From Candidatus Hydrogenedentota bacterium (lineage in GTDB: Bacteria > Hydrogenedentota > Hydrogenedentia > Hydrogenedentales > JAGMZX01): DNA of 64,000 nt. The notes under the pieces are model-generated. The model had not been told where the DNA came from. It did not search any database and worked only from the letters and a program-made list of their open reading frames with translations. The DNA is taken from positions 37,898-101,897 of the forward strand of contig JAKQEQ010000171.1 of the NCBI GenBank assembly GCA_029556545.1, read 5' to 3'. Positions 1-64,000 of this stretch are shown here, in pieces. The translations under genes were made by a program, and so were the position numbers. How positions within the stretch are numbered: the first letter of the stretch is position 1; the number at the start of each line of letters is the position of its first letter.

Positions 1-768
1 CGCGTTCCGCGCCACGCTGAGGCCTTCCTCATCGAGGAGCGATTCGCCAATCTCGAGCCCCTGCGCCTTGAGAAACGTATAGGACATGCCGCCGCCGATC
101 AGGAGCGTATCAACCAGGTTCAGCAGGTTGTCGATGACCCCGATCTTATCGGCCACTTTGGCCCCGCCGAGAATGGCGGTCAAGGGTCGGTCCGGATCGG
201 TCAACACTTTCGAGAAATACGCTATTTCCTTGGCTACGAGGAAGCCGGCGGCGTTCTGCGCGACATACTCGGTCACGCCGGCCGTCGAGGCGTGCGCCCG
301 GTGCACCGAGCCGAAGGCGTCACTGACGTACACGTCCGCCAGTTGCGCCAGCGCCTGCGACAACGCGGGGTCGTTCTTCTCCTCACCGGGCTCGAAGCGC
401 GTGTTCTCGAGCACGATGATGTCGCCCGGCTGCATCGCCGCGACCGCCGCCTCGACCTCGGGTCCAACGACCTGATCAAGTTTCGTGACGTTGCCGCCCA
501 CCAGTTCGCGGAGTCGCGCCGCGACATGGTCCATCTTCAGTTTCGCGAGCTTCGCCGGGTCGTCTTTCACCTTCTTCGGCCGCCCGAGATGCGACATGAG
601 GATGAGCTTTCCGCCCTGCTCCCGCACGTGGTTGATGCTCTTGAGCGCGGCCCGGATGCGCGCGTCGTTGCGCACCGATCCATCGTCGTTCTGCGGCACG
701 TTGAAATCCACGCGCATAAGCACGCGCTTGCCGGCGACGTCCAAATCCTCGATGCTGAGCTTATTCAT
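1..768 (-). CDS. pgk: Phosphoglycerate kinase, 3' part cut off by window edge
   Basis: Cytoplasmic glycolytic enzyme that transfers phosphate between 1,3-bisphosphoglycerate and ADP. The ATG is at 768 on the minus strand and the frame stays open to base 1, so 256 residues are visible; family members are about 390-415 residues, so roughly the last third (including the GGGD nucleotide-loop region) lies outside the window. Visible family motifs are [10 protein letters not shown] near the N-terminus, [37 protein letters not shown] and [18 protein letters not shown]. An AGGGAA lies about 11 bases before the start. It follows gap by 28 bases on the same strand, so the two are probably co-transcribed. 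It is missing from the ORF track because it has no stop inside the window. Confidence 0.96.
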
Positions 769-796
769 GACATTGCATTCCCTGAGTGCGCGGCGC

Positions 797-1792
797 TCAG
801 GCCATCTTCTTGAGCAGGTCGACGCAGCGGTTCGAGTACCCCCATTCGTTGTCGTACCAGGAAATCACCTTGACGAAATTGTCGCCCATGACCGAGGTAA
901 GCGCCGCATCGAACACGCTCGAATGCGCGTTGCCGATCACGTCGCAGGATACGATGGGGTCTTCGCAGTACTGCAAGATGCCCTTGAGGGGGCCTTCGGC
1001 GGCGGCTTTCATCGCTTCGTTGATCGCCACGGCCGTGGCTGGGCGCTCCAACTCGGCGACCAGGTCCACGACCGAACCGTCGATGACCGGCACGCGCATG
1101 GCCATGCCGTCGAGTTTCTTGTCAAGCGCGGGCAACACCTTGCCCACGGCACGCGCGGCGCCGGTGGTCGTCGGAATAATCGAGTAGGCGGCGGCTCGCG
1201 CGCGGCGCAGGTCGCTGTGCGGCATGTCCAGCACGCGCTGGTCGTTCGTGTAGGCGTGGATAGTCGTCATGAGGCCGCGCTTGATGCCGAACTTTTCATG
1301 GAGCACCTTGGCCATCGGCGCGAGGCAGTTCGTCGTGCAGCTCGCGTTCGACACTACCACGTCGCTCGACTTCAGGGTATCATCGTTCACGCCCACCACG
1401 ATGATGGCGTCCACCGCGTCCTTCGGCGGCACGGTCAGCAGCACTTTCTTCGCGCCGGCCTGTTTATGCAGGAGGCACTGCTCCTTCTTGCGGAACACGC
1501 CCGTTGATTCGACGACGAGATCGACACCGTCCGCGCCCCACGGCAGTTCGGCCGGATTCTTCAGCGCCGTTACCTTGACTTCCTTGCCGGCGACGACGAT
1601 CGAGTTCTCCCGCGCTTCGACCGACTGCTTGTATACGCCCATTACGCTGTCGTACTTGAGCAAATGGGCCAACGTCTTCGCGTCGGTCAGGTCATTGATG
1701 GCGGCTACTTCAAGGGCCTCTTCCTCCATCAGCAGCTTGAAGACCGCGCGACCGATACGCCCGAACCCGTTGATTCCAACCTTTGTCGCCAT
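797..1792 (-). CDS. gap: Type I glyceraldehyde-3-phosphate dehydrogenase
   Basis: Cytoplasmic NAD-dependent oxidation and phosphorylation of glyceraldehyde-3-phosphate, the step directly before pgk. The 331-residue protein has the N-terminal Rossmann motif INGFGRIGR and the catalytic cysteine motif SNASCTTNCLAP, followed by conserved stretches such as HAYTNDQ and the C-terminal WYDNEWGYSNR. The ORF track starts 10 codons earlier, but the ATG at 1792 gives the usual MATKVGINGFGR start and has an AGGAAG about 9 bases upstream. Length matches the family. It is the first gene of a gap-pgk pair transcribed leftward; the 470-base region before it should hold the promoter. Confidence 0.97.
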   Translation of the reverse strand: MATKVGINGFGRIGRAVFKLLMEEEALEVAAINDLTDAKTLAHLLKYDSVMGVYKQSVEARENSIVVAGKEVKVTALKNPAELPWGADGVDLVVESTGVFRKKEQCLLHKQAGAKKVLLTVPPKDAVDAIIVVGVNDDTLKSSDVVVSNASCTTNCLAPMAKVLHEKFGIKRGLMTTIHAYTNDQRVLDMPHSDLRRARAAAYSIIPTTTGAARAVGKVLPALDKKLDGMAMRVPVIDGSVVDLVAELERPATAVAINEAMKAAAEGPLKGILQYCEDPIVSCDVIGNAHSSVFDAALTSVMGDNFVKVISWYDNEWGYSNRCVDLLKKMA

Positions 1793-2230
1793 GACTCGCA
1801 CTTCCTTTCCGCATTGCGCCAACGTTACGTAGACTCAGGCGCCGTCGGCGCCGGAATGCTCCGCGCGCACTTCACCCCGGCAGGCCTGACCGAAAACAGG
1901 TTTACGAGATTGGGGAAAACCACAGACGACAACCCAGGCGGGAGGGGCGTCGCGGCCCCCAATTCCGGCGGGTATTCCACACGGACCGGATGCGCCCATA
2001 ACCCCGCTTTGTCGGGGCGTGGTCTCCCGCTCTCCACGGAGAAGGAGTATTGCACACAAACGTCATACAAGTCAAACTGCCAACGACAGAAGGGCCGACG
2101 ACAGCGCGCGAGGCGGCGCCTGCTCCCTCTCCCCGAGGGATCGGGTCGGAGTGAGGGTTGCGTCTTCGGGGGTACGACGCCCTCGTGCCGGTGATGCTCG
2201 ACATCATCTCGCGACGCCGGGCCGCCATAA
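1793..2230. other. Intergenic region between divergent gap and toxin-antitoxin genes
   Basis: No convincing gene is present; the several short ORFs here overlap each other and show no recognisable protein. It contains a GGCGCC-GTC-GGCGCC hairpin near 1840-1854, a CCCCG/CGGGG hairpin near 2001-2018, and a CCCTCTCCCCGAGGGA-type stretch near 2123-2160 that looks like extragenic repeat DNA. The gap promoter (minus strand) should lie here but I cannot pick a clear -35/-10 pair. Confidence 0.5.
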
Positions 2231-2239
2231 TGCTATAAT
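2231..2239 (+). promoter_or_regulatory. Extended -10 promoter of the toxin-antitoxin pair
   Basis: TGCTATAAT is a perfect extended -10 element (TGn followed by TATAAT). It lies 30 bases before the antitoxin ATG. No good -35 hexamer is seen 16-18 bases upstream, which is acceptable for an extended -10 promoter. A GGGAG ribosome binding site follows at 2255-2259. Confidence 0.6.
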
Positions 2240-2268
2240 TTCGATGTGCAAAAAGGGAGATACGTGAA

Positions 2269-2505
2269 ATGACATGTCGTGGACACGTCAAGGACGGCGT
2301 GGTCGTCTTGGACGAGCCGGCGCTGATGCCAGATGGCGCGTTGGTCGAGATCAGGGTGGTCGATGCCGATATCGAGACCGACGAGGATAACGACGTCGCC
2401 GCGCTCCAGCGAGACCTGCTCGAGTTCGCCGGGAAGTTTACCGGTCTGCCCGAGGACGCGGCCCGGAACGTCGATCATTACCTGTACGGGCATCCGAAGC
2501 GATGA
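2269..2505 (+). CDS. Small antitoxin-like protein paired with PIN toxin
   Basis: 78-residue protein. The N-terminus (GHVKDGVVVLDEPALMPDG) resembles the beta-strand DNA-binding part of AF2212/DUF104-like antitoxins, which carry a 'G-x-V-x-x-G-x-x-x-L' stretch; the C-terminal half is acidic and ends in a helix that would contact the toxin. It has its own extended -10 promoter and a GGGAG ribosome binding site 9 bases before the ATG. It overlaps the PIN-domain gene by four bases (ATGA), the usual antitoxin-first order. Expected role: neutralise the toxin and repress the pair. Family assignment is by resemblance; the pairing is the stronger evidence. Confidence 0.75.
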   Translation: MTCRGHVKDGVVVLDEPALMPDGALVEIRVVDADIETDEDNDVAALQRDLLEFAGKFTGLPEDAARNVDHYLYGHPKR

Positions 2506-2903
2506 CCGCCGTCTTCGCGGATACCGCTTTCTTCGTCGCCCTGCTGAATCCGCGTGACACCCATCACCAGGACGCGCTGGAAGCGTCGCGCACGCTGCGG
2601 CGGACAGTGACCACCACGGATTGGGTTATCGTCGAGACCGGTAATTTCGTCTGCGATTCGCCGCAGAGACCGTTATTTCCGCCATTCGTCCGCCGCCTGC
2701 GAGCCAACCCGCGCTTCGCGGTACGGCGTGGCACGGCGCGGACATTGGAGGACGCGCTCGATCTCTACGCGGCCCGCCCGGATAAATCGTGGTCCCTCAC
2801 GGATTGCATCTCCTTCGTGGTGATGCGAGAGGAAGGGCTTACGGATGCGTTGACCACGGACCATCATTTCGCGCAGGCGGGCTTCAAGGCGCTGCTGTTG
2901 TAA
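2502..2903 (+). CDS. PIN-domain ribonuclease toxin (VapC-like)
   Basis: 133-residue PIN-domain protein, predicted to be a metal-dependent RNase that cuts RNA when not bound by the upstream antitoxin. The acidic residues expected for a PIN active site are visible: Asp in ADTAFFVALLN near the start, Glu in VIVETGN, Asp in SLTDCISFVVM and Asp in LTTDHHFAQAGF, in family order and spacing. Start codon overlaps the antitoxin stop as ATGA, so translation is likely coupled. The target RNA cannot be read from the sequence. Confidence 0.88.
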   Translation: MTAVFADTAFFVALLNPRDTHHQDALEASRTLRRTVTTTDWVIVETGNFVCDSPQRPLFPPFVRRLRANPRFAVRRGTARTLEDALDLYAARPDKSWSLTDCISFVVMREEGLTDALTTDHHFAQAGFKALLL

Positions 2904-3197
2904 ACGGCGGTCGGTCGCGGGTCATGCGCCCGTTTTCGTGCCGGCATCTCCGCATGGGCTTGTGAAGCAGGGGGGCACGACAGCCCCACGGCGCGCTGAA
3001 TTCCAGAAATCCCGCCAGCGGTCGCGATGCCGACACCGGACCGACAACGACAGGTTCATCAAACGCAGATGGGGCGTAGCTGCGATTGTCGCCTGATTTC
3101 GGGCAGGGCGCAAGGCTGGCGATGGATTCTAACATATTGTAAACACTGTATTTGCAGACTTCTGCGATTTGGGCATGATCTATGCTGTCTCTCGGAT
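2904..3197 (+). other. Intergenic region before the Bat-type cluster
   Basis: No gene supported. The 3' part is relatively AT-rich (3125-3160) and must hold the promoter for the long plus-strand run; TTGCAG at 3152-3157 with CATGAT 16 bases further is a weak candidate. No terminator with a clear U-tract was seen after the toxin gene. Confidence 0.4.
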
Positions 3198-3992
3198 ATG
3201 AAACTGGTTTCCTGCATGCTTCGGTGGTCTGTCGTGGCGGGGATCGTCGTGTCCGCGCGGCTCGCGCTTGCGGCCCAGCCCGTCATCGAGCCGCCGCAGG
3301 CACCGGCGCGCGCGCGGGTCGGAGAACCGGTGGAAATATCGTATGTCGTGCGTTGGGACGGCCCGCCCGAGACATACGTCATTAAACCGCCCACGGCCCC
3401 AACGCTCGATTGGGGAAAAGCGGAGTTTGTCCGCCTGTCGGTGAAGGCTGAAGACGCCGCCACGGCGGCGACGCTGATATTGCGCGTGTTTCCGGAACAG
3501 GGTGGCCGCTTTGACGTGCCGCCCGTTTCGATTTCCCTGGCGGCGGAGGGCGGATCGGGCGCCGAAACGCCGCTCGAATCCGCCTCCGTATCGTTGACGG
3601 TGAAGGGACATGGCGGCCGCTGGGCTTTAGCGTTGCCGGTGGCCGTCGTGGGAGTCGTCGGCCTCGTGATCGCGGCGTTCCGATGGACGCGCCGCGGGCG
3701 GGAGACCGGCGGTGACGCGACCCTTTCGCCCCTCGAGCAGGCGCGCGAGGCCCTGCACGCGGCGCGTCGGCGCCGGCTGGACGGTGACTTCTACGCGTGT
3801 TACCGGAAATTGGCGGAGGCGGCGGCGCGGTTGCCGGAGGACGAGGAGTCCCGGAGACTCAAGAAAACGCTCGAGGATCGCACCCGGCAGGTGGGCTATC
3901 AGGGGGTGCGGCCCAGCGATGATGAATTGGAAGGCGACATGCGCGATATCGAACGCGCGTTGGCGCGTTGGAAGGAGACAACGACACCATGA
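3198..3992 (+). CDS. BatD-like single-pass membrane protein, first gene of Bat cluster
   Basis: 264 residues. An N-terminal signal peptide (LALAAQ end at about residue 27) is followed by a beta-rich extracytoplasmic domain of about 120 residues, one membrane segment (ALPVAVVGVVGLVIAAF) and a cytoplasmic C-terminal part of about 90 residues rich in charged helices. This layout matches short BatD-like proteins found beside MoxR and VWA genes. The track ORF begins 57 codons earlier; the ATG at 3198 gives the signal peptide. The stop overlaps the moxR ATG by four bases. Function inferred from position: membrane partner of the MoxR/VWA system. No enzymatic motif seen. Confidence 0.7.
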   Translation: MKLVSCMLRWSVVAGIVVSARLALAAQPVIEPPQAPARARVGEPVEISYVVRWDGPPETYVIKPPTAPTLDWGKAEFVRLSVKAEDAATAATLILRVFPEQGGRFDVPPVSISLAAEGGSGAETPLESASVSLTVKGHGGRWALALPVAVVGVVGLVIAAFRWTRRGRETGGDATLSPLEQAREALHAARRRRLDGDFYACYRKLAEAAARLPEDEESRRLKKTLEDRTRQVGYQGVRPSDDELEGDMRDIERALARWKETTTP

Positions 3993-4975
3993 GCGTAAAC
4001 GTGGAAGCGGTGCGGCGGAACGTCGAGCAGCAGTCTCAGTTTGTGACGCGGCTGCGCGCGGAGATTGGCCAGGTCATTGTGGGGCAACAGTACATGGTGG
4101 ACCGGCTGCTGGTCGGCCTGCTGGCGAACGGCCACGTGCTGATCGAGGGCGTGCCCGGCCTGGCCAAGACGCTCGCGGTCAATACGCTGGCCCGGGCGAT
4201 GGCGTGCGCGTTCAAGCGCATCCAATTCACGCCGGACCTGCTGCCGGCGGACCTGATCGGCACGCTGGTCTACAACCCGAAGACCGGCGACTTCACCACG
4301 AAGAAGGGCCCCATCTTCGGCAACATCATATTGGCGGACGAGATCAATCGCGCGCCCGCCAAGGTGCAGAGCGCGCTGCTTGAGGCGATGCAGGAGCGGC
4401 AGGTGACCATCGGCGAAGAAACGTTTCGCCTCGAGGAACCGTTCATGGTGCTCGCGACGCAGAACCCCATCGAGCAGGAAGGGACTTATCCGCTCCCCGA
4501 GGCGCAGGTGGACCGGTTCATGCTCAAGCTGCGCATCAATTACCCGACCCGCGCCGAGGAACGGGAGATCATGAGCCGCATCGACCTGCTCCACGCGCCG
4601 CAGGTGTCCCCGGTGGTGACGCGCCAGGAAATCCTCGAGGCGCGCGAGGTCGTGAACCGGATCTACGTCGACGAGAAGGCAAAGAACTACATCGTCGATA
4701 TCGTGCACGCGACGCGCAATCCGGAGGCCTTCGGCCTGAAAATCAACCACCTGATCGAGTACGGCGCGTCGCCGCGCGCGAGTCTGTACCTGCAACAGGG
4801 CGCGCGGGCGCTTGCCTTTCTCCAGGGCGAGGGTAACGTGTTCCCGAACGACGTGAAACAGATCGCGATGGACGTGCTGCGCCACCGCGTGCGCGTGACT
4901 TACGAGGCCGAGGCGGAGAACGTCGCCAGCGAAGACATCATCCGAAAGATTCTGGACACGGTGCCTGTTCCGTGA
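3989..4975 (+). CDS. moxR: MoxR-family AAA+ ATPase
   Basis: 328-residue cytoplasmic AAA+ ATPase, thought in this family to act as a chaperone with VWA proteins. Walker A is GVPGLAKT, Walker B is ILADEINRAP, the sensor-1 region is VLATQNPIEQEGTYPLPEAQ and is followed by the DRFMLK stretch typical of MoxR. The ATG at 3989 (MSVNVEAV) is chosen over the track start because it overlaps the upstream stop (ATGA) and has AAGGAG about 12 bases ahead. Downstream the next expected gene, the DUF58 protein, is separated by about 800 bases of GxxExxY repeat DNA. Confidence 0.95.
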   Translation: MSVNVEAVRRNVEQQSQFVTRLRAEIGQVIVGQQYMVDRLLVGLLANGHVLIEGVPGLAKTLAVNTLARAMACAFKRIQFTPDLLPADLIGTLVYNPKTGDFTTKKGPIFGNIILADEINRAPAKVQSALLEAMQERQVTIGEETFRLEEPFMVLATQNPIEQEGTYPLPEAQVDRFMLKLRINYPTRAEEREIMSRIDLLHAPQVSPVVTRQEILEAREVVNRIYVDEKAKNYIVDIVHATRNPEAFGLKINHLIEYGASPRASLYLQQGARALAFLQGEGNVFPNDVKQIAMDVLRHRVRVTYEAEAENVASEDIIRKILDTVPVP

Positions 4976-5023
4976 GAGGGCAATTCACCACAGAGGCACG
5001 GAGGGCACAGAGGAAACACAGAG

Positions 5024-5083
5024 ATGAAGGAACGCGAACTAGACCAGTTGGCGCAGCGGAACGGAGACCCGCCATGCAAGTGA
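5024..5083 (+). pseudogene. Mini-copy of the GxxExxY gene (left)
   Basis: A 19-codon ORF whose first 12 codons match the start of the neighbouring GxxExxY gene (MKERELDQLAQR against MNEPELNQLAQR) and whose last six codons match its end (GDPPCK against GDPPCE). All the catalytic core is missing. The join falls near an AGCGG present at both ends of the full gene, so an internal deletion by short-homology recombination is likely. Confidence 0.7.
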
Positions 5084-5126
5084 GGATTCACCACAGAGGC
5101 ACGAAGGGCACAGAGGAAACACAGAG

Positions 5127-5525
5127 ATGAATGAACCCGAACTAAACCAGTTGGCGCAGCGGGTGATAGGCGCGGCGATCGAGGTCCACAGGGTGCTTGG
5201 GCCAGGCCTCTTGGAGCCCGTCTATGAGGATGCGCTCTGCCATGAACTCGCGTTGGCTGGCATAGGCCATGAACGTCAGGTTTCGATACCGGTGCGTTAC
5301 AAGGGCATCGTGCTGAAGAACGCATTCCGCGTGGACGTCCTGGTGGAACGTCAGATCGTGCTCGAACTGAAATCGGTCGATGAGGTCCTGCCCATTCACA
5401 AGGCGCAGGTGCTCACGTACCTTCGAATGATGGACCTCTGGCTTGGATACGTGCTCAACTTCAACGAGGAAACCCTCGTCAAGGGGGTACGCCGCTTGGT
5501 GAGCGGAGACCCGCCGTGCGAGTGA
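5127..5525 (+). CDS. GxxExxY protein (PDDEXK nuclease-like)
   Basis: 132 residues. It carries the family signature as GLLEPVYEDAL, and a PD-(D/E)xK-like core with Asp in FRVDVLVE and the E-x-K of VLELKSV. The family is widespread in environmental bacteria, often repeated, and its function is not established; nuclease activity is inferred from the fold. The gene lies between moxR and the DUF58 gene, which are usually adjacent, and is flanked by deletion mini-copies of itself, so it looks like an insertion into the Bat cluster rather than a member of it. The leader provides only a weak ribosome binding site (ACAGAG). Confidence 0.85.
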   Translation: MNEPELNQLAQRVIGAAIEVHRVLGPGLLEPVYEDALCHELALAGIGHERQVSIPVRYKGIVLKNAFRVDVLVERQIVLELKSVDEVLPIHKAQVLTYLRMMDLWLGYVLNFNEETLVKGVRRLVSGDPPCE

Positions 5526-5568
5526 GGATTCACCACAGAGGCACGAAGGGCACAGAGGAAACACAGAG

Positions 5569-5628
5569 ATGAAGGAACGCGAACTAGACCAGTTGGCGCA
5601 CCGGAACGGAGACCCGCCGTGCAAGTGA
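5569..5628 (+). pseudogene. Mini-copy of the GxxExxY gene (right)
   Basis: Same size and structure as the left mini-copy: the start codons of the GxxExxY gene (MKERELDQLAHR) joined directly to its last codons (NGDPPCK), without the catalytic core. Both mini-copies share the same junction and the same substitutions relative to the full gene, so they come from one deletion event that was then duplicated. Confidence 0.7.
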
Positions 5629-5790
5629 GGACTCACCACAGAGGCACGAAGGGCACAGAGGAATCACAGAGATGAATGAACGCGAATTCGGACCGATGAG
5701 CACAGACGCGGGAGCGACACGCTATGTGCGAGCCGCCTCCTCCGTGGCTCTCCGTGTTCTCTGTGTCTCTGTGGTAAGGATTAACCCGTC

Positions 5791-6681
5791 ATGCTGCCGT
5801 CGGAACTGATGCAACAGATACGCCGGATTCAAATCCGGACCAGTCGCATGGTGAACGACGTGCTGGCCGGCCAGTACGAGAGCGTGTTCAAGGGTCAGGG
5901 CATGGAGTTCAAGGAAGTGCGCGAGTACGTGCCGGGCGACGACGTGCGCGCCATCGACTGGAACGTGACGGCGCGCACGGGTCACCCGCACGTCAAAGTG
6001 CTCGCGGAAGAGCGGGAAATGACGGTGATGCTGCTCGTGGACGCGAGCGGTTCGGGCCGTTTCGGCAGTTCGGCGCGCTTCAAGAACGAGGTCGCCGCGG
6101 AACTGTGCGCCGTGCTCGCTTTTTCCGCTATTCATAATAACGACAAGGTCGGCCTGATCGTTTTCACGGACCGGATCGAGCTCTTCGTGCCGCCGAAGAA
6201 GGGGCGACAACACGTCCTGCGCGTGATTCGCGAAGTGCTCTTTTTCGAGCCGAAGGGCACGGGCACGAACATCCCTGAGGCGCTCCATTACCTGAATGGC
6301 GTTGTGAAACGGCGCGCCGTCGTGTTCCTGGTTTCCGACTTCATGGAGGAGAACTACGAGACGCCGCTACGCATCGCCAACAAGCGGCACGACGTAATCG
6401 CCGTGGCGATTACAGACCCGCGCGAAGAGGAATTGCCGAACGTGGGGCTTTTGTGTGTCCGCGACACGGAAACGGGACGCGAGACGCTGGTGGACACGAG
6501 CGATCCGGAGGTGCGCCGGCAGTATGGGCTCGCGGCGCGTGGGCGCGCGGACCGCCGCAACAACATATTCCGGCGCACGGCGGTCGATGCCATGCACGTG
6601 CGTGTCGAGGAGGAGCGCTCCTATATCAACGAACTGCACCGTTTCTTCCGCATGCGCGAGCGGCGGAAGGCGACGGCGTGA
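5791..6681 (+). CDS. DUF58-domain protein of the MoxR/Bat cluster
   Basis: 296 residues, cytoplasmic, no membrane segment. The DUF58 signature is clear: FKEVREYVPGDDVRAIDWNV around residue 45, followed by a VWA-like fold beginning at MLLVDASGSGRFG (a DASGS metal-site motif) and containing VFLVSDFME. DUF58 proteins are regularly encoded right after moxR and are thought to be MoxR partners. Here the repeat block separates the two. The next gene starts 10 bases after the stop. Start chosen at the first ATG, with TAAGGA about 11 bases upstream inside the repeat end. Confidence 0.93.
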   Translation: MLPSELMQQIRRIQIRTSRMVNDVLAGQYESVFKGQGMEFKEVREYVPGDDVRAIDWNVTARTGHPHVKVLAEEREMTVMLLVDASGSGRFGSSARFKNEVAAELCAVLAFSAIHNNDKVGLIVFTDRIELFVPPKKGRQHVLRVIREVLFFEPKGTGTNIPEALHYLNGVVKRRAVVFLVSDFMEENYETPLRIANKRHDVIAVAITDPREEELPNVGLLCVRDTETGRETLVDTSDPEVRRQYGLAARGRADRRNNIFRRTAVDAMHVRVEEERSYINELHRFFRMRERRKATA

Positions 6682-6691
6682 GGGTCCGCGC

Positions 6692-7621
6692 ATGATGCGT
6701 TGTATGATATCGGCGCTGATTCTTGGCGGCGGCATCGCCGGCGCCGCACCCGTGCAGGTCGCGGTGACGCTCGAACCGCCGTCCGTGCCGTTTCACCGCG
6801 TCGCCCGCTACACGATCGCCGTCGAGGCTGTACCTGATGTCACGGTGGACATCCCGCGGCTTCCCGAGATCAAGGGCGTCGAGGCGACACTCCGAGATTC
6901 CTCGGAGGAAACGCTCGAAGACGGACGCCGGCGCATCCGTCGGGTGTATGCACTGGATGCGGTCCGCATCGGCAAATACCTTGTGCCGTCCCTGCGGATC
7001 GCTCATGGCGAAGGCGAACATGTCGCGACTGCCCCCTTGATGCTTGAAGTGCGCGATTTGACCGACGACGAGAAGGAAGCGATCGAGCGATTCGCGTTGA
7101 CCGAGTCGCCGGAAGTGTTCTTGTCCCGCGCCGCGCGGGCTTGGCCCGCCCGCTTGGTGACGGCGCTTCTCGTGGTTCTGGCGATTGCGGCGCTCGTGAT
7201 CGGCGTGGTGTGGTATCGCCGCCGCAAGCAGGTATTTGTGTCTCCGCCCGCGCCGCCTTGGGAAGTGGCGCGGCAGCGCCTGCGCGCGTTAGCGGCGCGG
7301 CAACTGCCCGAGGCGGGCAAGCACGAGCCGTACTACGTCGACCTGTCGGCGATCCTGCGGTATTACATCGAGGACCGGTTTCAGGTGCGCGCGCCGGAGC
7401 AGACAACGCCCGAGTTCCTGGAGACCGCGACGAGCAGCGGGCTCTTCACCGAAGCACAACAAGAGGCGCTGGCGGCGTTTCTGCGCCACTGTGACCGGGT
7501 GAAATTTGCGCTTTATAAGCCGTCCTACCAGGAAATGGCGAACGGTTTCGCGCTTGTGGCGAAGTTCGTCGACGACACGGTCCCGCGACCCGAGACAACC
7601 GAGCGGAGGGCCGCGGCATGA
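6692..7621 (+). CDS. BatD/DUF4381-like membrane protein
   Basis: 309 residues. Signal peptide (to about GAAP), extracytoplasmic beta domain of about 140 residues, one membrane segment (LVTALLVVLAIAALVIGVVWY) and a cytoplasmic C-terminal domain with the pattern YYVDLSAILRYYIEDRF and TTPEFL, which is typical of DUF4381-like and BatD C-terminal regions in MoxR clusters. The track ORF is too long at its 5' end; the ATG at 6692 gives the signal peptide and follows the DUF58 gene by 10 bases. It overlaps the next gene by ATGA. Probably a membrane component of the VWA complex; the exact role is not known. Confidence 0.8.
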   Translation: MMRCMISALILGGGIAGAAPVQVAVTLEPPSVPFHRVARYTIAVEAVPDVTVDIPRLPEIKGVEATLRDSSEETLEDGRRRIRRVYALDAVRIGKYLVPSLRIAHGEGEHVATAPLMLEVRDLTDDEKEAIERFALTESPEVFLSRAARAWPARLVTALLVVLAIAALVIGVVWYRRRKQVFVSPPAPPWEVARQRLRALAARQLPEAGKHEPYYVDLSAILRYYIEDRFQVRAPEQTTPEFLETATSSGLFTEAQQEALAAFLRHCDRVKFALYKPSYQEMANGFALVAKFVDDTVPRPETTERRAAA

Positions 7622-8661
7622 ATCCGTGGGGAGTGTTCCGCTTCAACACGCTCAGCCATCCCTGGGTATTGCTCCTTTTGGGAGTCGTCGCGGTCGTGCT
7701 CGCCGTCGAGTGGCTTGCGCGCGCGCCCGGCGCGCTCAATATATCGACCGGCGAGACCATCGCGCGGCTGCCCGGCGGTCGGCGCGCGGCATTCGCGCGG
7801 CGCGTCCCCGCATTGCTGCGGGCCCTCGGCTTGGCGCTTCTCATCGTGGCGCTGGCGCGTCCGCTCAGCGGGGAACGCCTGCGCAAGGACCGCGCGAACA
7901 TCATCGACATCATGCTCTGTCTCGACGTTTCGGGCAGCATGACGCAGCAGGACTTGTATCTCGGCAATCGACCGCGCGACCGGCTTTACGTTGCGAAGGA
8001 AGTGGTACGCGACTTCGTCCAGAGCCGCAAGACGCGCGATTCGACGCGCTTCGGCATAGACCGCATCGGCCTGATCCTGTACGCGGGCTTCGCGTGGACG
8101 CAGTGTCCCCTCACACTCGATTATGAGGTGCTCGCGCGGGAACTCGAGCTGGCGCGCGTCAATGAGGAGGACCCGCGCAAGAACGGCACGGCCATCGGAT
8201 CCGCCATCGGTCTTGCGGTACGACGGCTCACGCAGAGCGAGGCGAAGTCCAAGGTTATCATCCTGTTGACCGACGGCCTCAACAACCGGGGCGAGTTGGA
8301 CCCAATCACGGCGGCCGAGGTGGCGAAAAGCTACGGCATCCGCGTCTATACCATCGGAGCCGGTTCCGCCGAGGAGGGCGTGACCGTCGGTCCCGGCGGC
8401 CTGCCCATGCTGGCGAACCCGATCGACGAGGAGGCGCTGGACAAGATCGCGCGAACCACGGGCGGTCGCTACTACCGGGCAACGAGTACGGAATTGCTGC
8501 GTCAGGCCTATGCCGAGATTAGCGCGCTCGAAACCACGGAGATCGAGATTGGCGATTTCTATGAATACAAGGAGGCCTTTGTCCCTTACGCGGTGCTGGG
8601 CGGACTCGCGCTCCTCGCTTCCATTCTCTCCCGGCGACGCTGGTTCGATCCGATACCGTAG
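7618..8661 (+). CDS. batA: VWA-domain membrane protein, BatA-like
   Basis: 347 residues. Two N-terminal membrane segments (VLLLLGVVAVVLAVEWLA and ALLRALGLALLIVALA), then a von Willebrand factor A domain with the metal-site motif DVSGSMTQQD, the conserved LILYAGFAWTQCPLT stretch and LLTDGLNNRGEL, and a final membrane segment near the C-terminus (AVLGGLALLASIL). This is the BatA layout. ATGA overlap with the upstream gene and 17 bases to the BatB-like gene. Bat proteins were first tied to oxygen tolerance in Bacteroides; the molecular action remains unclear. Confidence 0.9.
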   Translation: MNPWGVFRFNTLSHPWVLLLLGVVAVVLAVEWLARAPGALNISTGETIARLPGGRRAAFARRVPALLRALGLALLIVALARPLSGERLRKDRANIIDIMLCLDVSGSMTQQDLYLGNRPRDRLYVAKEVVRDFVQSRKTRDSTRFGIDRIGLILYAGFAWTQCPLTLDYEVLARELELARVNEEDPRKNGTAIGSAIGLAVRRLTQSEAKSKVIILLTDGLNNRGELDPITAAEVAKSYGIRVYTIGAGSAEEGVTVGPGGLPMLANPIDEEALDKIARTTGGRYYRATSTELLRQAYAEISALETTEIEIGDFYEYKEAFVPYAVLGGLALLASILSRRRWFDPIP

Positions 8662-8678
8662 ACAGGCAAGGTGATTGC

Positions 8679-9764
8679 ATGAGCGCATTGTTCTCCGATA
8701 CGCAATGGCATCTCTGGCTGCCGCTGGGCGCGGCGGCGCTCGTCATGCTCGCCCTCGTGCTGCGCCGCATGGAAACGCGGCGTCGTGTGCGTCTCGAACG
8801 GGTTGTGGATGCGCGGCTGCTTCCCCGGTTGCTGCCGGGCTATGACGCGGGCGTGCGCAGGCCCCTGTTCTGGCTGACCCTGATCGGCTTCGCCGCGCTT
8901 ATCTTGGCTATCACGCAGCCGCGTTGGGGCCAGGCTTGGGTCGAGGTCGAGAAACATTCGCGGGACGTGCTGGTGCTGCTCGATACGTCTGAGAGCATGA
9001 ACGCCGCCGACCTGCGCCCGAGCCGGCTCGTGCGCGCGCGACAGAAAATCCAGTCGCTCCTCGAACGTTGCTCTGGCGACCGATTCGGACTGATCGCCTT
9101 CGCGGGCGGTGCCGCGCTGCAATGTCCCTTGACGCTGGACCACGCCTATTTCCGCGGCGTGCTCGATGCCGTGGACACGAACACGCTGAGCGCCAAGGGG
9201 ACGGATATCGCGGCGGCGCTGCGCGAGGCGGCCGAGGTCTTTCGCGAGGACGCGGGCCGCACCGGCGACGCCGGCAAAGGCTCGCGCGCCATCCTCGTCG
9301 TGAGCGACGGCGAACATGTCTCGGGCGACGTACTCAAGGTGGCCGAAGAGGCGGCGGCCTACGCGGAAATCCTCGTCCTCGCCGTTGGGACAGAGGAAGG
9401 CGCCATCGTGCCGCCGCCCGTCACGCAGGGCCGCGAGCGCGTCGCGCCGGAGTTCCTGCAGCCGCACCACGCGCGGCTGGACGGCGAGACGTTACGCACC
9501 GTGGCCCGCGACTACAACGCCTATGTTGCGCTGTCGGCGAGTAATGATGACGTAGACCGGCTCCAGCGTGAACTCGAACGCCTGAGCGGCCGCGCCCAGG
9601 CGAGTGCGCTTCGCAACCGGCTGATCAATCGTTATCAATGGCCGCTGAGCGTGGCCATCGTGTGTTTCGTCGCCGAGGGACTCTGGCTGGGCGTCATGCC
9701 CTATGTCCGCGTCTGGCGACTTCGACGCGCGGGCGGCGTCATGGAGCTCGGGCGCTATGCGTAA
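8679..9764 (+). CDS. batB: VWA-domain membrane protein, BatB-like
   Basis: 361 residues with two N-terminal membrane segments, a VWA domain (LLDTSESMNAADLRPSR as metal-site motif; GLIAFAGGAALQCPLT; LVVSDGEHVSGD) and a C-terminal membrane segment (LSVAIVCFVAEGLWLGVM). The DxSxS motif is kept as DTSES. It is a paralogue of the upstream BatA-like protein. Its last eight bases overlap the start of the next ORF if that gene begins at 9757. Confidence 0.9.
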   Translation: MSALFSDTQWHLWLPLGAAALVMLALVLRRMETRRRVRLERVVDARLLPRLLPGYDAGVRRPLFWLTLIGFAALILAITQPRWGQAWVEVEKHSRDVLVLLDTSESMNAADLRPSRLVRARQKIQSLLERCSGDRFGLIAFAGGAALQCPLTLDHAYFRGVLDAVDTNTLSAKGTDIAAALREAAEVFREDAGRTGDAGKGSRAILVVSDGEHVSGDVLKVAEEAAAYAEILVLAVGTEEGAIVPPPVTQGRERVAPEFLQPHHARLDGETLRTVARDYNAYVALSASNDDVDRLQRELERLSGRAQASALRNRLINRYQWPLSVAIVCFVAEGLWLGVMPYVRVWRLRRAGGVMELGRYA

Positions 9765-10533
9765 CTGGCGAAAGATGACTTCACCACAGAGGCACGGAGG
9801 ACACGGAGCGTGCACGGAGAAGAGCTTTCTGTGCCTCCGCGGTTTCATTTGCGTTCTTGCTCTTTCTGCTCTCCTTATCGGTTTCTTGCCCGGCGCTTTC
9901 GCGGAAAGTCTCCATGACCGCCTGGCGCACGCGGAACAACTCCGACAGGACGGGAAATTCGACGAGGCGATGGGGGTCTATCGCGAGGTCCAGGTCGACG
10001 CGCCGGAACTCGAGTCGCTTCCGTACGCCCTGGCCTGCACCGCCTTCGGCAAGGCCGAAAGTCTGTTGTATGAGGCCCCCGATCAGGCCCTCGAAGCGTA
10101 TCGAGCGGCGGCGACGGCGTTCCAGGCCGTCTTCGAGGCGCGCGACGACGCATTGCGGCGCGAGGCGCGCCTCGGGGCCGCCAACTGCGCGGCCCGCATC
10201 GCCGAAATCGAGGCGCGCCCCGAGGAATACCTCGAAACGCCGGACAAGAATGCCGTGCCGCCCGACGAGGTCAAGAAGCGCGTGAGCGTGCTGCGCCAGG
10301 CGTCGCTCGAATACGAGCAGTTCCTGCAACAATACCCCGATTCCGAGGCCGCGCGTCGGAACCTCGAACGGCTGCGCTACTACTGGAAGCGGATGGTCCA
10401 GGAAACGCCGCAACCCGTGCTGGTGCGCATCATCGGCGCGAGCACGGAGTACCCCGCCGCGGCGGCGCTGCCGTTGCCCGAGGAGGCCAGCGTCGTACTC
10501 GTCCCAAGAAGCACGCAAGGAACCGCGCCATGA
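9757..10533 (+). CDS. TPR-type secreted protein whose signal peptide is encoded by a repeat
   Basis: 258 residues, with helical repeats in the mature part (HAEQLRQDGKFDEAMGVYREV, then further TPR-like helices), in the place of BatC. The start is ATG 9757 (8-base overlap with batB) or ATG 9775. Residues about 7-40 are encoded by a CACAGAG-type repeat; they begin SPQRHGGHG and run into the hydrophobic core CVLALSALLIGFLPGAFA, so the repeat forms the n-region of the signal peptide. The gene overlaps the next by ATGA. Role inferred from position: extracytoplasmic scaffold in the Bat system. Confidence 0.75.
   Translation: MRNWRKMTSPQRHGGHGACTEKSFLCLRGFICVLALSALLIGFLPGAFAESLHDRLAHAEQLRQDGKFDEAMGVYREVQVDAPELESLPYALACTAFGKAESLLYEAPDQALEAYRAAATAFQAVFEARDDALRREARLGAANCAARIAEIEARPEEYLETPDKNAVPPDEVKKRVSVLRQASLEYEQFLQQYPDSEAARRNLERLRYYWKRMVQETPQPVLVRIIGASTEYPAAAALPLPEEASVVLVPRSTQGTAP
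9779..9847. repeat. CACAGAG-type palindromic repeat inside coding sequence
   Basis: Left arm CACCACAGAGGCACGGAGG and right arm CTGTGCCTCCGCGG form an imperfect inverted repeat with a loop of about 26 bases. It is the same family as the leaders around the GxxExxY gene at 4983-5783. It lies in frame within the 5' end of the TPR gene. Confidence 0.75.
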
Positions 10534-11360
10534 GCCTGCCGCTGTCCATACTGTTGCTGGCCGCCGCGCTTGCGCAGGCTACTGAAGGCCCGGTGGACGC
10601 CGCGCCCGAGGCGGCGCCCGAGCCGCCGCCGCTGATGATCAACATGGCCGCCATCCAGGCTGACGCCGAAGGGCGCGCGGAGCCGTATTTCGACGAGGAA
10701 CTCGAGCCGCTGAAGGAACTGTTGTCCGCGTTGTCCTACGATACGTTCAAGAAACTGGCGTTGACGCAGATGGAATGCACCCCGGGAGAAGAGATCCTCT
10801 TGCCGATCGACGACACATTCGCGTGCGTGGTCCGCCCCGATCCGGTCGCCGCGCCTGAAGGCGCGCCGCCCGTGCCCGGCGGCGGCGGATTGACCTTGAA
10901 TGCGATGGTGGTGGACCGGTCCGACCCCGATGCGCCGGTGATCGCCTTGGCCGCCGCCGCCGAGATGCCCCTGGGTCAGACGATTCTGTTCCGGGACATC
11001 CCCCGTGAGTCCGGCAAGTTGCTCGTGTTCCTCACGCCTTCGATGGGCCAATCGCAACAGCAGCAGCAACAGGAGCAGGACCGGAACGACGAGCAGCAAC
11101 AGAGCGAACAACAACAAGATCAGGAAGACCAGCAAGAGGATACCGAACAGCAGGAGCAAAGCCCGCCGCAACCCGACAAGGAAAACCCCGAAGAACAGCA
11201 GGCCGCGCAGGAGGAGTCCCCGGCCGAGGAGCAGGACAAAGAACCCAAGGACATGCAGAATGTGCAGGCGGTCCTCGAAGCGCTCGAAGAACTCGACAAG
11301 CGCGAACAGAAGCTGATGCGAGACGCGCCCGCGCTCGATACACTCCGGGAGTGGTGGTAG
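10530..11360 (+). CDS. Secreted Gln/Glu-rich protein of the Bat cluster
   Basis: 276 residues. Signal peptide (LSILLLAAALAQA), a structured N-terminal region of about 160 residues without a recognised domain, then a low-complexity stretch at about residues 170-250 made of Gln, Glu, Asp and Pro (runs such as QQQQQQEQ and QQEDTEQQEQ), and a charged C-terminal helix ending LDTLREWW. Acidic Gln-rich segments are also seen in BatC-type proteins. Overlaps its upstream neighbour by ATGA and lies three bases before batD. No enzymatic motif; probably a structural or binding partner. Confidence 0.65.
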   Translation: MSLPLSILLLAAALAQATEGPVDAAPEAAPEPPPLMINMAAIQADAEGRAEPYFDEELEPLKELLSALSYDTFKKLALTQMECTPGEEILLPIDDTFACVVRPDPVAAPEGAPPVPGGGGLTLNAMVVDRSDPDAPVIALAAAAEMPLGQTILFRDIPRESGKLLVFLTPSMGQSQQQQQQEQDRNDEQQQSEQQQDQEDQQEDTEQQEQSPPQPDKENPEEQQAAQEESPAEEQDKEPKDMQNVQAVLEALEELDKREQKLMRDAPALDTLREWW

Positions 11361-11363
11361 ACC

Positions 11364-13166
11364 ATGGCGCGCGGGATGTCCATAGCAATACTCGCGGCGC
11401 TGCTCATGATCGGCGCGGTCGCCCAGCCGTCGGTGCGCGTCGTTGTGGACAGCACGACCGTTGCCACCGGCGAGCCCTTCGCCGTAAGGGTCACGGCCAG
11501 CGGCGAGCGGGTGAGCCGTCCCGTCATCCCGCACGTCGAGGACCTGGTGATCAACCGGACGCCTTCCGGCACCAGTCAATCGATGCAGATTCAGTTCATC
11601 AACGGTCGTGCGGTGACGAACCAGGTGCATGAATGGGTGTATTACGCCACGGCCAAGCGCGAAGGCGCGATCACGCTACCGCCCATCAGCGTGCGCATCG
11701 ACGGGAAGGACTATTTCAGCGAGGAGATTCAACTGACCGCGCAAGAGCCCGCCCCGCCGCAGGTCGTTACACCGCCCCCGGCACCCGGCCGGCCCCAAAG
11801 GGGCGCGGCCCCGAGCACGCCGGACGGGCAGAAGGAAATCACCTGGGACGACGTGGTGCTCGTGGAATGCACGGTCGATAAGCGCCGCGCATATCAGGGA
11901 GAGCCGATTCAATTGACCCTGAGCATCTGGGAATTACAGTACTGGGGCCTCACGATACGTTACACCGGTCCCCGTAGCTTCGACATGCCCAAGTCGGAAG
12001 GTTTCTATGCGCTGCCGCCGGAGCAGCGCAGGCGCGTTGCCTCGCGCAATCGGTTTGACTATGAAGTCCAGGAATTCACGCAGCGCCTGTACCCGATGCG
12101 CGCGGGCATGCTCGACATTAGTACGTGGTCCTGGCAGGGCATGGCCACCGTCATGGCCCAGTTCGGCCCGAAGACGCACAGTTACCGCTTGACGACCCAG
12201 CCGGTTACCATTGAAGTACTGCCGCTTCCCGCGAGTCCGCCGGGCTTTACAGGCGCGGTCGGCCGTTTTCGGGTGCAAGCGCAGGTGTCCGCGAGAGACA
12301 CCGAGCAGGGCGTGCCCGTCGAACTGCTGCTGCGCGTTTCCGGGGAAGGCAACCCGGACGCCATTGGCGCGCCGCAGTTGCCCGCCCTTTCCTGGGCGCA
12401 TGTCTCCGGGCAGTTGTCGCAGGTCGAGCCGGACCCCGCCGGCGCGGCGGGCTTCACGAAGGTATTTCGCTACACACTCTCGCCCCATGAAATCGGCGAA
12501 CACGCGATTCCCCCCATCCCCTTCTGCTACTTCGATCCCGCATCCGAACGTTATCGCACCGAGGAAACACGCCCCATCGCGCTGCGCGTCGCGCCGCCGC
12601 GCGAGGGAGTCTACGCCTCGGCGGACCACCCTGCCGCCCCGCAGTATCGCGCGGACATCGAGGAGGATATCTGGTCCGTCAAGCCTGTCGCGGGCCGCTT
12701 GCGGATTCGGGGCGGCTCGGTGGCGCTGCCGACAACGGTGGTGGTGAGTCCGCCGTTGCTTTGGGGTGGGTTCTTCCTCTTTATGCGGCGTCGGCGGCGC
12801 TTGCTCACCGACCCCGAGTATGCCCGCAAGTATTACGCCCGCTCCCGGGGCCATAAGCGCCTGGCTCGGGTCGCGGCTTCGCCCGAGCCAGTCGAAGAGC
12901 TGTACCGCGCCCTGATCGAGTTCCTGGCGGACGCCTGCAACGTGAACGCGGCCGGATTGACCTCGGAGGACGTGCGTGGACTGCTCGAAGGGCGCGGCCT
13001 GCGCGACGAAGCGGCGGAGAACCTGGTGAAGATATTGCGCGCGTGCGAGCGGGACCGCTACGCTGCCGCGAAGCTGAGTCCCGCCGAGATGGACGCGCTG
13101 ACCCGCGCCGCCGTATCGTGCGTGGACCGCCTTGAAGAGGCGCTGTTGAAAGGGCGCGCATCATGA
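11364..13166 (+). CDS. batD: BatD-type oxygen tolerance protein
   Basis: 600 residues. Signal peptide, then a long extracytoplasmic region of repeated beta-sandwich domains with the BatD opening pattern (VRVVVDSTTVATGEPFAVRV, VNQVHEWVYYATAKREGAITLPPI), one membrane segment near residue 455 (ALPTTVVVSPPLLWGGFFLFM) and a cytoplasmic tail of about 120 residues with a short helical domain. Length and architecture fit full-length BatD. Overlaps batE by ATGA. An in-frame ATG at 11376 is an alternative start. It likely anchors the complex across the inner membrane. Confidence 0.88.
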   Translation: MARGMSIAILAALLMIGAVAQPSVRVVVDSTTVATGEPFAVRVTASGERVSRPVIPHVEDLVINRTPSGTSQSMQIQFINGRAVTNQVHEWVYYATAKREGAITLPPISVRIDGKDYFSEEIQLTAQEPAPPQVVTPPPAPGRPQRGAAPSTPDGQKEITWDDVVLVECTVDKRRAYQGEPIQLTLSIWELQYWGLTIRYTGPRSFDMPKSEGFYALPPEQRRRVASRNRFDYEVQEFTQRLYPMRAGMLDISTWSWQGMATVMAQFGPKTHSYRLTTQPVTIEVLPLPASPPGFTGAVGRFRVQAQVSARDTEQGVPVELLLRVSGEGNPDAIGAPQLPALSWAHVSGQLSQVEPDPAGAAGFTKVFRYTLSPHEIGEHAIPPIPFCYFDPASERYRTEETRPIALRVAPPREGVYASADHPAAPQYRADIEEDIWSVKPVAGRLRIRGGSVALPTTVVVSPPLLWGGFFLFMRRRRRLLTDPEYARKYYARSRGHKRLARVAASPEPVEELYRALIEFLADACNVNAAGLTSEDVRGLLEGRGLRDEAAENLVKILRACERDRYAAAKLSPAEMDALTRAAVSCVDRLEEALLKGRAS

Positions 13167-13981
13167 ACGCCGCATGGATGCTGCTCTTGCTCTTGGGCGT
13201 GGATTCGTTCGCGCGGACCTTCGAGCAGGCAAACGATGCCTATGCGCGGCAGGCCTATGCGGAGGCGGCCCAGGGCTATGAAAGTCTGATCGCGGAATCC
13301 ATCGAAGATTCGGTGGTCTTCTTCAATTTGGGCAACGCCTACTACAAGCTTGATCGGCTTGGTTGCGCCATCGCCAACTACGAGCGCGCCTTGCGTCTTG
13401 ATCCGGGTATGACGGATGCGCGGGAGAACCTTACCCGCACGCTTCTCAAGACGCGGCGGAAGCTCAACGCGCCCGCGCCCGCGCCTTGGGCGCGGAATCT
13501 CTTCTTCTGGCATTATGATATCTCCCATGACGCGACGCGCGTGCTTGCCGCGGCCTGCTGGACGCTGTTCTGGGCGTTGCTCGCGGTGCGGCTCTGGCGC
13601 AAGCTGCCGTATCTGCACGGGGCCATCATAGCCGCCGGCGTGCTCGCGCTCGCCTTCGGCGGGTCAGCGTGGGTCAAGGCGCACCCGGCCCAACGGGCCG
13701 TCATCGCCGTCGAGCACGTCGCGCTGCGGTATGGCCCCGGCGAGCAGGAAGAAGTCGTGCTGTATACGCCTGAGGACGGCGGACGCAAGGCCCCCGCCGA
13801 TCTATTCGACGGCGATCGCGTGCGTGTCGAAGCGCGGCGCGACGGATGGGTCCGGGTCGCGACATCGGACGGTGCCCGCGGCTGGGCGCCCGAGAACGCG
13901 CTCGTGTTCGTGACGCCGCCTTACAACCGCCCGCCCGAGGACGCCGGCGCGATCGCGAATACGGAGGAGGCTTCCACGTGA
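13163..13981 (+). CDS. batE: BatE-like TPR membrane protein with SH3-like domain
   Basis: 272 residues. Signal sequence, TPR repeats (FEQANDAYARQAYAEAAQGYE and NLGNAYYKLDRLGCAIANYERAL), two membrane segments at about residues 120-165 (VLAAACWTLFWALLAV; GAIIAAGVLALAFGGSAW), then a bacterial SH3-like domain (VEHVALRYGPG through GWVRVATSDGARGWAPENAL). This TPR-TM-TM-SH3 order is the usual BatE architecture. ATGA overlap with batD; the stop overlaps the GTG of glnD. Confidence 0.88.
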   Translation: MNAAWMLLLLLGVDSFARTFEQANDAYARQAYAEAAQGYESLIAESIEDSVVFFNLGNAYYKLDRLGCAIANYERALRLDPGMTDARENLTRTLLKTRRKLNAPAPAPWARNLFFWHYDISHDATRVLAAACWTLFWALLAVRLWRKLPYLHGAIIAAGVLALAFGGSAWVKAHPAQRAVIAVEHVALRYGPGEQEEVVLYTPEDGGRKAPADLFDGDRVRVEARRDGWVRVATSDGARGWAPENALVFVTPPYNRPPEDAGAIANTEEAST

Positions 13982-16680
13982 AAGCCCTCTACGGAGAACT
14001 GGTGGCAATGGCGCAGCGGGGCGACCCCGCCCTGGCGCGCGTCTCGCGCGAAGCATGTATCGATGCGGCGCGGGAGTTCGTTCGCGCGCGCCACGTCGAA
14101 ATCCGGGAGCGGCACCGCAGCGGCGAATCGGGCGGCAACGTGGTGCGCCTGCTGGCCGACGCCGCCGATACGCTGGTCCGCGGTGCGACGGTCATCGCCC
14201 TCCACTTCACGAAGGCGGACCGCTCGCTGCTGTCCCGCATTGCCATATGCGGCCTTGGCGGATACGGCCGCGGCCAACTCTGCCCCCATTCCGACCTCGA
14301 CGTCGGCCTTATCTACGATGGCCGCCTGAGCCAGGAACTTAAGGATCTGAGCCGATTCCTGATGACCTTCTTGTGGGACGTCGGATTCCATGTCGGGAGC
14401 ACGGTGCACAGTATTGCCGAGGCCGTCGCCCTCGCCAAACAGGACCCCGAAGTCTTCACCACTTACAGCCAGGCGCGCCTGATCACCGGCGACAGCGCGG
14501 TTTTCGCTCGCTTACGCCTGCGGATGTCGGAAATCCGCGCGCGGCACCTGGACCAGACACTTGCGTATATCCGGCGGCGGGAAGACCCGGCGAACCTCGC
14601 ACCGGAACACCGGGACCTGTACAACCCCGAGCCTAACGTCAAGGAAAACGTGGGCGGCCTGCGCGACTACCACGCCGCCATGTGGATGGTACAACTCAGC
14701 CGCGACGCCGCCTCGCTCGATGATCTGTCCGGCCTCGGCCTGGTTGCGCCCGAGGAACAGCTTGACGTGCTTGACGGCCTTGACTTCGTGCTCCGGGTGC
14801 GCAACGAACTGCATTTCAGCGCGGGAAAGGCACAGGACCAACTGACGTTCGATCTGCAGCGGGAACTGGCTGAGCGCTTTGGATACGGCGTCGGCGGACA
14901 GCACGCCATAGACCGGTTCATGCAGGATTACTACGCGGCCGCGCGCAGCCTGCGCGGGTTCCTCCAGACCGCCGGGCGTATCACGCGCAGCGTGGCGGAA
15001 ATGGAGTTTCTCAGGGCGCCCGGCGTGGATTCTTCCGACATCGTCGTGCGCGAAGGCCTGCTATACGCCGGTCTGAGCGACCCCCGCTGGTTCGCCGAGC
15101 ATCCGCCGCGGCTGATGCGCGTGTTCTGGGAGTCCGCCCGTCGTGACGTCCCGCTCAGTCCCCACACCGAACGGCTTATCGCCAGGAATCTCAACCTCGT
15201 GGGCGAGGGCTTTCGGTCCAACGACCTCGTGTGCCGCTTTTTCGTGGCCATCTGCAACCGACCCCTGCGCGCCGGGCGCGTGCTGCGCCAGATGGCCCAG
15301 TGCGGCCTGCTCGGCGCGTATTGGCCCGAGTTTGCCGCCATACACGACGTGGTCCGCTACGAGGACTTCCATCACTACCCCGTGGGGGAGCATACCCTGC
15401 GCGCTGTCGAGGCGCTCGCCCACGTGCCGAACATGGACAGCACCGTCGCGCGCATCCTCGAACGGGTGCTCCACCATGTCCGCAACTCGCACGTGCTCGT
15501 CCTCGCCATTCTCATGCATGATCTTGGAAAGGCTTCGGGCGAAGAGCACGTGGCCGAAGGCGCGCGGCTCGCGCGTCACGTCTGCGAGCGCATGGGCCTC
15601 CGTGACGAGACGACGGAACCGATCACCTGGCTCGTAGCGCATCACCTCGAAATGGTCAATATCGGTTTCTACCGCGATACCGACGACGTGGATATCATCC
15701 AGTCCTTCGCGCGGACCATGAAGTCCGACGAGCGGCTCTGCAATCTCCTCCTGCTCTCCTACGCGGACCTCTGCGCCGTCGGACCCGCGGTCTGGACGGA
15801 ATGGAAGGGCGCGTTGCTGCTCAAGCTGTTTCTCAAGACCGAGCGGGTGCTGCTGGGCCGGGCGGAGGTCATCGAGGAGGAATTCTGGACCCTACCCAAA
15901 GCCGAAGCCGTGCGCAACGAGACGCCGCCCGCCTTACGCGAACAGGTCGAGGAACACCTGCGCGCGCTGGGCGAACGCTACTTCATCGGCTTTTCGCCTC
16001 GCCACATCGCCGACCACATGGTCTGCCTTGACGAAGCGCGCTGGAGCGGGCTTGCCGTCCACTTCACCACGTGCGAAGAGACCGGCATGACCGAAGTCGT
16101 TGTCTGCACGCGCGATTGTCACGGGCTCTTCTCGCGGATTACGGGCAGCTTTACCTCGCAACTGGCGGACGTGTGGGCCGCCGCGTTGTTCACCCGGCCC
16201 GACGGCTACGTCGTCGACTGTTTCACCGTCTTCGACGCCTCGCGGCGGCAGCCGCTCACCCCCGCGCAATGCGAGGGCGTGCGAAAGGTGCTTCATGCCG
16301 TGCTCGCGAACGGCGACAGCGTCGAGAAATACGTCGAAGCCTCGCGCCGCCGGCTCTTCGCGCTGCTTCAGTCGCGCGCGCCGCTGCGCACCACCGTCGA
16401 CTTCGACAACCGCGCATCGCGCACGGATACTGTGATCGACATCGAGACCGGCGACCGCACCGGACTCTTGTACGATATTACCCGTGCCTTGGCCGAAGCG
16501 GGCGCGGACATTCAATCTGCTCGCATCGTCACGGACGCACGCCGCGTCCGGGACGCGTTCTACGTTCGTTTGGACAACAGGAAGCTGGAGGACCCCGCCG
16601 CGCAGGCGATGCTGCGGGAAGCGTTGATCGCGGCTATCGAGCGGCGGGCCCCGGCTGAAAGCAAAGGAGCTACGTCATGA
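13978..16680 (+). CDS. glnD: Protein-PII uridylyltransferase / uridylyl-removing enzyme
   Basis: 900 residues, the usual GlnD size. It modifies and demodifies the PII signal protein in response to glutamine. The nucleotidyltransferase motif is GLGGYGRGQLCPHSDLDVGL near residue 95; the HD domain gives uridylyl removal (HYPVGEHTLRAVEAL, ILMHDLGKASGEEHVAEGA, WLVAHHLEM); two C-terminal ACT domains sense glutamine (VVVCTRDCHGLFSRITGSF; IDIETGDRTGLLYDITRAL). The GTG at 13978 overlaps the batE stop (GTGA) and has GGAGG upstream; the track start is 44 codons too early. Being coupled to Bat genes is unusual. No PII gene is in the window. Confidence 0.95.
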   Translation: MKALYGELVAMAQRGDPALARVSREACIDAAREFVRARHVEIRERHRSGESGGNVVRLLADAADTLVRGATVIALHFTKADRSLLSRIAICGLGGYGRGQLCPHSDLDVGLIYDGRLSQELKDLSRFLMTFLWDVGFHVGSTVHSIAEAVALAKQDPEVFTTYSQARLITGDSAVFARLRLRMSEIRARHLDQTLAYIRRREDPANLAPEHRDLYNPEPNVKENVGGLRDYHAAMWMVQLSRDAASLDDLSGLGLVAPEEQLDVLDGLDFVLRVRNELHFSAGKAQDQLTFDLQRELAERFGYGVGGQHAIDRFMQDYYAAARSLRGFLQTAGRITRSVAEMEFLRAPGVDSSDIVVREGLLYAGLSDPRWFAEHPPRLMRVFWESARRDVPLSPHTERLIARNLNLVGEGFRSNDLVCRFFVAICNRPLRAGRVLRQMAQCGLLGAYWPEFAAIHDVVRYEDFHHYPVGEHTLRAVEALAHVPNMDSTVARILERVLHHVRNSHVLVLAILMHDLGKASGEEHVAEGARLARHVCERMGLRDETTEPITWLVAHHLEMVNIGFYRDTDDVDIIQSFARTMKSDERLCNLLLLSYADLCAVGPAVWTEWKGALLLKLFLKTERVLLGRAEVIEEEFWTLPKAEAVRNETPPALREQVEEHLRALGERYFIGFSPRHIADHMVCLDEARWSGLAVHFTTCEETGMTEVVVCTRDCHGLFSRITGSFTSQLADVWAAALFTRPDGYVVDCFTVFDASRRQPLTPAQCEGVRKVLHAVLANGDSVEKYVEASRRRLFALLQSRAPLRTTVDFDNRASRTDTVIDIETGDRTGLLYDITRALAEAGADIQSARIVTDARRVRDAFYVRLDNRKLEDPAAQAMLREALIAAIERRAPAESKGATS

Positions 16681-18107
16681 GAAACCTACGGAGAATCTCA
16701 CTAATCACCGGACTGATCGCGTTCGGCCTCGCCGGCGCGGCGGCGGCGCGGAGCGAGATGCTCAGGGAACTTGAGAATTCGTTCATTCAACTGCACGAGG
16801 AACTGCGCCCCTGTGTCGTGAACATCGACACCCAAGGGTCCCTGGGCCAACTTCCCGGGCCGCAGGGCGTGCCGGAGGGATTGGAGGACCTCTTTCGGTT
16901 CTTCGGCCCGCTTGACGAGCGGATGAACCCGAGACAGCGTGTGCCCCGCACACGCGGGACCGGCTCGGGGTTTATCTACGACAAGGACGGCCACATCGTC
17001 ACGAACAACCACGTCGTCGAAGGGGCCGACAAGATCACCGTCCGCCTCTGGGACGGCAAGGAATACGACGCCGAGGTGGTGGGGCTCGATCCCGACACCG
17101 ATCTGGCGGTTATCAAGATCGATGCGGAAGGGGACTTGCCTGTGGCGCGCCTGGGATCATCAAGCGACTTGCGCGTGGGCCAGTTCGCCATCGCCGTAGG
17201 CAGTCCCCGCGGCTTCGAGGGCTCGTTTTCGTTCGGCCACATCAGCGCCCTTGGCCGGGAGAACCTCGCCGGCCTGGCGGCGCAGGGGCTTCGCTTCCAG
17301 AACCTGATCCAGACCGATGCGGCAATCAATCTTGGCAACAGCGGCGGCCCGCTCGTCAACATCGATGGCGACGTCATCGGCATCAACATCGCCATTGTCT
17401 GGGGCGCGAACAACCTCGGGTTCGCCATTCCGATCGACACGGCCAAGAGCATCGTGCCGCAGTTGATCTCAGGGGGCAAGGTGACACGCGGCTATCTCGG
17501 CGTCCAGATTATGGACGCACGGGAATTCGCTGACAGCCTCGGCCTGCCCGACGCGCAGGGCGCCTTCGTCAAGCAGGTTCAGCCCGGCACGCCCGCGGAA
17601 CGGGCCGGCCTCCAGACCTACGACGTGATCCTCAAGGTCAACAGCGAGGCCATCGAGGACGCCAACGATCTAGTGAAGACGATCTCGGCGCTTGCGCCGG
17701 GCGAGTCGGTCTCGCTCGAGGTGTGGCGCGATGAGAAGATCGTGCGAGTCGACGTGGACCTGGACGAGTGGAGTCCGCAGGAAGCCACGCCCGCGCGCGG
17801 ACGCGAAACCCTTGGTATCCGGGTGCGCCCCCTCACGCCCGAGTTGGCGAAGCGCCTTGGGCTTGGCGACGACCAGAGCGGCGTGCTGGTGGCGGAGGTC
17901 GTCCCGGGCAGCGCCGCCGAGGAAGCGGGCCTCATGGAAGGCGACCTGATCATCGAGGTCGCGCGCGAGGCGATAAGCGATACGCGGGACTTCCATAAGA
18001 AACTCGAAGAGGCTGCGATACCTGGGAAATCAGTGATGATCCGCTACATCCGCGCCGGACGAGAGCCGGATATCACCGTAATCAAGGTTCCCAAGACCTC
18101 GAAATGA
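16677..18107 (+). CDS. degP: DegP/HtrA-type periplasmic serine protease
   Basis: 476 residues. Signal peptide, trypsin-like domain with all three catalytic residues visible (His in VTNNHVVEG, Asp in DPDTDLAVIKI, Ser in NLGNSGGPLV), then two PDZ domains (about residues 275-365, beginning RGYLGVQI, and 385-470, beginning LGIRVRPL). It degrades or refolds damaged envelope proteins. ATGA overlap with glnD puts it in the same transcript. Two PDZ domains and a leader fit DegP/DegQ rather than the single-PDZ DegS. Confidence 0.95.
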   Translation: MRNLRRISLITGLIAFGLAGAAAARSEMLRELENSFIQLHEELRPCVVNIDTQGSLGQLPGPQGVPEGLEDLFRFFGPLDERMNPRQRVPRTRGTGSGFIYDKDGHIVTNNHVVEGADKITVRLWDGKEYDAEVVGLDPDTDLAVIKIDAEGDLPVARLGSSSDLRVGQFAIAVGSPRGFEGSFSFGHISALGRENLAGLAAQGLRFQNLIQTDAAINLGNSGGPLVNIDGDVIGINIAIVWGANNLGFAIPIDTAKSIVPQLISGGKVTRGYLGVQIMDAREFADSLGLPDAQGAFVKQVQPGTPAERAGLQTYDVILKVNSEAIEDANDLVKTISALAPGESVSLEVWRDEKIVRVDVDLDEWSPQEATPARGRETLGIRVRPLTPELAKRLGLGDDQSGVLVAEVVPGSAAEEAGLMEGDLIIEVAREAISDTRDFHKKLEEAAIPGKSVMIRYIRAGREPDITVIKVPKTSK

Positions 18108-18194
18108 CCCATGTGATGGCGGGGTGCGCCCGAACTTGCCGGTTCGGGCCGCCCCGCCGCACGGATGCAAGGCGCGCCGCGCGTAGAGAGCGCT

Positions 18195-18647
18195 ATGGCC
18201 ACCAAGTTCATTCGCAAACGTCGCGTCGACGAAGCGCCCGATTCGCGCGCCAGACTATTCGCGCGCGACAGTGCCTCGCGCGTCGTGACCCGGGGCCGGT
18301 TCTCGTTCTTTTCGATTGGCCTCCTTGCCGTGGTCATTTTCGCGCTTGCCCAGATGCGAGAGGCGCCCTCGTTTCGATTCTTGGGGCAACCGGTTGTGCG
18401 CGGCGACGGCATCATCGTCGACAAGACAACGACAGAGACGGGGGGTGTTGTTCGTTTCCATTTGCATATCGAGGCGGGGACGGGAGAAGGCGGACGGCTG
18501 CCCGGCGTGGCCGCGGTGGACGGCGACCAGTGGGAGCGCTTGGCGGTCGGCGATCGCGTTACTTTGCTTTATCAGGTAAACCGGCAGGGGACCGCCGTGC
18601 GTATCCGGCAGGTGGGGCAGGTTGCACTGCCTGTCCCGATGCAGTAG
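18195..18647 (+). CDS. Single-pass membrane protein of unknown function
   Basis: 150 residues, not recognised. A basic N-terminus (KFIRKRRVDE) of about 40 residues is followed by one membrane segment (FSFFSIGLLAVVIFALAQM) and an extracytoplasmic C-terminal domain rich in beta strands with the phrase WERLAVGDRVTLLYQVN, which suggests a small barrel. Start at ATG 18195 rather than the track start 10 codons earlier. It begins the second half of the plus-strand run, 87 bases after degP. Confidence 0.6.
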   Translation: MATKFIRKRRVDEAPDSRARLFARDSASRVVTRGRFSFFSIGLLAVVIFALAQMREAPSFRFLGQPVVRGDGIIVDKTTTETGGVVRFHLHIEAGTGEGGRLPGVAAVDGDQWERLAVGDRVTLLYQVNRQGTAVRIRQVGQVALPVPMQ

Positions 18648-18677
18648 GCTGAGTTTGGAGGCTGGAATCGCGGGCTT

Positions 18678-19169
18678 ATGTCGCTCAGCGGCGAAGAGAT
18701 GCAAGACCTGTACGAGCGCACGGTCATCGTGCGCCGCCCTACCTATGGGATTGTCAGCGGCTATCATGAACTGCCGTACATCTGCCTGGGCGCATCGTCC
18801 GAGGCGGGATTCGCGACCCTGCGCGTCCGAGGTCGCATCCACGTTTCGCCCCGGTTTGTGATCCGGCCCGCGCAGTATCTCCCGCAGTACCAGGAAATCT
18901 TCGGCGAGGAAAACGTCGATGTCGAGTTACAGGGACGCATGTTCGGGTTCCTCGGGTTCCGGCGGCGTCCCGTCGAGTGCAAGTCGGAATTCCTCGAAGT
19001 CCAGCGCATGCGCGAGCCCGTCGAGCACGTGTTGTCCTCGAGTCTCGATGAGTTGGAGCGACACGAAGACATCCGGACCGGCGTCATCATCGCGCCGGAC
19101 ACCCGGTACTATCCGGTTTCGGTGGAGCGGTTCATATCGAGTATTGTCGAGGACGAATTCAGCGTCTAG
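18678..19169 (+). CDS. Conserved-looking soluble protein of unknown function
   Basis: 163 residues, no signal peptide or membrane segment. The sequence is compact and mixed alpha/beta, with an internal stretch of strands (ATLRVRGRIHVSPRFVI) and a C-terminal half ending in VERFISSIVEDEFSV. I do not recognise a family. The best purine-rich ribosome binding site, GGAGG, is about 17 bases upstream of the ATG, so the start is not certain. It lies 30 bases after the previous gene and 13 before the next, so it is part of the same transcript. Confidence 0.55.
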   Translation: MSLSGEEMQDLYERTVIVRRPTYGIVSGYHELPYICLGASSEAGFATLRVRGRIHVSPRFVIRPAQYLPQYQEIFGEENVDVELQGRMFGFLGFRRRPVECKSEFLEVQRMREPVEHVLSSSLDELERHEDIRTGVIIAPDTRYYPVSVERFISSIVEDEFSV

Positions 19170-19182
19170 GAGCGAAGAGGTC

Positions 19183-19455
19183 ATGAAAAGCGCCTATGAA
19201 GTGGCCATGGAACGCCTGCAGCGCGAAGGCGGCCCCGTACGTTCGCTCACCGATGAGCAACGGGCCGAGATTAACGCCATCGAGAAGCGTTATGAAGCGA
19301 AAATCGCCGAATTGCGCCTTACCTACGACCAGAAATTCGGCGAGGCGCAATCGGCGGAGCAATTGAACGCGCTTCAGGCCGAAATGGCCGCCGCCCTCGC
19401 CGCGCTCGAAGAGAAGCGCGACAAGGAAAAGGACGCCATCTGGGAACGGGCGTGA
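19183..19455 (+). CDS. Small coiled-coil protein
   Basis: 90 residues, almost wholly helical with heptad-like spacing and many Glu/Lys/Ala (INAIEKRYEAKIAELRLTYDQKF; ALAALEEKRDKEKDAIWERA). The ATG at 19183 is preceded by GAGG. The track shows it only as the end of a longer ORF starting at 18919 in the frame of the previous gene, which is a shadow. Its GTGA end overlaps the next gene's GTG start. Unknown role; likely a structural or oligomerisation protein. Confidence 0.6.
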   Translation: MKSAYEVAMERLQREGGPVRSLTDEQRAEINAIEKRYEAKIAELRLTYDQKFGEAQSAEQLNALQAEMAAALAALEEKRDKEKDAIWERA

Positions 19456-20939
19456 CCGCGCATCCGTTCGTAGACCGGCCTTCAGGCCGGACGCGATTTC
19501 GTGCCGCGCGTCCGTGGCTCGCGCTGGTCGCCGTGCTGTTCGGCGCCGTTGTGCTGGCCGCTCTCGACCGCCACCTGAAGACGATCCCGCGCGCGGGCTT
19601 TTGTCCCGCCGATACGGCGGTAGTGGTTCAAGCCTCCGATTTTCCCTCTTTCCTGGACGCGCTCCAACGCACCCGCGCCGGCGTTGCGATCACGGAAGAA
19701 TTACCCGCCTTGGTGCACGACGCGGCGCTGGCCGTGCGGATCGAGACCGGCATCCGGCCCACGCCCTTGCGGTGGCGCGTGTGGCTCGGTTTTCCCTTGC
19801 TGGCCGGCGTACGCGAAGGCGAATGGGGCTTATGTGTTGCGCCGGGACTGCTTGCGCGCGGCGTGCATGCGCTCAACCGCTTGGTTGGCCGCGCCACGGA
19901 TGAACACGAAGCGGTGGCGGGCGTGGATACTCCGCGTCTCTACGCGTATGGCCGCTTCTACTATGCCTGGCGCGAGGGCTGCCTCATCCTTTCGCGGGAC
20001 CCGGCTTACGTCAGGGATGCGCTGGACGCCCCCGCAACGCCGTTCGCGGGAGCGGCCCCGGACGAAATGCTCATCGCATGGAAAACCGATCCGCCGGGCA
20101 GCCTCCGCCTGCGCGCGGAAGACGGACTCCCGGTCTCAGGCGCGGTCACGGCGGAAATTACGCCCCGCGCCGCCCCGCTCACGCTCGCGGACGCCTGGCC
20201 GGAATCGCCGCTGTTCTCGCTGACTGCCTCCCGGTTCGAGGACGCGGCGATGCCGGCCGCGTTATGCCGTGCCGTCCAACCTTTCATCAAGGGTTGCCTC
20301 GATACCTACGGTGTTACGCAGTTCCTTCGTTGTGTGCCGCCCCTCATCGACGCTTGGGGATGGAATCAACTCGTCCCCGATGGGCGGCAGGCCGTGGACG
20401 AGTGCTCGGTGGCGCTGCTGGGCCTCGAACTGGACGATGGCATTCTGCCCGCACCCGAACTGGCGTTTGCCATGCGCGGTCCCCGCGCGGGACGCGACCC
20501 CCATCCCTTGACGCCGCTGATTCGCGAAACGTTATTCCCGTTCGAGTGGAACGGCGTTCCGGGCATGGTGTCGCCGGTGGTGGGGGAACGGTGGACCCTC
20601 TGCCTTGCGGCGTGGGAGGACACCTGGCTGGCCGCGACACGGGAAGCGGCGATGGCGCGTGTCGCGGGCAGGCTCGCCGAGAGGCCGGGCATTCGCGCGG
20701 ACGTGGCGGTGCGCGTGGATTGGACGAAATGCGGGACATTCCTGGAACGGTTCCTGCGCCGCGCCGCGCAACTCGAACTCGTCCGCGGCATGGACGCGCG
20801 GGAAGCGGAGCATATCGTGTTGCCTTACACGAGGGCGCTGGGCCGCTTGGGCGCGTTGCGTCTCCAGGGGCGGATGGAGGGCGACCGCCTGCATTTCGAG
20901 GGCCGTCTGGCCGAAACGGTCGAGGAAACGGCGCCATGA
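19452..20939 (+). CDS. Membrane-anchored extracytoplasmic protein of unknown function
   Basis: 495 residues from a GTG start that overlaps the previous stop (GTGA). One N-terminal membrane segment (WLALVAVLFGAVVLAAL) then about 450 extracytoplasmic residues with no cysteine-rich or catalytic pattern that I recognise. The opening (IPRAGFCPADTAVVVQASDFPSFLDAL) resembles DUF3352-like envelope proteins that begin with a statement of per-item values, but I cannot confirm the family. Overlaps the next gene by ATGA. Confidence 0.55.
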   Translation: MTAHPFVDRPSGRTRFRAARPWLALVAVLFGAVVLAALDRHLKTIPRAGFCPADTAVVVQASDFPSFLDALQRTRAGVAITEELPALVHDAALAVRIETGIRPTPLRWRVWLGFPLLAGVREGEWGLCVAPGLLARGVHALNRLVGRATDEHEAVAGVDTPRLYAYGRFYYAWREGCLILSRDPAYVRDALDAPATPFAGAAPDEMLIAWKTDPPGSLRLRAEDGLPVSGAVTAEITPRAAPLTLADAWPESPLFSLTASRFEDAAMPAALCRAVQPFIKGCLDTYGVTQFLRCVPPLIDAWGWNQLVPDGRQAVDECSVALLGLELDDGILPAPELAFAMRGPRAGRDPHPLTPLIRETLFPFEWNGVPGMVSPVVGERWTLCLAAWEDTWLAATREAAMARVAGRLAERPGIRADVAVRVDWTKCGTFLERFLRRAAQLELVRGMDAREAEHIVLPYTRALGRLGALRLQGRMEGDRLHFEGRLAETVEETAP

Positions 20940-22828
20940 CACGCCTGCTTTCACTGTTCATCGCGCTGGTGGCCTTTGCCGCCGCCGTGGAGGGCGCGAC
21001 CTTCGACGAGGTCTTCGGATCGGCGGGCGTCACGGCCGTCTCCGGCAACGGCGGCCTCACGGTCGGGGTGGACGCCTCCGGGCGCGTCGTGTCGTGTCAG
21101 TGGCCCGGTCCCGGCCGCTTCGACCAGGTAACCTGTTTGACCGCTTCCGACCGCGACGTCCCGCCGCTCTGGCACGGATTGCATTGGGGCGTCTCGATGC
21201 GCGGCGAAACGCGCTGGTTGAGCGAGGGCGGCTCGAGCCTCGAACAACGGCGCATGGCGCAAGGTGTTCCGGTCATTATCACGGCGAAATCCATCGGAGA
21301 GGACGGTGTGCTGGCCCGCCAGACGCTTTTTGTCCACCCGCACCTGGATGTGCTTGTCACCCGTCTCGAGGTGGAAGGACCGGAGCCGACGTCCGCCCTG
21401 CACTTCTTCGCGAATTTTACGCCCTGCACGCGGCTGATCCCCGAACTGCCCCTGGCCGACTGGGCGCTGGATGCCTTCAACGATTTCGCGGTCTTCGCGG
21501 ACGCGGATGCGGGAATTGTGACCCATTTCCGGCCCGCCGCGCCGAGTCGCCGCGACTGGGAGCGCGCGCGCGAACTCGCCGCGCGCGATGCCGGGCCCGA
21601 CGCCTGGCAGGGCTTCCGCGACGGGACGTGGATCGCTTACGCCGCCGCGAATCCCCCGAGCGCAGTCATTCTCGGCGACGAGACTGCCTTGGGAGACGAT
21701 GCCGGGCTGAAGTTCCCGGAGAATGACGTAGGTCGCGGTGGCGCAACAGGGCAGTGCTACTCCGCGGTAACACTGACGCCGGAGCCCCTCGGCGCCGGAT
21801 GGTGCGCCACGGTGTTTGTCGCCTTCGGCCCGAATGCCGCCGAGACCCGCCGACTTCTGGCCGACGCGCGCCGGCAGGGTTATAACACGCTGCGGGATCA
21901 GACCGCCGCTTCTTGGTCCGCGCGGCTTGCACGAACGCGCGCGGCGGAGTCGTTGAGCACGGACCGGGCCGCCGCGTTGCATGACGCCCTCGCCACGCTG
22001 CTCATGGCCGCGGACCGTACCCACGGCGCCATTGTGCGCGCCCCTGTCACGCAGCCGCCGCTTGCGCTCGATTGGCCCCGCCACGGCGCGTGGATCAATC
22101 TCGCGCTTGACACAGCCGGCTTCCCGGAAACGGTCGAGCGGCATCTGTGGTTCCTCGCGGGGACCATACGGCGCACGCCCGCGCCCGGACGCCCCATCGG
22201 ATCGCTGCCCGCCGCTTGCTACGGCGACGGCACGGAAGCGGCGCCGCGTGCTGTGCTCGATGCAGACGCGGCCGCGTGGTTCGCCGCGAGCGTCTGGCGA
22301 CATGGCATGTTGGTGGGTCCGGCGGAGCGGACGGCGTTCTTCGAGTCGCTCTGGCCCGATGTGACGCTCTGCGCCGACTTCCTCGCGCGGTGGAGCCGCG
22401 GCCCCTTCGGCGAACCGCCGCCGACCTTCGATCCCGCCATACTTCGTGACCGCGCCTCGCTGGAATCGCTTCTGGCGTTCTATCTCGGCATCGAGAGCGC
22501 GGCGCACATGGCCGCGGACATCGACGCGCCCCTGCCCGCGCCGTGGGAGCAACAGCAGCGCCAGTTGCAGTCGGCGATTCAACTCCGGCTCGCGCGCCTC
22601 GATACGCCCGAGGCGTGGCCGATGGGGCTCGGGCCGTGGCTCGACGCGGTGTTGCCAGCCGAACACTGGCTACGCAAGCCTATGCGGCTTGGCGGCGTGT
22701 CCTGGACCCCCCTGAGCGACCAGACGACGGGCATTCCCGAACCCGCCCCGGAAGCGGGCCTCGACGCGCTCGACGCCGCCTTTACCGTGCTGCGGCTAAT
22801 CGGGACCGACCCCAGAACGGGACGGTGA
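20936..22828 (+). CDS. Large secreted protein, possibly a six-hairpin glycosidase-like fold
   Basis: 630 residues with a signal peptide (LLSLFIALVAFAAAVEG). The N-terminal third is beta-rich (WHGLHWGVSMRGETRWLSEGG; LHFFANFTPC) and the C-terminal two thirds are helical, with a DWPRHGAWINLALDTAGF stretch reminiscent of (alpha/alpha)6 glucoamylase-like enzymes; this is only a resemblance. The track ORF starts at 20078 in a shadow frame; the true start is the ATGA overlap at 20936. Its 3' end overlaps the convergent YfhO-type gene by 47 bases. It closes the 19.6-kb plus-strand run. Confidence 0.55.
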   Translation: MTRLLSLFIALVAFAAAVEGATFDEVFGSAGVTAVSGNGGLTVGVDASGRVVSCQWPGPGRFDQVTCLTASDRDVPPLWHGLHWGVSMRGETRWLSEGGSSLEQRRMAQGVPVIITAKSIGEDGVLARQTLFVHPHLDVLVTRLEVEGPEPTSALHFFANFTPCTRLIPELPLADWALDAFNDFAVFADADAGIVTHFRPAAPSRRDWERARELAARDAGPDAWQGFRDGTWIAYAAANPPSAVILGDETALGDDAGLKFPENDVGRGGATGQCYSAVTLTPEPLGAGWCATVFVAFGPNAAETRRLLADARRQGYNTLRDQTAASWSARLARTRAAESLSTDRAAALHDALATLLMAADRTHGAIVRAPVTQPPLALDWPRHGAWINLALDTAGFPETVERHLWFLAGTIRRTPAPGRPIGSLPAACYGDGTEAAPRAVLDADAAAWFAASVWRHGMLVGPAERTAFFESLWPDVTLCADFLARWSRGPFGEPPPTFDPAILRDRASLESLLAFYLGIESAAHMAADIDAPLPAPWEQQQRQLQSAIQLRLARLDTPEAWPMGLGPWLDAVLPAEHWLRKPMRLGGVSWTPLSDQTTGIPEPAPEAGLDALDAAFTVLRLIGTDPRTGR

Positions 22829-25190
22829 CCAGCGCCGCAAGCAACGTGGCGACGGACAGCCACAGGCCGATGCGAAAACTCAGCGGCTCGTAACGGAATT
22901 CGACGACGTGCGCGCCGGCGGGAAGCAGCACGCCGCGAAAAGCGTAATATGCCGGGAACATCTCAGCGCGGCGGCCGTTCACGTAGGCGTTCCAGCCGGT
23001 GAAGTACCCGTCTGCCAATACCAGCGCGCAATCACGCTTCGCCTCGGCCCGCACCCGGACCCGCGTGAAACCATATTCCTCGATCACGGCTTCGCCCGGC
23101 GATTCCGCCGTGTCGGACGCCGCGGGCAAGGGACCCGCCGGCGCGCGGTCGGTGACAACCTCGCGCGTCGGGTCGTAGTCTTCGCTCCGCATGGTCTCGA
23201 ACAGTGCGTCGAGGTCCGCGATTTCGCGGACACCGCCCACCAGGTACGCGCGCGGCATCGCGCGCACGTTCTCGTAAACGGCCACCCCTTCGATCTCGGC
23301 GCGCAAGCGGAAGATACCGGTGTCGTCGAACGCGAAATAGGGACCGCCCATGCCGCCTCGGTCCATGCTTGGATGCCGCAGGTAGAACCGGATATTGCAC
23401 ATGGGCTCCATGCAATTCCACAGATCCGTGCCCAGCGTGCGCGCGAAATGAATGATGCGCTCGGGATACAGGCCGTCGTAACCCATCCATTCCTGCACGC
23501 CATATGCCGCCGTCACGCCCGGCGCGCCCAGCGCGCCGCCCGGCTCGATCCGCACGGGGCGGCCCTGTTCCCGCAAGTAGGCGAACAACTCCGGGTCCGG
23601 GAATGCTTGCTCGCGCGGAGAAATGGGATTGATTCGCCAAGCCGCGAGGATAAGGTCCGCTGCCAGTACGGCGCACAGAAGCCACCCGAACACCGGTGAG
23701 ACACGTTTCGCCCAGCCGGACCGCATGGCATGCACGGCAAGCAAGAGCAACCCGAGGAATGCCGCGATGATACTGATGGTCACCTGTCGCCAGACATGGT
23801 CCGTCACCCCATACGCGCCAATCAGACGCCAATAGAAATAAAGCGCCCAACCGACTATGGCGCACGCCGGCAACAAGACGACGAGCGTCCAGCCAAGCGC
23901 CCGGACCCGCCTCGGGCGAGCGAGCCAGCCGTCGAGTCCCCGCGCTCCCAATACGGCCAGACCGAACAAGGCGAAGCCGATGTGGTAATTCTGGCGCAAC
24001 GACTCGAAACCGGGCAGTCGCTGCAACCAGGCCGAGTCAGGAGGGGCAAATGCGGACAGGATGGCGATGCCCACCGCAATGGCCAGCGCAATCAGCGGGC
24101 GTTCTTGTTTGCCGAGTTCCCGGCGTTGCGCGAAGAGCAATGTCGCGCTCATCCAGACCAGGATGCCGGGGTAGATAGCGTAACGGTTGCCGTCCTGATC
24201 ACCCCAGATATTGTAGTGCGCCTCCGCGCCATAGAAACGGGGTACGAAGAACGCCACGGACGCATTTATCGGCAGTTCGGAGGTGAAATCGCCCGACTCG
24301 CGATGGAAAAACGTGTAGCTGTGCAGCAGGTATTCGACGAAGGGCAGCCACTGTGCCGCCGATACCAGCAGCGCGATCCCCCAGCCGAGCGCGCAGGCCG
24401 CCACGGGCCGGAGCAGGGCCGTGCCCGTCCGCCCTTCGAGAGCCAGGCGCAGCGCGAAATAGATACCCGCATTGAAACACATCGCGAACGCCGTCTCCGG
24501 GTGCCCAGCCAGCAGAATCAACGATCCGCCGGACGCAAGGGCCGCTACGGCGCGGCGGGACACGCGCGGCGCGGACGTCCCCGGCTGCGAATCCGTGAAC
24601 GCCAGCTCGACGCCAAGAAATACGACCGGCAGCCAGGCGCTCACGTCGGTGAGCGGCCAGCACGCCCAGAACTGGTTGTACGTGGACAACATCCACGCCA
24701 AGGAAAGGAACCGTGCCGCCGTCGCGCCCAGGCCGATAGCTCGACCGCATAGATAGGCCGTCATGCCGCAAAGCCACAGCTTGAGCAGGATGTACAAGGA
24801 GGTCGCCAGCGGGACGTCGAAGAAAAGATGAAGCAGCCGGGGCGGATAGAAGACCGCACTCTGGCAGTTGGCCAGCAGCGGAATACCCGCGCATCCCGTG
24901 GGATTCCACAGGGGCCATTCCCCCCCTTCGATTGCCGCGCGCGAAAGCACGTACACTGGGTGGAAGACGGAGACCACGTCCGCCGCCAACGGGTTTTGCG
25001 GGCGTTCCCATTCCGCGGGCTTGTACTGGTCAAACGGCGGTATATCGAACAGCAGGTCGGCGGCGGTGATTATCTCGCCTCGCAGGAATACCCCGGGAAA
25101 CACGATGCCCAGAACGGCGACAAGCAGCAGGCCGTGCAGCATCGCATCGCGAAGGCGCACGGACGCGGTATCGGATATCCGTGAGGGCAC
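22782..25190 (-). CDS. YfhO-family multi-pass membrane protein
   Basis: 802 residues from a GTG start with GGAGG seven bases upstream. About a dozen membrane segments (for example LLLVAVLGIVFPGVFL, ALACALGWGIALLVSAAQWL-like, VLGWTLVVLLPACAIVGWALYFYW) and a large extracytoplasmic loop and C-terminal domain. Early conserved features DLLFDIPPFDQYKP, WPLWNPTGCAGIPLLAN and FYPPRLLHLFF are typical of YfhO-like (GT-C fold) proteins, which transfer sugars from lipid carriers in other bacteria. Substrate unknown. Monocistronic by position, convergent with the upstream run. Confidence 0.82.
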   Translation of the reverse strand: MPSRISDTASVRLRDAMLHGLLLVAVLGIVFPGVFLRGEIITAADLLFDIPPFDQYKPAEWERPQNPLAADVVSVFHPVYVLSRAAIEGGEWPLWNPTGCAGIPLLANCQSAVFYPPRLLHLFFDVPLATSLYILLKLWLCGMTAYLCGRAIGLGATAARFLSLAWMLSTYNQFWACWPLTDVSAWLPVVFLGVELAFTDSQPGTSAPRVSRRAVAALASGGSLILLAGHPETAFAMCFNAGIYFALRLALEGRTGTALLRPVAACALGWGIALLVSAAQWLPFVEYLLHSYTFFHRESGDFTSELPINASVAFFVPRFYGAEAHYNIWGDQDGNRYAIYPGILVWMSATLLFAQRRELGKQERPLIALAIAVGIAILSAFAPPDSAWLQRLPGFESLRQNYHIGFALFGLAVLGARGLDGWLARPRRVRALGWTLVVLLPACAIVGWALYFYWRLIGAYGVTDHVWRQVTISIIAAFLGLLLLAVHAMRSGWAKRVSPVFGWLLCAVLAADLILAAWRINPISPREQAFPDPELFAYLREQGRPVRIEPGGALGAPGVTAAYGVQEWMGYDGLYPERIIHFARTLGTDLWNCMEPMCNIRFYLRHPSMDRGGMGGPYFAFDDTGIFRLRAEIEGVAVYENVRAMPRAYLVGGVREIADLDALFETMRSEDYDPTREVVTDRAPAGPLPAASDTAESPGEAVIEEYGFTRVRVRAEAKRDCALVLADGYFTGWNAYVNGRRAEMFPAYYAFRGVLLPAGAHVVEFRYEPLSFRIGLWLSVATLLAALVTVPFWGRSRLAAAR

Positions 25191-25290
25191 AGTGATCCTC
25201 CCCGCCCCTTCTCCGTCGTTGTCCCGGGCGCCCGGGCCGGTCGCGCGGCATGGTCGCGCCGCGGGATCAGGCCGGACGCCAAAGGGTCGC

Positions 25291-26607
25291 CTACGCTATC
25301 TCCACCGTGTTCTTGCCGGCGTTCTTGGCTCGATATAGCGCTTCGTCGGCGTGGCGGATGAACATCTCCGCCTGCTGTCCCTCCGAGTACAGGGCGACGC
25401 CGATGCTCATCGAGGCGCCGTAATTCTTGATCTTCTGAAACTCCGCCCGCATCCGCTCCGCAACGTGCGCGCAGTTTTCCCGGTCCGCACCCATCAAGAT
25501 CACCGCGAACTCGTCGCCGCCGAGGCGGAACCCGTCGTCCGAGGTGGCCCGCACGCTCTTCCTGATGACGTCACTCACCACGACCAGCAGTTGATCGCCC
25601 ACCTGGTGCCCGTGGGTGTCGTTGCAGGCTTTGAAATTATCAAGATCAATGAACATCAGGCCCAGCGCGAGACTGCGGTCGCGCGCGCGGTTGATGGCAC
25701 CTTCGATCCGGTTCTGAAACGAGCGCTTGTTGAACAAGCCCGTCAAGGCGTCCTTCTCGGCCGCTTCCGCGAGTTGCTGCTCGAATTGGATCTTCTCAGT
25801 CACGTCCTTGCACGACAGGAAAATGATGCGTTGCGACGCCACTTCGATGAACGTGGCCGTCACATCCACGTGCGCCAGCCTGCCGCTCGGGCACGCGATG
25901 GTCAGGTCCGCCATCGTGCCCTTGCCGCTGTGTGCGCAGATAGCCAACCATTGTTCCAGCCGGATGCGGTCCACGCCGTCGAAGAGTTCACACACCGGCA
26001 CGCCCACAAGCGCTTCCGGAGTCCGTTCGGAGAGTTCGCGAAACGCCTGGTTCGCGTCCACGATAATCTGGTCTTCCGCGTTGACCAGGAGCATGCCGTC
26101 CATGCTGAGTTCAAAGAGGCTGCGGTACTTGCTCTCGGCCGCCTGCCGCGCCCGCAGGGCATCACGTTCCCGAAACAGGCGGACGAGTTTCGCTTCGAGT
26201 TCCGCCGGGGCAAAGGGCTTGCGGATGAAATCGTCCGCGCCTGCATAAACGGCGTCGACAAACGGGAAATCGTCGGGATGGCCCGTCAGCGCGACGATGC
26301 TCGTTTCCGGCGCCCGGGTCCGCAACGCCGCAACAAGTTCCAGCCCCTGCACGCCCGGCATTGCCAGGTCCGCTACCACCACGTCCGGCGCGTGCCGCTC
26401 CAGCAGGGCGAGCGCCTCATCCCCGGTCGATACAACCAACAGCTTGCAGCCCAACCGTTTCTCGACGGCCTTTGCTAAGAAATCGCGCGCATTCAGTTCA
26501 TCATCCGCGACGAGAACCGTGAAATGCCCCGCAACGGAACCCTCCCCCACGGCTGCGTTGCATGCCGTCGCTTTGTCACAAGCTATTGACTCGAACCGTA
26601 ACGCCAT
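25291..26607 (-). CDS. Response regulator with PAS and GGDEF domains (putative diguanylate cyclase)
   Basis: 438 residues. Receiver domain at about 30-145 (VLVADDELNARDFL; phospho-acceptor Asp in VVVADLAMPG; Lys in FIRKPF), PAS domain at about 160-280, then a GGDEF domain at about 285-435 with an intact RLGGDEFAVIL active site and DALTGLFNKRSF at its start. It should make cyclic di-GMP on phosphorylation. The residues five before GGDEF read ATSD instead of RxxD, so the inhibitory site seems absent. No partner histidine kinase is nearby. AGGA lies seven bases ahead of the ATG. Confidence 0.92.
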   Translation of the reverse strand: MALRFESIACDKATACNAAVGEGSVAGHFTVLVADDELNARDFLAKAVEKRLGCKLLVVSTGDEALALLERHAPDVVVADLAMPGVQGLELVAALRTRAPETSIVALTGHPDDFPFVDAVYAGADDFIRKPFAPAELEAKLVRLFRERDALRARQAAESKYRSLFELSMDGMLLVNAEDQIIVDANQAFRELSERTPEALVGVPVCELFDGVDRIRLEQWLAICAHSGKGTMADLTIACPSGRLAHVDVTATFIEVASQRIIFLSCKDVTEKIQFEQQLAEAAEKDALTGLFNKRSFQNRIEGAINRARDRSLALGLMFIDLDNFKACNDTHGHQVGDQLLVVVSDVIRKSVRATSDDGFRLGGDEFAVILMGADRENCAHVAERMRAEFQKIKNYGASMSIGVALYSEGQQAEMFIRHADEALYRAKNAGKNTVEIA

Positions 26608-26690
26608 CGGGATTCCTCATGGACGCGCGGACACGGGAGTATAGGCGACCCGCCCGGGGACCTGTCAATAAGGGCCCCATTGTTGAACAC

Positions 26691-27908
26691 TCAAGGCGAC
26701 GAGTATTCATCCCGGCAACGAGCACGTTGTCGTTGTGTTTGATCGCGAAAGTTCACCAGCAGCCCGATAATGGCCGCCGGGCAGGCGGCCACGAGCGCCA
26801 GTGCGAGTACGAGGCGGCTGTGCTCCGCGATGATGCCGACGAGCCACGGCATGGCGAAGCAGCCGGCGTTGCCGGCGGCGGCCAGCAGCGCAAACATCGA
26901 GGCGCCGCCGTGGGGAAAGCGGTCGGCGGTCAGGCCGAGGGTGGTCGGCCAGAGGCAACTTACGGCCAGTCCGCACAGGACGCACGCCGCCAGCGCAAGC
27001 GTTCGGAAGGGCATGAAGCAGCCGGCCAGAATGAGGATGACAAGCAGGATGCACGCGGCGCGCAGGAGGGAAACGGCGTGAACGCGCCGCGCGGCCAGTG
27101 CGGCGAGCACGCGACCCACGATCATTGCGACCGAGAAGCCCGCCAGCGTCATGCCGCCCTGCGCCTTCGAGTAGTCCAGCGCCCGTTCCGCGTAGGCGGG
27201 AAGCCATTGCGCCACGCCCTGCTCCGTCGCGCCGGCCAGCGCCACCACGGCCAGCCCCGCGACGAAGAGCGGCGTGCGCATCAGCCGCCCCACCGGCAGG
27301 CGGACAGCCTCTTCGTGCACGAGCGGCGGCAACCGCAATGGCGCGAAGCCCAGCGCCACCAGCGCGGGGACCACGGTCAGCGCAAGCGCCAGGGTGCGCC
27401 AGTGCACGCCGTAGCGCAGCGCCGCCGAACCCGCCAGCACGGTCATCACGGCCCCAATGCAGTAGAAGGCGTGGAGCCAATTCAGCGCTGCGGTGCGCCG
27501 GTGCGGTTCGAGCGCCGATACCACCGGGCTCAACACCATGTCGAGCACACCCGCCCCGAGCCCCAGCACGGCGCTCGCCCCCAGCAGACCGCCGTAGACG
27601 CGCGCCGTCGAAAGCAGGACCAGCCCGGCGATGGTGAGCGCCGCCCCGAACACCGCCAGGGGTTTCGCGCCCCACCGGTCCGCAAGCGGGCCGCCGCCCA
27701 GGATGCCGGCCACAAACCCGGCGAAGATGACCGCCGCTATCCGGCCCAACTGCTCATCCGTCAGGCCGCCGGGGCCGCCGAAAGTCTCCTTGAACGTGGT
27801 CAGATACACGGGAACGAAGTTCGAGCCGATGGCCACGCACATCATGCCGCCGTAACAGAGCGCCAAGGGCCCCCAGTGCGCCGTCAAGCGGTCCCGCGCC
27901 CCTGTCAT
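26691..27908 (-). CDS. MFS transporter, likely sugar permease
   Basis: 405 residues with twelve predicted membrane segments (for example LALCYGGMMCVAIGSNFVPVYL, TLALALTVVPALVALGFAPL, ACILLVILILAGCFMPF) and the loop-2/3 signature GGGPLADRWGAKPL (D-R-x-G). Overlaps the stop of the upstream kinase/pyrophosphorylase gene by ATGA, so it is the last gene of that operon. The position suggests import of the free sugar used by the kinase. The family also contains fucose-permease-like members, but substrate residues cannot be assigned by eye. Confidence 0.85.
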   Translation of the reverse strand: MTGARDRLTAHWGPLALCYGGMMCVAIGSNFVPVYLTTFKETFGGPGGLTDEQLGRIAAVIFAGFVAGILGGGPLADRWGAKPLAVFGAALTIAGLVLLSTARVYGGLLGASAVLGLGAGVLDMVLSPVVSALEPHRRTAALNWLHAFYCIGAVMTVLAGSAALRYGVHWRTLALALTVVPALVALGFAPLRLPPLVHEEAVRLPVGRLMRTPLFVAGLAVVALAGATEQGVAQWLPAYAERALDYSKAQGGMTLAGFSVAMIVGRVLAALAARRVHAVSLLRAACILLVILILAGCFMPFRTLALAACVLCGLAVSCLWPTTLGLTADRFPHGGASMFALLAAAGNAGCFAMPWLVGIIAEHSRLVLALALVAACPAAIIGLLVNFRDQTQRQRARCRDEYSSP

Positions 27909-30900
27909 GACGCGCCGTTCCCGTCATATGCTTCGAGTTCGCACAACCCGAGGACGTAATCCTTGCTGCCGTCGTTGGCCCAGGGGTCGAGTTCGTCCGG
28001 TGACTTGAGTTGCTGGCCGCGCATCCGGTCTACGGCGATGTAGCCGCACGCCACGTCCGGCAGCCCGGACATGTCGCTCCAGAGTTTCTCGAATTGCGCC
28101 ACGGGGTATACGTCCTCCTGGCCGTGGCCCCAGCGCATCTTCACATCCTTGATCGTGACGTAGGTGGGCACGCGATGCGCCATGCGCCGCACCGCCTCCG
28201 CTATTCGCTCCTCGGGCCCGTGCAGGTCTTCGCGCGTCAGCCCGAAGAGACGCAGCAACGGGTCTATCTGGACCCACGTGGTCATCGAGTTGTAGTAACG
28301 GAGCCGGAGTTCGTCCTCCTCGCGCGGTTGGGCAAGCCCCTCGAGCAGGCGCACGTGGCCGTTGACACGCGCGAGGCCGCCGCCGCGGTCCGTGACGCGG
28401 CGGGGCACCACCTCGAAGGAGAGAACGTTGCCCGAGGCAAGGTGCGCGCCGAGCGGCCCCGCTTCGACGTTCGCGCCCAGCGTGTCGATGTTGTGGAGCA
28501 TGATTGTTTCGAGTTGGGGCCGCTCGTGGAGCAGCCGCGCGAGGACGCCGTTGCGGAACAGGTTCGGGATTTCGTACCAGTGGCCGGGCGGGTGGAACCG
28601 CTGCAACGGCACATTATCCACGTAGTCGCCGCCCTCGCCTTTTTCCCGCGCCCAGTTCATGAGCGCGTGCCGCACGGCATCGCGCACCTTCTGTTTCTGC
28701 TCATCGAGCGTTTCCTGCGGCATCTCCTCCCACAGGAAAACCAGGTCGCGCACCATGGGCACGAGCCGCTGGCCGATGGCGCGGCCCGGCGACAGGTACA
28801 GCGGCCCGTCGTGGCCGTAGTTCGCGTTCAGGCGCAGGTGCTTCTCGATGGGGCCGTGGGTCAGGTAACTCGTCGAGACGATGTGCGGTATCTCGACACC
28901 GTAACCGTGCGCGACGCGCCGCGTCTTCGCCAAGTGCAACTCAAGGAAGCTGCGATGCCTGCCCGCGGCAAATAAGAACGGATTGACCGCCTTGATCACG
29001 CCCGCGCCGGTCGTCCAGCGCGTGCCGACACCCGCCGCCAATGACAATACCGCGACCCGACCCTCGCGGATCGCGGCCTCGCCCAAGGCGCGCTGTTCCG
29101 GCGCGCCGGGGGCGAGCACGTCGCCGTCCTGAACGTCCTGAATATCGGTCTCGATGGACAGCCGGTTGTGGGCGAGCCCGATGCGTCCGCCGCGCAAATC
29201 GCGCCGGATTTGCTCGTGATGCACGGGGTCGAAGCCGTGTTCCTCGCGGATTCCCGCGCTTTCCTCGTCGTATTGCGCGCGCGGGGACCGGGCGCCGGCG
29301 CCGCTGACTTGAAACAGGTGGCGCACCATCGTGCGCAGCAGCCCGGAGGTCTCCTCGGGCCGGTCCGCCTGACCGGCGATATGATCGAGCTCCGCGCGGC
29401 GCAGGTAGGGAATGTTCTCGGTGTCGCGATGGACCAGGTCGGGTATCTGAAGCCCGTAGTAACGGCCCGGCATCAGCGCGTCGCCCCCCCTGAGCACCCG
29501 CGCTTGCGTACCCGATTCGTTGATGTCGAAATCGTAGACCACGGGGTCCATGGCGAAGGGGAGCGCGTCCTCGAGTTCCGCTTTCGTGGACCGCAATATC
29601 TCGAGCAGTTCGTCGCGGAACGCCGCGCGCCGCCCCGGCGCCGTGAACATCGCCATCCCCCCGCCCGACATGCCGCCCAGCATCAGGAAACCCCGGAAAT
29701 CATCCTTCAGCCGTTCGCGGGTCCGGGCAATCACCGTTTCGGTGAACCGGTTTGTGACCCACGGGATAATGGTCTTGAGCGGTCCGTTCCAGTTCTCGGT
29801 GGTGCATCGCGCCACGGCGCGGACGTCGCCGTCGCGCAGTCCTTCGAGGATGCCGTCGAAGATGCCGCGCATGCGCAACCGCGCCTCCCACTCGGCCCGA
29901 CTGCGCAGGAGATATTTTTCCGTGACCATCTCGAGGATCGGCCCCACGTTCTGCGCCATGCCGCCGTGAAAGACCACGAGCGATTCCGTCAGCCGCCGCC
30001 GCGCTTCCGGGTGCAGCGCGTCGCCGCCCAGCAGCCGGTGTTGCGGCAAAAGCCGGCCCTTGCTAACGCCCCACTCCGGGTCGCTCTCCGCCGCAAGCGC
30101 CCCTTGGATCACCTTGAGACCGGGCCATACCCCGCCCGAGTCCTGCCAGCCGCCGCCGGAACCGCCGAGCCATTCCCCGAGAATTGCGCGCGAGGCTACC
30201 AGCCGCCGCTCCCGTTCGCTCAACGCGCCCTCGACGGCTTCCGTCTGGCCGGTGGCGCGCATCAGCGCGCTCACGATGGACGCCAGTAGTGTCGTCGACA
30301 CCGCCAGCCGCGAGCCTTTCGGGATGTCGTTGACGCGCGTGACGAGTTCGACGCCCATGCCCGGCTCGACCACGCGCCCGAGGATGTCCGCGATGCGCTG
30401 GTCCGTGCCCTCGAACGACGGCGGGACGAGGCCGGACGCGATGACGCCCGCCTTCAGCAACCCGAGGTAGTCGTTGCCGAAGTTGAACAGGTCTTCCAGG
30501 GTCGTGATGTCCTTCGTGGCTTCGAGGTCCACGCTGGTCAGGCGCAGCACCGGCTCAGGAATGACACGCACGTAGGTCTCGACCGGCGGCTTCACGTCCC
30601 GGTCGCGGCCATAGACGCCCAGGTTCACCGAAATGTTGAGCACCCGCGCGCCTTCCGGGAAATCCATGCCGAGAAAGAAGATGTCGGACCAACCGCTGTG
30701 GCTCAGGTCGAGCCGTACCGGCGTCTGTTCGAGCAGCACCGGGTAGAACGGTGCGCCGTCGCCGTGGTCGAGCATCTCGGGCCGGAAACGCACGGGATGG
30801 TCCTCCGCGTGGCCGACCCGGAACATCCAGCGGTTGCCTTCGCTCGCGCGCACGCTCCGGCGTACTTGGTCCGCCAGCGTCTGGAACGCGAGATGGTGAT

Positions 30901-31270
30901 ACGTCTCGGCGAGCGCACTGAGGATCGCCCCGTTCGGGCCCGCGCGGCGCAGTTCGCGCCGAAACCGCTCGATGGCCCGCTCGAAACGCCGTTCCAGAAA
31001 GTCGACGAATCCGTCGTGCGGTATCGCGCCGAGTGTCGCCGCGGCCTCCGATTCCGTGAGAAAAAAGCGATAGGCCGCATAGAGGAACAAAGTGGCCCGC
31101 ACCCGCTCGTAAAGGTTCGCGGCGTCGCGGCGGAACCGTTCGAGTTCCTCGCAGACCTCGAGCAGTTGCGCGGACGGCATCGATGCGCACAACGCGCCGA
31201 AGGGACGGTCGCGTTTTTCGGGGTCCTGCGTCGTAATCGTTTCGATAAGCGCGTTCACGGTCGGAAGCAC
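27905..31270 (-). CDS. Fused GHMP sugar kinase (fucokinase-like) and UDPGP-type nucleotidyltransferase
   Basis: 1121 residues. After a helical N-terminal region, residues about 175-600 form a GHMP kinase of the fucokinase (Fkp/FKGP) type: PVRLDLSHSGWSD and RVLNISVNLG, the ATP loop region PKGSRLAVSTTLL (degenerate from GSGLGTSS), GGGWQDSGGVWPGLK and GGMSGGGMAMF. Residues about 740-1080 form a UDP-glucose pyrophosphorylase-type domain: LAAGVGTRW, LHNIDTLGANV, GGGLARVNGHVRLLEG and YYNSMTTWVQID. Predicted reaction: phosphorylate a free sugar at C1, then transfer a nucleotide. The domain order is opposite to Fkp/FKGP. Start GTG at 31270; GTG 31258, with GGAG about 11 bases upstream, is also possible. 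Coupled to the MFS gene by ATGA. Confidence 0.85.
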   Translation of the reverse strand: MLPTVNALIETITTQDPEKRDRPFGALCASMPSAQLLEVCEELERFRRDAANLYERVRATLFLYAAYRFFLTESEAAATLGAIPHDGFVDFLERRFERAIERFRRELRRAGPNGAILSALAETYHHLAFQTLADQVRRSVRASEGNRWMFRVGHAEDHPVRFRPEMLDHGDGAPFYPVLLEQTPVRLDLSHSGWSDIFFLGMDFPEGARVLNISVNLGVYGRDRDVKPPVETYVRVIPEPVLRLTSVDLEATKDITTLEDLFNFGNDYLGLLKAGVIASGLVPPSFEGTDQRIADILGRVVEPGMGVELVTRVNDIPKGSRLAVSTTLLASIVSALMRATGQTEAVEGALSERERRLVASRAILGEWLGGSGGGWQDSGGVWPGLKVIQGALAAESDPEWGVSKGRLLPQHRLLGGDALHPEARRRLTESLVVFHGGMAQNVGPILEMVTEKYLLRSRAEWEARLRMRGIFDGILEGLRDGDVRAVARCTTENWNGPLKTIIPWVTNRFTETVIARTRERLKDDFRGFLMLGGMSGGGMAMFTAPGRRAAFRDELLEILRSTKAELEDALPFAMDPVVYDFDINESGTQARVLRGGDALMPGRYYGLQIPDLVHRDTENIPYLRRAELDHIAGQADRPEETSGLLRTMVRHLFQVSGAGARSPRAQYDEESAGIREEHGFDPVHHEQIRRDLRGGRIGLAHNRLSIETDIQDVQDGDVLAPGAPEQRALGEAAIREGRVAVLSLAAGVGTRWTTGAGVIKAVNPFLFAAGRHRSFLELHLAKTRRVAHGYGVEIPHIVSTSYLTHGPIEKHLRLNANYGHDGPLYLSPGRAIGQRLVPMVRDLVFLWEEMPQETLDEQKQKVRDAVRHALMNWAREKGEGGDYVDNVPLQRFHPPGHWYEIPNLFRNGVLARLLHERPQLETIMLHNIDTLGANVEAGPLGAHLASGNVLSFEVVPRRVTDRGGGLARVNGHVRLLEGLAQPREEDELRLRYYNSMTTWVQIDPLLRLFGLTREDLHGPEERIAEAVRRMAHRVPTYVTIKDVKMRWGHGQEDVYPVAQFEKLWSDMSGLPDVACGYIAVDRMRGQQLKSPDELDPWANDGSKDYVLGLCELEAYDGNGAS

Positions 31271-31295
31271 TCCGTTGGTCTACGCGAGTCGCGTG

Positions 31296-32255
31296 TCACG
31301 TCGCTCGGTTGTCCCGCTGTAATTCGGCCAGGGTCTCGAGGATGGTCGAGAGGGCCTTGTCGCGCTCGCGGCCCGCCAGCGCCAGCGCAATCTGCGTCTG
31401 GAGCAGGCCGAATTGTTGGCCGATGTCGAAGCGTTTCCCCGCGACCTCGAGCGCGAGGTAGCGTTGCCGCCGCGCGAGTTCCTGCAAGGCGGGCGTCAGT
31501 TGGCAATCGCCGGTCTCGGCGGCGGCCGCCATGTATTCCTCAATCAGCGAGAACACCAGCGGCGTGAAGACGTGCATCCCGAAGAAACACAGGTAGTGAC
31601 CGACGCGCAGCCCCGGCGTGTGCAATTCGAGTTCCGCGCGACTCAGCGACGGCTTCTCGATGATCTTCTCGATCTGGTAGACGCCGGGGCGGTTAGGCTC
31701 GCGCCTGCCCGTCAGCGTGCCGTAGAGGCCCACGAGATGCTCCCGCGTCGCCTGGACCGCCGAGACGGGGCACCCCTCCGCACGCGCCAGTTCGAGTAAT
31801 TGGGTCGCGCAGCGTTTGCCCGGCGCATACGACAGATAGAGGTGATCGCCCAGGAGCAGGAGGAACGGGTCCTCGCCGACAAAGGCGCGCGCCGAATACA
31901 CCGCGTGGCCGTAGCCCAGCGGTTCCGTCTGTTCCGAGAAGTGCAGCCGGCGCAGCAGCGTGTCGATGCACTCCGCCTGGTCCTCCGCCCAGACTTGGCC
32001 CGGATAACCCAGCAGCAGGTTGCGGCGCAGCGCGCGGAACGCGGCGACGTACTGCGCCTCGTCGCCCGGCGCGCACACGATGCAGATTTCCTCGATGCCG
32101 CTTTCGAGCGCCTCCTCCGCGATAATCTGGATAATCGGCTTCGTGATGCCGTCCCGGTCCAGGAGCGGCAGCATGCCCTTATGCACGGTGTTCGCCGCGG
32201 GAAACGTGCGTTCGCCCCGTCCCGCGGCCGTGATGACGGCCTTCTTGATTTCCAC
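31296..32255 (-). CDS. GalU-like nucleotidyltransferase
   Basis: 319 residues from a GTG start with GGGAGGAG seven bases upstream. GalU-type opening motif is altered (ITAAGRGERTFPAANTVHKGMLPL rather than the usual GxGTRFLPATKAxPKEMLP), but the catalytic-type Lys in HKGMLP, LLLLGDHLYL and IIEKPSLS remain. It probably transfers UMP or another nucleotide to a sugar-1-phosphate. It is 25 bases upstream of the fused kinase/pyrophosphorylase gene, and its promoter region carries an AAGCGCTT motif shared with the giant surface-protein gene. Confidence 0.82.
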   Translation of the reverse strand: MEIKKAVITAAGRGERTFPAANTVHKGMLPLLDRDGITKPIIQIIAEEALESGIEEICIVCAPGDEAQYVAAFRALRRNLLLGYPGQVWAEDQAECIDTLLRRLHFSEQTEPLGYGHAVYSARAFVGEDPFLLLLGDHLYLSYAPGKRCATQLLELARAEGCPVSAVQATREHLVGLYGTLTGRREPNRPGVYQIEKIIEKPSLSRAELELHTPGLRVGHYLCFFGMHVFTPLVFSLIEEYMAAAAETGDCQLTPALQELARRQRYLALEVAGKRFDIGQQFGLLQTQIALALAGRERDKALSTILETLAELQRDNRAT

Positions 32256-32277
32256 GAGTGCTCCTCCCTGCCAGAAG

Positions 32278-32310
32278 GATACAGTCTAGCAAGCGCTTCG
32301 TTAGCAGACA
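32278..32310 (-). promoter_or_regulatory. AAGCGCTT-centred motif upstream of the sugar-nucleotide operon
   Basis: On the plus strand GATACAGTCT is followed by three bases and then the palindrome AAGCGCTT (32291-32298). The same arrangement, with identical spacing, occurs at 59668-59700. It ends 22 bases before the GTG start. Read on the minus strand it becomes AAGCGCTT-N3-AGACTGTATC, so a -10-like TGTATC follows the palindrome. The centre resembles LacI-family operators. Regulator unknown. Confidence 0.5.
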
Positions 32311-32363
32311 AACGAACACGGGCAGCAGGGGTGGGGTATACGCCGACCTTACCAATGCGCGCA

Positions 32364-32426
32364 GTCCGACGGGTCGGATCGGTTCGATCGGTCGGATCGG
32401 TCCGATCCGTCTGATCCGTCCGACAC
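32364..32426. repeat. Seven tandem 9-bp units, GTCSGATCS type
   Basis: Units of exactly 9 bp: GTCCGACGG, GTCGGATCG, GTTCGATCG, GTCGGATCG, GTCCGATCC, GTCTGATCC and GTCCGACAC. The first and second halves are near reverse complements, so the array can fold into a long hairpin. It lies between the divergent GalU-like and cyclotransferase genes. Confidence 0.85.
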
Positions 32427-32488
32427 TACGGACTTGTGGGCGTGGCTCGGGATGGGGTCTAATGCGCGCGAGCAGGGAGACTATGCAT

Positions 32489-33385
32489 ATGGTGTTGCCT
32501 TGGCGCGGGAGCGCGAGACTGTGGTATGCCTTACGGGTCGGAGGCGCGTGCGCGCTGGCGCTGTTCGTGGCGGCATGTTGCCAGCCGCAATCCTCGGGGC
32601 CGCCGGGCGGGCCGCCCGCGACCGAAGGGGAAGGCGAGGAGGAGACGCCGCCGGAGACGCCCGTGTACACGTACCAGGTAGTGAACGCATATCCCCATGA
32701 TACGGAAGCCTTTACGCAGGGCCTGGTCTATGAAGAGGGGCTCCTGCTTGAGGGGACAGGACTCCACGGGAAGTCGTCCCTGCGGCGCGTGGCCCTCGAA
32801 ACAGGCGCGGTCATCCAGCAGCACGACCTGGAAGCGGCCTATTTCGGCGAAGGCATCGCCACGGTCGGCGATCGCATTATCCAGTTGACGTGGCGGGAGA
32901 ACCGGGGATTCGTCTATGAGCGCGCCTCCTTCGCGTTACTGGGCCAATTCCAATACCCGGGCGAGGGCTGGGGCCTCACGTATGACGGCAACCGTCTCAT
33001 CATGAGCGACGGCACGCACGTGCTGCGATTCCTCGACCCCGAAACCTTCGAGGAGACGGGAAGCGTCAGGGTCCGCGACAAGGACCGTTATATCACGAGG
33101 TTGAACGAGCTCGAATACATCAAGGACGAGGTCTTCGCGAACGTGTGGCAATCAGACTACATCGCGCGTATCGACCCGGCGACGGGCAGCGTGACAGGAT
33201 GGATCAACCTGACGGGACTGCTCGCATCGCACACGAAACAGCGACCGCCGGACGTGTTGAACGGCATCGCCTATGACGCCGCGGGCGACCGCCTCTTCGT
33301 CACGGGCAAGAACTGGCCGCTACTCTTTGAAATACGCCTTGTCGCGGCGCGGATTGCGACCCCGAACGCGAGCACGCCGAACTGA
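32489..33385 (+). CDS. Glutamine cyclotransferase-like lipoprotein
   Basis: 298 residues. Lipoprotein signal ending LFVAACC (lipobox cysteine), a short Pro/Glu-rich linker (GEGEEETPPETPV), then a glutaminyl-peptide cyclotransferase-type beta-propeller: VVNAYPHDTEAFTQGLVYEEGLLLEGTG, YFGEGIATVGDRIIQLTW, GWGLTYDGNRLIMSDGT, LNELEYI and NVWQSDYIARIDP are all family patterns. Predicted to form N-terminal pyroglutamate in the periplasm or outside. ATG 32489 is chosen because AGGGAG sits nine bases ahead; ATG 32483 is too close to it. The track ORF starts far upstream inside the repeat. Confidence 0.88.
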   Translation: MVLPWRGSARLWYALRVGGACALALFVAACCQPQSSGPPGGPPATEGEGEEETPPETPVYTYQVVNAYPHDTEAFTQGLVYEEGLLLEGTGLHGKSSLRRVALETGAVIQQHDLEAAYFGEGIATVGDRIIQLTWRENRGFVYERASFALLGQFQYPGEGWGLTYDGNRLIMSDGTHVLRFLDPETFEETGSVRVRDKDRYITRLNELEYIKDEVFANVWQSDYIARIDPATGSVTGWINLTGLLASHTKQRPPDVLNGIAYDAAGDRLFVTGKNWPLLFEIRLVAARIATPNASTPN

Positions 33386-33474
33386 GGGGTTGCCCCGAAG
33401 CGCGTGGCGCGGCGAGCCCCGGCTGTGCTCTAATAACGCCCTCTGCTATTGTGAAATGGAGGAGAACGCGGGAC

Positions 33475-33960
33475 ATGAAACAGGCTTTCCTCGCGGCAAT
33501 CGTCGTCTTCGCGCCGATCACGCTCGGCGTGACCGGCTGCGCCACGGACGGCGCGCATGACGCAGCTAGCTCAGAGGTTGTTCAACAGCATATCGCCGCG
33601 TTCTACTCGGAGGTGCAGCAGGCACGGCAGGAAATCGCCGCGCTGGAAGGAGATGAGGCCCGCTTCCAACGGCTTGTCCAATACAAGGATCGCCTACGCA
33701 AGCGCGCGGCCGCTTATGATCAATCCGTGGTGGACGATCGCATCGATCCGCTCGAACAACAGGTCTATGACGAACTCCAGGGGTTACTTCTCACCCTGAA
33801 CAATATCCCCGACAAACCCTTCAGTCTGGACTATTGCGATATCGTGCGGCAAAGCATCTATCTGGCTTGGGCCCCCAACGAACCGTCGCCCACGCCGGAC
33901 ATGTTCACCCGATCGGTCCGCGAAGGTCTGCTGTTCCTGGACGTGCTCTGTGCCCCTTGA
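33475..33960 (+). CDS. Small lipoprotein, helical, unknown function
   Basis: 161 residues with a lipoprotein signal (LGVTGC) and an otherwise helical, Gln/Glu-rich mature part (VQQHIAAFYSEVQQARQEIAALEGDEARFQRLVQYKD in several short helices). ATG 33475 is preceded by GGAGGAG about 12 bases away. No family recognised. It converges with the cyclo-ligase gene, 30 bases apart. Confidence 0.6.
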   Translation: MKQAFLAAIVVFAPITLGVTGCATDGAHDAASSEVVQQHIAAFYSEVQQARQEIAALEGDEARFQRLVQYKDRLRKRAAAYDQSVVDDRIDPLEQQVYDELQGLLLTLNNIPDKPFSLDYCDIVRQSIYLAWAPNEPSPTPDMFTRSVREGLLFLDVLCAP

Positions 33961-33989
33961 GCGTGCGCCGGCCTCTCCACTCGTCCATC

Positions 33990-34577
33990 TTAGTTCGTGC
34001 CCGCCCGCGTGTTCCCCAGGTACACGACGCGCGCCTCCGTCACGAGGATGTCCACCCGGCGGTCATGGGGTTCGGGGCGCCAGTCGGGCGCAAGTTGGCG
34101 CTCGTAGGCCAGCCCGACGGCCACGCCGCCGAAGCCGGCCAGAAATCGGTCGAAATAGCCGCCGCCGTAACCAATGCGATAACCGGTCGGTGAAAACGCG
34201 ATGCCCGGTACGAGGCATACGGCATCTTGCGGGGGCGGCCCGATGCGCCGTGCCGCGGGTTCCGGTTCGAGAATCCCGAAGCGGCCCGGCGCGAGTTCGT
34301 CGAGTGCTCGCAGGCGTGACCAGGCGAGCGCGCCGCCCGCTCCCGCTACCGGGACCCACACCGGCCTCGCTTCCGCAAGCGCCCGTTCGATGAGGGGACG
34401 CGTCTCCACTTCATTGTCCTTCGAGGCCACATAGGTCAAGACGGCGGGCGCGTCTCGAAACTCGGACAGCGTCAAGACTCGCTCGAAGATCGTCTTGCCG
34501 GCGGCGGCGACCGTCTCCGGCGGCATTGCCCGCCGCAGGGCAAGATAATACGCGCGCAGGGTTTCCTTGGCGGTCAT
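33990..34577 (-). CDS. 5-formyltetrahydrofolate cyclo-ligase
   Basis: 195 residues, the family size. Converts 5-formyl-THF to 5,10-methenyl-THF with ATP. Motifs: LRAYYLALRRAMPPE at the start, VLTYVASKDNEVETRPLI, PGRFGILEPEP, the C-terminal signature VCLVPGIAFSPTGYRIGYGGGYFDRFL and GLAYERQL. The ORF track extends 46 codons upstream through repeat DNA; the ATG at 34577 (MTAKETLR) is the plausible start. Confidence 0.93.
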   Translation of the reverse strand: MTAKETLRAYYLALRRAMPPETVAAAGKTIFERVLTLSEFRDAPAVLTYVASKDNEVETRPLIERALAEARPVWVPVAGAGGALAWSRLRALDELAPGRFGILEPEPAARRIGPPPQDAVCLVPGIAFSPTGYRIGYGGGYFDRFLAGFGGVAVGLAYERQLAPDWRPEPHDRRVDILVTEARVVYLGNTRAGTN

Positions 34578-35114
34578 GGGCGCATCCTTGCAGACAGGGC
34601 GACGGGGAGTCAACGGAGGAATACGGACGATGTGGACGGGATGGACATCTCCTGTCGTCGACGGCGGGGCCATCCGCGCGGCGAAGCCGCCCTGTGGAGC
34701 CTTACCGCATCCCACCCTTTGCGCAGATCGTCCATCCCGTCCATCCCCTTGCCCACATCGCCACGCCAGCAGAAAGTGCCGGGCCGCGGCAGGAATTTCT
34801 TTCCCAGACCCGCCGCCGCCGCGTCACAATAATGCGCAAGCGCCTTGTTGCCAGCCACTTACGGCCACTGGACCCGCTGGCATACGCCTTGCTCCTTCCC
34901 GGACAAGGACCCATCCTCACCAGGGTCTGTCCTGAACGGTCGGCCCGACGCAACGGGGTGTGTGGCCCATTGTCGCCCCGAATCCGTCGCTGGTTTGCGC
35001 GGGCCTACCCGAACATGACGCCCTCGGGCGTGAACATAGGAGGAGGTGGGGCGTCCCGCCCCACAGGAGAGAGGAATTTGGGGCGTCCCGCCCCACACGG
35101 GATATGCGTCGACA
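34578..35114. other. Repeat-rich intergenic region before the flagellar operon
   Basis: No gene supported. It contains a 14-bp perfect inverted repeat: TGGACGGGATGGAC at 34633-34646 and GTCCATCCCGTCCA at 34730-34743, with about 83 bases between. The right end holds two hairpins (GTGGGGCG-TCC-CGCCCCAC and TGGGGCG-TCC-CGCCCCA) directly before flgF. No clear sigma-70, sigma-28 or sigma-54 promoter was found. Confidence 0.55.
35046..35095. repeat. Two direct copies of a GGGGCGTCCCGCCCC hairpin before flgF
   Basis: Copy 1 at 35046-35064 has an 8-bp perfect stem; copy 2 at 35079-35095 has a 7-bp perfect stem; both have the loop TCC. They end 19 bases before the flgF ATG. There is no U-tract, so an intrinsic terminator is unlikely. 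Confidence 0.85.
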
Positions 35115-35870
35115 ATGATAGCGGGACTCTACACATCGGCGAACGGCATGGTGGCCCTCGAGGAAGCCCAGGCGGCCATCGCGAACAATATTGCGAACGC
35201 CTCGACCACCGGGTTCCGCCGCCATCAAGCCGTCCAGACGGGCTTCTATCAAGTCTTCTCGAATGTATTGCGCCGTCCCGCGGCGTTTCAGTTCGAGCGC
35301 GCCCCCGGCGGCGGGGTCAAAGTCGCCGAAACCTTCACAGACACGGCGCCGGGCGTCCTGCACACCACGGGCGGCCCGCTCGATCTAGCGATCGAGGGTT
35401 CTGGCTACTTTGTCGTCGAGACCCCGCGCGGCGAGCGGTACACCCGAGACGGCAACTTCATGGTCGATGTCGACGGCGACCTGGCCACCGCCGAGGGGTA
35501 CAAAGTCCTAAGCATCGATGGGCGCTCGATGGACGTGCGCGGCGGCAACGTAGTCGTTGACGCCGATGGACAGATTGCGGTGAACGGCGTTCCGGCGGGC
35601 CAGGTGCGGCTGGTCGCCTTCGAGGACCCGCAGCGGTTGCGGCGCGAGGGGGAGAATCTCTTCCGCGCGCCGGACGGCGTGACCAGCGTCACCGCCAACG
35701 GCGCGGGCACGGCGGTGCACCAGGGCCGCCTCGAATCGGCCAACGTGAACCTGCCCGTTGAACTGACCAACATGCTGCTGGGACTGCGCGCCTATGAGGC
35801 GAACCTCCGCGCAATCCACGCGGCGGACGAGACGGTGTCCCAGTTGATAGACCGGGTTGCCATGCCCTGA
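35115..35870 (+). CDS. flgF: Flagellar proximal rod protein FlgF-like
   Basis: 251-residue flagellar rod protein. N-terminal rod/hook signature IAGLYTSANGMVALEEAQAAIANNIANASTTGFRR-type pattern (split here: ANGMVALEEAQ, IANNIANASTTGFRR), central LAIEGSGYFVVETPRGERYTRDG, and C-terminal signature ESANVNLPVELTNMLLGLRAYEAN. It is placed directly before FlgG and is shorter than typical FlgG, which supports FlgF. The ATG at 35115 is preferred; the track ORF runs 23 codons into the hairpin repeats. Ribosome binding site is poor (CGGGATATG), perhaps because of the inserted hairpins. Confidence 0.88.
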   Translation: MIAGLYTSANGMVALEEAQAAIANNIANASTTGFRRHQAVQTGFYQVFSNVLRRPAAFQFERAPGGGVKVAETFTDTAPGVLHTTGGPLDLAIEGSGYFVVETPRGERYTRDGNFMVDVDGDLATAEGYKVLSIDGRSMDVRGGNVVVDADGQIAVNGVPAGQVRLVAFEDPQRLRREGENLFRAPDGVTSVTANGAGTAVHQGRLESANVNLPVELTNMLLGLRAYEANLRAIHAADETVSQLIDRVAMP

Positions 35871-35891
35871 TAACGGGGAGGAGACAGACCA

Positions 35892-36683
35892 ATGATTCGC
35901 GCGTTGTTTACAGCGGCCACGGGCATGATCGGCCAGCAATTGCACGTGGATACCATCGCCAACAACTTGGCGAACGTCAACACGACCGGCTTCAAGAAGA
36001 GCAGGGTCAACTTCCAGGACCTCATCTACGAAACGATCCGTCCCGCCGGCAACGAGACCGCCGCGGGCGTGACCTTGCCCGAGGGCATCCAGGTCGGCCA
36101 CGGCGTGCGCCCGAGCGCCATCTCGAAGTTGTTCACGCCCGGCGCCGCCATCCAGACCGGCCAGCCGCTCGATCTCTACATCGAGGGCGACGGTTTCTTC
36201 CAGGTCGAGATGCCGGACGGCACGGTCGCCTACACACGCGACGGCGCGTTCAAGCTCAATCAGGAAGGGACCATTCTGACCGCCGACGGATTTGTGCTGT
36301 CGCCCGCTATCAACATTCCGACGGACGCGGAACTGATCACGATTTCGAGTGACGGCAACATTTCGGTGCGTGTTCCGGGCGATAGTTCGCCCCAAGCGCT
36401 CGGCCAACTGGAATTGGCGCGGTTCTCAAATCCGGCGGGACTCGACGCGCGGCTCGGGCGCAATCTGCTGCTCGAGACGGAGGCGTCCGGCGCGCCGACG
36501 ACGGGCACGCCCGGCCTCGACGGACTCGGGAACATCGCGCAGGGCTTCCTCGAAAACTCGAACGTGCAGGTGGTCGAGGAAATCTTGCAGTTGATCATTG
36601 CGCAGCGCGCTTATGAGGCGAACTCCCGGGTCATCACGACTTCCGATGAAATGCTTCAGGTCGCGAATCAGATTCGGCGATAA
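35892..36683 (+). CDS. flgG: Flagellar distal rod protein FlgG
   Basis: 263 residues. N-terminal MIRALFTAATGMIGQQLHVD and NNLANVNTTGFKKSR, central DLYIEGDGFFQVEMPDG, and the C-terminal rod/hook signature ENSNVQVVEEILQLIIAQRAYEAN split across the family pattern. Part of the rod that crosses the periplasm, passing through the P- and L-rings encoded downstream. GGAGGAG lies upstream of the ATG; 21 bases after flgF. Confidence 0.95.
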   Translation: MIRALFTAATGMIGQQLHVDTIANNLANVNTTGFKKSRVNFQDLIYETIRPAGNETAAGVTLPEGIQVGHGVRPSAISKLFTPGAAIQTGQPLDLYIEGDGFFQVEMPDGTVAYTRDGAFKLNQEGTILTADGFVLSPAINIPTDAELITISSDGNISVRVPGDSSPQALGQLELARFSNPAGLDARLGRNLLLETEASGAPTTGTPGLDGLGNIAQGFLENSNVQVVEEILQLIIAQRAYEANSRVITTSDEMLQVANQIRR

Positions 36684-36702
36684 GAGGACGACGTGAACTG
36701 AT

Positions 36703-37656
36703 ATGACGCAGAATGAACTCAGCCTTGGCATGATCTTCCTCGCGGCCGTGCTCGTCGCGGCGGGCGTCGCGGCGGACACGCTCGTGCTCAAGGATGAGGC
36801 CTACGTGCGCGGGCCGAACGTGCTCCTCGGCGAAGTGGCGCAAATCGAGGGCGAACTTGCGCCCGTTCTAGCAAACGTCGACCTCGGGCTCGCCGCGCTG
36901 CCCGGCGACTCGAAGCGGCTGCACGCGGCGCTGGTCGAGGCCCGCATCCGCAACGCCGGCATCGACGTGGACAGTCTTGAGGTGGGGGGCGCGTCGAGTG
37001 TGAGGGCCACGACGCTCTACCTCGAGATCACGCGCGAAATGGTCGTCGGCTCGCTCCGCGAGTTCATCGAAACGGAAATGCCGTGGGACCCCGCCGACAC
37101 ATTGATTGACATTGTCCCCGCCGCGCTCGATTTCCGCGTGCCCGACGGCGAGGTCATCTTCGACTGGAGACCGAATCCGCAATACGGCTACCTCGGGCCG
37201 GGCGTGTTTCGAGGCGAAGTGATCGTTGACGGCCAGACGCAGAAGCGGTTTACGCTGAAGGCCAATGTCGAGAGCTACGGCGACGTGCTCGTCGCCGCGG
37301 CGGACATCCCCCGCGGCGCGCCCATCAGCGCGTCGCAGGTCGAGGTGCGCAAGCGCTCGCTGGCCAAGGTCGAGTCGGGCGCGTTTCGCGATCCCGCCGA
37401 CCTTGCCGGATACGTGGCGCGCACGACTATCTTTCCCGGCCAGGAAATCACGAAACGCAATGTGCAGCCGCGCATTCTCGTGAAGCGTAATCAGCTTGTC
37501 GCCGTTGAAATGCAGTCGGGCGGGCTGCGCCTGCAAACCCAGGCGCGGGCGCTGACAGCGGGTGCGGCGGGCGACGTGATCCTCTGCGCGAACCTCAATT
37601 CGCGGGCCGAATTCCAAGGCATCGTGCGCGCGGACGGCGTCGTTGTGGTGCCGTGA
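36703..37656 (+). CDS. flgA: Flagellar P-ring assembly chaperone FlgA
   Basis: 317 residues, on the long side for FlgA. Signal-like N-terminus (LGMIFLAAVLVAAGVAAD), N-terminal domain, and C-terminal SAF-type region: VLVAAADIPRGAPISASQVE, RTTIFPGQEITKRNVQPR, VKRNQLVAVEMQSGGLRLQTQARAL and GDVILCANLNSRAEFQGIV as shorter family blocks. It helps FlgI assemble the P-ring in the periplasm. 20 bases after flgG, 28 before flgH. Confidence 0.92.
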   Translation: MTQNELSLGMIFLAAVLVAAGVAADTLVLKDEAYVRGPNVLLGEVAQIEGELAPVLANVDLGLAALPGDSKRLHAALVEARIRNAGIDVDSLEVGGASSVRATTLYLEITREMVVGSLREFIETEMPWDPADTLIDIVPAALDFRVPDGEVIFDWRPNPQYGYLGPGVFRGEVIVDGQTQKRFTLKANVESYGDVLVAAADIPRGAPISASQVEVRKRSLAKVESGAFRDPADLAGYVARTTIFPGQEITKRNVQPRILVKRNQLVAVEMQSGGLRLQTQARALTAGAAGDVILCANLNSRAEFQGIVRADGVVVVP

Positions 37657-37684
37657 ACGGCTACAAAGAGCAGGAGTAAAGGCG

Positions 37685-38332
37685 ATGCAACTCAGACTTG
37701 TCGTGTGGGCGCTCCTGGCGGGCGCGCTCCTGGCCGGCGCCGCCGCGTGGGCCGACTCGCTTTTCGATCACCAGGCACAGCAGGCGGGCACACTGACCGC
37801 CGAGCCGAGAGCAAAGTTCAAGACAGGCGACATTATCACGGTGCTTGTGCGCGAGAAGACCACAGCCAGTACGCGCGTGGACACGCGCACGCGGAAAGAG
37901 TCGGACGTCGAGAGTGAGGCAGACCCCAACGATAACATGTTCTGGGTCGGCGGCGAAGACAGCGACACCAACGGCATCTTCAACCCGGGCGAATTGCCGA
38001 ACTGGAAGGTCGAGGCGGAGAACGAGCACCGCTCCCGCGGCGAAACGCGTCGCACCAACGAATTCGTGACGACCATCACCTGCACCGTCATCGAGGTGAT
38101 GCCCAACGACAACCTGATGCTTCAGGGCGAAAAACGGATTACGACGAACCGGGAAGACTCGCTGTTCATCGTGCGCGGCATGGTGCGCGCCAAAGACGTA
38201 ACGCCGCAAAACACGGTGCTTTCGACGCAAATGGCGAACGCGACGGTCGAGCTCAAGGGCAAAGGCGCGTTGTGGAACAGCGACCGCCGCGGCTTGCTGA
38301 CCCGGTTCCTGGACTGGTTCTCGCCGTTCTAG
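37685..38332 (+). CDS. flgH: Flagellar L-ring protein FlgH
   Basis: 215 residues. Motifs KFKTGDIITVLVREKTTAS, TITCTVIEVMPNDNLMLQGEK and VRAKDVTPQNTVLSTQMANA are FlgH patterns. The signal peptide ends GAAAWADS and has no lipobox cysteine, while enterobacterial FlgH is a lipoprotein, so this one must sit in the outer membrane differently. AGGAG is ahead of the ATG; the track start is 14 codons earlier. Its presence supports a double-membrane cell. Confidence 0.93.
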   Translation: MQLRLVVWALLAGALLAGAAAWADSLFDHQAQQAGTLTAEPRAKFKTGDIITVLVREKTTASTRVDTRTRKESDVESEADPNDNMFWVGGEDSDTNGIFNPGELPNWKVEAENEHRSRGETRRTNEFVTTITCTVIEVMPNDNLMLQGEKRITTNREDSLFIVRGMVRAKDVTPQNTVLSTQMANATVELKGKGALWNSDRRGLLTRFLDWFSPF

Positions 38333-38340
38333 GCGCCGTG

Positions 38341-38365
38341 GAGTCGAGAACGAGAACGAGTATGA
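38341..38365. repeat. Short RCTCGT/ACGAGA hexamer-type repeat
   Basis: GAGTCGAGAACGAGAACGAG between flgH and flgI is, on the other strand, CTCGTTCTCGTTCTCGACTC, a short member of the same hexamer family as the array at 63835-63876. Only about three units. Confidence 0.5.
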
Positions 38366-38379
38366 ACAAGGACTGAGGA

Positions 38380-39507
38380 ATGCGGATCATGGCGTGGCGA
38401 TCCACGAAATTACGACGGCTGATCGCGGGCGTGGCAGGGACGGCGCTTCTCTTGGCCGTCGGAGCGGCGCATGCCGCGAAACTGCGTGACCTGTGCGAAA
38501 TTCAGGGCGCGCAGCAGAACCTGCTCAAGGGCGTCGGCGTCGTCGTCGGGCTCGCGGGCACGGGCGACAAGGCGCCCATCGCCGTCAAGTCGCAGGAACG
38601 CATCCTCGAACGCCTCGGCATCGACGTGCAGGACCTCAAGCAACTCAAGTCGGACAATATCGCCGTGGTCATGGTCACTACTTACCTGCCGCCCTTCGCG
38701 AAGCAGGGCACGCGGCTCGATGTGCAGGTGGCGTCGTTGCACGACGCCAAGAGCCTCGAGGGCGGCACCTTGCTCGAAACCCACCTTCGCGGGCCGGGCG
38801 ACAGCGAAGCGGTCTACGCCGTCGCGCAGGGGGCCGTGTCCGTCGGCGGGTTCAACGCGGACGCGGGCGGCACAAGCCTGCGCAAGAATCACGTGACCGC
38901 CGGGCGCATCCCCATGGGCGCGGTGGTCGAGCGCGAGGTGCCCGCGACCATCACCGACGGCGAACGACTCATCCTGATCCTCAAGGACCCGGACTTCATC
39001 CGTGCGAATACGATTCAACAGTTGATTTGCGGCAAGTACGGTCCCGACGCCGCGCAAGCTTATGGGGCCGGCACGGTCCGCGTTACCATCCCCGAGGCGG
39101 AACGGGCGAACCTCGTCGCGTTTATTGCGGCGCTTCAGGATACCGAAGTGCCGACCCAGGCGCCCACGCGCGTCGTCATCAACGAACGCACGGGCACCAT
39201 CGTGGTCGGCGGCAACGTAATGATCAAGCCGTGCCAAGTCGCCCACGGCGGCCTCACCATCAAGATCGCCGCGACGCCGATTATCGCGCAGCCGCTGCCG
39301 TTCACCGACGCCGCGGCCATCGAGACGACCATGTTCGATATGGAGGCCGAGGAAATCGAGGCGCACCTGATGCCCGTCGAGGGCACGTCGGCCGGCGAGG
39401 TGGCCGAGGCGCTGAACAAGCTCAAGGTCACCCCGCGCGACATGATCTCGATATTCCAGGCGTTGCGCGAAGCTGGCGCACTCGAAGCGGATTTGGAGAC
39501 GATGTAA
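38380..39507 (+). CDS. flgI: Flagellar P-ring protein FlgI
   Basis: 375 residues. Signal peptide (VAGTALLLAVGAAHAA), then RDLCEIQGAQQNLLKGVGVVVGLAGTGD, VVMVTTYLPPFAKQGTRLDVQVAS, GTLLETHLRGPG, VAQGAVSVGGF and VINERTGTIVVGGNV, in family order. The C-terminus ends LEADLETM with a TAATG stop/start junction. ATG 38380 follows AAGGA at eight bases; ATG 38389, with GAGGA nine bases ahead, is equally possible. P-ring sits in the periplasm around the rod. Confidence 0.95.
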   Translation: MRIMAWRSTKLRRLIAGVAGTALLLAVGAAHAAKLRDLCEIQGAQQNLLKGVGVVVGLAGTGDKAPIAVKSQERILERLGIDVQDLKQLKSDNIAVVMVTTYLPPFAKQGTRLDVQVASLHDAKSLEGGTLLETHLRGPGDSEAVYAVAQGAVSVGGFNADAGGTSLRKNHVTAGRIPMGAVVEREVPATITDGERLILILKDPDFIRANTIQQLICGKYGPDAAQAYGAGTVRVTIPEAERANLVAFIAALQDTEVPTQAPTRVVINERTGTIVVGGNVMIKPCQVAHGGLTIKIAATPIIAQPLPFTDAAAIETTMFDMEAEEIEAHLMPVEGTSAGEVAEALNKLKVTPRDMISIFQALREAGALEADLETM

Positions 39508-39691
39508 TGTTATACAACGTTGTGGCCGGTCTCCCGACCGCGCCACAGAATCGACCGAAGGTCTCCCACTCGTGGCACCGGCGTTCCGCCCGTGATTCGA
39601 GACATGGGCAAGATGCCCATGCCACGCTTGTTGTGGCCGGTCTGCCGGACACAGCAAGACACACGGACTTGGAGGCGATGTAATGCTGTAC
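39489..39691. repeat. Insertion flanked by 27-bp imperfect direct repeats, between flgI and flgJ
   Basis: The flgI-stop/flgJ-start segment occurs twice, at 39489-39515 and 39665-39691, 23 of 27 bases identical and all four differences transitions. Between them lie two copies of TTGTGGCCGGTCT (39520-39532 and 39631-39643) and a hairpin CATGGGCA-AGA-TGCCCATG (39603-39621). The offset is 176 bp. Looks like an extragenic repeat element inserted with duplication of its target. Confidence 0.75.
39507..39683 (+). CDS. 58-codon ORF created by the insertion, stop overlapping flgJ start
   Basis: It starts in the flgI TAATG and ends in the TAATG of flgJ, so the stop/start coupling is duplicated rather than broken. 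The predicted peptide begins MLYNVVAGLPTAPQ and contains VVAGLPDTARH, which is typical of translated extragenic repeats rather than of a conserved protein. Any value is probably in handing ribosomes from flgI to flgJ. I do not claim a protein function. Confidence 0.3.
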   Translation: MLYNVVAGLPTAPQNRPKVSHSWHRRSARDSRHGQDAHATLVVAGLPDTARHTDLEAM

Positions 39692-40030
39692 GTCAATCCC
39701 CTCGAAGTCCGCTACACCGCGCGTGTCGACGCGGCGTTGACCGGCGCAGCGCGCGAAGAACGCGCCGTCCAGGAATTCGAACGCTTCTTCCTTTACACCT
39801 TGCTGCGCGAAATGCGGCGGACCGTGCCGCGCGACGGCCTCTTTGGCGCGGACCAGTCGCGGCAAGTGGCGGAGGACATGCTGGACGACGTCTTCGCGGG
39901 CGAAATGGCCCGGTCCGGGCAAATCGGCATCGCAAAGCAGATTCAGGAACAGTTGCGGCAACAGAATTCAAGCGGGGGCGGCGGCCTGCCGATAGATGGC
40001 GTAGGCACACCGCCGTATCCGCGGGAGTGA
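39683..40030 (+). CDS. flgJ: FlgJ N-terminal-type rod-binding protein
   Basis: 115 residues, equal to only the rod-scaffold half of enterobacterial FlgJ; the peptidoglycan hydrolase domain is absent, as in many non-enterobacterial flagellar systems. Motifs: QEFERFFLYTLLREMRRTVP, SRQVAEDMLDDVFAGEMAR and GIAKQIQEQL. A Gly/Ser-rich tail follows. It starts on a TAATG junction and the next gene starts five bases after its stop. Wall opening for the rod must be done by a separate enzyme. Confidence 0.88.
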   Translation: MLYVNPLEVRYTARVDAALTGAAREERAVQEFERFFLYTLLREMRRTVPRDGLFGADQSRQVAEDMLDDVFAGEMARSGQIGIAKQIQEQLRQQNSSGGGGLPIDGVGTPPYPRE

Positions 40031-40034
40031 CATC

Positions 40035-40391
40035 ATGAGCCTTATCGAAAGCTTGGGCGCGGCGGGCGCCGTATTGCGCGGAGCCCAGGGCGTGATTCGC
40101 GAACTGCGCCGACCCCGCGGGGCCGACGCCGCATTCGCGGCGGTCTTGCGCGAGCAACTGCAACGCAATGACCCGGCGGCGACACAGCGGATGACGCTTG
40201 AGATCAATGAGCAGAGCGCGCGCTTCGTCGCGTTGCGCGACGCGGACGGCGACGGCCTGCTCACGCTCGACGAGAGCGGTCTTACGCGGGAAGAGTTTCT
40301 GCGTCTCGATACAGACGGTGACGGGCGGCTCAGCGCCGCCGAAGTCGCGCGGCCGGCGCTTGACGCGCTTCAGCCCGCGCGGAACGGATGA
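40035..40391 (+). CDS. EF-hand calcium-binding protein in the flagellar operon
   Basis: 118 residues. A helical N-terminal half is followed by two EF-hand loops, RDADGDGLLTLDE and LDTDGDGRLSAAEV, both with the Asp-x-Asp-x-Asp-Gly and position-12 Glu pattern needed to bind calcium. No signal peptide, so it is predicted cytoplasmic. It lies between flgJ (5 bases) and flgN (ATGA overlap), so it is translated as part of the flagellar operon. I know no standard flagellar protein of this type; a calcium-responsive assembly or export factor is a guess. Confidence 0.75.
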   Translation: MSLIESLGAAGAVLRGAQGVIRELRRPRGADAAFAAVLREQLQRNDPAATQRMTLEINEQSARFVALRDADGDGLLTLDESGLTREEFLRLDTDGDGRLSAAEVARPALDALQPARNG

Positions 40392-40912
40392 CAAACATGG
40401 ACGAAATCAACGATACATTGAATGAACTTTGCGCACACTGTGACGAGGAAGCGGAGCGCCAGGAGACCGTCCTCGAGGTATGCCGCGCACAACTGCACGC
40501 GGCGCGCGCCCACGATCTCGAACAACTCGAAGCCAAGACGGCGGTCCTGCTTCTGCTCATCCAGGATACTGCCAACGCGGAGAGGACGCGCCTGCGGCTG
40601 CTGCGCGACGTGGCGGAACATTTTCGGCTTCCCCCCGGACAGGAAACGCTGACCGGCCTGATCGCCGCCGTGCCCGCGCCGTGGTCCGCGCGCCTCCGGG
40701 AATTCCAGGCGCGCCTGCGCGCGGCGGTCGAGGAAACGCGCCACGTCGTACGACAGAACCGCATGGTGATGCGGCGCTCGCTGAGCGTGCTGAATCGCGC
40801 CCTCGAAGCGGCGTTTCAAACCGCCGGCGTATCCCGCAGCGCATACGATGCGCGTGGCGAAGCGCGGCGCGGTGTCGCGCCGCAAGCGGCGGTGCTCGAC
40901 CAACGCGGGTAG
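40388..40912 (+). CDS. flgN: FlgN-family flagellar export chaperone
   Basis: 174 residues, all helical. The N-terminal half has the FlgN pattern of a long helix pair (LNELCAHCDEEAERQETVLEVCRAQ, HDLEQLEAKTAVLLLLIQD), and the C-terminal region (RQNRMVMRRSLSVLNRALEAAF) matches the substrate-binding end. FlgN escorts FlgK and FlgL to the export gate. The gene is followed by flgL, but flgK is not between them. An internal ATG at 40397 is an alternative start. Confidence 0.8.
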   Translation: MTNMDEINDTLNELCAHCDEEAERQETVLEVCRAQLHAARAHDLEQLEAKTAVLLLLIQDTANAERTRLRLLRDVAEHFRLPPGQETLTGLIAAVPAPWSARLREFQARLRAAVEETRHVVRQNRMVMRRSLSVLNRALEAAFQTAGVSRSAYDARGEARRGVAPQAAVLDQRG

Positions 40913-40978
40913 ATGAACACAAGTAGCAGAAGAGGAGAGCGTTGCTGACGCTCAGGAAGCGTCCAGCGAGGTTGCACG

Positions 40979-41902
40979 ATGCCGTACATTCGGATTACGC
41001 AGGGAATCGTAATGAGCCGGATTCTGGCGGATCTGAGCCGTCAGACGCGCCGACTGCTCGATCTCGAACGGCAACTGGCGACCGGGCAGCGCGTGAATAC
41101 GCCGTCGGACGACCCGCTCGCCGCGCGGCGCGCCATCGCCGCGCAAGCCGAGATCACGGCAAATTCCCAATTCATGACCAACATCTCCACCGCGCAGCCC
41201 ATCCTGGTCGACACCGAATCCGCCTTGCGCACCGCGCTGGACTACATCCAGCGCGCGAACGAATTGACGCTTCAGGGCCTCAACGCGACGAATACCCAGG
41301 ATCAACGCGACCAGATCGCGAACGAGGTAGACCAAATCATCGAAGGCGTGCTTCAACAGGCGAACAGCTTCAGTTCGGGGCGTTATCTCTTCGGCGGCAC
41401 GCGAACGCTCGCGGAGCCGTTTTCGGTGACCCGCGACGCGAACGGCGAAATCACCGCCGTGACCTATGTCGGGAACGACGAAGACATCACCGTCGAAATC
41501 GCGAACGGCATCCGGCTTCCAATAAACATCACCGGCCAAGCCGCGTTCACGTTCACGTCGCCCTCCACCGTGGATGTCCTCCAGACCCTTGTCCAGATTC
41601 GCGACAACCTGCGCACGGGCGACTCCGCGGGACTCGAAACGCGCCTCGGCGAGCTAGGCCAGGCGCAGAGCCAGGTGCTCATCGTCATGTCACGGATTGG
41701 CGCTGTCCAGCGCCGTCTCGAGGACGTGACCGCGAACCTCGACGAGATCAACGTGCAGTTGCAGCGCGTCATCTCGGACAACATCGACGCGGATTTCGCC
41801 GAATTGCTCGTGAACCTCAACGCGCAGACAAACGCCTATCAGGCCGCGCTGAACGCCTCCGCCCGCATCATTCAGCCCAGCCTCCTCGATTTCATCCGCT
41901 AA
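40979..41902 (+). CDS. flgL: Flagellar hook-filament junction protein FlgL
   Basis: 307 residues. N-terminal flagellin-like helices (IRITQGIVMSRILADLSRQ, LERQLATGQRVNTPSDDPLAA), family phrase NSFSSGRYLFGGTRTLAEPF and C-terminal helices ending LNAQTNAYQAALNASARII with SLLDFIR. It caps the hook before filament assembly. It is the last flagellar gene seen; csrA and fliW, often next, are not here. The upstream 66 bases hold no remnant of flgK. Confidence 0.93.
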   Translation: MPYIRITQGIVMSRILADLSRQTRRLLDLERQLATGQRVNTPSDDPLAARRAIAAQAEITANSQFMTNISTAQPILVDTESALRTALDYIQRANELTLQGLNATNTQDQRDQIANEVDQIIEGVLQQANSFSSGRYLFGGTRTLAEPFSVTRDANGEITAVTYVGNDEDITVEIANGIRLPINITGQAAFTFTSPSTVDVLQTLVQIRDNLRTGDSAGLETRLGELGQAQSQVLIVMSRIGAVQRRLEDVTANLDEINVQLQRVISDNIDADFAELLVNLNAQTNAYQAALNASARIIQPSLLDFIR

Positions 41903-42277
41903 GCCCGCGAGACGCGCGCGCTGCCGCGGCTGCGCCCTGCCGAAAGCAAAGAGGCCGCGCTGTCTCCGGTGGCAACTGCGAGAAAGTGCATTCGGCACAT
42001 TCCCCGTTCATTACAGGTCAGGCGCGCAAACTCGATCTCTTGCGTCCTTTCGGCCCTCTTCGTCCCTCTGGTCCTTTCGGTCCCTTGCGTCCTTATCCGC
42101 TCCCGCTCCTCGTGGGCTTGCCGCAATTCTTTGTGCTAGAGTCTTGCATAATGTTCTTGCTGCGGCCGTCCTTGCGCGGATCCGCGCTACGGGGTCTTGC
42201 TCGGGCCGCGCCCGAGGGCGAAGGAACGGCGGTCGCCCTGATGCGCGCGCAGCGGCTTTGTGGGAGAAGACGCACTG
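41903..42277. other. Intergenic region with 9-bp-period repeat
   Basis: No gene supported. A degenerate 9-bp array (GTCCTTTCG and GTCCCTTGC type units) occupies 42042-42096. A TTGCATAATG at 42144-42153 could contain a -10 (CATAAT) for the ABC permease gene. I see no clear terminator after flgL. Confidence 0.45.
42042..42096. repeat. Degenerate 9-bp-period repeat, GTCCYTTNG type
   Basis: Six units of about 9 bp share a GTCC or GGCC start and a pyrimidine-rich tail (GCGTCCTTT, CGTCCCTCT, GGTCCTTTC, GGTCCCTTG, CGTCCTTAT). One unit is 10 bp. Related in length and first bases to the arrays at 32364 and 63107. Confidence 0.7.
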
Positions 42278-44131
42278 GTGACACGGCTGGCACATGCCAT
42301 GGCCCTATTCGCCGAACTGGCGGTGCTGCTCCTGCTCGGGGTGGCGGTGAGTGCGGGACGTCTGGACCAGGGCTGGGCGTTTCACGGGCCGTTGTTCGGC
42401 GCACTGTTCTTGTCCACGCTTGCGTTGGGGCTGCTGCTGCCCGGCGGATGGACGCGCTCGATTTCCGTGCACGGCCTGCTTGTGCTGGGCGCGGTGATTT
42501 TCGTGCTGCCCTTTGTCTGGTTGTTGGTCACGAGCTTCAAGTATCCCGAGGAGATCACGGCGTATCCGCCGCAATGGATTCCCTCGGTACCCGGGGTGGC
42601 GTTGCGCTCGCCCTTTGTGAGCGCGGAACTGTTCGAGGCGCCGCGCTCCCCCGAGGCGCTCGCACCGGATCGTTGGGAATCGCTCTGGCTCCAGGCGGAA
42701 CAGATCTTGTGGGAGACCGGCGCGGTGATGCTCGGCCCGGAGCGCGCGCGCGGCCTGCCCGAGTCCGAGTTGCGGCCCGCGCTGACACAGGCGTTGTTGG
42801 AAACGGTCTCCCGCGGCGTGCCCGTTGACGTTTGGACGCAGGACGATGCCGCGATACTTGATGCGTTGCGCGCGCGAACGACTCTCGATCGACTAGAGGA
42901 CGTCTGGAGCCTGCTCTTCCGATGTGTCGCTGTGCGCACACCGTCCTTCGCCGACATCGAACGCCGCGAACACACGCTTAATGACCCGGAAGGAAGCCTG
43001 CTGGAAGCCCACGCCGAGCCCATCGGCGCGACGCGGCTCGTCCGGCGGCCGGTGTCGTTGTTCGAGCGAAACGGCGCGCCGCTGCTGCTCGAGTACGATT
43101 TCTCCCAGAGCCGCGATGCTGGATTCCGTGTCGAACTGCCCCTCCCCGCGCCCTCCGAGCAGCTCTTGAGCGTAACGCTCCCGCTGCGCCAGGACCGAAG
43201 CTGGCGCCGCCTGTCCTTCGAGTTCGAGTTGGACGGTCGCCGCTTTGTCTCGAATGCTTCGCTGTACCTCGCCCGCTACCGCTGGCAGGAACTCGCGTTC
43301 AAGATCATCGAGCGCGACGACCGGGACGAGCGCGACGTCGGCATCTGGCCCTTGGTCGCGGCGCGGGATCAAACGGACGTCTTCGACACGCCGGGCCGTT
43401 GCCGCATGACGTTGCGAATTCACAGCATATCGGCCCTTGCCGCTCTCTGGAACAAATACACGCAGAATTACCGCGACGCCTGGGTGGCGGGCAGGCATTG
43501 GAGCAGCTACATCTTCAACAGCGGCTACCTCGTCGTTCTCAACGTACTGGGGCAAGTCGTCGCGTGTTCGCTGGTCGCCTACGCCTTCTCGCGGCTGAGC
43601 TGGCCGGGGCGCGACCTGCTCTTCTTCGTCATGTTGGCTACGATGATGCTCCCGCCACAGGTGACGATGATCCCCGTGTTTCTCGTGTTCAAACACCTGG
43701 GCTGGTACAACACGCTCAAACCTCTATGGGTTCCCGCGTTTACCGGCGCGGCCTTCTTCATCTTCCTGCTGCGACAATTCATGATGGGCATTCCCCGCGA
43801 ACTCGAGGAAGCCGCGCGCATCGACGGCTGCGGTTACTACGGGACCTACGCGCGCATCATCCTCCCGCTGATGAAGCCGGCACTCGCCGCCGTGGGCGTG
43901 TTCACATTCATGAATACCTGGAACGATTTCATGGGCCCGCTGATCTACGTCAGCGATCAGCGGCTTTACCCCCTGGCGCTCGGGCTCTTCGACTTCCGCC
44001 AGGAACACGGCGGGGAGTTCGGGATGCTCATGGCCGCCTCGACGCTCATGATTCTACCCGTGGTGCTGCTCTTCTTCTTTGCCCAGCGGTATTTCATCCA
44101 GGGCGTCACCTTGACGGGAATGAAGAACTGA
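42278..44131 (+). CDS. Sugar ABC transporter permease (MalG-like) with large inserted domain
   Basis: 617 residues, about twice the usual 280. Three N-terminal membrane segments (two extra), then a MalG-type start (PFVWLLVTSFKYPEEITAYPPQWIP), about 290 residues of extracytoplasmic sequence, then the rest of a normal permease: NYRDAW, five membrane segments, and the ATPase-contact EAA motif EEAARIDGCGYYGTYARIILPL. The insert contains beta-strand-rich stretches such as LSFEFELDGRRFVSNASLYL that suggest a sandwich fold. GTG 42278 with GGGAGAAG upstream is favoured; GTG 42260 and ATG 42299 are alternatives. No partner permease, ATPase or binding protein lies beside it. Confidence 0.85.
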   Translation: MTRLAHAMALFAELAVLLLLGVAVSAGRLDQGWAFHGPLFGALFLSTLALGLLLPGGWTRSISVHGLLVLGAVIFVLPFVWLLVTSFKYPEEITAYPPQWIPSVPGVALRSPFVSAELFEAPRSPEALAPDRWESLWLQAEQILWETGAVMLGPERARGLPESELRPALTQALLETVSRGVPVDVWTQDDAAILDALRARTTLDRLEDVWSLLFRCVAVRTPSFADIERREHTLNDPEGSLLEAHAEPIGATRLVRRPVSLFERNGAPLLLEYDFSQSRDAGFRVELPLPAPSEQLLSVTLPLRQDRSWRRLSFEFELDGRRFVSNASLYLARYRWQELAFKIIERDDRDERDVGIWPLVAARDQTDVFDTPGRCRMTLRIHSISALAALWNKYTQNYRDAWVAGRHWSSYIFNSGYLVVLNVLGQVVACSLVAYAFSRLSWPGRDLLFFVMLATMMLPPQVTMIPVFLVFKHLGWYNTLKPLWVPAFTGAAFFIFLLRQFMMGIPRELEEAARIDGCGYYGTYARIILPLMKPALAAVGVFTFMNTWNDFMGPLIYVSDQRLYPLALGLFDFRQEHGGEFGMLMAASTLMILPVVLLFFFAQRYFIQGVTLTGMKN

Positions 44132-44132
44132 A

Positions 44133-44186
44133 GACAGGCTGAAGTCCGGGCTACGAACCCGTTTGTAGTGCAGCCTTCAGGCTGTC
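44133..44186. repeat. Inverted repeat GACAGGCTGAAG / CTTCAGGCTGTC
   Basis: Arms of 12 bp with one mismatch, at 44133-44144 and 44175-44186, with an inner CTAC/GTAG pair. It begins two bases after the permease stop. No U-tract, so it is more like an extragenic palindrome than a terminator. Confidence 0.65.
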
Positions 44187-44241
44187 CTCAAGGCAAGCTG
44201 GAGCTTGGACGACGAGCAATCATCGCGCAAGGAGACCGTGC

Positions 44242-45294
44242 ATGGACAAGGTGCGCATCGGATTTGTCGGCGTGGGCGGTATGGGCCAGTGCGCCCACCT
44301 GAGGAACTACGCGACCCTGCCTGATTGCGAGGTGGCCGCCATCGCCGAACTGCGGCCCGAACTCGCGCGCAAGGTGGCCGTGCGTTATGGGGTCCCGCGT
44401 GTTTACCCGGACCACCACGCCATGCTCGATGCGGAGGCGCTCGACGCCGTCGTGGCCTCGCAACCATTCACGCGCCACGGCGTCCTGATCCCGGAGTTGC
44501 TCGACGCGGGCGTACCCGTCTTCATCGAGAAGCCGCTGGCTGCTTCCGTGGAAGCCGGGCGTCGTCTGCTCGATGCCGTCGAATCGCGGGGCGCGCTGGT
44601 CATGGTCGGTTACCACAAACGAAGCGACCCCGCCACGATCTACGCGAAGGCGGAGATCGACCGTTTCAAACAGACCGGCGAGTTGGGCCGCCTGCGGTAC
44701 GTGCGCATCGTCATGCCCGCCGGCGACTGGATAGCGTCCGGGTTCACCGACTTGATCGCGTCGGACGAGCCCATGCCGCCGCTCGACCAGGACCCGCCCG
44801 CATCCGACATGGATGAGACCGTGTACGAAGAGTACGTGAGCTTTGTCAACTACTACATCCATCAGGTGAATCTCCTGCGCCATCTTCTGGGCGAGCCTTA
44901 TCGCCTTACCCACGTGGACAAGGCGGGGCGCGTGCTCGTCGCGTCGAGCGCAAGCGGCGTCACCTGCGTGATCGAGATGTCGCCCTACACGACCACGGTG
45001 GATTGGCGGGAGGAAGCCCTGGTGGCCTTCGAGCATGGCTACGTGAAGCTGTTCCTGCCGGCGCCGCTCGCGGTGAACCGTCCGGGCCGCGTCGAGATAC
45101 TGCGCGACCCCGGTGACGGCGTCGCGCCGGTAGCCGTGACGCCGACGTTGCCCTGGGTCCACGCCATGCGACAGCAGGCCATGAACTTCGTCGCGGCGGT
45201 TCGCGGCGAGCGCAAGCCGCCCTGCGCGGCCCACGAGGCGTTCGAGGACCTGCTCGTGGCGCGCGAGTACATCCGACTGCGTTTCGGCGCGTGA
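44242..45294 (+). CDS. Gfo/Idh/MocA-family oxidoreductase
   Basis: 350 residues. N-terminal Rossmann domain (IGFVGVGGMGQCAHLRN) with the EKP motif in VFIEKPLAAS, which carries the Lys used by the family, and a C-terminal alpha/beta domain with a His-containing VNYYIHQVNLLRHLLG. Predicted NAD(P)-dependent oxidation or reduction of a sugar or cyclitol in the cytoplasm; substrate unknown. AAGGAG lies upstream of the ATG. It follows the sugar permease on the same strand, 110 bases away, which suggests use of the imported compound. Confidence 0.9.
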   Translation: MDKVRIGFVGVGGMGQCAHLRNYATLPDCEVAAIAELRPELARKVAVRYGVPRVYPDHHAMLDAEALDAVVASQPFTRHGVLIPELLDAGVPVFIEKPLAASVEAGRRLLDAVESRGALVMVGYHKRSDPATIYAKAEIDRFKQTGELGRLRYVRIVMPAGDWIASGFTDLIASDEPMPPLDQDPPASDMDETVYEEYVSFVNYYIHQVNLLRHLLGEPYRLTHVDKAGRVLVASSASGVTCVIEMSPYTTTVDWREEALVAFEHGYVKLFLPAPLAVNRPGRVEILRDPGDGVAPVAVTPTLPWVHAMRQQAMNFVAAVRGERKPPCAAHEAFEDLLVAREYIRLRFGA

Positions 45295-45340
45295 AAAGCG
45301 ATGCTACCGCCGAGGTGATGTAATCGCCTATCAAGGCCGT

Positions 45341-45346
45341 TATAAT
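45341..45346 (+). promoter_or_regulatory. Candidate -10 element TATAAT
   Basis: A perfect TATAAT 47 bases before the ATG of the coiled-coil protein gene. No good -35 hexamer 16-18 bases upstream. An AAAGGGA ribosome binding site sits shortly before the ATG. Confidence 0.4.
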
Positions 45347-45393
45347 GGGTACCGGTAAGCGCGAACGCCGATACAGTAAGAGAAAGGGACGAC

Positions 45394-46209
45394 ATGCGCA
45401 CGGTAATCATAGCGGTCGTGGCCGCGGTCTGCGGCGCGGTCGCGGGCATGGCGATCATGCAGCAGCGGACGGCGTCGGAGTTCGAGGCGTTGCGACAGGC
45501 CCGGAACGCGGCTCTCGAGGAAGCGACGGATCTGCGGCGTCAAACGGATGAAGCGATGGCGCGGAGCGTCGCCCTCGAACGAGAGGCCGCCGCGCGGACG
45601 GAGCGATTACAGCATCTCGAGCACGAGGCGGCGGGCCTGCGCCAAGCCGTGGCGCAGCGCGCCGCGCCCGCCCAGACACCCGTGATGGAGGAAGTCCGCG
45701 ACGAATTTGCGTTTCCGGAATTGCCGCCTCCGGCGCCGTCGGATGAAGGACGCGACCCAGACGCGGAGGATCGGCGGCGACCTTGGCGAGGCGACTTCGC
45801 ACCGGGCGACCTGCGCGATATGTTCCGGGAAGTGATCGGCGCGCAGGCCGCGCGAAGCACGGACCCCGCCGAACAGGCGCGCCTGACCGCCATGGCGGAA
45901 TACGCGGATTATCTGGCCGACCTGCGCGAGCAAATGCGCACGACGGAGGACGAGGAAACCCGCGATGCGCTGCGCGAGCAGTTCATGGGCGCGATGGGCG
46001 AAGCGCGGCAGATCATGGAAGAACAGCAGCGCGGCATGTTGGTGGAGTTTGCGCGCGCCCACGGCATTACCACGCCCCAGCAGCAGGAAGCCTTCGTTCA
46101 GGGGCTGCAAGGACTCTTCGATAACCCCTTATTCCGCGCCGGCGCGATGTCCCGCGGCCCCATGAGCATGGGCATGGGATGGGGCCCTCCGAGGCGCGAC
46201 GGCCGGTGA
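45394..46209 (+). CDS. Membrane-anchored coiled-coil protein, unknown function
   Basis: 271 residues. N-terminal membrane anchor (VIIAVVAAVCGAVAGMAIM), a long coiled coil at about residues 30-90 (heptads of Leu/Ala with Glu/Arg), a Pro-rich linker (LPPPAPSDEG), and a helical C-terminal half with Met/Gly-rich tail (MSRGPMSMGMGWGPP). No family recognised. It has its own candidate -10 and converges with lacI. Confidence 0.6.
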   Translation: MRTVIIAVVAAVCGAVAGMAIMQQRTASEFEALRQARNAALEEATDLRRQTDEAMARSVALEREAAARTERLQHLEHEAAGLRQAVAQRAAPAQTPVMEEVRDEFAFPELPPPAPSDEGRDPDAEDRRRPWRGDFAPGDLRDMFREVIGAQAARSTDPAEQARLTAMAEYADYLADLREQMRTTEDEETRDALREQFMGAMGEARQIMEEQQRGMLVEFARAHGITTPQQQEAFVQGLQGLFDNPLFRAGAMSRGPMSMGMGWGPPRRDGR

Positions 46210-46262
46210 ACTGCCATCGCCCCGAGCGAGAGGGTAAGCGTTGGAGGGCGGGTAAGCAGCGG

Positions 46263-47333
46263 TCAGTCGCTCGTCTCGAAGAGGCGGCGCGGCTTCGGAA
46301 TTTCACCCTTGGCGGCGGTGGTGTACAGCGTCGGCGAGTACAGCACCTGAATCGGGCCCTCGCGCTCGCCCTCGATCCACGCAGCCAGTTGTTCCATCCC
46401 GTCCGCGGCGGCTTCGCGCACCGGCAGCCACAGATGGGCGCACGCCTCGGAAAGCACGGCGGCGTCGTTGACGTAGGTCCACGCCACCACCTCGAAATCC
46501 TTCCCAGGCACGCGGCCGGCCCGTCGCGCACCCTCCCGTAACGCTTGGGCATCCTCGGTGCTGCTGCAATCGATGAGCGCGGTGACTTCGTCGTTATCGA
46601 GAATCCGGTGGACCATGTTGGCAATGTTCCGCGCGCGGAAATCGACACTCCGCGCGAGCGTGTTGTTGTACGGTAGACCGGCTTCCTCGATCGCGCGCCG
46701 GTAGCCCCGGGTCCGTTCTACCCCGGGGGTATAGCCGGAGAACGCCTGGAGCATGCCGATTCGCTTGTGGCCCCGATCGATCAGGAACCGCGCGCACAGG
46801 TACGCCCCTTCTTCGTAATCGACCGTCGAGAAACTCAACTCCGGCAGGCTGTCAAGACGCCCCATTGCCAAGTAGGGCACGCCGGCCTTGTGGATGCGCG
46901 CCGCCGTCGTGTCGCGTTCGGACAACGGCCCCGCCAGAATACACGCCCGGAACATCTGATCCCATAAGCCGCGCGCGTAATCGCCGTTCAGGGACGCCGC
47001 ATACGGGTTGATGTCGAACGTTACATAATAGCCGCGCGATCCGAACACGCGATACAGTTCCTCGTACAGCCACAGAAAGAACCCTTGGCTAAGCGGAACC
47101 GTCTCGAGCGGCGCCGGCAGCGTTACCCCCACGGACCGCACGGCAATCCCCAGGGGCGCAAGGTTCCCGTTCCGCGGGTGGTAACCGCTTTCCCGAACCA
47201 GTTTCAAGACCCGCGACCGGGTCTCGGCGCTCACGCCCGGTTTGCGGTTCAACACCAAACTGACCGTCTTCGCCGAGACGCCGCACGCGCGGGCTATCCC
47301 TCGAAGCGTCGGTCTTTCCTCCAACGTGTGCAT
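46263..47333 (-). CDS. LacI-family transcriptional regulator
   Basis: 356 residues. N-terminal helix-turn-helix TLRGIARACGVSAKTVSLVLNRKPGVSAETR (LacI signature, quoted in parts) and hinge, then a periplasmic-binding-protein-like sensor domain with RFLIDRGHKRIGMLQAFSGY and ERTRGYRRAIEEAGL. The ATG at 47333 has GGGAG seven bases upstream; the track start is 18 codons earlier. A perfect 16-bp palindrome, TGGTAACATGTTACCA, lies 54 bases before the start and is a likely operator. Divergent from a pseudopilin gene. Confidence 0.93.
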   Translation of the reverse strand: MHTLEERPTLRGIARACGVSAKTVSLVLNRKPGVSAETRSRVLKLVRESGYHPRNGNLAPLGIAVRSVGVTLPAPLETVPLSQGFFLWLYEELYRVFGSRGYYVTFDINPYAASLNGDYARGLWDQMFRACILAGPLSERDTTAARIHKAGVPYLAMGRLDSLPELSFSTVDYEEGAYLCARFLIDRGHKRIGMLQAFSGYTPGVERTRGYRRAIEEAGLPYNNTLARSVDFRARNIANMVHRILDNDEVTALIDCSSTEDAQALREGARRAGRVPGKDFEVVAWTYVNDAAVLSEACAHLWLPVREAAADGMEQLAAWIEGEREGPIQVLYSPTLYTTAAKGEIPKPRRLFETSD

Positions 47334-47386
47334 CGTGCGTCTCCCAGAGACTAGGCGAGAACGGAAATGCCCCCGCATCGGCGGCA

Positions 47387-47402
47387 TGGTAACATGTTAC
47401 CA
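47387..47402. promoter_or_regulatory. Perfect 16-bp palindrome, likely LacI-type operator
   Basis: TGGTAACATGTTACCA is fully self-complementary. It sits between the lacI start (47333) and the pseudopilin promoter. A half-site GTTACCA recurs at 47463-47469, overlapping the -10 of that promoter. Confidence 0.65.
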
Positions 47403-47441
47403 GAAAGAAGTAAAGTCGATTATTTGTCGCTAATTTTCTCC

Positions 47442-47470
47442 TTGACTTTCACAAAGAAACGCGTTACCAT
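47442..47470 (+). promoter_or_regulatory. Sigma-70 type promoter of the pseudopilin gene
   Basis: TTGACT at 47442-47447, a 17-base spacer, and TACCAT at 47465-47470. The -10 overlaps an operator half-site (GTTACCA). The start codon is 52 bases downstream with AAGGAG eight bases before it. Confidence 0.55.
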
Positions 47471-47522
47471 AGACGGGTAATCTCTATCTGCCGGCATACC
47501 CCGGAAACAAGGAGAAGAATTC

Positions 47523-48509
47523 ATGAAAAACAGCAAAGGCTTTACCCTCATCGAACTGCTGGTCGTCATTGCGATTATCGGCATCCTGGCGGCCATCCTG
47601 TTACCGGCCCTGGCGCGGGCGCGAGAATCGGCCCGGCGCGCGAGTTGTCAGAACAACCTCAAGGAATGGGGCCTCGTCTTCAAGATGTACTCGAACGAAG
47701 ACCCCGGCGAGCGGTTCCCGCATTTGCAGGTGGTAGACCCGAATGAAGACCCAAACACGACAGATTGCGCGGTCATCGGCCTTGGGCCCCAGGTAGACGC
47801 CATTTACCCCGAGTACCTGACGGACCCGGCCATTGCCATCTGCCCGTCGGACGCCAACGACACAGTCAAGTACCTCCAGGACGAGAACGGCGAATTCATC
47901 CTCCATCTCAAGCCCGAAAAGATCGACGCGAGCTATGCGTATCTCGGCTGGGTACTTGATCGCATGGACCAGCCCGGCACGGTCGCCCTGAACCAACTGA
48001 CATACATCTCCCTCTTGCTGAGCGCGCTTAATATCACTTTTCCCATACCCGCGAATGCAATCACGAATCTCCAATTCGGCCACTGGTTGGATGGGTTCTT
48101 CCAAGAAGCCTTGAACCAGCTGGGGCAGCCGGGCACGAACTTCGCGGTCAAACTGCACAGGGCGGCCGACGCCGATCTGACCGTGCCCGCCGGCATCGGC
48201 AACGGCGGCGGCGACGTGCTGTATCGTTTCCGCGAGGGCATCGAACGGTTCCTGATCACGGACATCAATAACCCCGCGGCCACGGCTCAAGCGCAGAGCA
48301 CCGTGTTCATCATGTTCGATCAGATCGGCGCGCTCGGCGCCATCGAGTACTTCAATCACATTCCCGGCGGCTGCAATGTGCTGTACTTGGACGGTCACGT
48401 GGACTTTGTGCGGTACGTCTCCAGTCCGAGCGGGTCGGATGCCGGCGCCACGCCGCCTGTGCTGCCGAGTGTGGCGACCGTGGTGGGCGTGTTGTCCGCC
48501 GTTAGCTGA
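47523..48509 (+). CDS. DUF1559-type pseudopilin (type II secretion-like)
   Basis: 328 residues. Class III signal [24 protein letters not shown] with cleavage before Phe and a Glu at +5, and the C-terminal H-X9-DG type motif ([18 protein letters not shown]). Such proteins are numerous in Planctomycetes, Verrucomicrobia and Lentisphaerae; function is not known beyond prepilin-like export. AAGGAG eight bases before ATG. It has its own promoter and a LacI-type operator upstream. Confidence 0.9.
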
Positions 48510-48604
48510 AGGCAAGACGCGATCAGTAATTTCGGCTTGGGGCTGTGCGGTCTCCCTCGCGGGAGTGTGCGCGCGGACCCGAGACAATAAACCTACTACT
48601 CATT

Positions 48605-48659
48605 ATCGGCCAACGGCCGAGACGGCCCGGAGTGTTTTCTTGCGCGACGCTCCGGGCCG
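48605..48659. other. Two hairpins before the AICAR transformylase gene
   Basis: TCGGCC-AAC-GGCCGA near 48606-48620 and a perfect 10-bp stem CGGCCCGGAG / CTCCGGGCCG (48623-48632 and 48650-48659) with a 17-base loop. No U-tract, so not a clear terminator; it may be a leader structure for the purine gene 90 bases downstream or a repeat. Confidence 0.4.
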
Positions 48660-48748
48660 CGCATTTGCGGCGTATCGCGTCGGGGCCGCGCCGTATGGCA
48701 GAATAGCGTCCTGTGAACGCGCAAACCTGTTGGAAGGGGAGCCCACTC

Positions 48749-49867
48749 ATGGCCGAACCTGATCTCAAGAAGATGTACCGCACGAAAACGACGGGCGATT
48801 TCCCGGACCGCATCGAGGTGCTCGGGCGCGCCTACGAGAAGGCCGAAGACCTGCGCTACGGCACAAACCCTCACCAGCCTGCGGCGTTCTATCGGCCCGC
48901 GGACGGCGCGGGCCTTGTCCTGGGGCGCTACGAAATGCTCAAGACCGGCAAAAGCGGCCTGTCGCAGACCAACCTTGAAGACATCCACCACGCCGTGGGC
49001 ATACTCAAGTACATGCGACGGCCCGCCTGCGCCGTCATGAAGCACTGCAACCCCTCCGGCGTCGCCATTCGCGTCGCCGAACAGGCCCTCGTCGACGTCT
49101 ACCGCCGTGCCCGCGACGCCGACGCCCAGGCCGCCTTCGGCGGTGTGGTCGCGTTCAACACCGAAGTGGACCTCGCGACCGCCGAGGAGATCATGCAGAC
49201 GATTATCGAGGGCGTGGCAGCGCCCGCGTTCAGCGCCGAGGCGCTCGACGCACTAAATGACTTTGCGCGTTTCAAACGAAACAAGGATATCCGTGTCGTG
49301 CGGCTGCCGGATTTCTCGAAGCTGCCCAAGTATCTCGACGACAGCACGGACGTGCTCGAGATGAAGGTCTTCGACGACGGCAGCATCGTGCTCGCGAAGC
49401 CGTATTTGTCGCGCGTCAAGACGGCGGCGGATTTCGCGCCCGCGTACAACGAGCACGCGAAGAAGGGCCGGATCGACATCGCGCGCGCGGCCACGGACCG
49501 TGAACGGGACGATCTGCTCTTCGCGTGGTACGTCAACATCCACGTGCGCTCGAACGGCGTCGTCATCGCGCGCAACGGCCAGACCCTCGCCGTCGGCACC
49601 GGCGAGCAGGACCGCGTCGGCGCGGTGCAGCAGGCTATCCACAAGGCGAAGACCAAGTACAAGGGCGATGAATCGCTCGACGGCGCGGTCATGGCGTCGG
49701 ACGGCTTTTTCCCCTTCCGTGACGCGGTGGACGCCGCCACGCGCGAGGGCGTGAGCGCGATTGTGCAGCCCGGCGGCAGCGTGAACGACTACGAGGCCAT
49801 CGAGGCGTGCAACGAAGCCGGCGCGGCCATGGTCTTCAGCATGGAACGCTGCTTCTCGCACCATTGA
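48749..49867 (+). CDS. Stand-alone AICAR transformylase (PurH C-terminal type)
   Basis: 372 residues. Formylates AICAR with 10-formyl-THF in purine synthesis. Matches the PurH transformylase half: LRYGTNPHQ, VMKHCNPSGVA, AAFGGVVAFN, HVRSNGVVIA, GAVMASDGFFPFRD and IVQPGGSVNDYEA. The N-terminal IMP cyclohydrolase domain of bifunctional PurH is absent, so the last step must be done elsewhere. ATG 48749 is preferred (GGAAGGGGAG upstream) over the track start 12 codons earlier. Confidence 0.92.
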   Translation: MAEPDLKKMYRTKTTGDFPDRIEVLGRAYEKAEDLRYGTNPHQPAAFYRPADGAGLVLGRYEMLKTGKSGLSQTNLEDIHHAVGILKYMRRPACAVMKHCNPSGVAIRVAEQALVDVYRRARDADAQAAFGGVVAFNTEVDLATAEEIMQTIIEGVAAPAFSAEALDALNDFARFKRNKDIRVVRLPDFSKLPKYLDDSTDVLEMKVFDDGSIVLAKPYLSRVKTAADFAPAYNEHAKKGRIDIARAATDRERDDLLFAWYVNIHVRSNGVVIARNGQTLAVGTGEQDRVGAVQQAIHKAKTKYKGDESLDGAVMASDGFFPFRDAVDAATREGVSAIVQPGGSVNDYEAIEACNEAGAAMVFSMERCFSHH

Positions 49868-49872
49868 TATCT

Positions 49873-49926
49873 TGGGGACTGGCACAAGCGCGTCCGCCGT
49901 CGGCGGACGCGACGTGCCTGTCCCCA
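49873..49926. repeat. REP-like inverted repeat, GGGGACTGGCAC type (copy 1)
   Basis: Outer arms GGGGACTGGCAC and GTGCCTGTCCCC, inner arms GCGTCCGCCG and CGGCGGACGC: a nearly complete palindrome of 54 bases. The same outer arms in opposite orientation, with a different centre, occur at 60654-60706. This arm sequence resembles extragenic repeats linked to REP-associated (RAYT) transposases. Confidence 0.8.
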
Positions 49927-49947
49927 GAGTGTTAAGGAGTGACACCG

Positions 49948-51225
49948 ATGTTTTCCAGACCGACCGATTTGCAAATCGAGCGGAGCTTTGCGGTCGCCAG
50001 TGAGGTCTACGCCGCCTACGGCGTGGACGTGCCTGCGGCCCTGTCCCGGCTCGCGGAAATCCCGATCTCGCTGCATTGCTGGCAGGGCGACGACGTGGGC
50101 GGCTTCGAGAACGTCGAGGCGCAGTCGGGCGGCGGCATCCAGGCCACGGGCAACTATCCCGGCAAGGCGCGCACCGCCGATGAACTTCGCCAGGACGCCG
50201 AGAAGGCGCTCAGCCTCATTCCCGGCAGACACCGGTTCAACCTTCACGCGATGTACGCGGAAACGAACGGCAAGTGCGTCGACCGCAACGAACTCGCGCC
50301 CGAGCACTTCGCGCGCTGGATCGATTGGGCGAAGGCGCTCGGCCTCGGGATGGACTTCAACCCGACGTGTTTCGCGCACCCGAAGGCCGACAGCGGGTTC
50401 ACGCTTTCGAGCGCGGACGCGGGCGTCCGCCGGTTCTGGATCGAGCACTGCATCGCGTGCCGCAGGATCGGCGCGGCGATCGGCAAGGCGCTCGGCTCGC
50501 CGGCGGTCACGAACGTGTGGATTCCCGACGGCATGAAAGACATCCCGATCGACCGCAACGCGCCGCGACAGCGGCTGGTCGAGGCGCTCGACGCCGTGTT
50601 CAAGGAAGAAATCGACCCGAAACTGAACCTCGATGCGGTCGAATCAAAGCTATTCGGCATTGGCTCCGAGTGTTATGTCGTCGGCTCGCACGAGTTCTAT
50701 CTCGGCTACGCCGTCACGCGCAAGAAACTGCTTACCCTCGATGCCGGCCACTTCCACCCGACCGAAACGATCGCGGACAAGATTTGTTCCGTGCTGGCCT
50801 ATCTGCCCGAATTGTTGCTGCACGTCAGCCGCGGCGTGCGCTGGGACAGCGACCACGTCGTCATCCTCAACGACGACCTCCGCGCCACCGCCGAGGAGAT
50901 CATCCGCCACGGCTTTGAGAAACGCATCCACATTGGTCTCGACTTCTTCGACGCGAGCATCAACCGCATCGCCGCGTGGGTCACCGGCACGCGCGCCATG
51001 CTCAAGGCGATCCTGATTGCCCTCCTTGAGCCGACGCATCTCCTGCGCGCGGCGGAAGACGCCGGCGACTATACCGCCCGCCTCGCCCTGCTCGAGGAAA
51101 TCAAGACCCTGCCATCCGGCGCGGTCTGGGACTGCTATTGCCTTGAACGGGGCGTGCCCGTGGGCACGGACTGGATCAACGCCGTCAAGCAGTACGAGAA
51201 TGACGTGTTGGCGAAACGGGGGTAG
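49948..51225 (+). CDS. rhaA: L-rhamnose isomerase
   Basis: 425 residues. Interconverts L-rhamnose and L-rhamnulose in the cytoplasm with divalent metal. Family stretches: [80 protein letters not shown] and [18 protein letters not shown], with metal ligands (Glu, Asp, His) inside these. AAGGAG eight bases before the ATG. No rhamnulokinase or aldolase nearby. The REP-like palindrome ends 21 bases upstream. Confidence 0.95.
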
Positions 51226-51423
51226 ACCCTCGCGGCCCCGGATTGCCGAGACGGTATTGGACCAAGGGGCTTGCTGGACCTCTATGATGCGCCGGCAACG
51301 TCGCCTACGGTGAAAAGAAACGGGAATTGCGATATGCTTTGGCATTGGTGGGCGGCAAGAGCAAGCCGTTGGATCCGCTACATGCGCGGTTGCGCTTAGG
51401 CGCCGCGCGGAAGGAGCTTCTCG

Positions 51424-52200
51424 ATGTCGTCATTTCCTTGCGCTCTCCAGTTGTACACGGTGCGGGACCGGCTCGAACAGGATGTGCCGACGACGCTCGC
51501 CGCGGTGCGGGACATCGGATATCAATACGTCGAGTTGGCCGGGACGCAGGGGAGGTCGCCGGAAGCTTACAAGGACCTGCTCGATGACGCCGGGTTGTCC
51601 GCGGTCAGCGCGCATATCGGCTATGAAGAGGTTGTAACGCACCCCGAGCGCGCTATTGATTACGCCCGGTGTTTCGGGCTGCGCTTCATTGTCGTGCCGT
51701 GGCTCGGCGGCGAGGCCTTCGCGACGAAGGAGGCCTGGGTCGAGGCCGCGCGGCGGATGGACGCGGCGGGCGCGCGCCTGCGGGAGGCCGGCATCCGGCT
51801 CTGCTATCACAATCACGCGCACGAGTTCCTGTCCGTGGACGGCGAGCGCATCCACGACCTGCTCTTCGCGCACTCCGACCCCGCGTGTCTCGCGCTGCAA
51901 CTCGATACCTGCTGGGCAGCCGTGGGCGGGGTGGACCCCGTGGCGCTGATCCGCGCCTACGGCGATCGCGTCCCGCTGCTGCATATCAAGGACTATAAGA
52001 AAGAAGGCGACGCGCCCGCCCTGACGGAGGTGGGGAGCGGGTGCATGGACTGGCCCGTTGTCCTCGACGCGGCGCGCGACGCCGGCGTGGCCTGGTACAT
52101 CGTCGAGCAGGACGACAACTTCATCGCCGGTCCCGACGGCGCGCCGGATTCGCTCGAGAGCGCGCGCATCAGCGGCGCGTTCCTGGCGCGTTTACTGTAG
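51424..52200 (+). CDS. Sugar phosphate isomerase/epimerase-like TIM barrel
   Basis: 258 residues, xylose isomerase-like TIM barrel (AP_endonuc_2 family). Motifs: CALQLYTVRDRLEQD, GYQYVELAG, LRFIVVPWLGG, LCYHNHAHEF (metal His/Glu), LALQLDTCWA, VPLLHIKDYKK and WYIVEQDD. Substrate unknown; such proteins often sit beside Gfo/Idh/MocA and sugar catabolic genes. Located 198 bases after rhaA with no clear promoter in between. Confidence 0.85.
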   Translation: MSSFPCALQLYTVRDRLEQDVPTTLAAVRDIGYQYVELAGTQGRSPEAYKDLLDDAGLSAVSAHIGYEEVVTHPERAIDYARCFGLRFIVVPWLGGEAFATKEAWVEAARRMDAAGARLREAGIRLCYHNHAHEFLSVDGERIHDLLFAHSDPACLALQLDTCWAAVGGVDPVALIRAYGDRVPLLHIKDYKKEGDAPALTEVGSGCMDWPVVLDAARDAGVAWYIVEQDDNFIAGPDGAPDSLESARISGAFLARLL

Positions 52201-52267
52201 CAGCGCCGTCTCACACATTCCGCGGGCGCACGCAACGGTTGCTTTCCTGTCGCTTTGCCGTGTCTTC

Positions 52268-54616
52268 TTATCGCGGATGCTTCGTGCGCGCTATGACGTG
52301 GTCCTGCAAGTCGCCGGTCAACAGTCGGAATAGTTGCGAATATCCCGCCACGCGCACCGGTATGTTGCCATAGTGTTCGGGGTCCTGCCGCGCCTTCAGC
52401 AATCGCTCGGCCGTGACGACGTTAAACTGAAGCTGCCCCACGCCGAGTTGAACGGCCGTCCGGACAATCTGGGCAAGTCGCGCTCGGCCGGCGTCGCCCG
52501 CGACCAGTTTTGGGTCTAAATCGATAATCGCCGCCGAAGCGCCGGCCGCGCGCCGATGCGGCAGCCGCGCCAGCGAATGGAGCATGGCGGTCACGCCTTC
52601 CTGGTCGCGGCCTTGATGCGCCGACAGCGAATACGCCAGGGGATCGCCCCCGCGACGCCCGTCCGGCGTCGGCCCCGTCTCTTTGCCGAACGACAGGTTC
52701 CAGATAAACGAGAACAGATGCACGAAATAGCGCCCGCCGAGGGGGCTGCGCATCCGGTCCATGACGTCGATGAAATGATTAGCCACTTGGGCGGCGATAG
52801 TGTCCACCTCGCCGTTGTCATTGCCGTATTTCGGCGCGGCATGGAGCAATTGCGCGCGTACGGATTCGTAGCCGAGGAAATTCGCGCGCAAGGCGTCCAG
52901 AACCTCCTGCGCGTCAAGTTTCAGGTCTTCAAACACCAGATGCTTCAGCGCGCAGAGGGAATCGGCGGTATTGGCGGTTCCCATGAAACAGACGGAATGG
53001 TAGTTGTATATCGCCCCGCCGTCTGTGATGTCGCGTCCGCGCGCAATGCAATCGTCCGTCAGGATGGACCAGCAGGGGAGCGGTCCGCATTCGCGTTGGG
53101 CAAGTTCCCCGCGGTTACAGTAATAGACCATGCGGCGGGCGAAGTGCTCGACTTGCGCGCGGTAGGCCGTGACGAGGGCATCGTACGAGTCGAAGTCCGT
53201 CAAGAGGCCGGTCCGGGGGCCAAGCTGTTGTCCGGTTCGCGGGTCGATGCCGTCGAACAGGGCCAGTTCGAGGCACTTGGTCGAGTTGAAAAGCCCGGAA
53301 ACCGCATGCGGATTGGCCCGACCGGGAACGGTGAGTTCGATGCAGCCGATGGGCGCGTAGTTGCGGGCGTCTTCGAGGGCGATGCCGCGCTCGGTCAGCG
53401 CGGGGACGAAACAATCGTCGTTGAATAGGAACGGAATGCCGCCGCCGCGTGCGATAAGCGCCGAGCAGGTGTCCATGAGCCGTTGCGGACTGCGCGCGTG
53501 GAGTCGCACGGAAACGTCGCGCACGAAGCCCACGTTGCGCGTCGCCTCAAGCACAATGAGGGACATCTCATTCGTGGCGTCGGATCCGTCGGCACGTTGT
53601 CCGGCGAGCGTGATCGCTTGCACGTCGTATTCGAGGTATAGCTTGCAGGCGAACTCCTCCATCAGTTCGACGGCGTCCTCGCGGGTAATGCGCCCGGCGA
53701 GGATGTCCGCCTCGTAGTACGGCTGAAGGATTTGGTCGAGGCGGCCAATCGAGTTTGCATTGATCGAGTCTTCGCCGCAGGTGAGGATATGGGCGAGCCA
53801 CAATGATTGCACCGCCTCGAACAAGGTACGGGCACCACGCGCCGGGACCTGTCGGCAGGCGGCGGCCATGACTTCGAGGCGGTCGCGTTCGACGGTGTCG
53901 CCCGCGCTCGCGGCCATGGTCCCCGCCAGCGCGGCGTAGCGCGCGCCCAGCAGGCAGCCCGCCTCGCAGACCCACAGGCCCGCCTGCCAGAACGCCTCCG
54001 AACGCGCATGCTCTGGATTGTCCAGACTCCGCTCCGCGACGCGTTCGTGGATGGCGTCGCGGATGCCCTCGAAACCGACGGCCAGTACCTTGGCATAGTC
54101 GCGGATGGAATGATTCTCGATCCAACCGCCCCCCACAAAGACGCCGTTCACTCGCGGCGTTTCACACGATGCCTCCCCGATCGCATGGCGGGGCGCGCGC
54201 ATGTCCATATAATGCTGAAAGCACGCCTCTACGCGCGCCACATGGTCGGCTGATAGGCCAAATTCGCCGAGTCGTGACGTATCCGCGTGAGAGGCGTCCG
54301 ACGCCAGTCCAAACGCTTGGCCCGCGAGGTGCTCGCCGGCCAGTCGCCATCCCGGCGGGACGGTGATGCGCGCAAGCCGGACCAGCTCAAGAAGCGTGGC
54401 CGCGCGCACCTGCCCGACTGACATTCCCGGCCGGTACGCGCGCCACAGGGCCACGTCCCGCTCAAACGGGTTCGCGTCCGGCGGCCATGACCCCTTGCGC
54501 GCCATCACGTCCCGCCGCAACGCGACGATCCGGGTATTGACGCACACACGGAGTTCTCTGGCAACGTGTGCCTGTTCCGCAGCCTGCAATTCCGATCCCA
54601 CTCGTTGCGCCTTCAT
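52268..54616 (-). CDS. Glycyl radical enzyme (pyruvate formate-lyase-like)
   Basis: 782 residues. The C-terminal glycyl radical loop is present (RVAGYSQLFRLL followed by QDHVIARTKH), and the active-site cysteine lies in APIGCIELTVPG with Glu two residues after it, the Cys-x-Glu pattern of glycyl radical dehydratases and eliminating lyases rather than the double Cys of pyruvate formate-lyase. N-terminal PFL fold features are visible. Substrate unknown; strictly anaerobic chemistry. ATG 54616 overlaps the stop of the giant surface-protein gene (ATGA); the track start is 15 codons upstream inside that gene. No radical-SAM activating enzyme in the window. Confidence 0.9.
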   Translation of the reverse strand: MKAQRVGSELQAAEQAHVARELRVCVNTRIVALRRDVMARKGSWPPDANPFERDVALWRAYRPGMSVGQVRAATLLELVRLARITVPPGWRLAGEHLAGQAFGLASDASHADTSRLGEFGLSADHVARVEACFQHYMDMRAPRHAIGEASCETPRVNGVFVGGGWIENHSIRDYAKVLAVGFEGIRDAIHERVAERSLDNPEHARSEAFWQAGLWVCEAGCLLGARYAALAGTMAASAGDTVERDRLEVMAAACRQVPARGARTLFEAVQSLWLAHILTCGEDSINANSIGRLDQILQPYYEADILAGRITREDAVELMEEFACKLYLEYDVQAITLAGQRADGSDATNEMSLIVLEATRNVGFVRDVSVRLHARSPQRLMDTCSALIARGGGIPFLFNDDCFVPALTERGIALEDARNYAPIGCIELTVPGRANPHAVSGLFNSTKCLELALFDGIDPRTGQQLGPRTGLLTDFDSYDALVTAYRAQVEHFARRMVYYCNRGELAQRECGPLPCWSILTDDCIARGRDITDGGAIYNYHSVCFMGTANTADSLCALKHLVFEDLKLDAQEVLDALRANFLGYESVRAQLLHAAPKYGNDNGEVDTIAAQVANHFIDVMDRMRSPLGGRYFVHLFSFIWNLSFGKETGPTPDGRRGGDPLAYSLSAHQGRDQEGVTAMLHSLARLPHRRAAGASAAIIDLDPKLVAGDAGRARLAQIVRTAVQLGVGQLQFNVVTAERLLKARQDPEHYGNIPVRVAGYSQLFRLLTGDLQDHVIARTKHPR

Positions 54617-57600
54617 CGATGCAGTGGGCGTCCGCGGCGTCTCAAGCCAGTGACAGCCCAAGTCGCCGCGCTAGCCGCCAGCATCAGCAGACCGACCGTG
54701 CCCGCGACAGGTACGTCCGAGGTTACAACCAAGACTGCGGCATCCGAGACCACCATTGCGGTATGCGCGTCGTACACTTCGACCTCGTAGACGCCAGCGT
54801 CTTGCGGACTGACAAACTCGATGAGCAGGGTATCGCCTTGCGCGTCCTGAAGCAAGGTCCCGTCTCGCTTCCAAACGAACTCGAGCGGCGGGAAGCCGCC
54901 GGTCGCTGTGACCTGGAACATGTGCGTCGCGCCCGACGTCTTCTCGCCGCCGCCGGGCTGCTCGATGATCTGCAAGGGTTCGGCCACGGCAAGCGTTGCA
55001 GGGTTCGACGTGTACACTCCGAAGTTGTCGGTGATCTCGCACCAGTATAGACCGGCGTCCTCGAGACTCACCCGCGCGAATTGCAGCACGGCGCTATCGA
55101 CGCCGGTCCGCACACCGGCCTTCACGCCGTCGTCAAACCACCACTGATATTCGAGGGTTCCCAGCCCGCCCGTGGCGACCACCTCGAATCGGATTCCATC
55201 GCCTGCGTAGGCGAATTGGTCTTCCGGCTGTCCGGTGAACGTCACGGGAGTTCCCACGACGATGACAAGCGGGTCGGTCGCGTCGCTGGCGATGGCGGTC
55301 ATCACGGTGAGGCGCGCCTCGTAGTTGCCGGGAATTGCATAGATGTGCCGCGGGTGCTGCTCGTCGCTGAACGTGCCGTCGCCGAAATCCCAGTGCCATT
55401 CTTCGATCGGGGCGCTCCCCCCCTGCGACAGGTCCGTGAAGTCGACCGCCAGCGGCGCCAGGCCGCGCGTCGTCGAGGCCGAGAACGCGGCCACGGGCAG
55501 CGCGCCGTGCTCGTAGGCGCCCATATCGACGCCGTCGCCTTGCGGGCGCGGGACGCCGAGGATATCGGCGGCAGGCGCGCCCGCGAGCGTCCCCGTGTCG
55601 ATGCAGGGCGAGTCGAAGCGGAGAGAGAGATCGCGCTGTTGCGGATTCGCGAACAGAGGGGCGGCTGCGATATTCCCCGCGCCGGGGTAGCCGCCGGCAA
55701 CGTCGCTGTAGGTAACGTCGGCGGCGCCGACGCCGGAATTGACGATCTCGTTTGGAAAATCGTCCCAGAAGATGCAATTGCTCACAATGGGCGAGGCGTG
55801 GCGATTGTACAGCGCGCCGCCGTCGCCGTTGGACAAGAATGCGCCGTGCGTTCGGTTTTCGGAAAATGTGCAGTTCACGAGCAGGGGGGCGCAACTGAGG
55901 CTGTACATCGCGCCGCCAAGCCCGTCTTGGAATAGGGTGGCGCGGGCCGCGTTGCCCTGGAACACGCAGTTCTCGAAGCGGGGGCTTGCCCCGCTCGTGT
56001 TGTACACGGCCCCGCCGAGCCCCTGCGTCAGAAACGATCCCGTGGTTGCGTTATCGAGGAAGATGCAGTTGAACACTCGCGTCATCGCCGCGTCCCCGTT
56101 GTACATGCCGCCGCCCCCGTACTGCGCGATGTTGTCCCGAATAACACAGTTGGCGATGGTTGGCGCCGCATGCTGCACGAACACCCCCGCGCCCCGGTCC
56201 CGCGATGCCGCACTGCTGTCCGCGCGCCCGCCCTGCACCGTGAACCCGTCGAGGCGCGCGTTGCCGTTGCCGACGACCACGTGGTGGGCGGGCGCGCCCC
56301 CCCGCGCCATACCGCCGTCGATGCGCGTCGGGTTTGCGGTCCAATCCCGTTGGATTACGTCTGTCTCGACACCGGTGAAGCCGCCATATACGCTGACGCC
56401 GTCGTGCAGGACCAGCGCGCCGGTTGCGTCGGGCCGCACTTCATTGTAGACGCCCGCCGCCACCCATACGTCGCCGCCGCCGAGTTGCGCGGCCATGTCG
56501 ACGCCGTCTTGTATCCGCCGGAAGGCCTGCGCCCACGTGGTGCCGTTTTCGGCTCCCGACACGTTCCCCTGGTCTACAAATACAATGGTGAACACGCGGA
56601 TGAGACCCTCCGCCGTAGCCGTATCCGCGCCGAACGCGGTGGTTACCGTGAGCGAGACATCGTAAACGCCGGGCGCCGAGTACGTGTGGAGGGGGTTCTG
56701 GTCCGCGCTGATGCCGCCGTCGCCGAAATCCCACTGCCACTCCGTGATCGCCGCGTCGCCGGGCGTCGAGGCGTCCGCGAAACGCACCTCGAGCGGCAGC
56801 CTGCCCGCGGTCGGGTCCGCCGAAAACGCGGCAATCGGCTCGCCACCGGCGATAACGTCGATATAGCCGTGCTTGATCTCGACATCGACGCCCGCGGCGG
56901 TCGTTACCGTGAGCGAAACGTCGTACACGCCGCTGTGCGCGTACACGTGCTCGGGGTGCTGTTCCGCGCCGGTCGCGCCGTCGCCGAAGTCCCACAGCCA
57001 GCTCGTAATGGGATAGGTCCCTGCCAACGAGGCATCGGCGAATTGCACCGCGAGGGGTCGAAGCCCGGACGTAGGCGCCCCGGAAAATGCGGCGGTCGGA
57101 CCGACGGGCTCCTCGACCACGACGTAGTCGATCTCGGTGTGCGTGTCGCTTGCCGCGGCGGTGGTTACGGTGAGCGTCACCGTGAAGACGCCCGCCGTCG
57201 TGTACACGTGCTTCGGGTCCTGGGCAACGCTCCCGTTCCCGTCCCCGAAATCCCACGACCACTGCCCGATGGGGCGCGAGCCCGCCAACGAGAGGTCCGT
57301 GAAGTCCACTGTCAACGGCGCGAAGCCCGCCAGGGGAGTCCCGATGAACGCCGCCGTCGGCGCCGTATCCGCGCGGATGTAGTCCGTCCTCATGCGCGTG
57401 TCCGACATGCCGTTCGCATCGGTGACCGTGAGGCGCACGGTGTACACGCCTTCGCCGAAGCTGAACACGGGCTGCTGAAGCGTGCTGTCCGGCTCGCCGT
57501 CGTTATTGAAGTCCCACAACCATGCGACTATCGGCGCATTGCCCGGGAGGGAGGCGTCGGTAAAGGCGACCTCGAGCGGTGCGAGGCCGATCGTCGGGGC

Positions 57601-59604
57601 GGCGGTGAAATCGGCGGTCGGCCCGGAGGTGACGTTGATGTAATCTGCTTCGACGCGGGTGTCCTGTCCGAGCGCGGTGGTGATCGTCAACGCGACGGAA
57701 TACTTGCCCGGCGTGAGGTAGGTAAAGACCGGCATCTGGGCGCCGCTGTCCACGACGCCGTCGTTATTGAAATCCCAGGCCCACGCCGTAATAGGCGACG
57801 TGCCCGGGTCCGATTCGTCCGTGAACAACACGCTGAGCGGCGCGAGCCCGCTTCGGGGCATAGCCGTGAAAGAAGCCGTGGGCGGCCGGGTATGCTCGTA
57901 CGCGCCCACGTCGAAACCCGCGCCTTGTGGTCGCGGCACGCGGTTGAAATCGAAGGCTGGCGCGCCCATGCTCGTGCCCGTGTCGATACAGGGGGAACCG
58001 ACCCGGAGGCGGAAATCCGCCTCCGCCGCGTTTTCGAACAAGGGGTCCGCGACCTGTGAGTGCCCGTCGAATCCGCTCACCGAACGCCAGCCGTCGAATG
58101 CGTATTGCGTGCTGTTCCACTTGAAGGCCGCCGGCCCGTCAGGAAAATACACGTTGTAGTCGACCGTCGAGTCGGTCGCGTTGCGATGCCAGACCAACTG
58201 CTGTCGCGACGCCTGGACCACATTGTTGCGGCACACGGTATTCCGGGTCGTGCCGAAAGCGGCGTACGAGCCGATGTAAATGCCAGATCGGCCGCTATCG
58301 TGGATCGTGTTGTTGTGTATGGCGACATTGCTGAAATTGAATATCTGGATGCCGTCGTACTCGCCGTAAATCGCGTTGTTGTAGACCGCGTTGCCCGTCT
58401 TGTCTGTCACGCCGACATATAAATCGCCGTCGAAACGGATGCCGCCGCTCCGTTCGGTGAACAGGGAATCGCCGACCTCTTCATCCGTGAAGACGTACTG
58501 GTGATGCACCCGGTTGTTGCGGACGATGTTATTGTGGCCGCAGCGATAGATGTTCACTCCAAAACAGTCGTTCTCCGCCCGGCAGTTTTCGTACAGGTGA
58601 TTGCCGTCGATGACGTTGCCGTTCGCGTTCAACCCGCTGATCACGACGCCCGCGGATCCGTGGCGATACACGGTGTTTCCCGAGACCAGATTGTCAGACG
58701 TGTCGATGAGGAGGACGCCCCCGCCGCCGTTGTCATGGAGGATATTGCCCTCGAAGACGTTCGCGCGGCAGGCGTTCAGACCCCAGACAAACAGGCCGTG
58801 CCCGAAACCGCCGTGGCTCATCGATTCCGCGCTGCCCGTCATGCCGTATATCGTGCACGCGCGCGCCGTGTTGTGTTCACCTCGGCCCGTTGTGTCGGCG
58901 GCCACGAGAATCCCCGCGTACCCCGCGCAGTCGTGAACGGTAATTCCCTCGATGAGGATGTGGTTGGCGTTATACAGGCGGATACAGTCCGCGGCATACC
59001 GAATCGTGATATCGCGGAACGTTACGTACTCATTCTGGACGAATTCGACTGGAAACTGGCGCGCCGACGCCTCCACGTTGACAGGGGGAGACTCGGAGTA
59101 GACCGTCAGCACGTTGCCTGCCCAATACCATTCAAGGGCGGCGTCCACGCGGTCGACCTGCGACTCGCGTATCCCGCGCACCCCGTCGAAGATCACCACC
59201 TCGGGCGCGGTCGTAAGCGACGCCGCGTAACGGTTCCCGCCTTGCGCGGTCCAGCCCGTGACCGGATTCGCGCCGTTGATGACGGGGTTCGGGCCTGAGT
59301 CGTAGGCGCCGAAGACGATGGATGCGCTTGCGTTACCCGATCGGGTGATGAGCAGACGCTCGCGCCACGTTTCCCCTCGTTTCAAGAAGACGGCATCTCC
59401 CGGGTCAAGCGGCGCACTGTTGATCCGGCTTAACGTACGCCACGCATTGGCGGGGGACGTGCCGCCGCGCGCGTCACTGCCGTTCGTGGCGTCTACGTAA
59501 TAGTTTGTCGCCGCCGCGGCCGCGCCTATCCCCAGCGCCACCGCGAGCAACACCAGCCTTTGTCCCCCTTCCAGGCCGCTTCTACGGGCGAATCTTGCTT
59601 CCAT
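54613..59604 (-). CDS. Giant secreted protein with beta-helix, PKD and Ig-like domains
   Basis: 1663 residues. Signal peptide (LVLLAVALGIGAAAAA), a parallel beta-helix with Asn-rich repeats at about 30-590 (for example VYRHGSAGVVISGLNANGNVI), five PKD domains at about 590-1010 (each with the WDF-GDG or WDFNNDG core), a second beta-helix at about 1010-1370 with GGG-MYNG type turns, a sixth PKD, two Ig-like domains, and a C-terminal VPVAGTVGLLMLAASAATW segment plus RRRGR. That tail resembles PEP-CTERM-like sorting signals. It probably sits at the cell surface and binds or cuts polysaccharide; no catalytic residues identified. Preceded by an AAGCGCTT motif. Confidence 0.9.
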   Translation of the reverse strand: MEARFARRSGLEGGQRLVLLAVALGIGAAAAATNYYVDATNGSDARGGTSPANAWRTLSRINSAPLDPGDAVFLKRGETWRERLLITRSGNASASIVFGAYDSGPNPVINGANPVTGWTAQGGNRYAASLTTAPEVVIFDGVRGIRESQVDRVDAALEWYWAGNVLTVYSESPPVNVEASARQFPVEFVQNEYVTFRDITIRYAADCIRLYNANHILIEGITVHDCAGYAGILVAADTTGRGEHNTARACTIYGMTGSAESMSHGGFGHGLFVWGLNACRANVFEGNILHDNGGGGVLLIDTSDNLVSGNTVYRHGSAGVVISGLNANGNVIDGNHLYENCRAENDCFGVNIYRCGHNNIVRNNRVHHQYVFTDEEVGDSLFTERSGGIRFDGDLYVGVTDKTGNAVYNNAIYGEYDGIQIFNFSNVAIHNNTIHDSGRSGIYIGSYAAFGTTRNTVCRNNVVQASRQQLVWHRNATDSTVDYNVYFPDGPAAFKWNSTQYAFDGWRSVSGFDGHSQVADPLFENAAEADFRLRVGSPCIDTGTSMGAPAFDFNRVPRPQGAGFDVGAYEHTRPPTASFTAMPRSGLAPLSVLFTDESDPGTSPITAWAWDFNNDGVVDSGAQMPVFTYLTPGKYSVALTITTALGQDTRVEADYINVTSGPTADFTAAPTIGLAPLEVAFTDASLPGNAPIVAWLWDFNNDGEPDSTLQQPVFSFGEGVYTVRLTVTDANGMSDTRMRTDYIRADTAPTAAFIGTPLAGFAPLTVDFTDLSLAGSRPIGQWSWDFGDGNGSVAQDPKHVYTTAGVFTVTLTVTTAAASDTHTEIDYVVVEEPVGPTAAFSGAPTSGLRPLAVQFADASLAGTYPITSWLWDFGDGATGAEQHPEHVYAHSGVYDVSLTVTTAAGVDVEIKHGYIDVIAGGEPIAAFSADPTAGRLPLEVRFADASTPGDAAITEWQWDFGDGGISADQNPLHTYSAPGVYDVSLTVTTAFGADTATAEGLIRVFTIVFVDQGNVSGAENGTTWAQAFRRIQDGVDMAAQLGGGDVWVAAGVYNEVRPDATGALVLHDGVSVYGGFTGVETDVIQRDWTANPTRIDGGMARGGAPAHHVVVGNGNARLDGFTVQGGRADSSAASRDRGAGVFVQHAAPTIANCVIRDNIAQYGGGGMYNGDAAMTRVFNCIFLDNATTGSFLTQGLGGAVYNTSGASPRFENCVFQGNAARATLFQDGLGGAMYSLSCAPLLVNCTFSENRTHGAFLSNGDGGALYNRHASPIVSNCIFWDDFPNEIVNSGVGAADVTYSDVAGGYPGAGNIAAAPLFANPQQRDLSLRFDSPCIDTGTLAGAPAADILGVPRPQGDGVDMGAYEHGALPVAAFSASTTRGLAPLAVDFTDLSQGGSAPIEEWHWDFGDGTFSDEQHPRHIYAIPGNYEARLTVMTAIASDATDPLVIVVGTPVTFTGQPEDQFAYAGDGIRFEVVATGGLGTLEYQWWFDDGVKAGVRTGVDSAVLQFARVSLEDAGLYWCEITDNFGVYTSNPATLAVAEPLQIIEQPGGGEKTSGATHMFQVTATGGFPPLEFVWKRDGTLLQDAQGDTLLIEFVSPQDAGVYEVEVYDAHTAMVVSDAAVLVVTSDVPVAGTVGLLMLAASAATWAVTGLRRRGRPLHR

Positions 59605-59904
59605 TAGCTTTTCCGGTTCTTCGCCCCCCGGAAGGTGTCGCTACGCTGACTCAGTCGACACTCGATAGATACAGTCTCCGAAGCGCTTTCTTTACAAATA
59701 CGAGGTTGTTCTGCCCCTCCCCACACCGCTGCTCGAAGAACAGCTCACGTCACTATCCCACTATACTTGAATCCCGCTCCGGAATCAATGCGCTAAGAAC
59801 ATGGCATAAAGCCCGCAATTCCCAAATAGTTGGAATTTCCCGTGATCCCCGCGCCTCGCGATTTGAAGCTGCCTATGCCTGTGTCCCCCTTTTCCGGGCG
59901 GTTA
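59605..59904 (-). other. Promoter region of the giant surface-protein gene
   Basis: No gene supported. On the minus strand it holds the AAGCGCTT motif at 59668-59700 with TTGTAA and TGTATC about 18 bases apart as a possible -35/-10 pair overlapping it. The rest shows nothing that I recognise. Confidence 0.45.
59668..59700 (-). promoter_or_regulatory. AAGCGCTT-centred motif, second copy
   Basis: GATACAGTCT, three bases, AAGCGCTT (59681-59688): identical blocks and spacing to 32278-32298. It ends 63 bases before the ATG of the giant protein gene, and its centre can bind a LacI-type dimer. Confidence 0.5.
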
Positions 59905-60630
59905 CTAGCGGTTGTGAAGCGCGTCGCGGAGCAGCGTCGCCATCCGGTCCATCTGGAGCGCGATGGCGCGGCGGCCGCGCTCGGCGCTGGCGTGCATGCG
60001 CGGGTCGTCTCCATTGACGGCCAGGATGGACTCGGTCGGGTCCTCGGGCAAGCGACCCATGTCGACCAGATCTCCCCGTAGCGCCATGACGAGCGAGGTT
60101 TCATTCGCCGCCGCGTGGTCCGTCTGGATGCCGAGGCCGTCGCTTTCGTCCTCGCGCCAGCAGACGAAGATCTGCAGACCGAGGTGGTCCCACTCGGGCC
60201 GGAGCCCGAGGAACGCTTGTGTCGAAGGGGCGTGGCCGTGCGCCACCACGATACGGAACCCGGCCCGCTTCAACTGACGCATGATGCCGGTCAGCAGCCT
60301 CGCGAAGAGGGTGTCGTAGACCCAGTAGGCGCTGCCGGGCAACTGCCGCGGCGCACCGTCGGGAAAACCGAGGATGTCCATGCCGTAGTACTCGGCGCCG
60401 TCGCGCTCGACAACGCAATCGGGGCCGAGGAACAGCGCAGGCAAGACGATCCCGCCCACGCGCTGCGCGAGCGCTTCGAAGAATCCTTGCGACTGGATAC
60501 CGTCCGCGCCGAGCGGGAGATGCGGCCCGTGCCATTCGAGTGTGCCCAGCGGCAGGTACGCGATGGGCGCGGCCGCAAGACGCTGTTGAAATGCACTCGG
60601 GGTCAATTCGGCGTACAGCACGCGGTCCAT
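59905..60630 (-). CDS. Creatininase-family protein
   Basis: 241 residues, a metal-dependent amidohydrolase-type fold. Motif YLPLGTLEWHGPHLPLGADG gives the Glu, His and Asp ligands, with VVAHGHAPSTQ and TDHAAANETSLVMAL further on, the latter close to the family Glu. True creatininase activity is unlikely to be assigned from sequence alone; members act on diverse amides. ATG 60630 has AGGAGG upstream; the track start is 75 codons too early. It follows the SDR epimerase on the same strand, with a REP-like repeat between. Confidence 0.85.
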   Translation of the reverse strand: MDRVLYAELTPSAFQQRLAAAPIAYLPLGTLEWHGPHLPLGADGIQSQGFFEALAQRVGGIVLPALFLGPDCVVERDGAEYYGMDILGFPDGAPRQLPGSAYWVYDTLFARLLTGIMRQLKRAGFRIVVAHGHAPSTQAFLGLRPEWDHLGLQIFVCWREDESDGLGIQTDHAAANETSLVMALRGDLVDMGRLPEDPTESILAVNGDDPRMHASAERGRRAIALQMDRMATLLRDALHNR

Positions 60631-60653
60631 GGCTCTGGTCCCTCCTGGGGCTC

Positions 60654-60706
60654 GGGGACAGGCACGTCTCCCCCGCGCGGCGCGGGGTCGCTTGTGCCAG
60701 TCCCCC
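60654..60706. repeat. REP-like inverted repeat, GGGGACAGGCAC type (copy 2)
   Basis: Outer arms GGGGACAGGCAC and GTGCCAGTCCCC, i.e. the copy at 49873 in opposite orientation, around a different GC-rich centre (CCCCGCGCGGCGCGGGG). It lies between the epimerase stop (60716) and the creatininase start (60630) and runs close to the latter's ribosome binding site. Confidence 0.8.
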
Positions 60707-60715
60707 GCACGGGCA

Positions 60716-61684
60716 CTATCCGGCGGTGTTCGCCGCCAGTTGTTTGAACACGCGGATATTGTAATAGCGGTCCTCGGCGAAATCGCCGTATTCCTCGCGA
60801 TGGCGAAACAATTCGCGAACCGTGTCCGTAATGGCGTATTTCGGATGAAAGCCAAGGTAGGTTTTGGCCCGGTCGCAACTAACCTTGTAGTTGCGATAGT
60901 CCTGCACGTTGCGGATATCGACGCGCGCTTTCACCCCGGTGAGAGCCTGAATCTCGTCCTTCACGAGGTCCGCCACGAGGCCGACAGTGAAGTTGTCATA
61001 CGCCACGTTGAACACGCCGCTGATGGCGTAGTCCGCCTGCACCGCGCGCAGGAATGCGCCCGCCGTGTCGCGCACGTCGATGAGGGGGCGCCAGATGGAC
61101 GGGTTATTGACGACGATGACGCCGTCCTCGATCGCGCACTTGAACATCGTATTGACGATGAGGTCGAAGCGCATCCGCGGGCTGTAGCCGTTCACCGTGC
61201 CCTGCCGCAGCGCGATGGTTGAGAAGGCGTCGTCCTGGAGCTGGAGCACACCGCGTTCGCCGGCCAGCTTCGAGACGCCGTAGGGGTAGGCGCACGTGAC
61301 CGGCGCGTCCTCGTCGTACAACTGGTTGACCGTGTAGCCGTACACCGAGCAGGACGAAGCGTAGATAAACCGGCGCACGCCCGCGCACTTCGCCTGAAAC
61401 GCGAGATACGTCGGCAACGCGCCGTTCTGGATGAAGTTCATCGCCGGATCGAATTCCGCCATTGGATCGTTCGACAAGCCCGCCAGAAAAATGACCTGCT
61501 CATACCCCTCGAGGTCCTCACGCGTCAGTTGGAACAGGTCGCGTCGCGTGACTCGGATGTCGTCCGGCAGCCGGTTGCCGAACCAGAGCAGGTCGACCAC
61601 GTCCACCGCGTAGCCGTGCTCTCGGAGCAAGGGCGCCAGCACCGAACCGATGTACCCCGCGCCGCCCGCGACCAGAATCTTCAT
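60716..61684 (-). CDS. NAD-dependent nucleotide-sugar epimerase/dehydratase
   Basis: 322 residues, extended SDR fold. GGAGYIGS (NAD binding) at the N-terminus, SSCSVYG and the Tyr-x-x-x-Lys pair in YPYGVSKL. Likely changes a nucleotide sugar at C4 or oxidises/dehydrates it in the cytoplasm. It overlaps the RmlD-like gene by ATGA and so belongs to the same operon as RmlD and RmlC-like genes, but no RmlA or RmlB is nearby, so the exact product is open. Confidence 0.88.
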   Translation of the reverse strand: MKILVAGGAGYIGSVLAPLLREHGYAVDVVDLLWFGNRLPDDIRVTRRDLFQLTREDLEGYEQVIFLAGLSNDPMAEFDPAMNFIQNGALPTYLAFQAKCAGVRRFIYASSCSVYGYTVNQLYDEDAPVTCAYPYGVSKLAGERGVLQLQDDAFSTIALRQGTVNGYSPRMRFDLIVNTMFKCAIEDGVIVVNNPSIWRPLIDVRDTAGAFLRAVQADYAISGVFNVAYDNFTVGLVADLVKDEIQALTGVKARVDIRNVQDYRNYKVSCDRAKTYLGFHPKYAITDTVRELFRHREEYGDFAEDRYYNIRVFKQLAANTAG

Positions 61685-62412
61685 GAAGGGGTTCCTTTCG
61701 AGAACAGGGCCTCATAGCGCGCCGTATTCAGGGACGTGTCCTCGGGTACGTCGAAATCGACCTCGCACCGGCGCAGCGGCGCGATGGGCCGCGCGGGGTC
61801 GAGTCCGGTCGCGTACTCGTGGACTGATTTGCGCGGCCCGCCGACGTGCAGGACGCCGGTGAGGTCCGTTTCGAGCACGGGGACGATCAGCGCGGCGATG
61901 CGCGAGACCGGCTCTCGGCTGGTCCATTGGTCCGCGAACGCCCTCGGATAGGGAAAAATGTCCGGGCCGAAGGTCGTGCGGATAATCAGGGCCTTGTCAT
62001 ACAGCCGCGCGCAGCACTCGCCGCCGAGTTTCGACCAGGCGTACTTGTTCACCGGATGGACTGAGTCTTCCTCCGCGTAATTCCCTTGATCGCCGCGAAA
62101 CACGTAATCCGTCGAGATGTAGACCAGTCGAAGGCCATGCTTCATACACAACCGCACGACGTTCGCCGTGCCGATGATGTTCACTTCGAGGGCGCGCAGC
62201 GGGTCCTTCTCGACAAGCGGCGGGGAGACGAACGCGGCGGCGTGCAAGATGCACGCGATCGCGCGTTGTTCGAGATAAGCTTCCATCTGCTCGGACCGCG
62301 TGACGTCGAAATCCGTTTCCGAGGGCGCATCGAGTTCCGGCAAGAGCCGCCGCAGTGCCGTACCGAGCACCCCGCTGCCGCCGGTGAGCAGTATCTTGCG
62401 CTGATCAAGCAT
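61681..62412 (-). CDS. rmlD: RmlD-like dTDP-4-dehydrorhamnose reductase family protein
   Basis: 243 residues, shorter than the usual 280-300. KILLTGGSGVLGTALRRLL binds the dinucleotide; VYISTDYVFRGDQGNYAEED and VNKYAWSKLGGE hold the Thr/Tyr-x-x-x-Lys active site in RmlD order. It would reduce a 4-keto sugar made by the epimerase pair. Eight-base overlap with rmlC and ATGA overlap with the SDR gene. Confidence 0.85.
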   Translation of the reverse strand: MLDQRKILLTGGSGVLGTALRRLLPELDAPSETDFDVTRSEQMEAYLEQRAIACILHAAAFVSPPLVEKDPLRALEVNIIGTANVVRLCMKHGLRLVYISTDYVFRGDQGNYAEEDSVHPVNKYAWSKLGGECCARLYDKALIIRTTFGPDIFPYPRAFADQWTSREPVSRIAALIVPVLETDLTGVLHVGGPRKSVHEYATGLDPARPIAPLRRCEVDFDVPEDTSLNTARYEALFSKGTPS

Positions 62413-63001
62413 CCTTGCGCACCCGGCGCTTTCCGGCGGGCTGGTACGCGAAGTTGAACTCCGCGTCGCACAGGCCGGGAGCGGCGGCGTCCTTTGGCGA
62501 GACGATCTCCGGCGCGATGGGCCAGACGATACCGACTTCCGGGTCGTTGTAGGCGAGCGCGCGCTCCGCCTCTGGGTGGTGAGTCTCGGTGCACTTGTAA
62601 TAGACGAGGCTGTTGTCCTCGAGGGCGATGAACCCGTGCGCGAAACCCGACGGTATCCACAGGGCGAGGCCGTTCTCGGCGGTCAACTCGCGACCCAGCC
62701 ATTTCCCGAAGGTGGGCGAGCCGCGCCGCAGGTCGACGGCCACGTCATAGACCGACCCGCTCAGCGTGCGGACGAGCTTGCCCATACCGTAAGGCTCGAT
62801 CTGGTAGTGCATGCCGCGCAACACGCCCCGGCGCGACAGGCTGAGATTGTCCTGTACGAATGTCTCGCGAAACTTGGCTTCCAGCCAGACCTCCCGGTTG
62901 TAACACTCCGAGAAGAAGCCCCGGTGGTCCGGGTGGAGCGTCGCAACGACCTCGAGAATCCCATCGATCTCCGTCTCACGGAATGCCACCGGCATCGGCA
63001 T
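62405..63001 (-). CDS. rmlC: RmlC-like dTDP-4-dehydrorhamnose 3,5-epimerase, variant active site
   Basis: 198 residues, cupin fold. FVQDNLSLSRRGVLRGMHYQ (catalytic-type His), SVYDVAVDLRRGSPTFGKW (Asp), WIPSGFAHGF and YNDPEVGIVWP are family hallmarks. The stretch that normally reads T-x-Y-Y-x-P reads TETHHP here, so the Tyr used as general acid appears to be His. GGAGGG about ten bases before the ATG; ATG 62995 is a second candidate. First gene of the three-gene unit. Confidence 0.85.
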   Translation of the reverse strand: MPMPVAFRETEIDGILEVVATLHPDHRGFFSECYNREVWLEAKFRETFVQDNLSLSRRGVLRGMHYQIEPYGMGKLVRTLSGSVYDVAVDLRRGSPTFGKWLGRELTAENGLALWIPSGFAHGFIALEDNSLVYYKCTETHHPEAERALAYNDPEVGIVWPIAPEIVSPKDAAAPGLCDAEFNFAYQPAGKRRVRKDA

Positions 63002-63106
63002 GGCTACGCTTCCCTCCAGGTTGTGTCCTCAGCCCCGGTACCTGGCATTCTATGCGGAAAGCAAGATTAATTCCAAACCGTAGGCACAGATCCGCGGGCA
63101 AGGGGC

Positions 63107-63133
63107 CAAGAGGACGAAAACGACCAAGGGGAC
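63107..63133. repeat. Three 9-bp units, GTCCYTTNG type (minus orientation)
   Basis: CAAGAGGAC, GAAAACGAC and CAAGGGGAC; on the other strand GTCCCCTTG, GTCGTTTTC and GTCCTCTTG, which match the array at 42042-42096 in both period and content. Confidence 0.6.
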
Positions 63134-63157
63134 GACGCTGGCCGCGGCGTCTGACGG

Positions 63158-63814
63158 CTATGGCAGTTCCCGAATCCGAATATTTCGGAAGCGCGTCTTC
63201 TTCTCGTAGTAGTTCGCGCCCGCATGCACCTGCAGCCCGATGCGCCCCCGGTCGTCAAGCAATTTCTCGCTCCCCTTCCAACTCAGGGCGTGCGCGCCGT
63301 TCAGCCAGACCTCGATAATTGGTGGATTGCCCATCACGAGCGCCAGTACTTTGTTCCATTCTCCTTTGCGGTAATGTGTCAGCCAATCGACTGCGTCCGC
63401 GCGAAAACCGCCGATCCCCTCGCCGTATACGCCGCCCACGCAGCCGCCGTCATAATAATCCACCATGATTTGATAACACTTCCCCGACTCCGTACTGCGT
63501 AGAAAGATGCCGCTATCCAGGCCCCAGTCCGGGTTCAGTTCCAATTCGAGGAGGAAGTCGCCGAAGTCGCGATCGGTGACGATGATGCCCCCGTTGCCCG
63601 GCGCGTCCTGGGCGCCCTCGATGGCGCCCTCCACGACCCGCCAGTTCTTCGTGTCGCCGTGGCCGTTCGTCTGACTGATATGCCAGCCCGCGAGGTCCTC
63701 GCCGTTGAACAGATCCGCCCACTCGTCGAACGCGGTCGCGCCGCCCGCGCGCCCGCAACCGCCCAAGCCGGCGACTAGCGCCGTCGCCGCAAGCATTGTC
63801 AATACGATCCGCAT
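63158..63814 (-). CDS. DUF1080 (3-keto-disaccharide hydrolase-like) lipoprotein
   Basis: 218 residues. Lipoprotein signal (GLGGC lipobox), then WADLFNGEDLAGW, NWRVVEGAIEG, DFLLELELN, DSGIFLRSTESGKCYQIMVDYYDGG and FRNIRIREL, the usual DUF1080 series. The family hydrolyses 3-keto sugars or binds glycans outside the cell. AAGGAG before the ATG. Last complete gene of the window; monocistronic by position. Confidence 0.92.
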   Translation of the reverse strand: MRIVLTMLAATALVAGLGGCGRAGGATAFDEWADLFNGEDLAGWHISQTNGHGDTKNWRVVEGAIEGAQDAPGNGGIIVTDRDFGDFLLELELNPDWGLDSGIFLRSTESGKCYQIMVDYYDGGCVGGVYGEGIGGFRADAVDWLTHYRKGEWNKVLALVMGNPPIIEVWLNGAHALSWKGSEKLLDDRGRIGLQVHAGANYYEKKTRFRNIRIRELP

Positions 63815-63834
63815 GGTCCGTCTCCTTATTCCTT

Positions 63835-63876
63835 ACTCGTACTCGTGCTCGTACTCGTACTCGTGCTCGTGCTACT
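63835..63876. repeat. RCTCGT hexamer array
   Basis: Six perfect units (ACTCGT, ACTCGT, GCTCGT, ACTCGT, ACTCGT, GCTCGT) then a degraded GCTACT. A shorter related stretch lies at 38341-38365. Confidence 0.85.
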
Positions 63877-63900
63877 CCGAAAATCGACTCGCTTTGGAGT

Positions 63901-63970
63901 GCTGGAGCTTGCTCCAGCTTTCCCGTCCAGCAAGCTAGCTTGCCGGACAAGAGCGCAAGCAAGCTTGCGC
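63901..63970. repeat. Three consecutive small palindromes at the right end
   Basis: GCTGGAGC-TT-GCTCCAGC (63901-63918), the perfect palindrome GCAAGCTAGCTTGC (63930-63943), and GCGCAAG-CAAG-CTTGCGC (63953-63970). They lie upstream of the DUF1080 gene. No gene is visible from 63815 to 64000. Confidence 0.75.
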
Positions 63971-64000
63971 AGTCCACATGCGTCGCGCATTTTCATCCTC

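Follow-up and report, generated by a model that had tools for sequence, protein, structure and literature searches.

The window, a 64,000-nucleotide stretch of contig C18 in a 6.1-Mb genome of 195 contigs (G000), carries on its forward strand the flgI gene for the flagellar P-ring protein (38380-39507, stop codon TAA at 39505-39507), followed by a flgJ gene that encodes the rod-binding domain only (39683-40030). FlgI matched Pfam PF02119 (E=6e-110) and NCBIfam NF003676, while FlgJ matched Pfam PF10135 (E=4e-12) and, partially, TIGR02541. After flgJ comes a gene (40035-40391) for a protein of 118 aa that contains an EF-hand-like motif; a similar gene was seen at this position in the relatives L023 and L032. 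The gap between flgI and flgJ is 176 bp, and the segment that joins the two genes is found at both ends of it. The left copy (39488-39515, forward strand) comprises the end of flgI, the TAATG and two codons of the former flgJ start, and the right copy (39664-39691, forward strand) contains GGAGG (39671-39675), the TAA and the flgJ ATG. When the region was compared with the window by BLASTN, the copies aligned without gaps over 28 bp with 24 identical positions, and all four mismatches were transitions. The first-pass annotation of this DNA had recognized the duplication and its transitions, although the repeat that it gave, 27 bp with 23 identical, was one base short. With the copies offset by 176 bp, the addition amounts to 148 bp of new DNA (39516-39663) plus one 28-bp copy. 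Ungapped scores reached at most 13 in 600 mismatched pairings of left and right flanks from other repeat clusters, compared with 16 for the 22-bp core of the junction alone. Because the control scores were lower, and because both junction copies align to the single uninterrupted junction of relatives, the match is beyond chance.

Orthologous flgI genes were located in 30 of 40 related genomes and on four further contigs. The search for uninterrupted junctions that the first-pass annotation had proposed was successful. After correction for orientation, flgI and flgJ were found to meet at TAATG, TGATG or TAGTG, or to lie 1-13 nt apart, in 20-odd relatives that include G001, the sole genome available from the same genus; in L032 about 30 nt separate them. 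The 176 bp are missing from G001 and from 20-odd other relatives, in which the genes abut or overlap, and the gap is thus an insertion, as had been proposed. Since the junction is uninterrupted in G001 and most of the others, the insertion is younger than the split from G001, an age that is bounded on one side only and by one same-genus genome. Independent insertions have also reached the flgI/flgJ junction in another family of the order. In L033 (G034:C354) a different insertion carries an ORF that by eye resembles GxxExxY-family proteins, between inverted repeats of the CCACAGAGACACAGAG type, and in L036 (G026:C329) the junction contains only a short palindrome of the CCACAGAGACACAGAG type.

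The relatives also served to polarise two of the sites at which the junction copies differ. At the second site most relatives have A (GAGA), which is retained in the left copy and changed in the right, and at the third most have C (CTN), which is retained in the right copy and changed in the left. The change in the left copy, CTG to TTA, is located after the flgI stop. In the right copy, ACG became GCG within former flgI codons, so that GGAGA, seven bases ahead of the flgJ ATG, was turned into GGAGG. The polarised changes, at two sites, would fit decay of the unneeded half in each copy.

The inserted 148 bp (39516-39663, forward strand), absent in relatives, are a mosaic of two repeats in the order A-B-A', parts of which are repeated elsewhere in the genome. 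Repeat A (39519-39566) consists of GTTG, an imperfect palindrome (TGGCCGGTCTCCCGACCGCGCCA) and the right end GACCGAAGGTCTCC; repeat B (39571-39626) of two GTGG-headed palindromes in inverted orientation; and A' (39627-39658) is a short variant of A with its own hairpin. All three lie on the forward strand, and A and B also form hairpins. When the junction was used as a query against its own genome, 46 other places were recovered, all of them on two blocks corresponding to A and B. The first-pass annotation had regarded the insert as an extragenic repeat and suggested counting the TTGTGGCCGGTCT element genome-wide; the element is indeed repeated across the genome, and two dispersed palindromic families make up the 148 bp. 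The A-B-A' order recurs with identical spacers at C81:29973-30155, the B-A' part recurs at C172, and the junction between B and A' is identical at both places. Furthermore, the 175-nt junction RNA was predicted to fold 5.3 standard deviations better than shuffled sequences (z = -5.3). The repeat layout, the recurring order and spacers and the strong fold together indicate that the insert is a BIME-like mosaic. BIMEs are mosaic clusters of REPs, and the insert resembles them in its recurring order and spacers and in that A units also occur in tandem arrays. Unlike BIMEs, it combines two different families, and the head of A is GTTG rather than GTAG. The junction matched no known RNA family at E<=1, and neither a promoter nor an intrinsic terminator, nor a terminator-like T-run, was found within the insert.

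Copies of A and B were lined up from a sample of sixty repeat regions of the genome. By crude gene calls, several further copies occupy tight gaps between co-oriented genes, and 41 of 104 A/B clusters fall inside a called frame when ORFs are called crudely. In the 400 kb sampled for comparison of other A copies with empty sites in G001, intergenic divergence was too high for the junctions to be read. Many intergenic regions contain a third dispersed motif, CCCTCACCCCAACCCTCTCCCTCGGGGAGAGGG, beside A and B (L105, L064, L129 and others). A limited literature search found no description of A and B in Hydrogenedentota.

Repeat A occurs at about 105 sites in the genome with at most one mismatch to its 15-bp head. 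With a 16-bp pattern the count was 102 in this genome, 77 in G009, 25 in G008 and zero in the same-genus G001, a patchy distribution; the lack of A in G001 fits a late arrival. The copies share the GTTG head and imperfect palindrome; one arm is variable and the right end conserved, and in 67 of 71 first copies the base before TTGTGG is a G. Tandem arrays of A are frequent, in G009 (L150, G009:C42; L151, G009:C45; L145, G009:C20) as well as in this genome (L052, L081 and L089). Their extra units consist of the left end only and recur about every 24-39 bp, a pattern suggestive of growth from that end.

Repeat B was found at about 69 sites with at most one mismatch to its 19-bp core, and a reversed-pattern control gave 0. 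Most copies contain GTGGCAYGGGCRTCYYGCCCRTG and its reverse complement with few bases between them. This is the layout of a REPIN, in which REP palindromes are paired in inverted orientation (PMC3116915) with a short spacer. The palindromes of B also have the conserved head of GTAG/GTGG type at their foot, here GTGG, which is found among Pseudomonas REPs (PMC2817692). B is thus, like the REPINs and REPs associated with RAYTs (REP-associated tyrosine transposases; PMC3116915, PMC2817692), an inverted pair of GTGG-headed palindromes in high copy number. As in those systems, the repeat accompanies a transposase gene in G001:C80 (L132, about 1-1080), where arrays of B lie on both sides of an IS200-like (RAYT-type) Y1_Tnp gene; gene and arrays are likely a REPtron of the genus. 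A second Y1_Tnp gene in G001 has one B about 0.4 kb downstream. Unlike those systems, the genome of the window has no such arrangement: none of its Y1_Tnp genes lies within about 1.5 kb of any A or B copy.

Y1_Tnp genes number five in this genome, three in G001 and four in G008 (one below the cut-off), and no match was detected in G009, a 93% complete draft. Near these 12 genes no A was found except for matches with three mismatches at two G001 loci. Mobilisation of A by a RAYT is unsupported, given that G009 has its 77 A sites without a Y1_Tnp gene and that A does not lie beside such genes. The lack of Y1_Tnp in G009, subject to the 93% completeness of that draft, argues against this family moving A.

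The insert has direct repeats close to each of its ends, as it would if a transposase had specified the insertion and made a long target-site duplication in the manner of a MITE. The first-pass annotation had offered arrival with a long target duplication as one explanation, which fits the flgI/flgJ locus but is not the usual mode of insertion of A and B, as indicated by a scan in which the left and right flanks of 104 repeat clusters were compared for their best ungapped match. Outside common repeats, only the flgI/flgJ junction and L050 stand out. Scores above that of the junction were obtained at L050, which lies inside another repeat, and at L105 and L064, which involve a common low-complexity repeat; L082 scored 14, with a matching motif that is also present elsewhere. 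At L050 (6180-6370, G000:C112), near-identical direct repeats of 57 bp lie on either side of a copy of A. They are part of another intergenic repeat, one that contains a CGGGGGCGTCTCGCCCCCG palindrome, and since the locus lies in an intergenic stretch of that repeat it was not counted in support of a duplication. In G009, 0 of 28 clusters scored above 12. These scans of 104 and 28 clusters in two genomes, which are blind to duplications shorter than about 10 bp, ruled out target-site duplication as a general feature of A or B insertion, and the fixed-length target duplication expected at each copy of a MITE was not found. Long flanking repeats are nearly absent elsewhere, so a long target duplication is an exception for A and B. 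Elements of the IS200/IS605 type are not known to produce target duplications. These elements, which are relatives of RAYTs, transpose as single strands (PMC8266576), a further point against a duplication made by the transposase. Such an origin is considered quite improbable.

The 58-codon ORF described in the first-pass annotation is present on the forward strand (39507-39683), running from the ATG at 39507 in the TAATG of flgI to the TAA at 39681-39683 in that of flgJ. Its frame is open and ends on the flgJ start, as a real small gene might. However, its product matched no Pfam or NCBIfam family, and none of the flgI/flgJ junctions of relatives contains the ORF, whose conservation had been named beforehand as the mark of a real gene and would be expected of a protein-coding one. 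Moreover, its sequence amounts to translated extragenic repeats that are present at many other places. It is extremely improbable that the ORF is a gene in its own right.

The reading frame was also proposed to have been kept by selection. If translation of flgJ needs ribosomes arriving from upstream, the insert might have been fixed only because it was open from TAATG to TAATG. The exact coincidence of the end of the ORF with the flgJ start is in keeping with this proposal, but it was the duplication itself, rather than selection acting on the insert, that provided the start and stop: the duplicated TAATG supplies the left ATG and the right TAA, and only phase and openness are left to chance. 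A bridging ORF would arise by chance with a frequency of about 0.07 (1/3 for phase x 0.22 for openness in dinucleotide shuffles), and two of the three frames of the insert are open. Furthermore, among fifteen other insertions in tight gaps, bridging frames were found only in gaps of at most 110 nt and in 0 of the 8 longer ones, as judged by crude gene calls. The claim of selection was not borne out by these results, and the ORF was judged to be an incidental by-product of the duplication.

What favours a translational role is the predicted structure of the flgJ ribosome site. Predicted folds place the GGAGG of flgJ inside a local hairpin formed with the first codons of flgJ itself, with or without the upstream insert, and an arriving ribosome would open this hairpin. 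Some occlusion of the site is predicted for relatives as well (mean 0.23 unpaired, against 0.39 at the other GGAG sites of flgI; p=0.004), a modest difference from a post hoc comparison, and inspection by eye revealed no convincing compensatory changes for a conserved stop-start hairpin. Selection for the frame is considered unlikely. As the flgJ site is predicted to be folded with or without the insert and occluded in relatives, a relay role is possible: the repeat-derived frame might serve as a new translational relay, in which ribosomes that leave the flgI stop are brought to the start of flgJ and open the hairpin that would hide the flgJ site, and its openness might have allowed the insert to be fixed. 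This role is likewise regarded as unlikely.

The reading that is probably correct is that an A-B-A' insertion took place at the flgI/flgJ overlap, that 28 bp were copied on both sides by a route other than a transposase, and that the ORF is incidental. After the split from G001, 148 bp of palindromic repeat entered the overlap, and 28 bp of the junction are now present on both sides of the repeat. At this one locus, the junction may have been copied by break repair or slippage, either by the insertion itself or in a small prior tandem duplication. On the left, the copied 28 bp contain the C-terminus and stop of flgI, and on the right they supply flgJ with its ribosome site and start codon. Because the overlap was copied on both sides, both genes would have kept working and the event would have survived selection, and each copy may later have drifted only where it was no longer needed. 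The most economical view is one of survivorship, in which a stop/start overlap can withstand an insertion only when it is itself duplicated. The insert is like REP insertions inside operons in placing hairpin-rich DNA between two co-oriented genes, and differs from them in that an overlapping stop and start were split and the overlap copied. Its hairpins probably behave as those of REPs and BIMEs do inside operons, with at most a slight effect on mRNA stability or on the flgI:flgJ ratio.

The case is best read as a rare event, yet essentially an ordinary insertion of extragenic repeats of known kinds. It illustrates how an operon with an overlapping stop and start can tolerate a repeat insertion when the overlap itself is copied, both genes being left whole. 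In addition, two abundant palindromic repeat families are described for Hydrogenedentota, and in the other genome of the genus one of them, B, shows the REPIN-RAYT arrangement.
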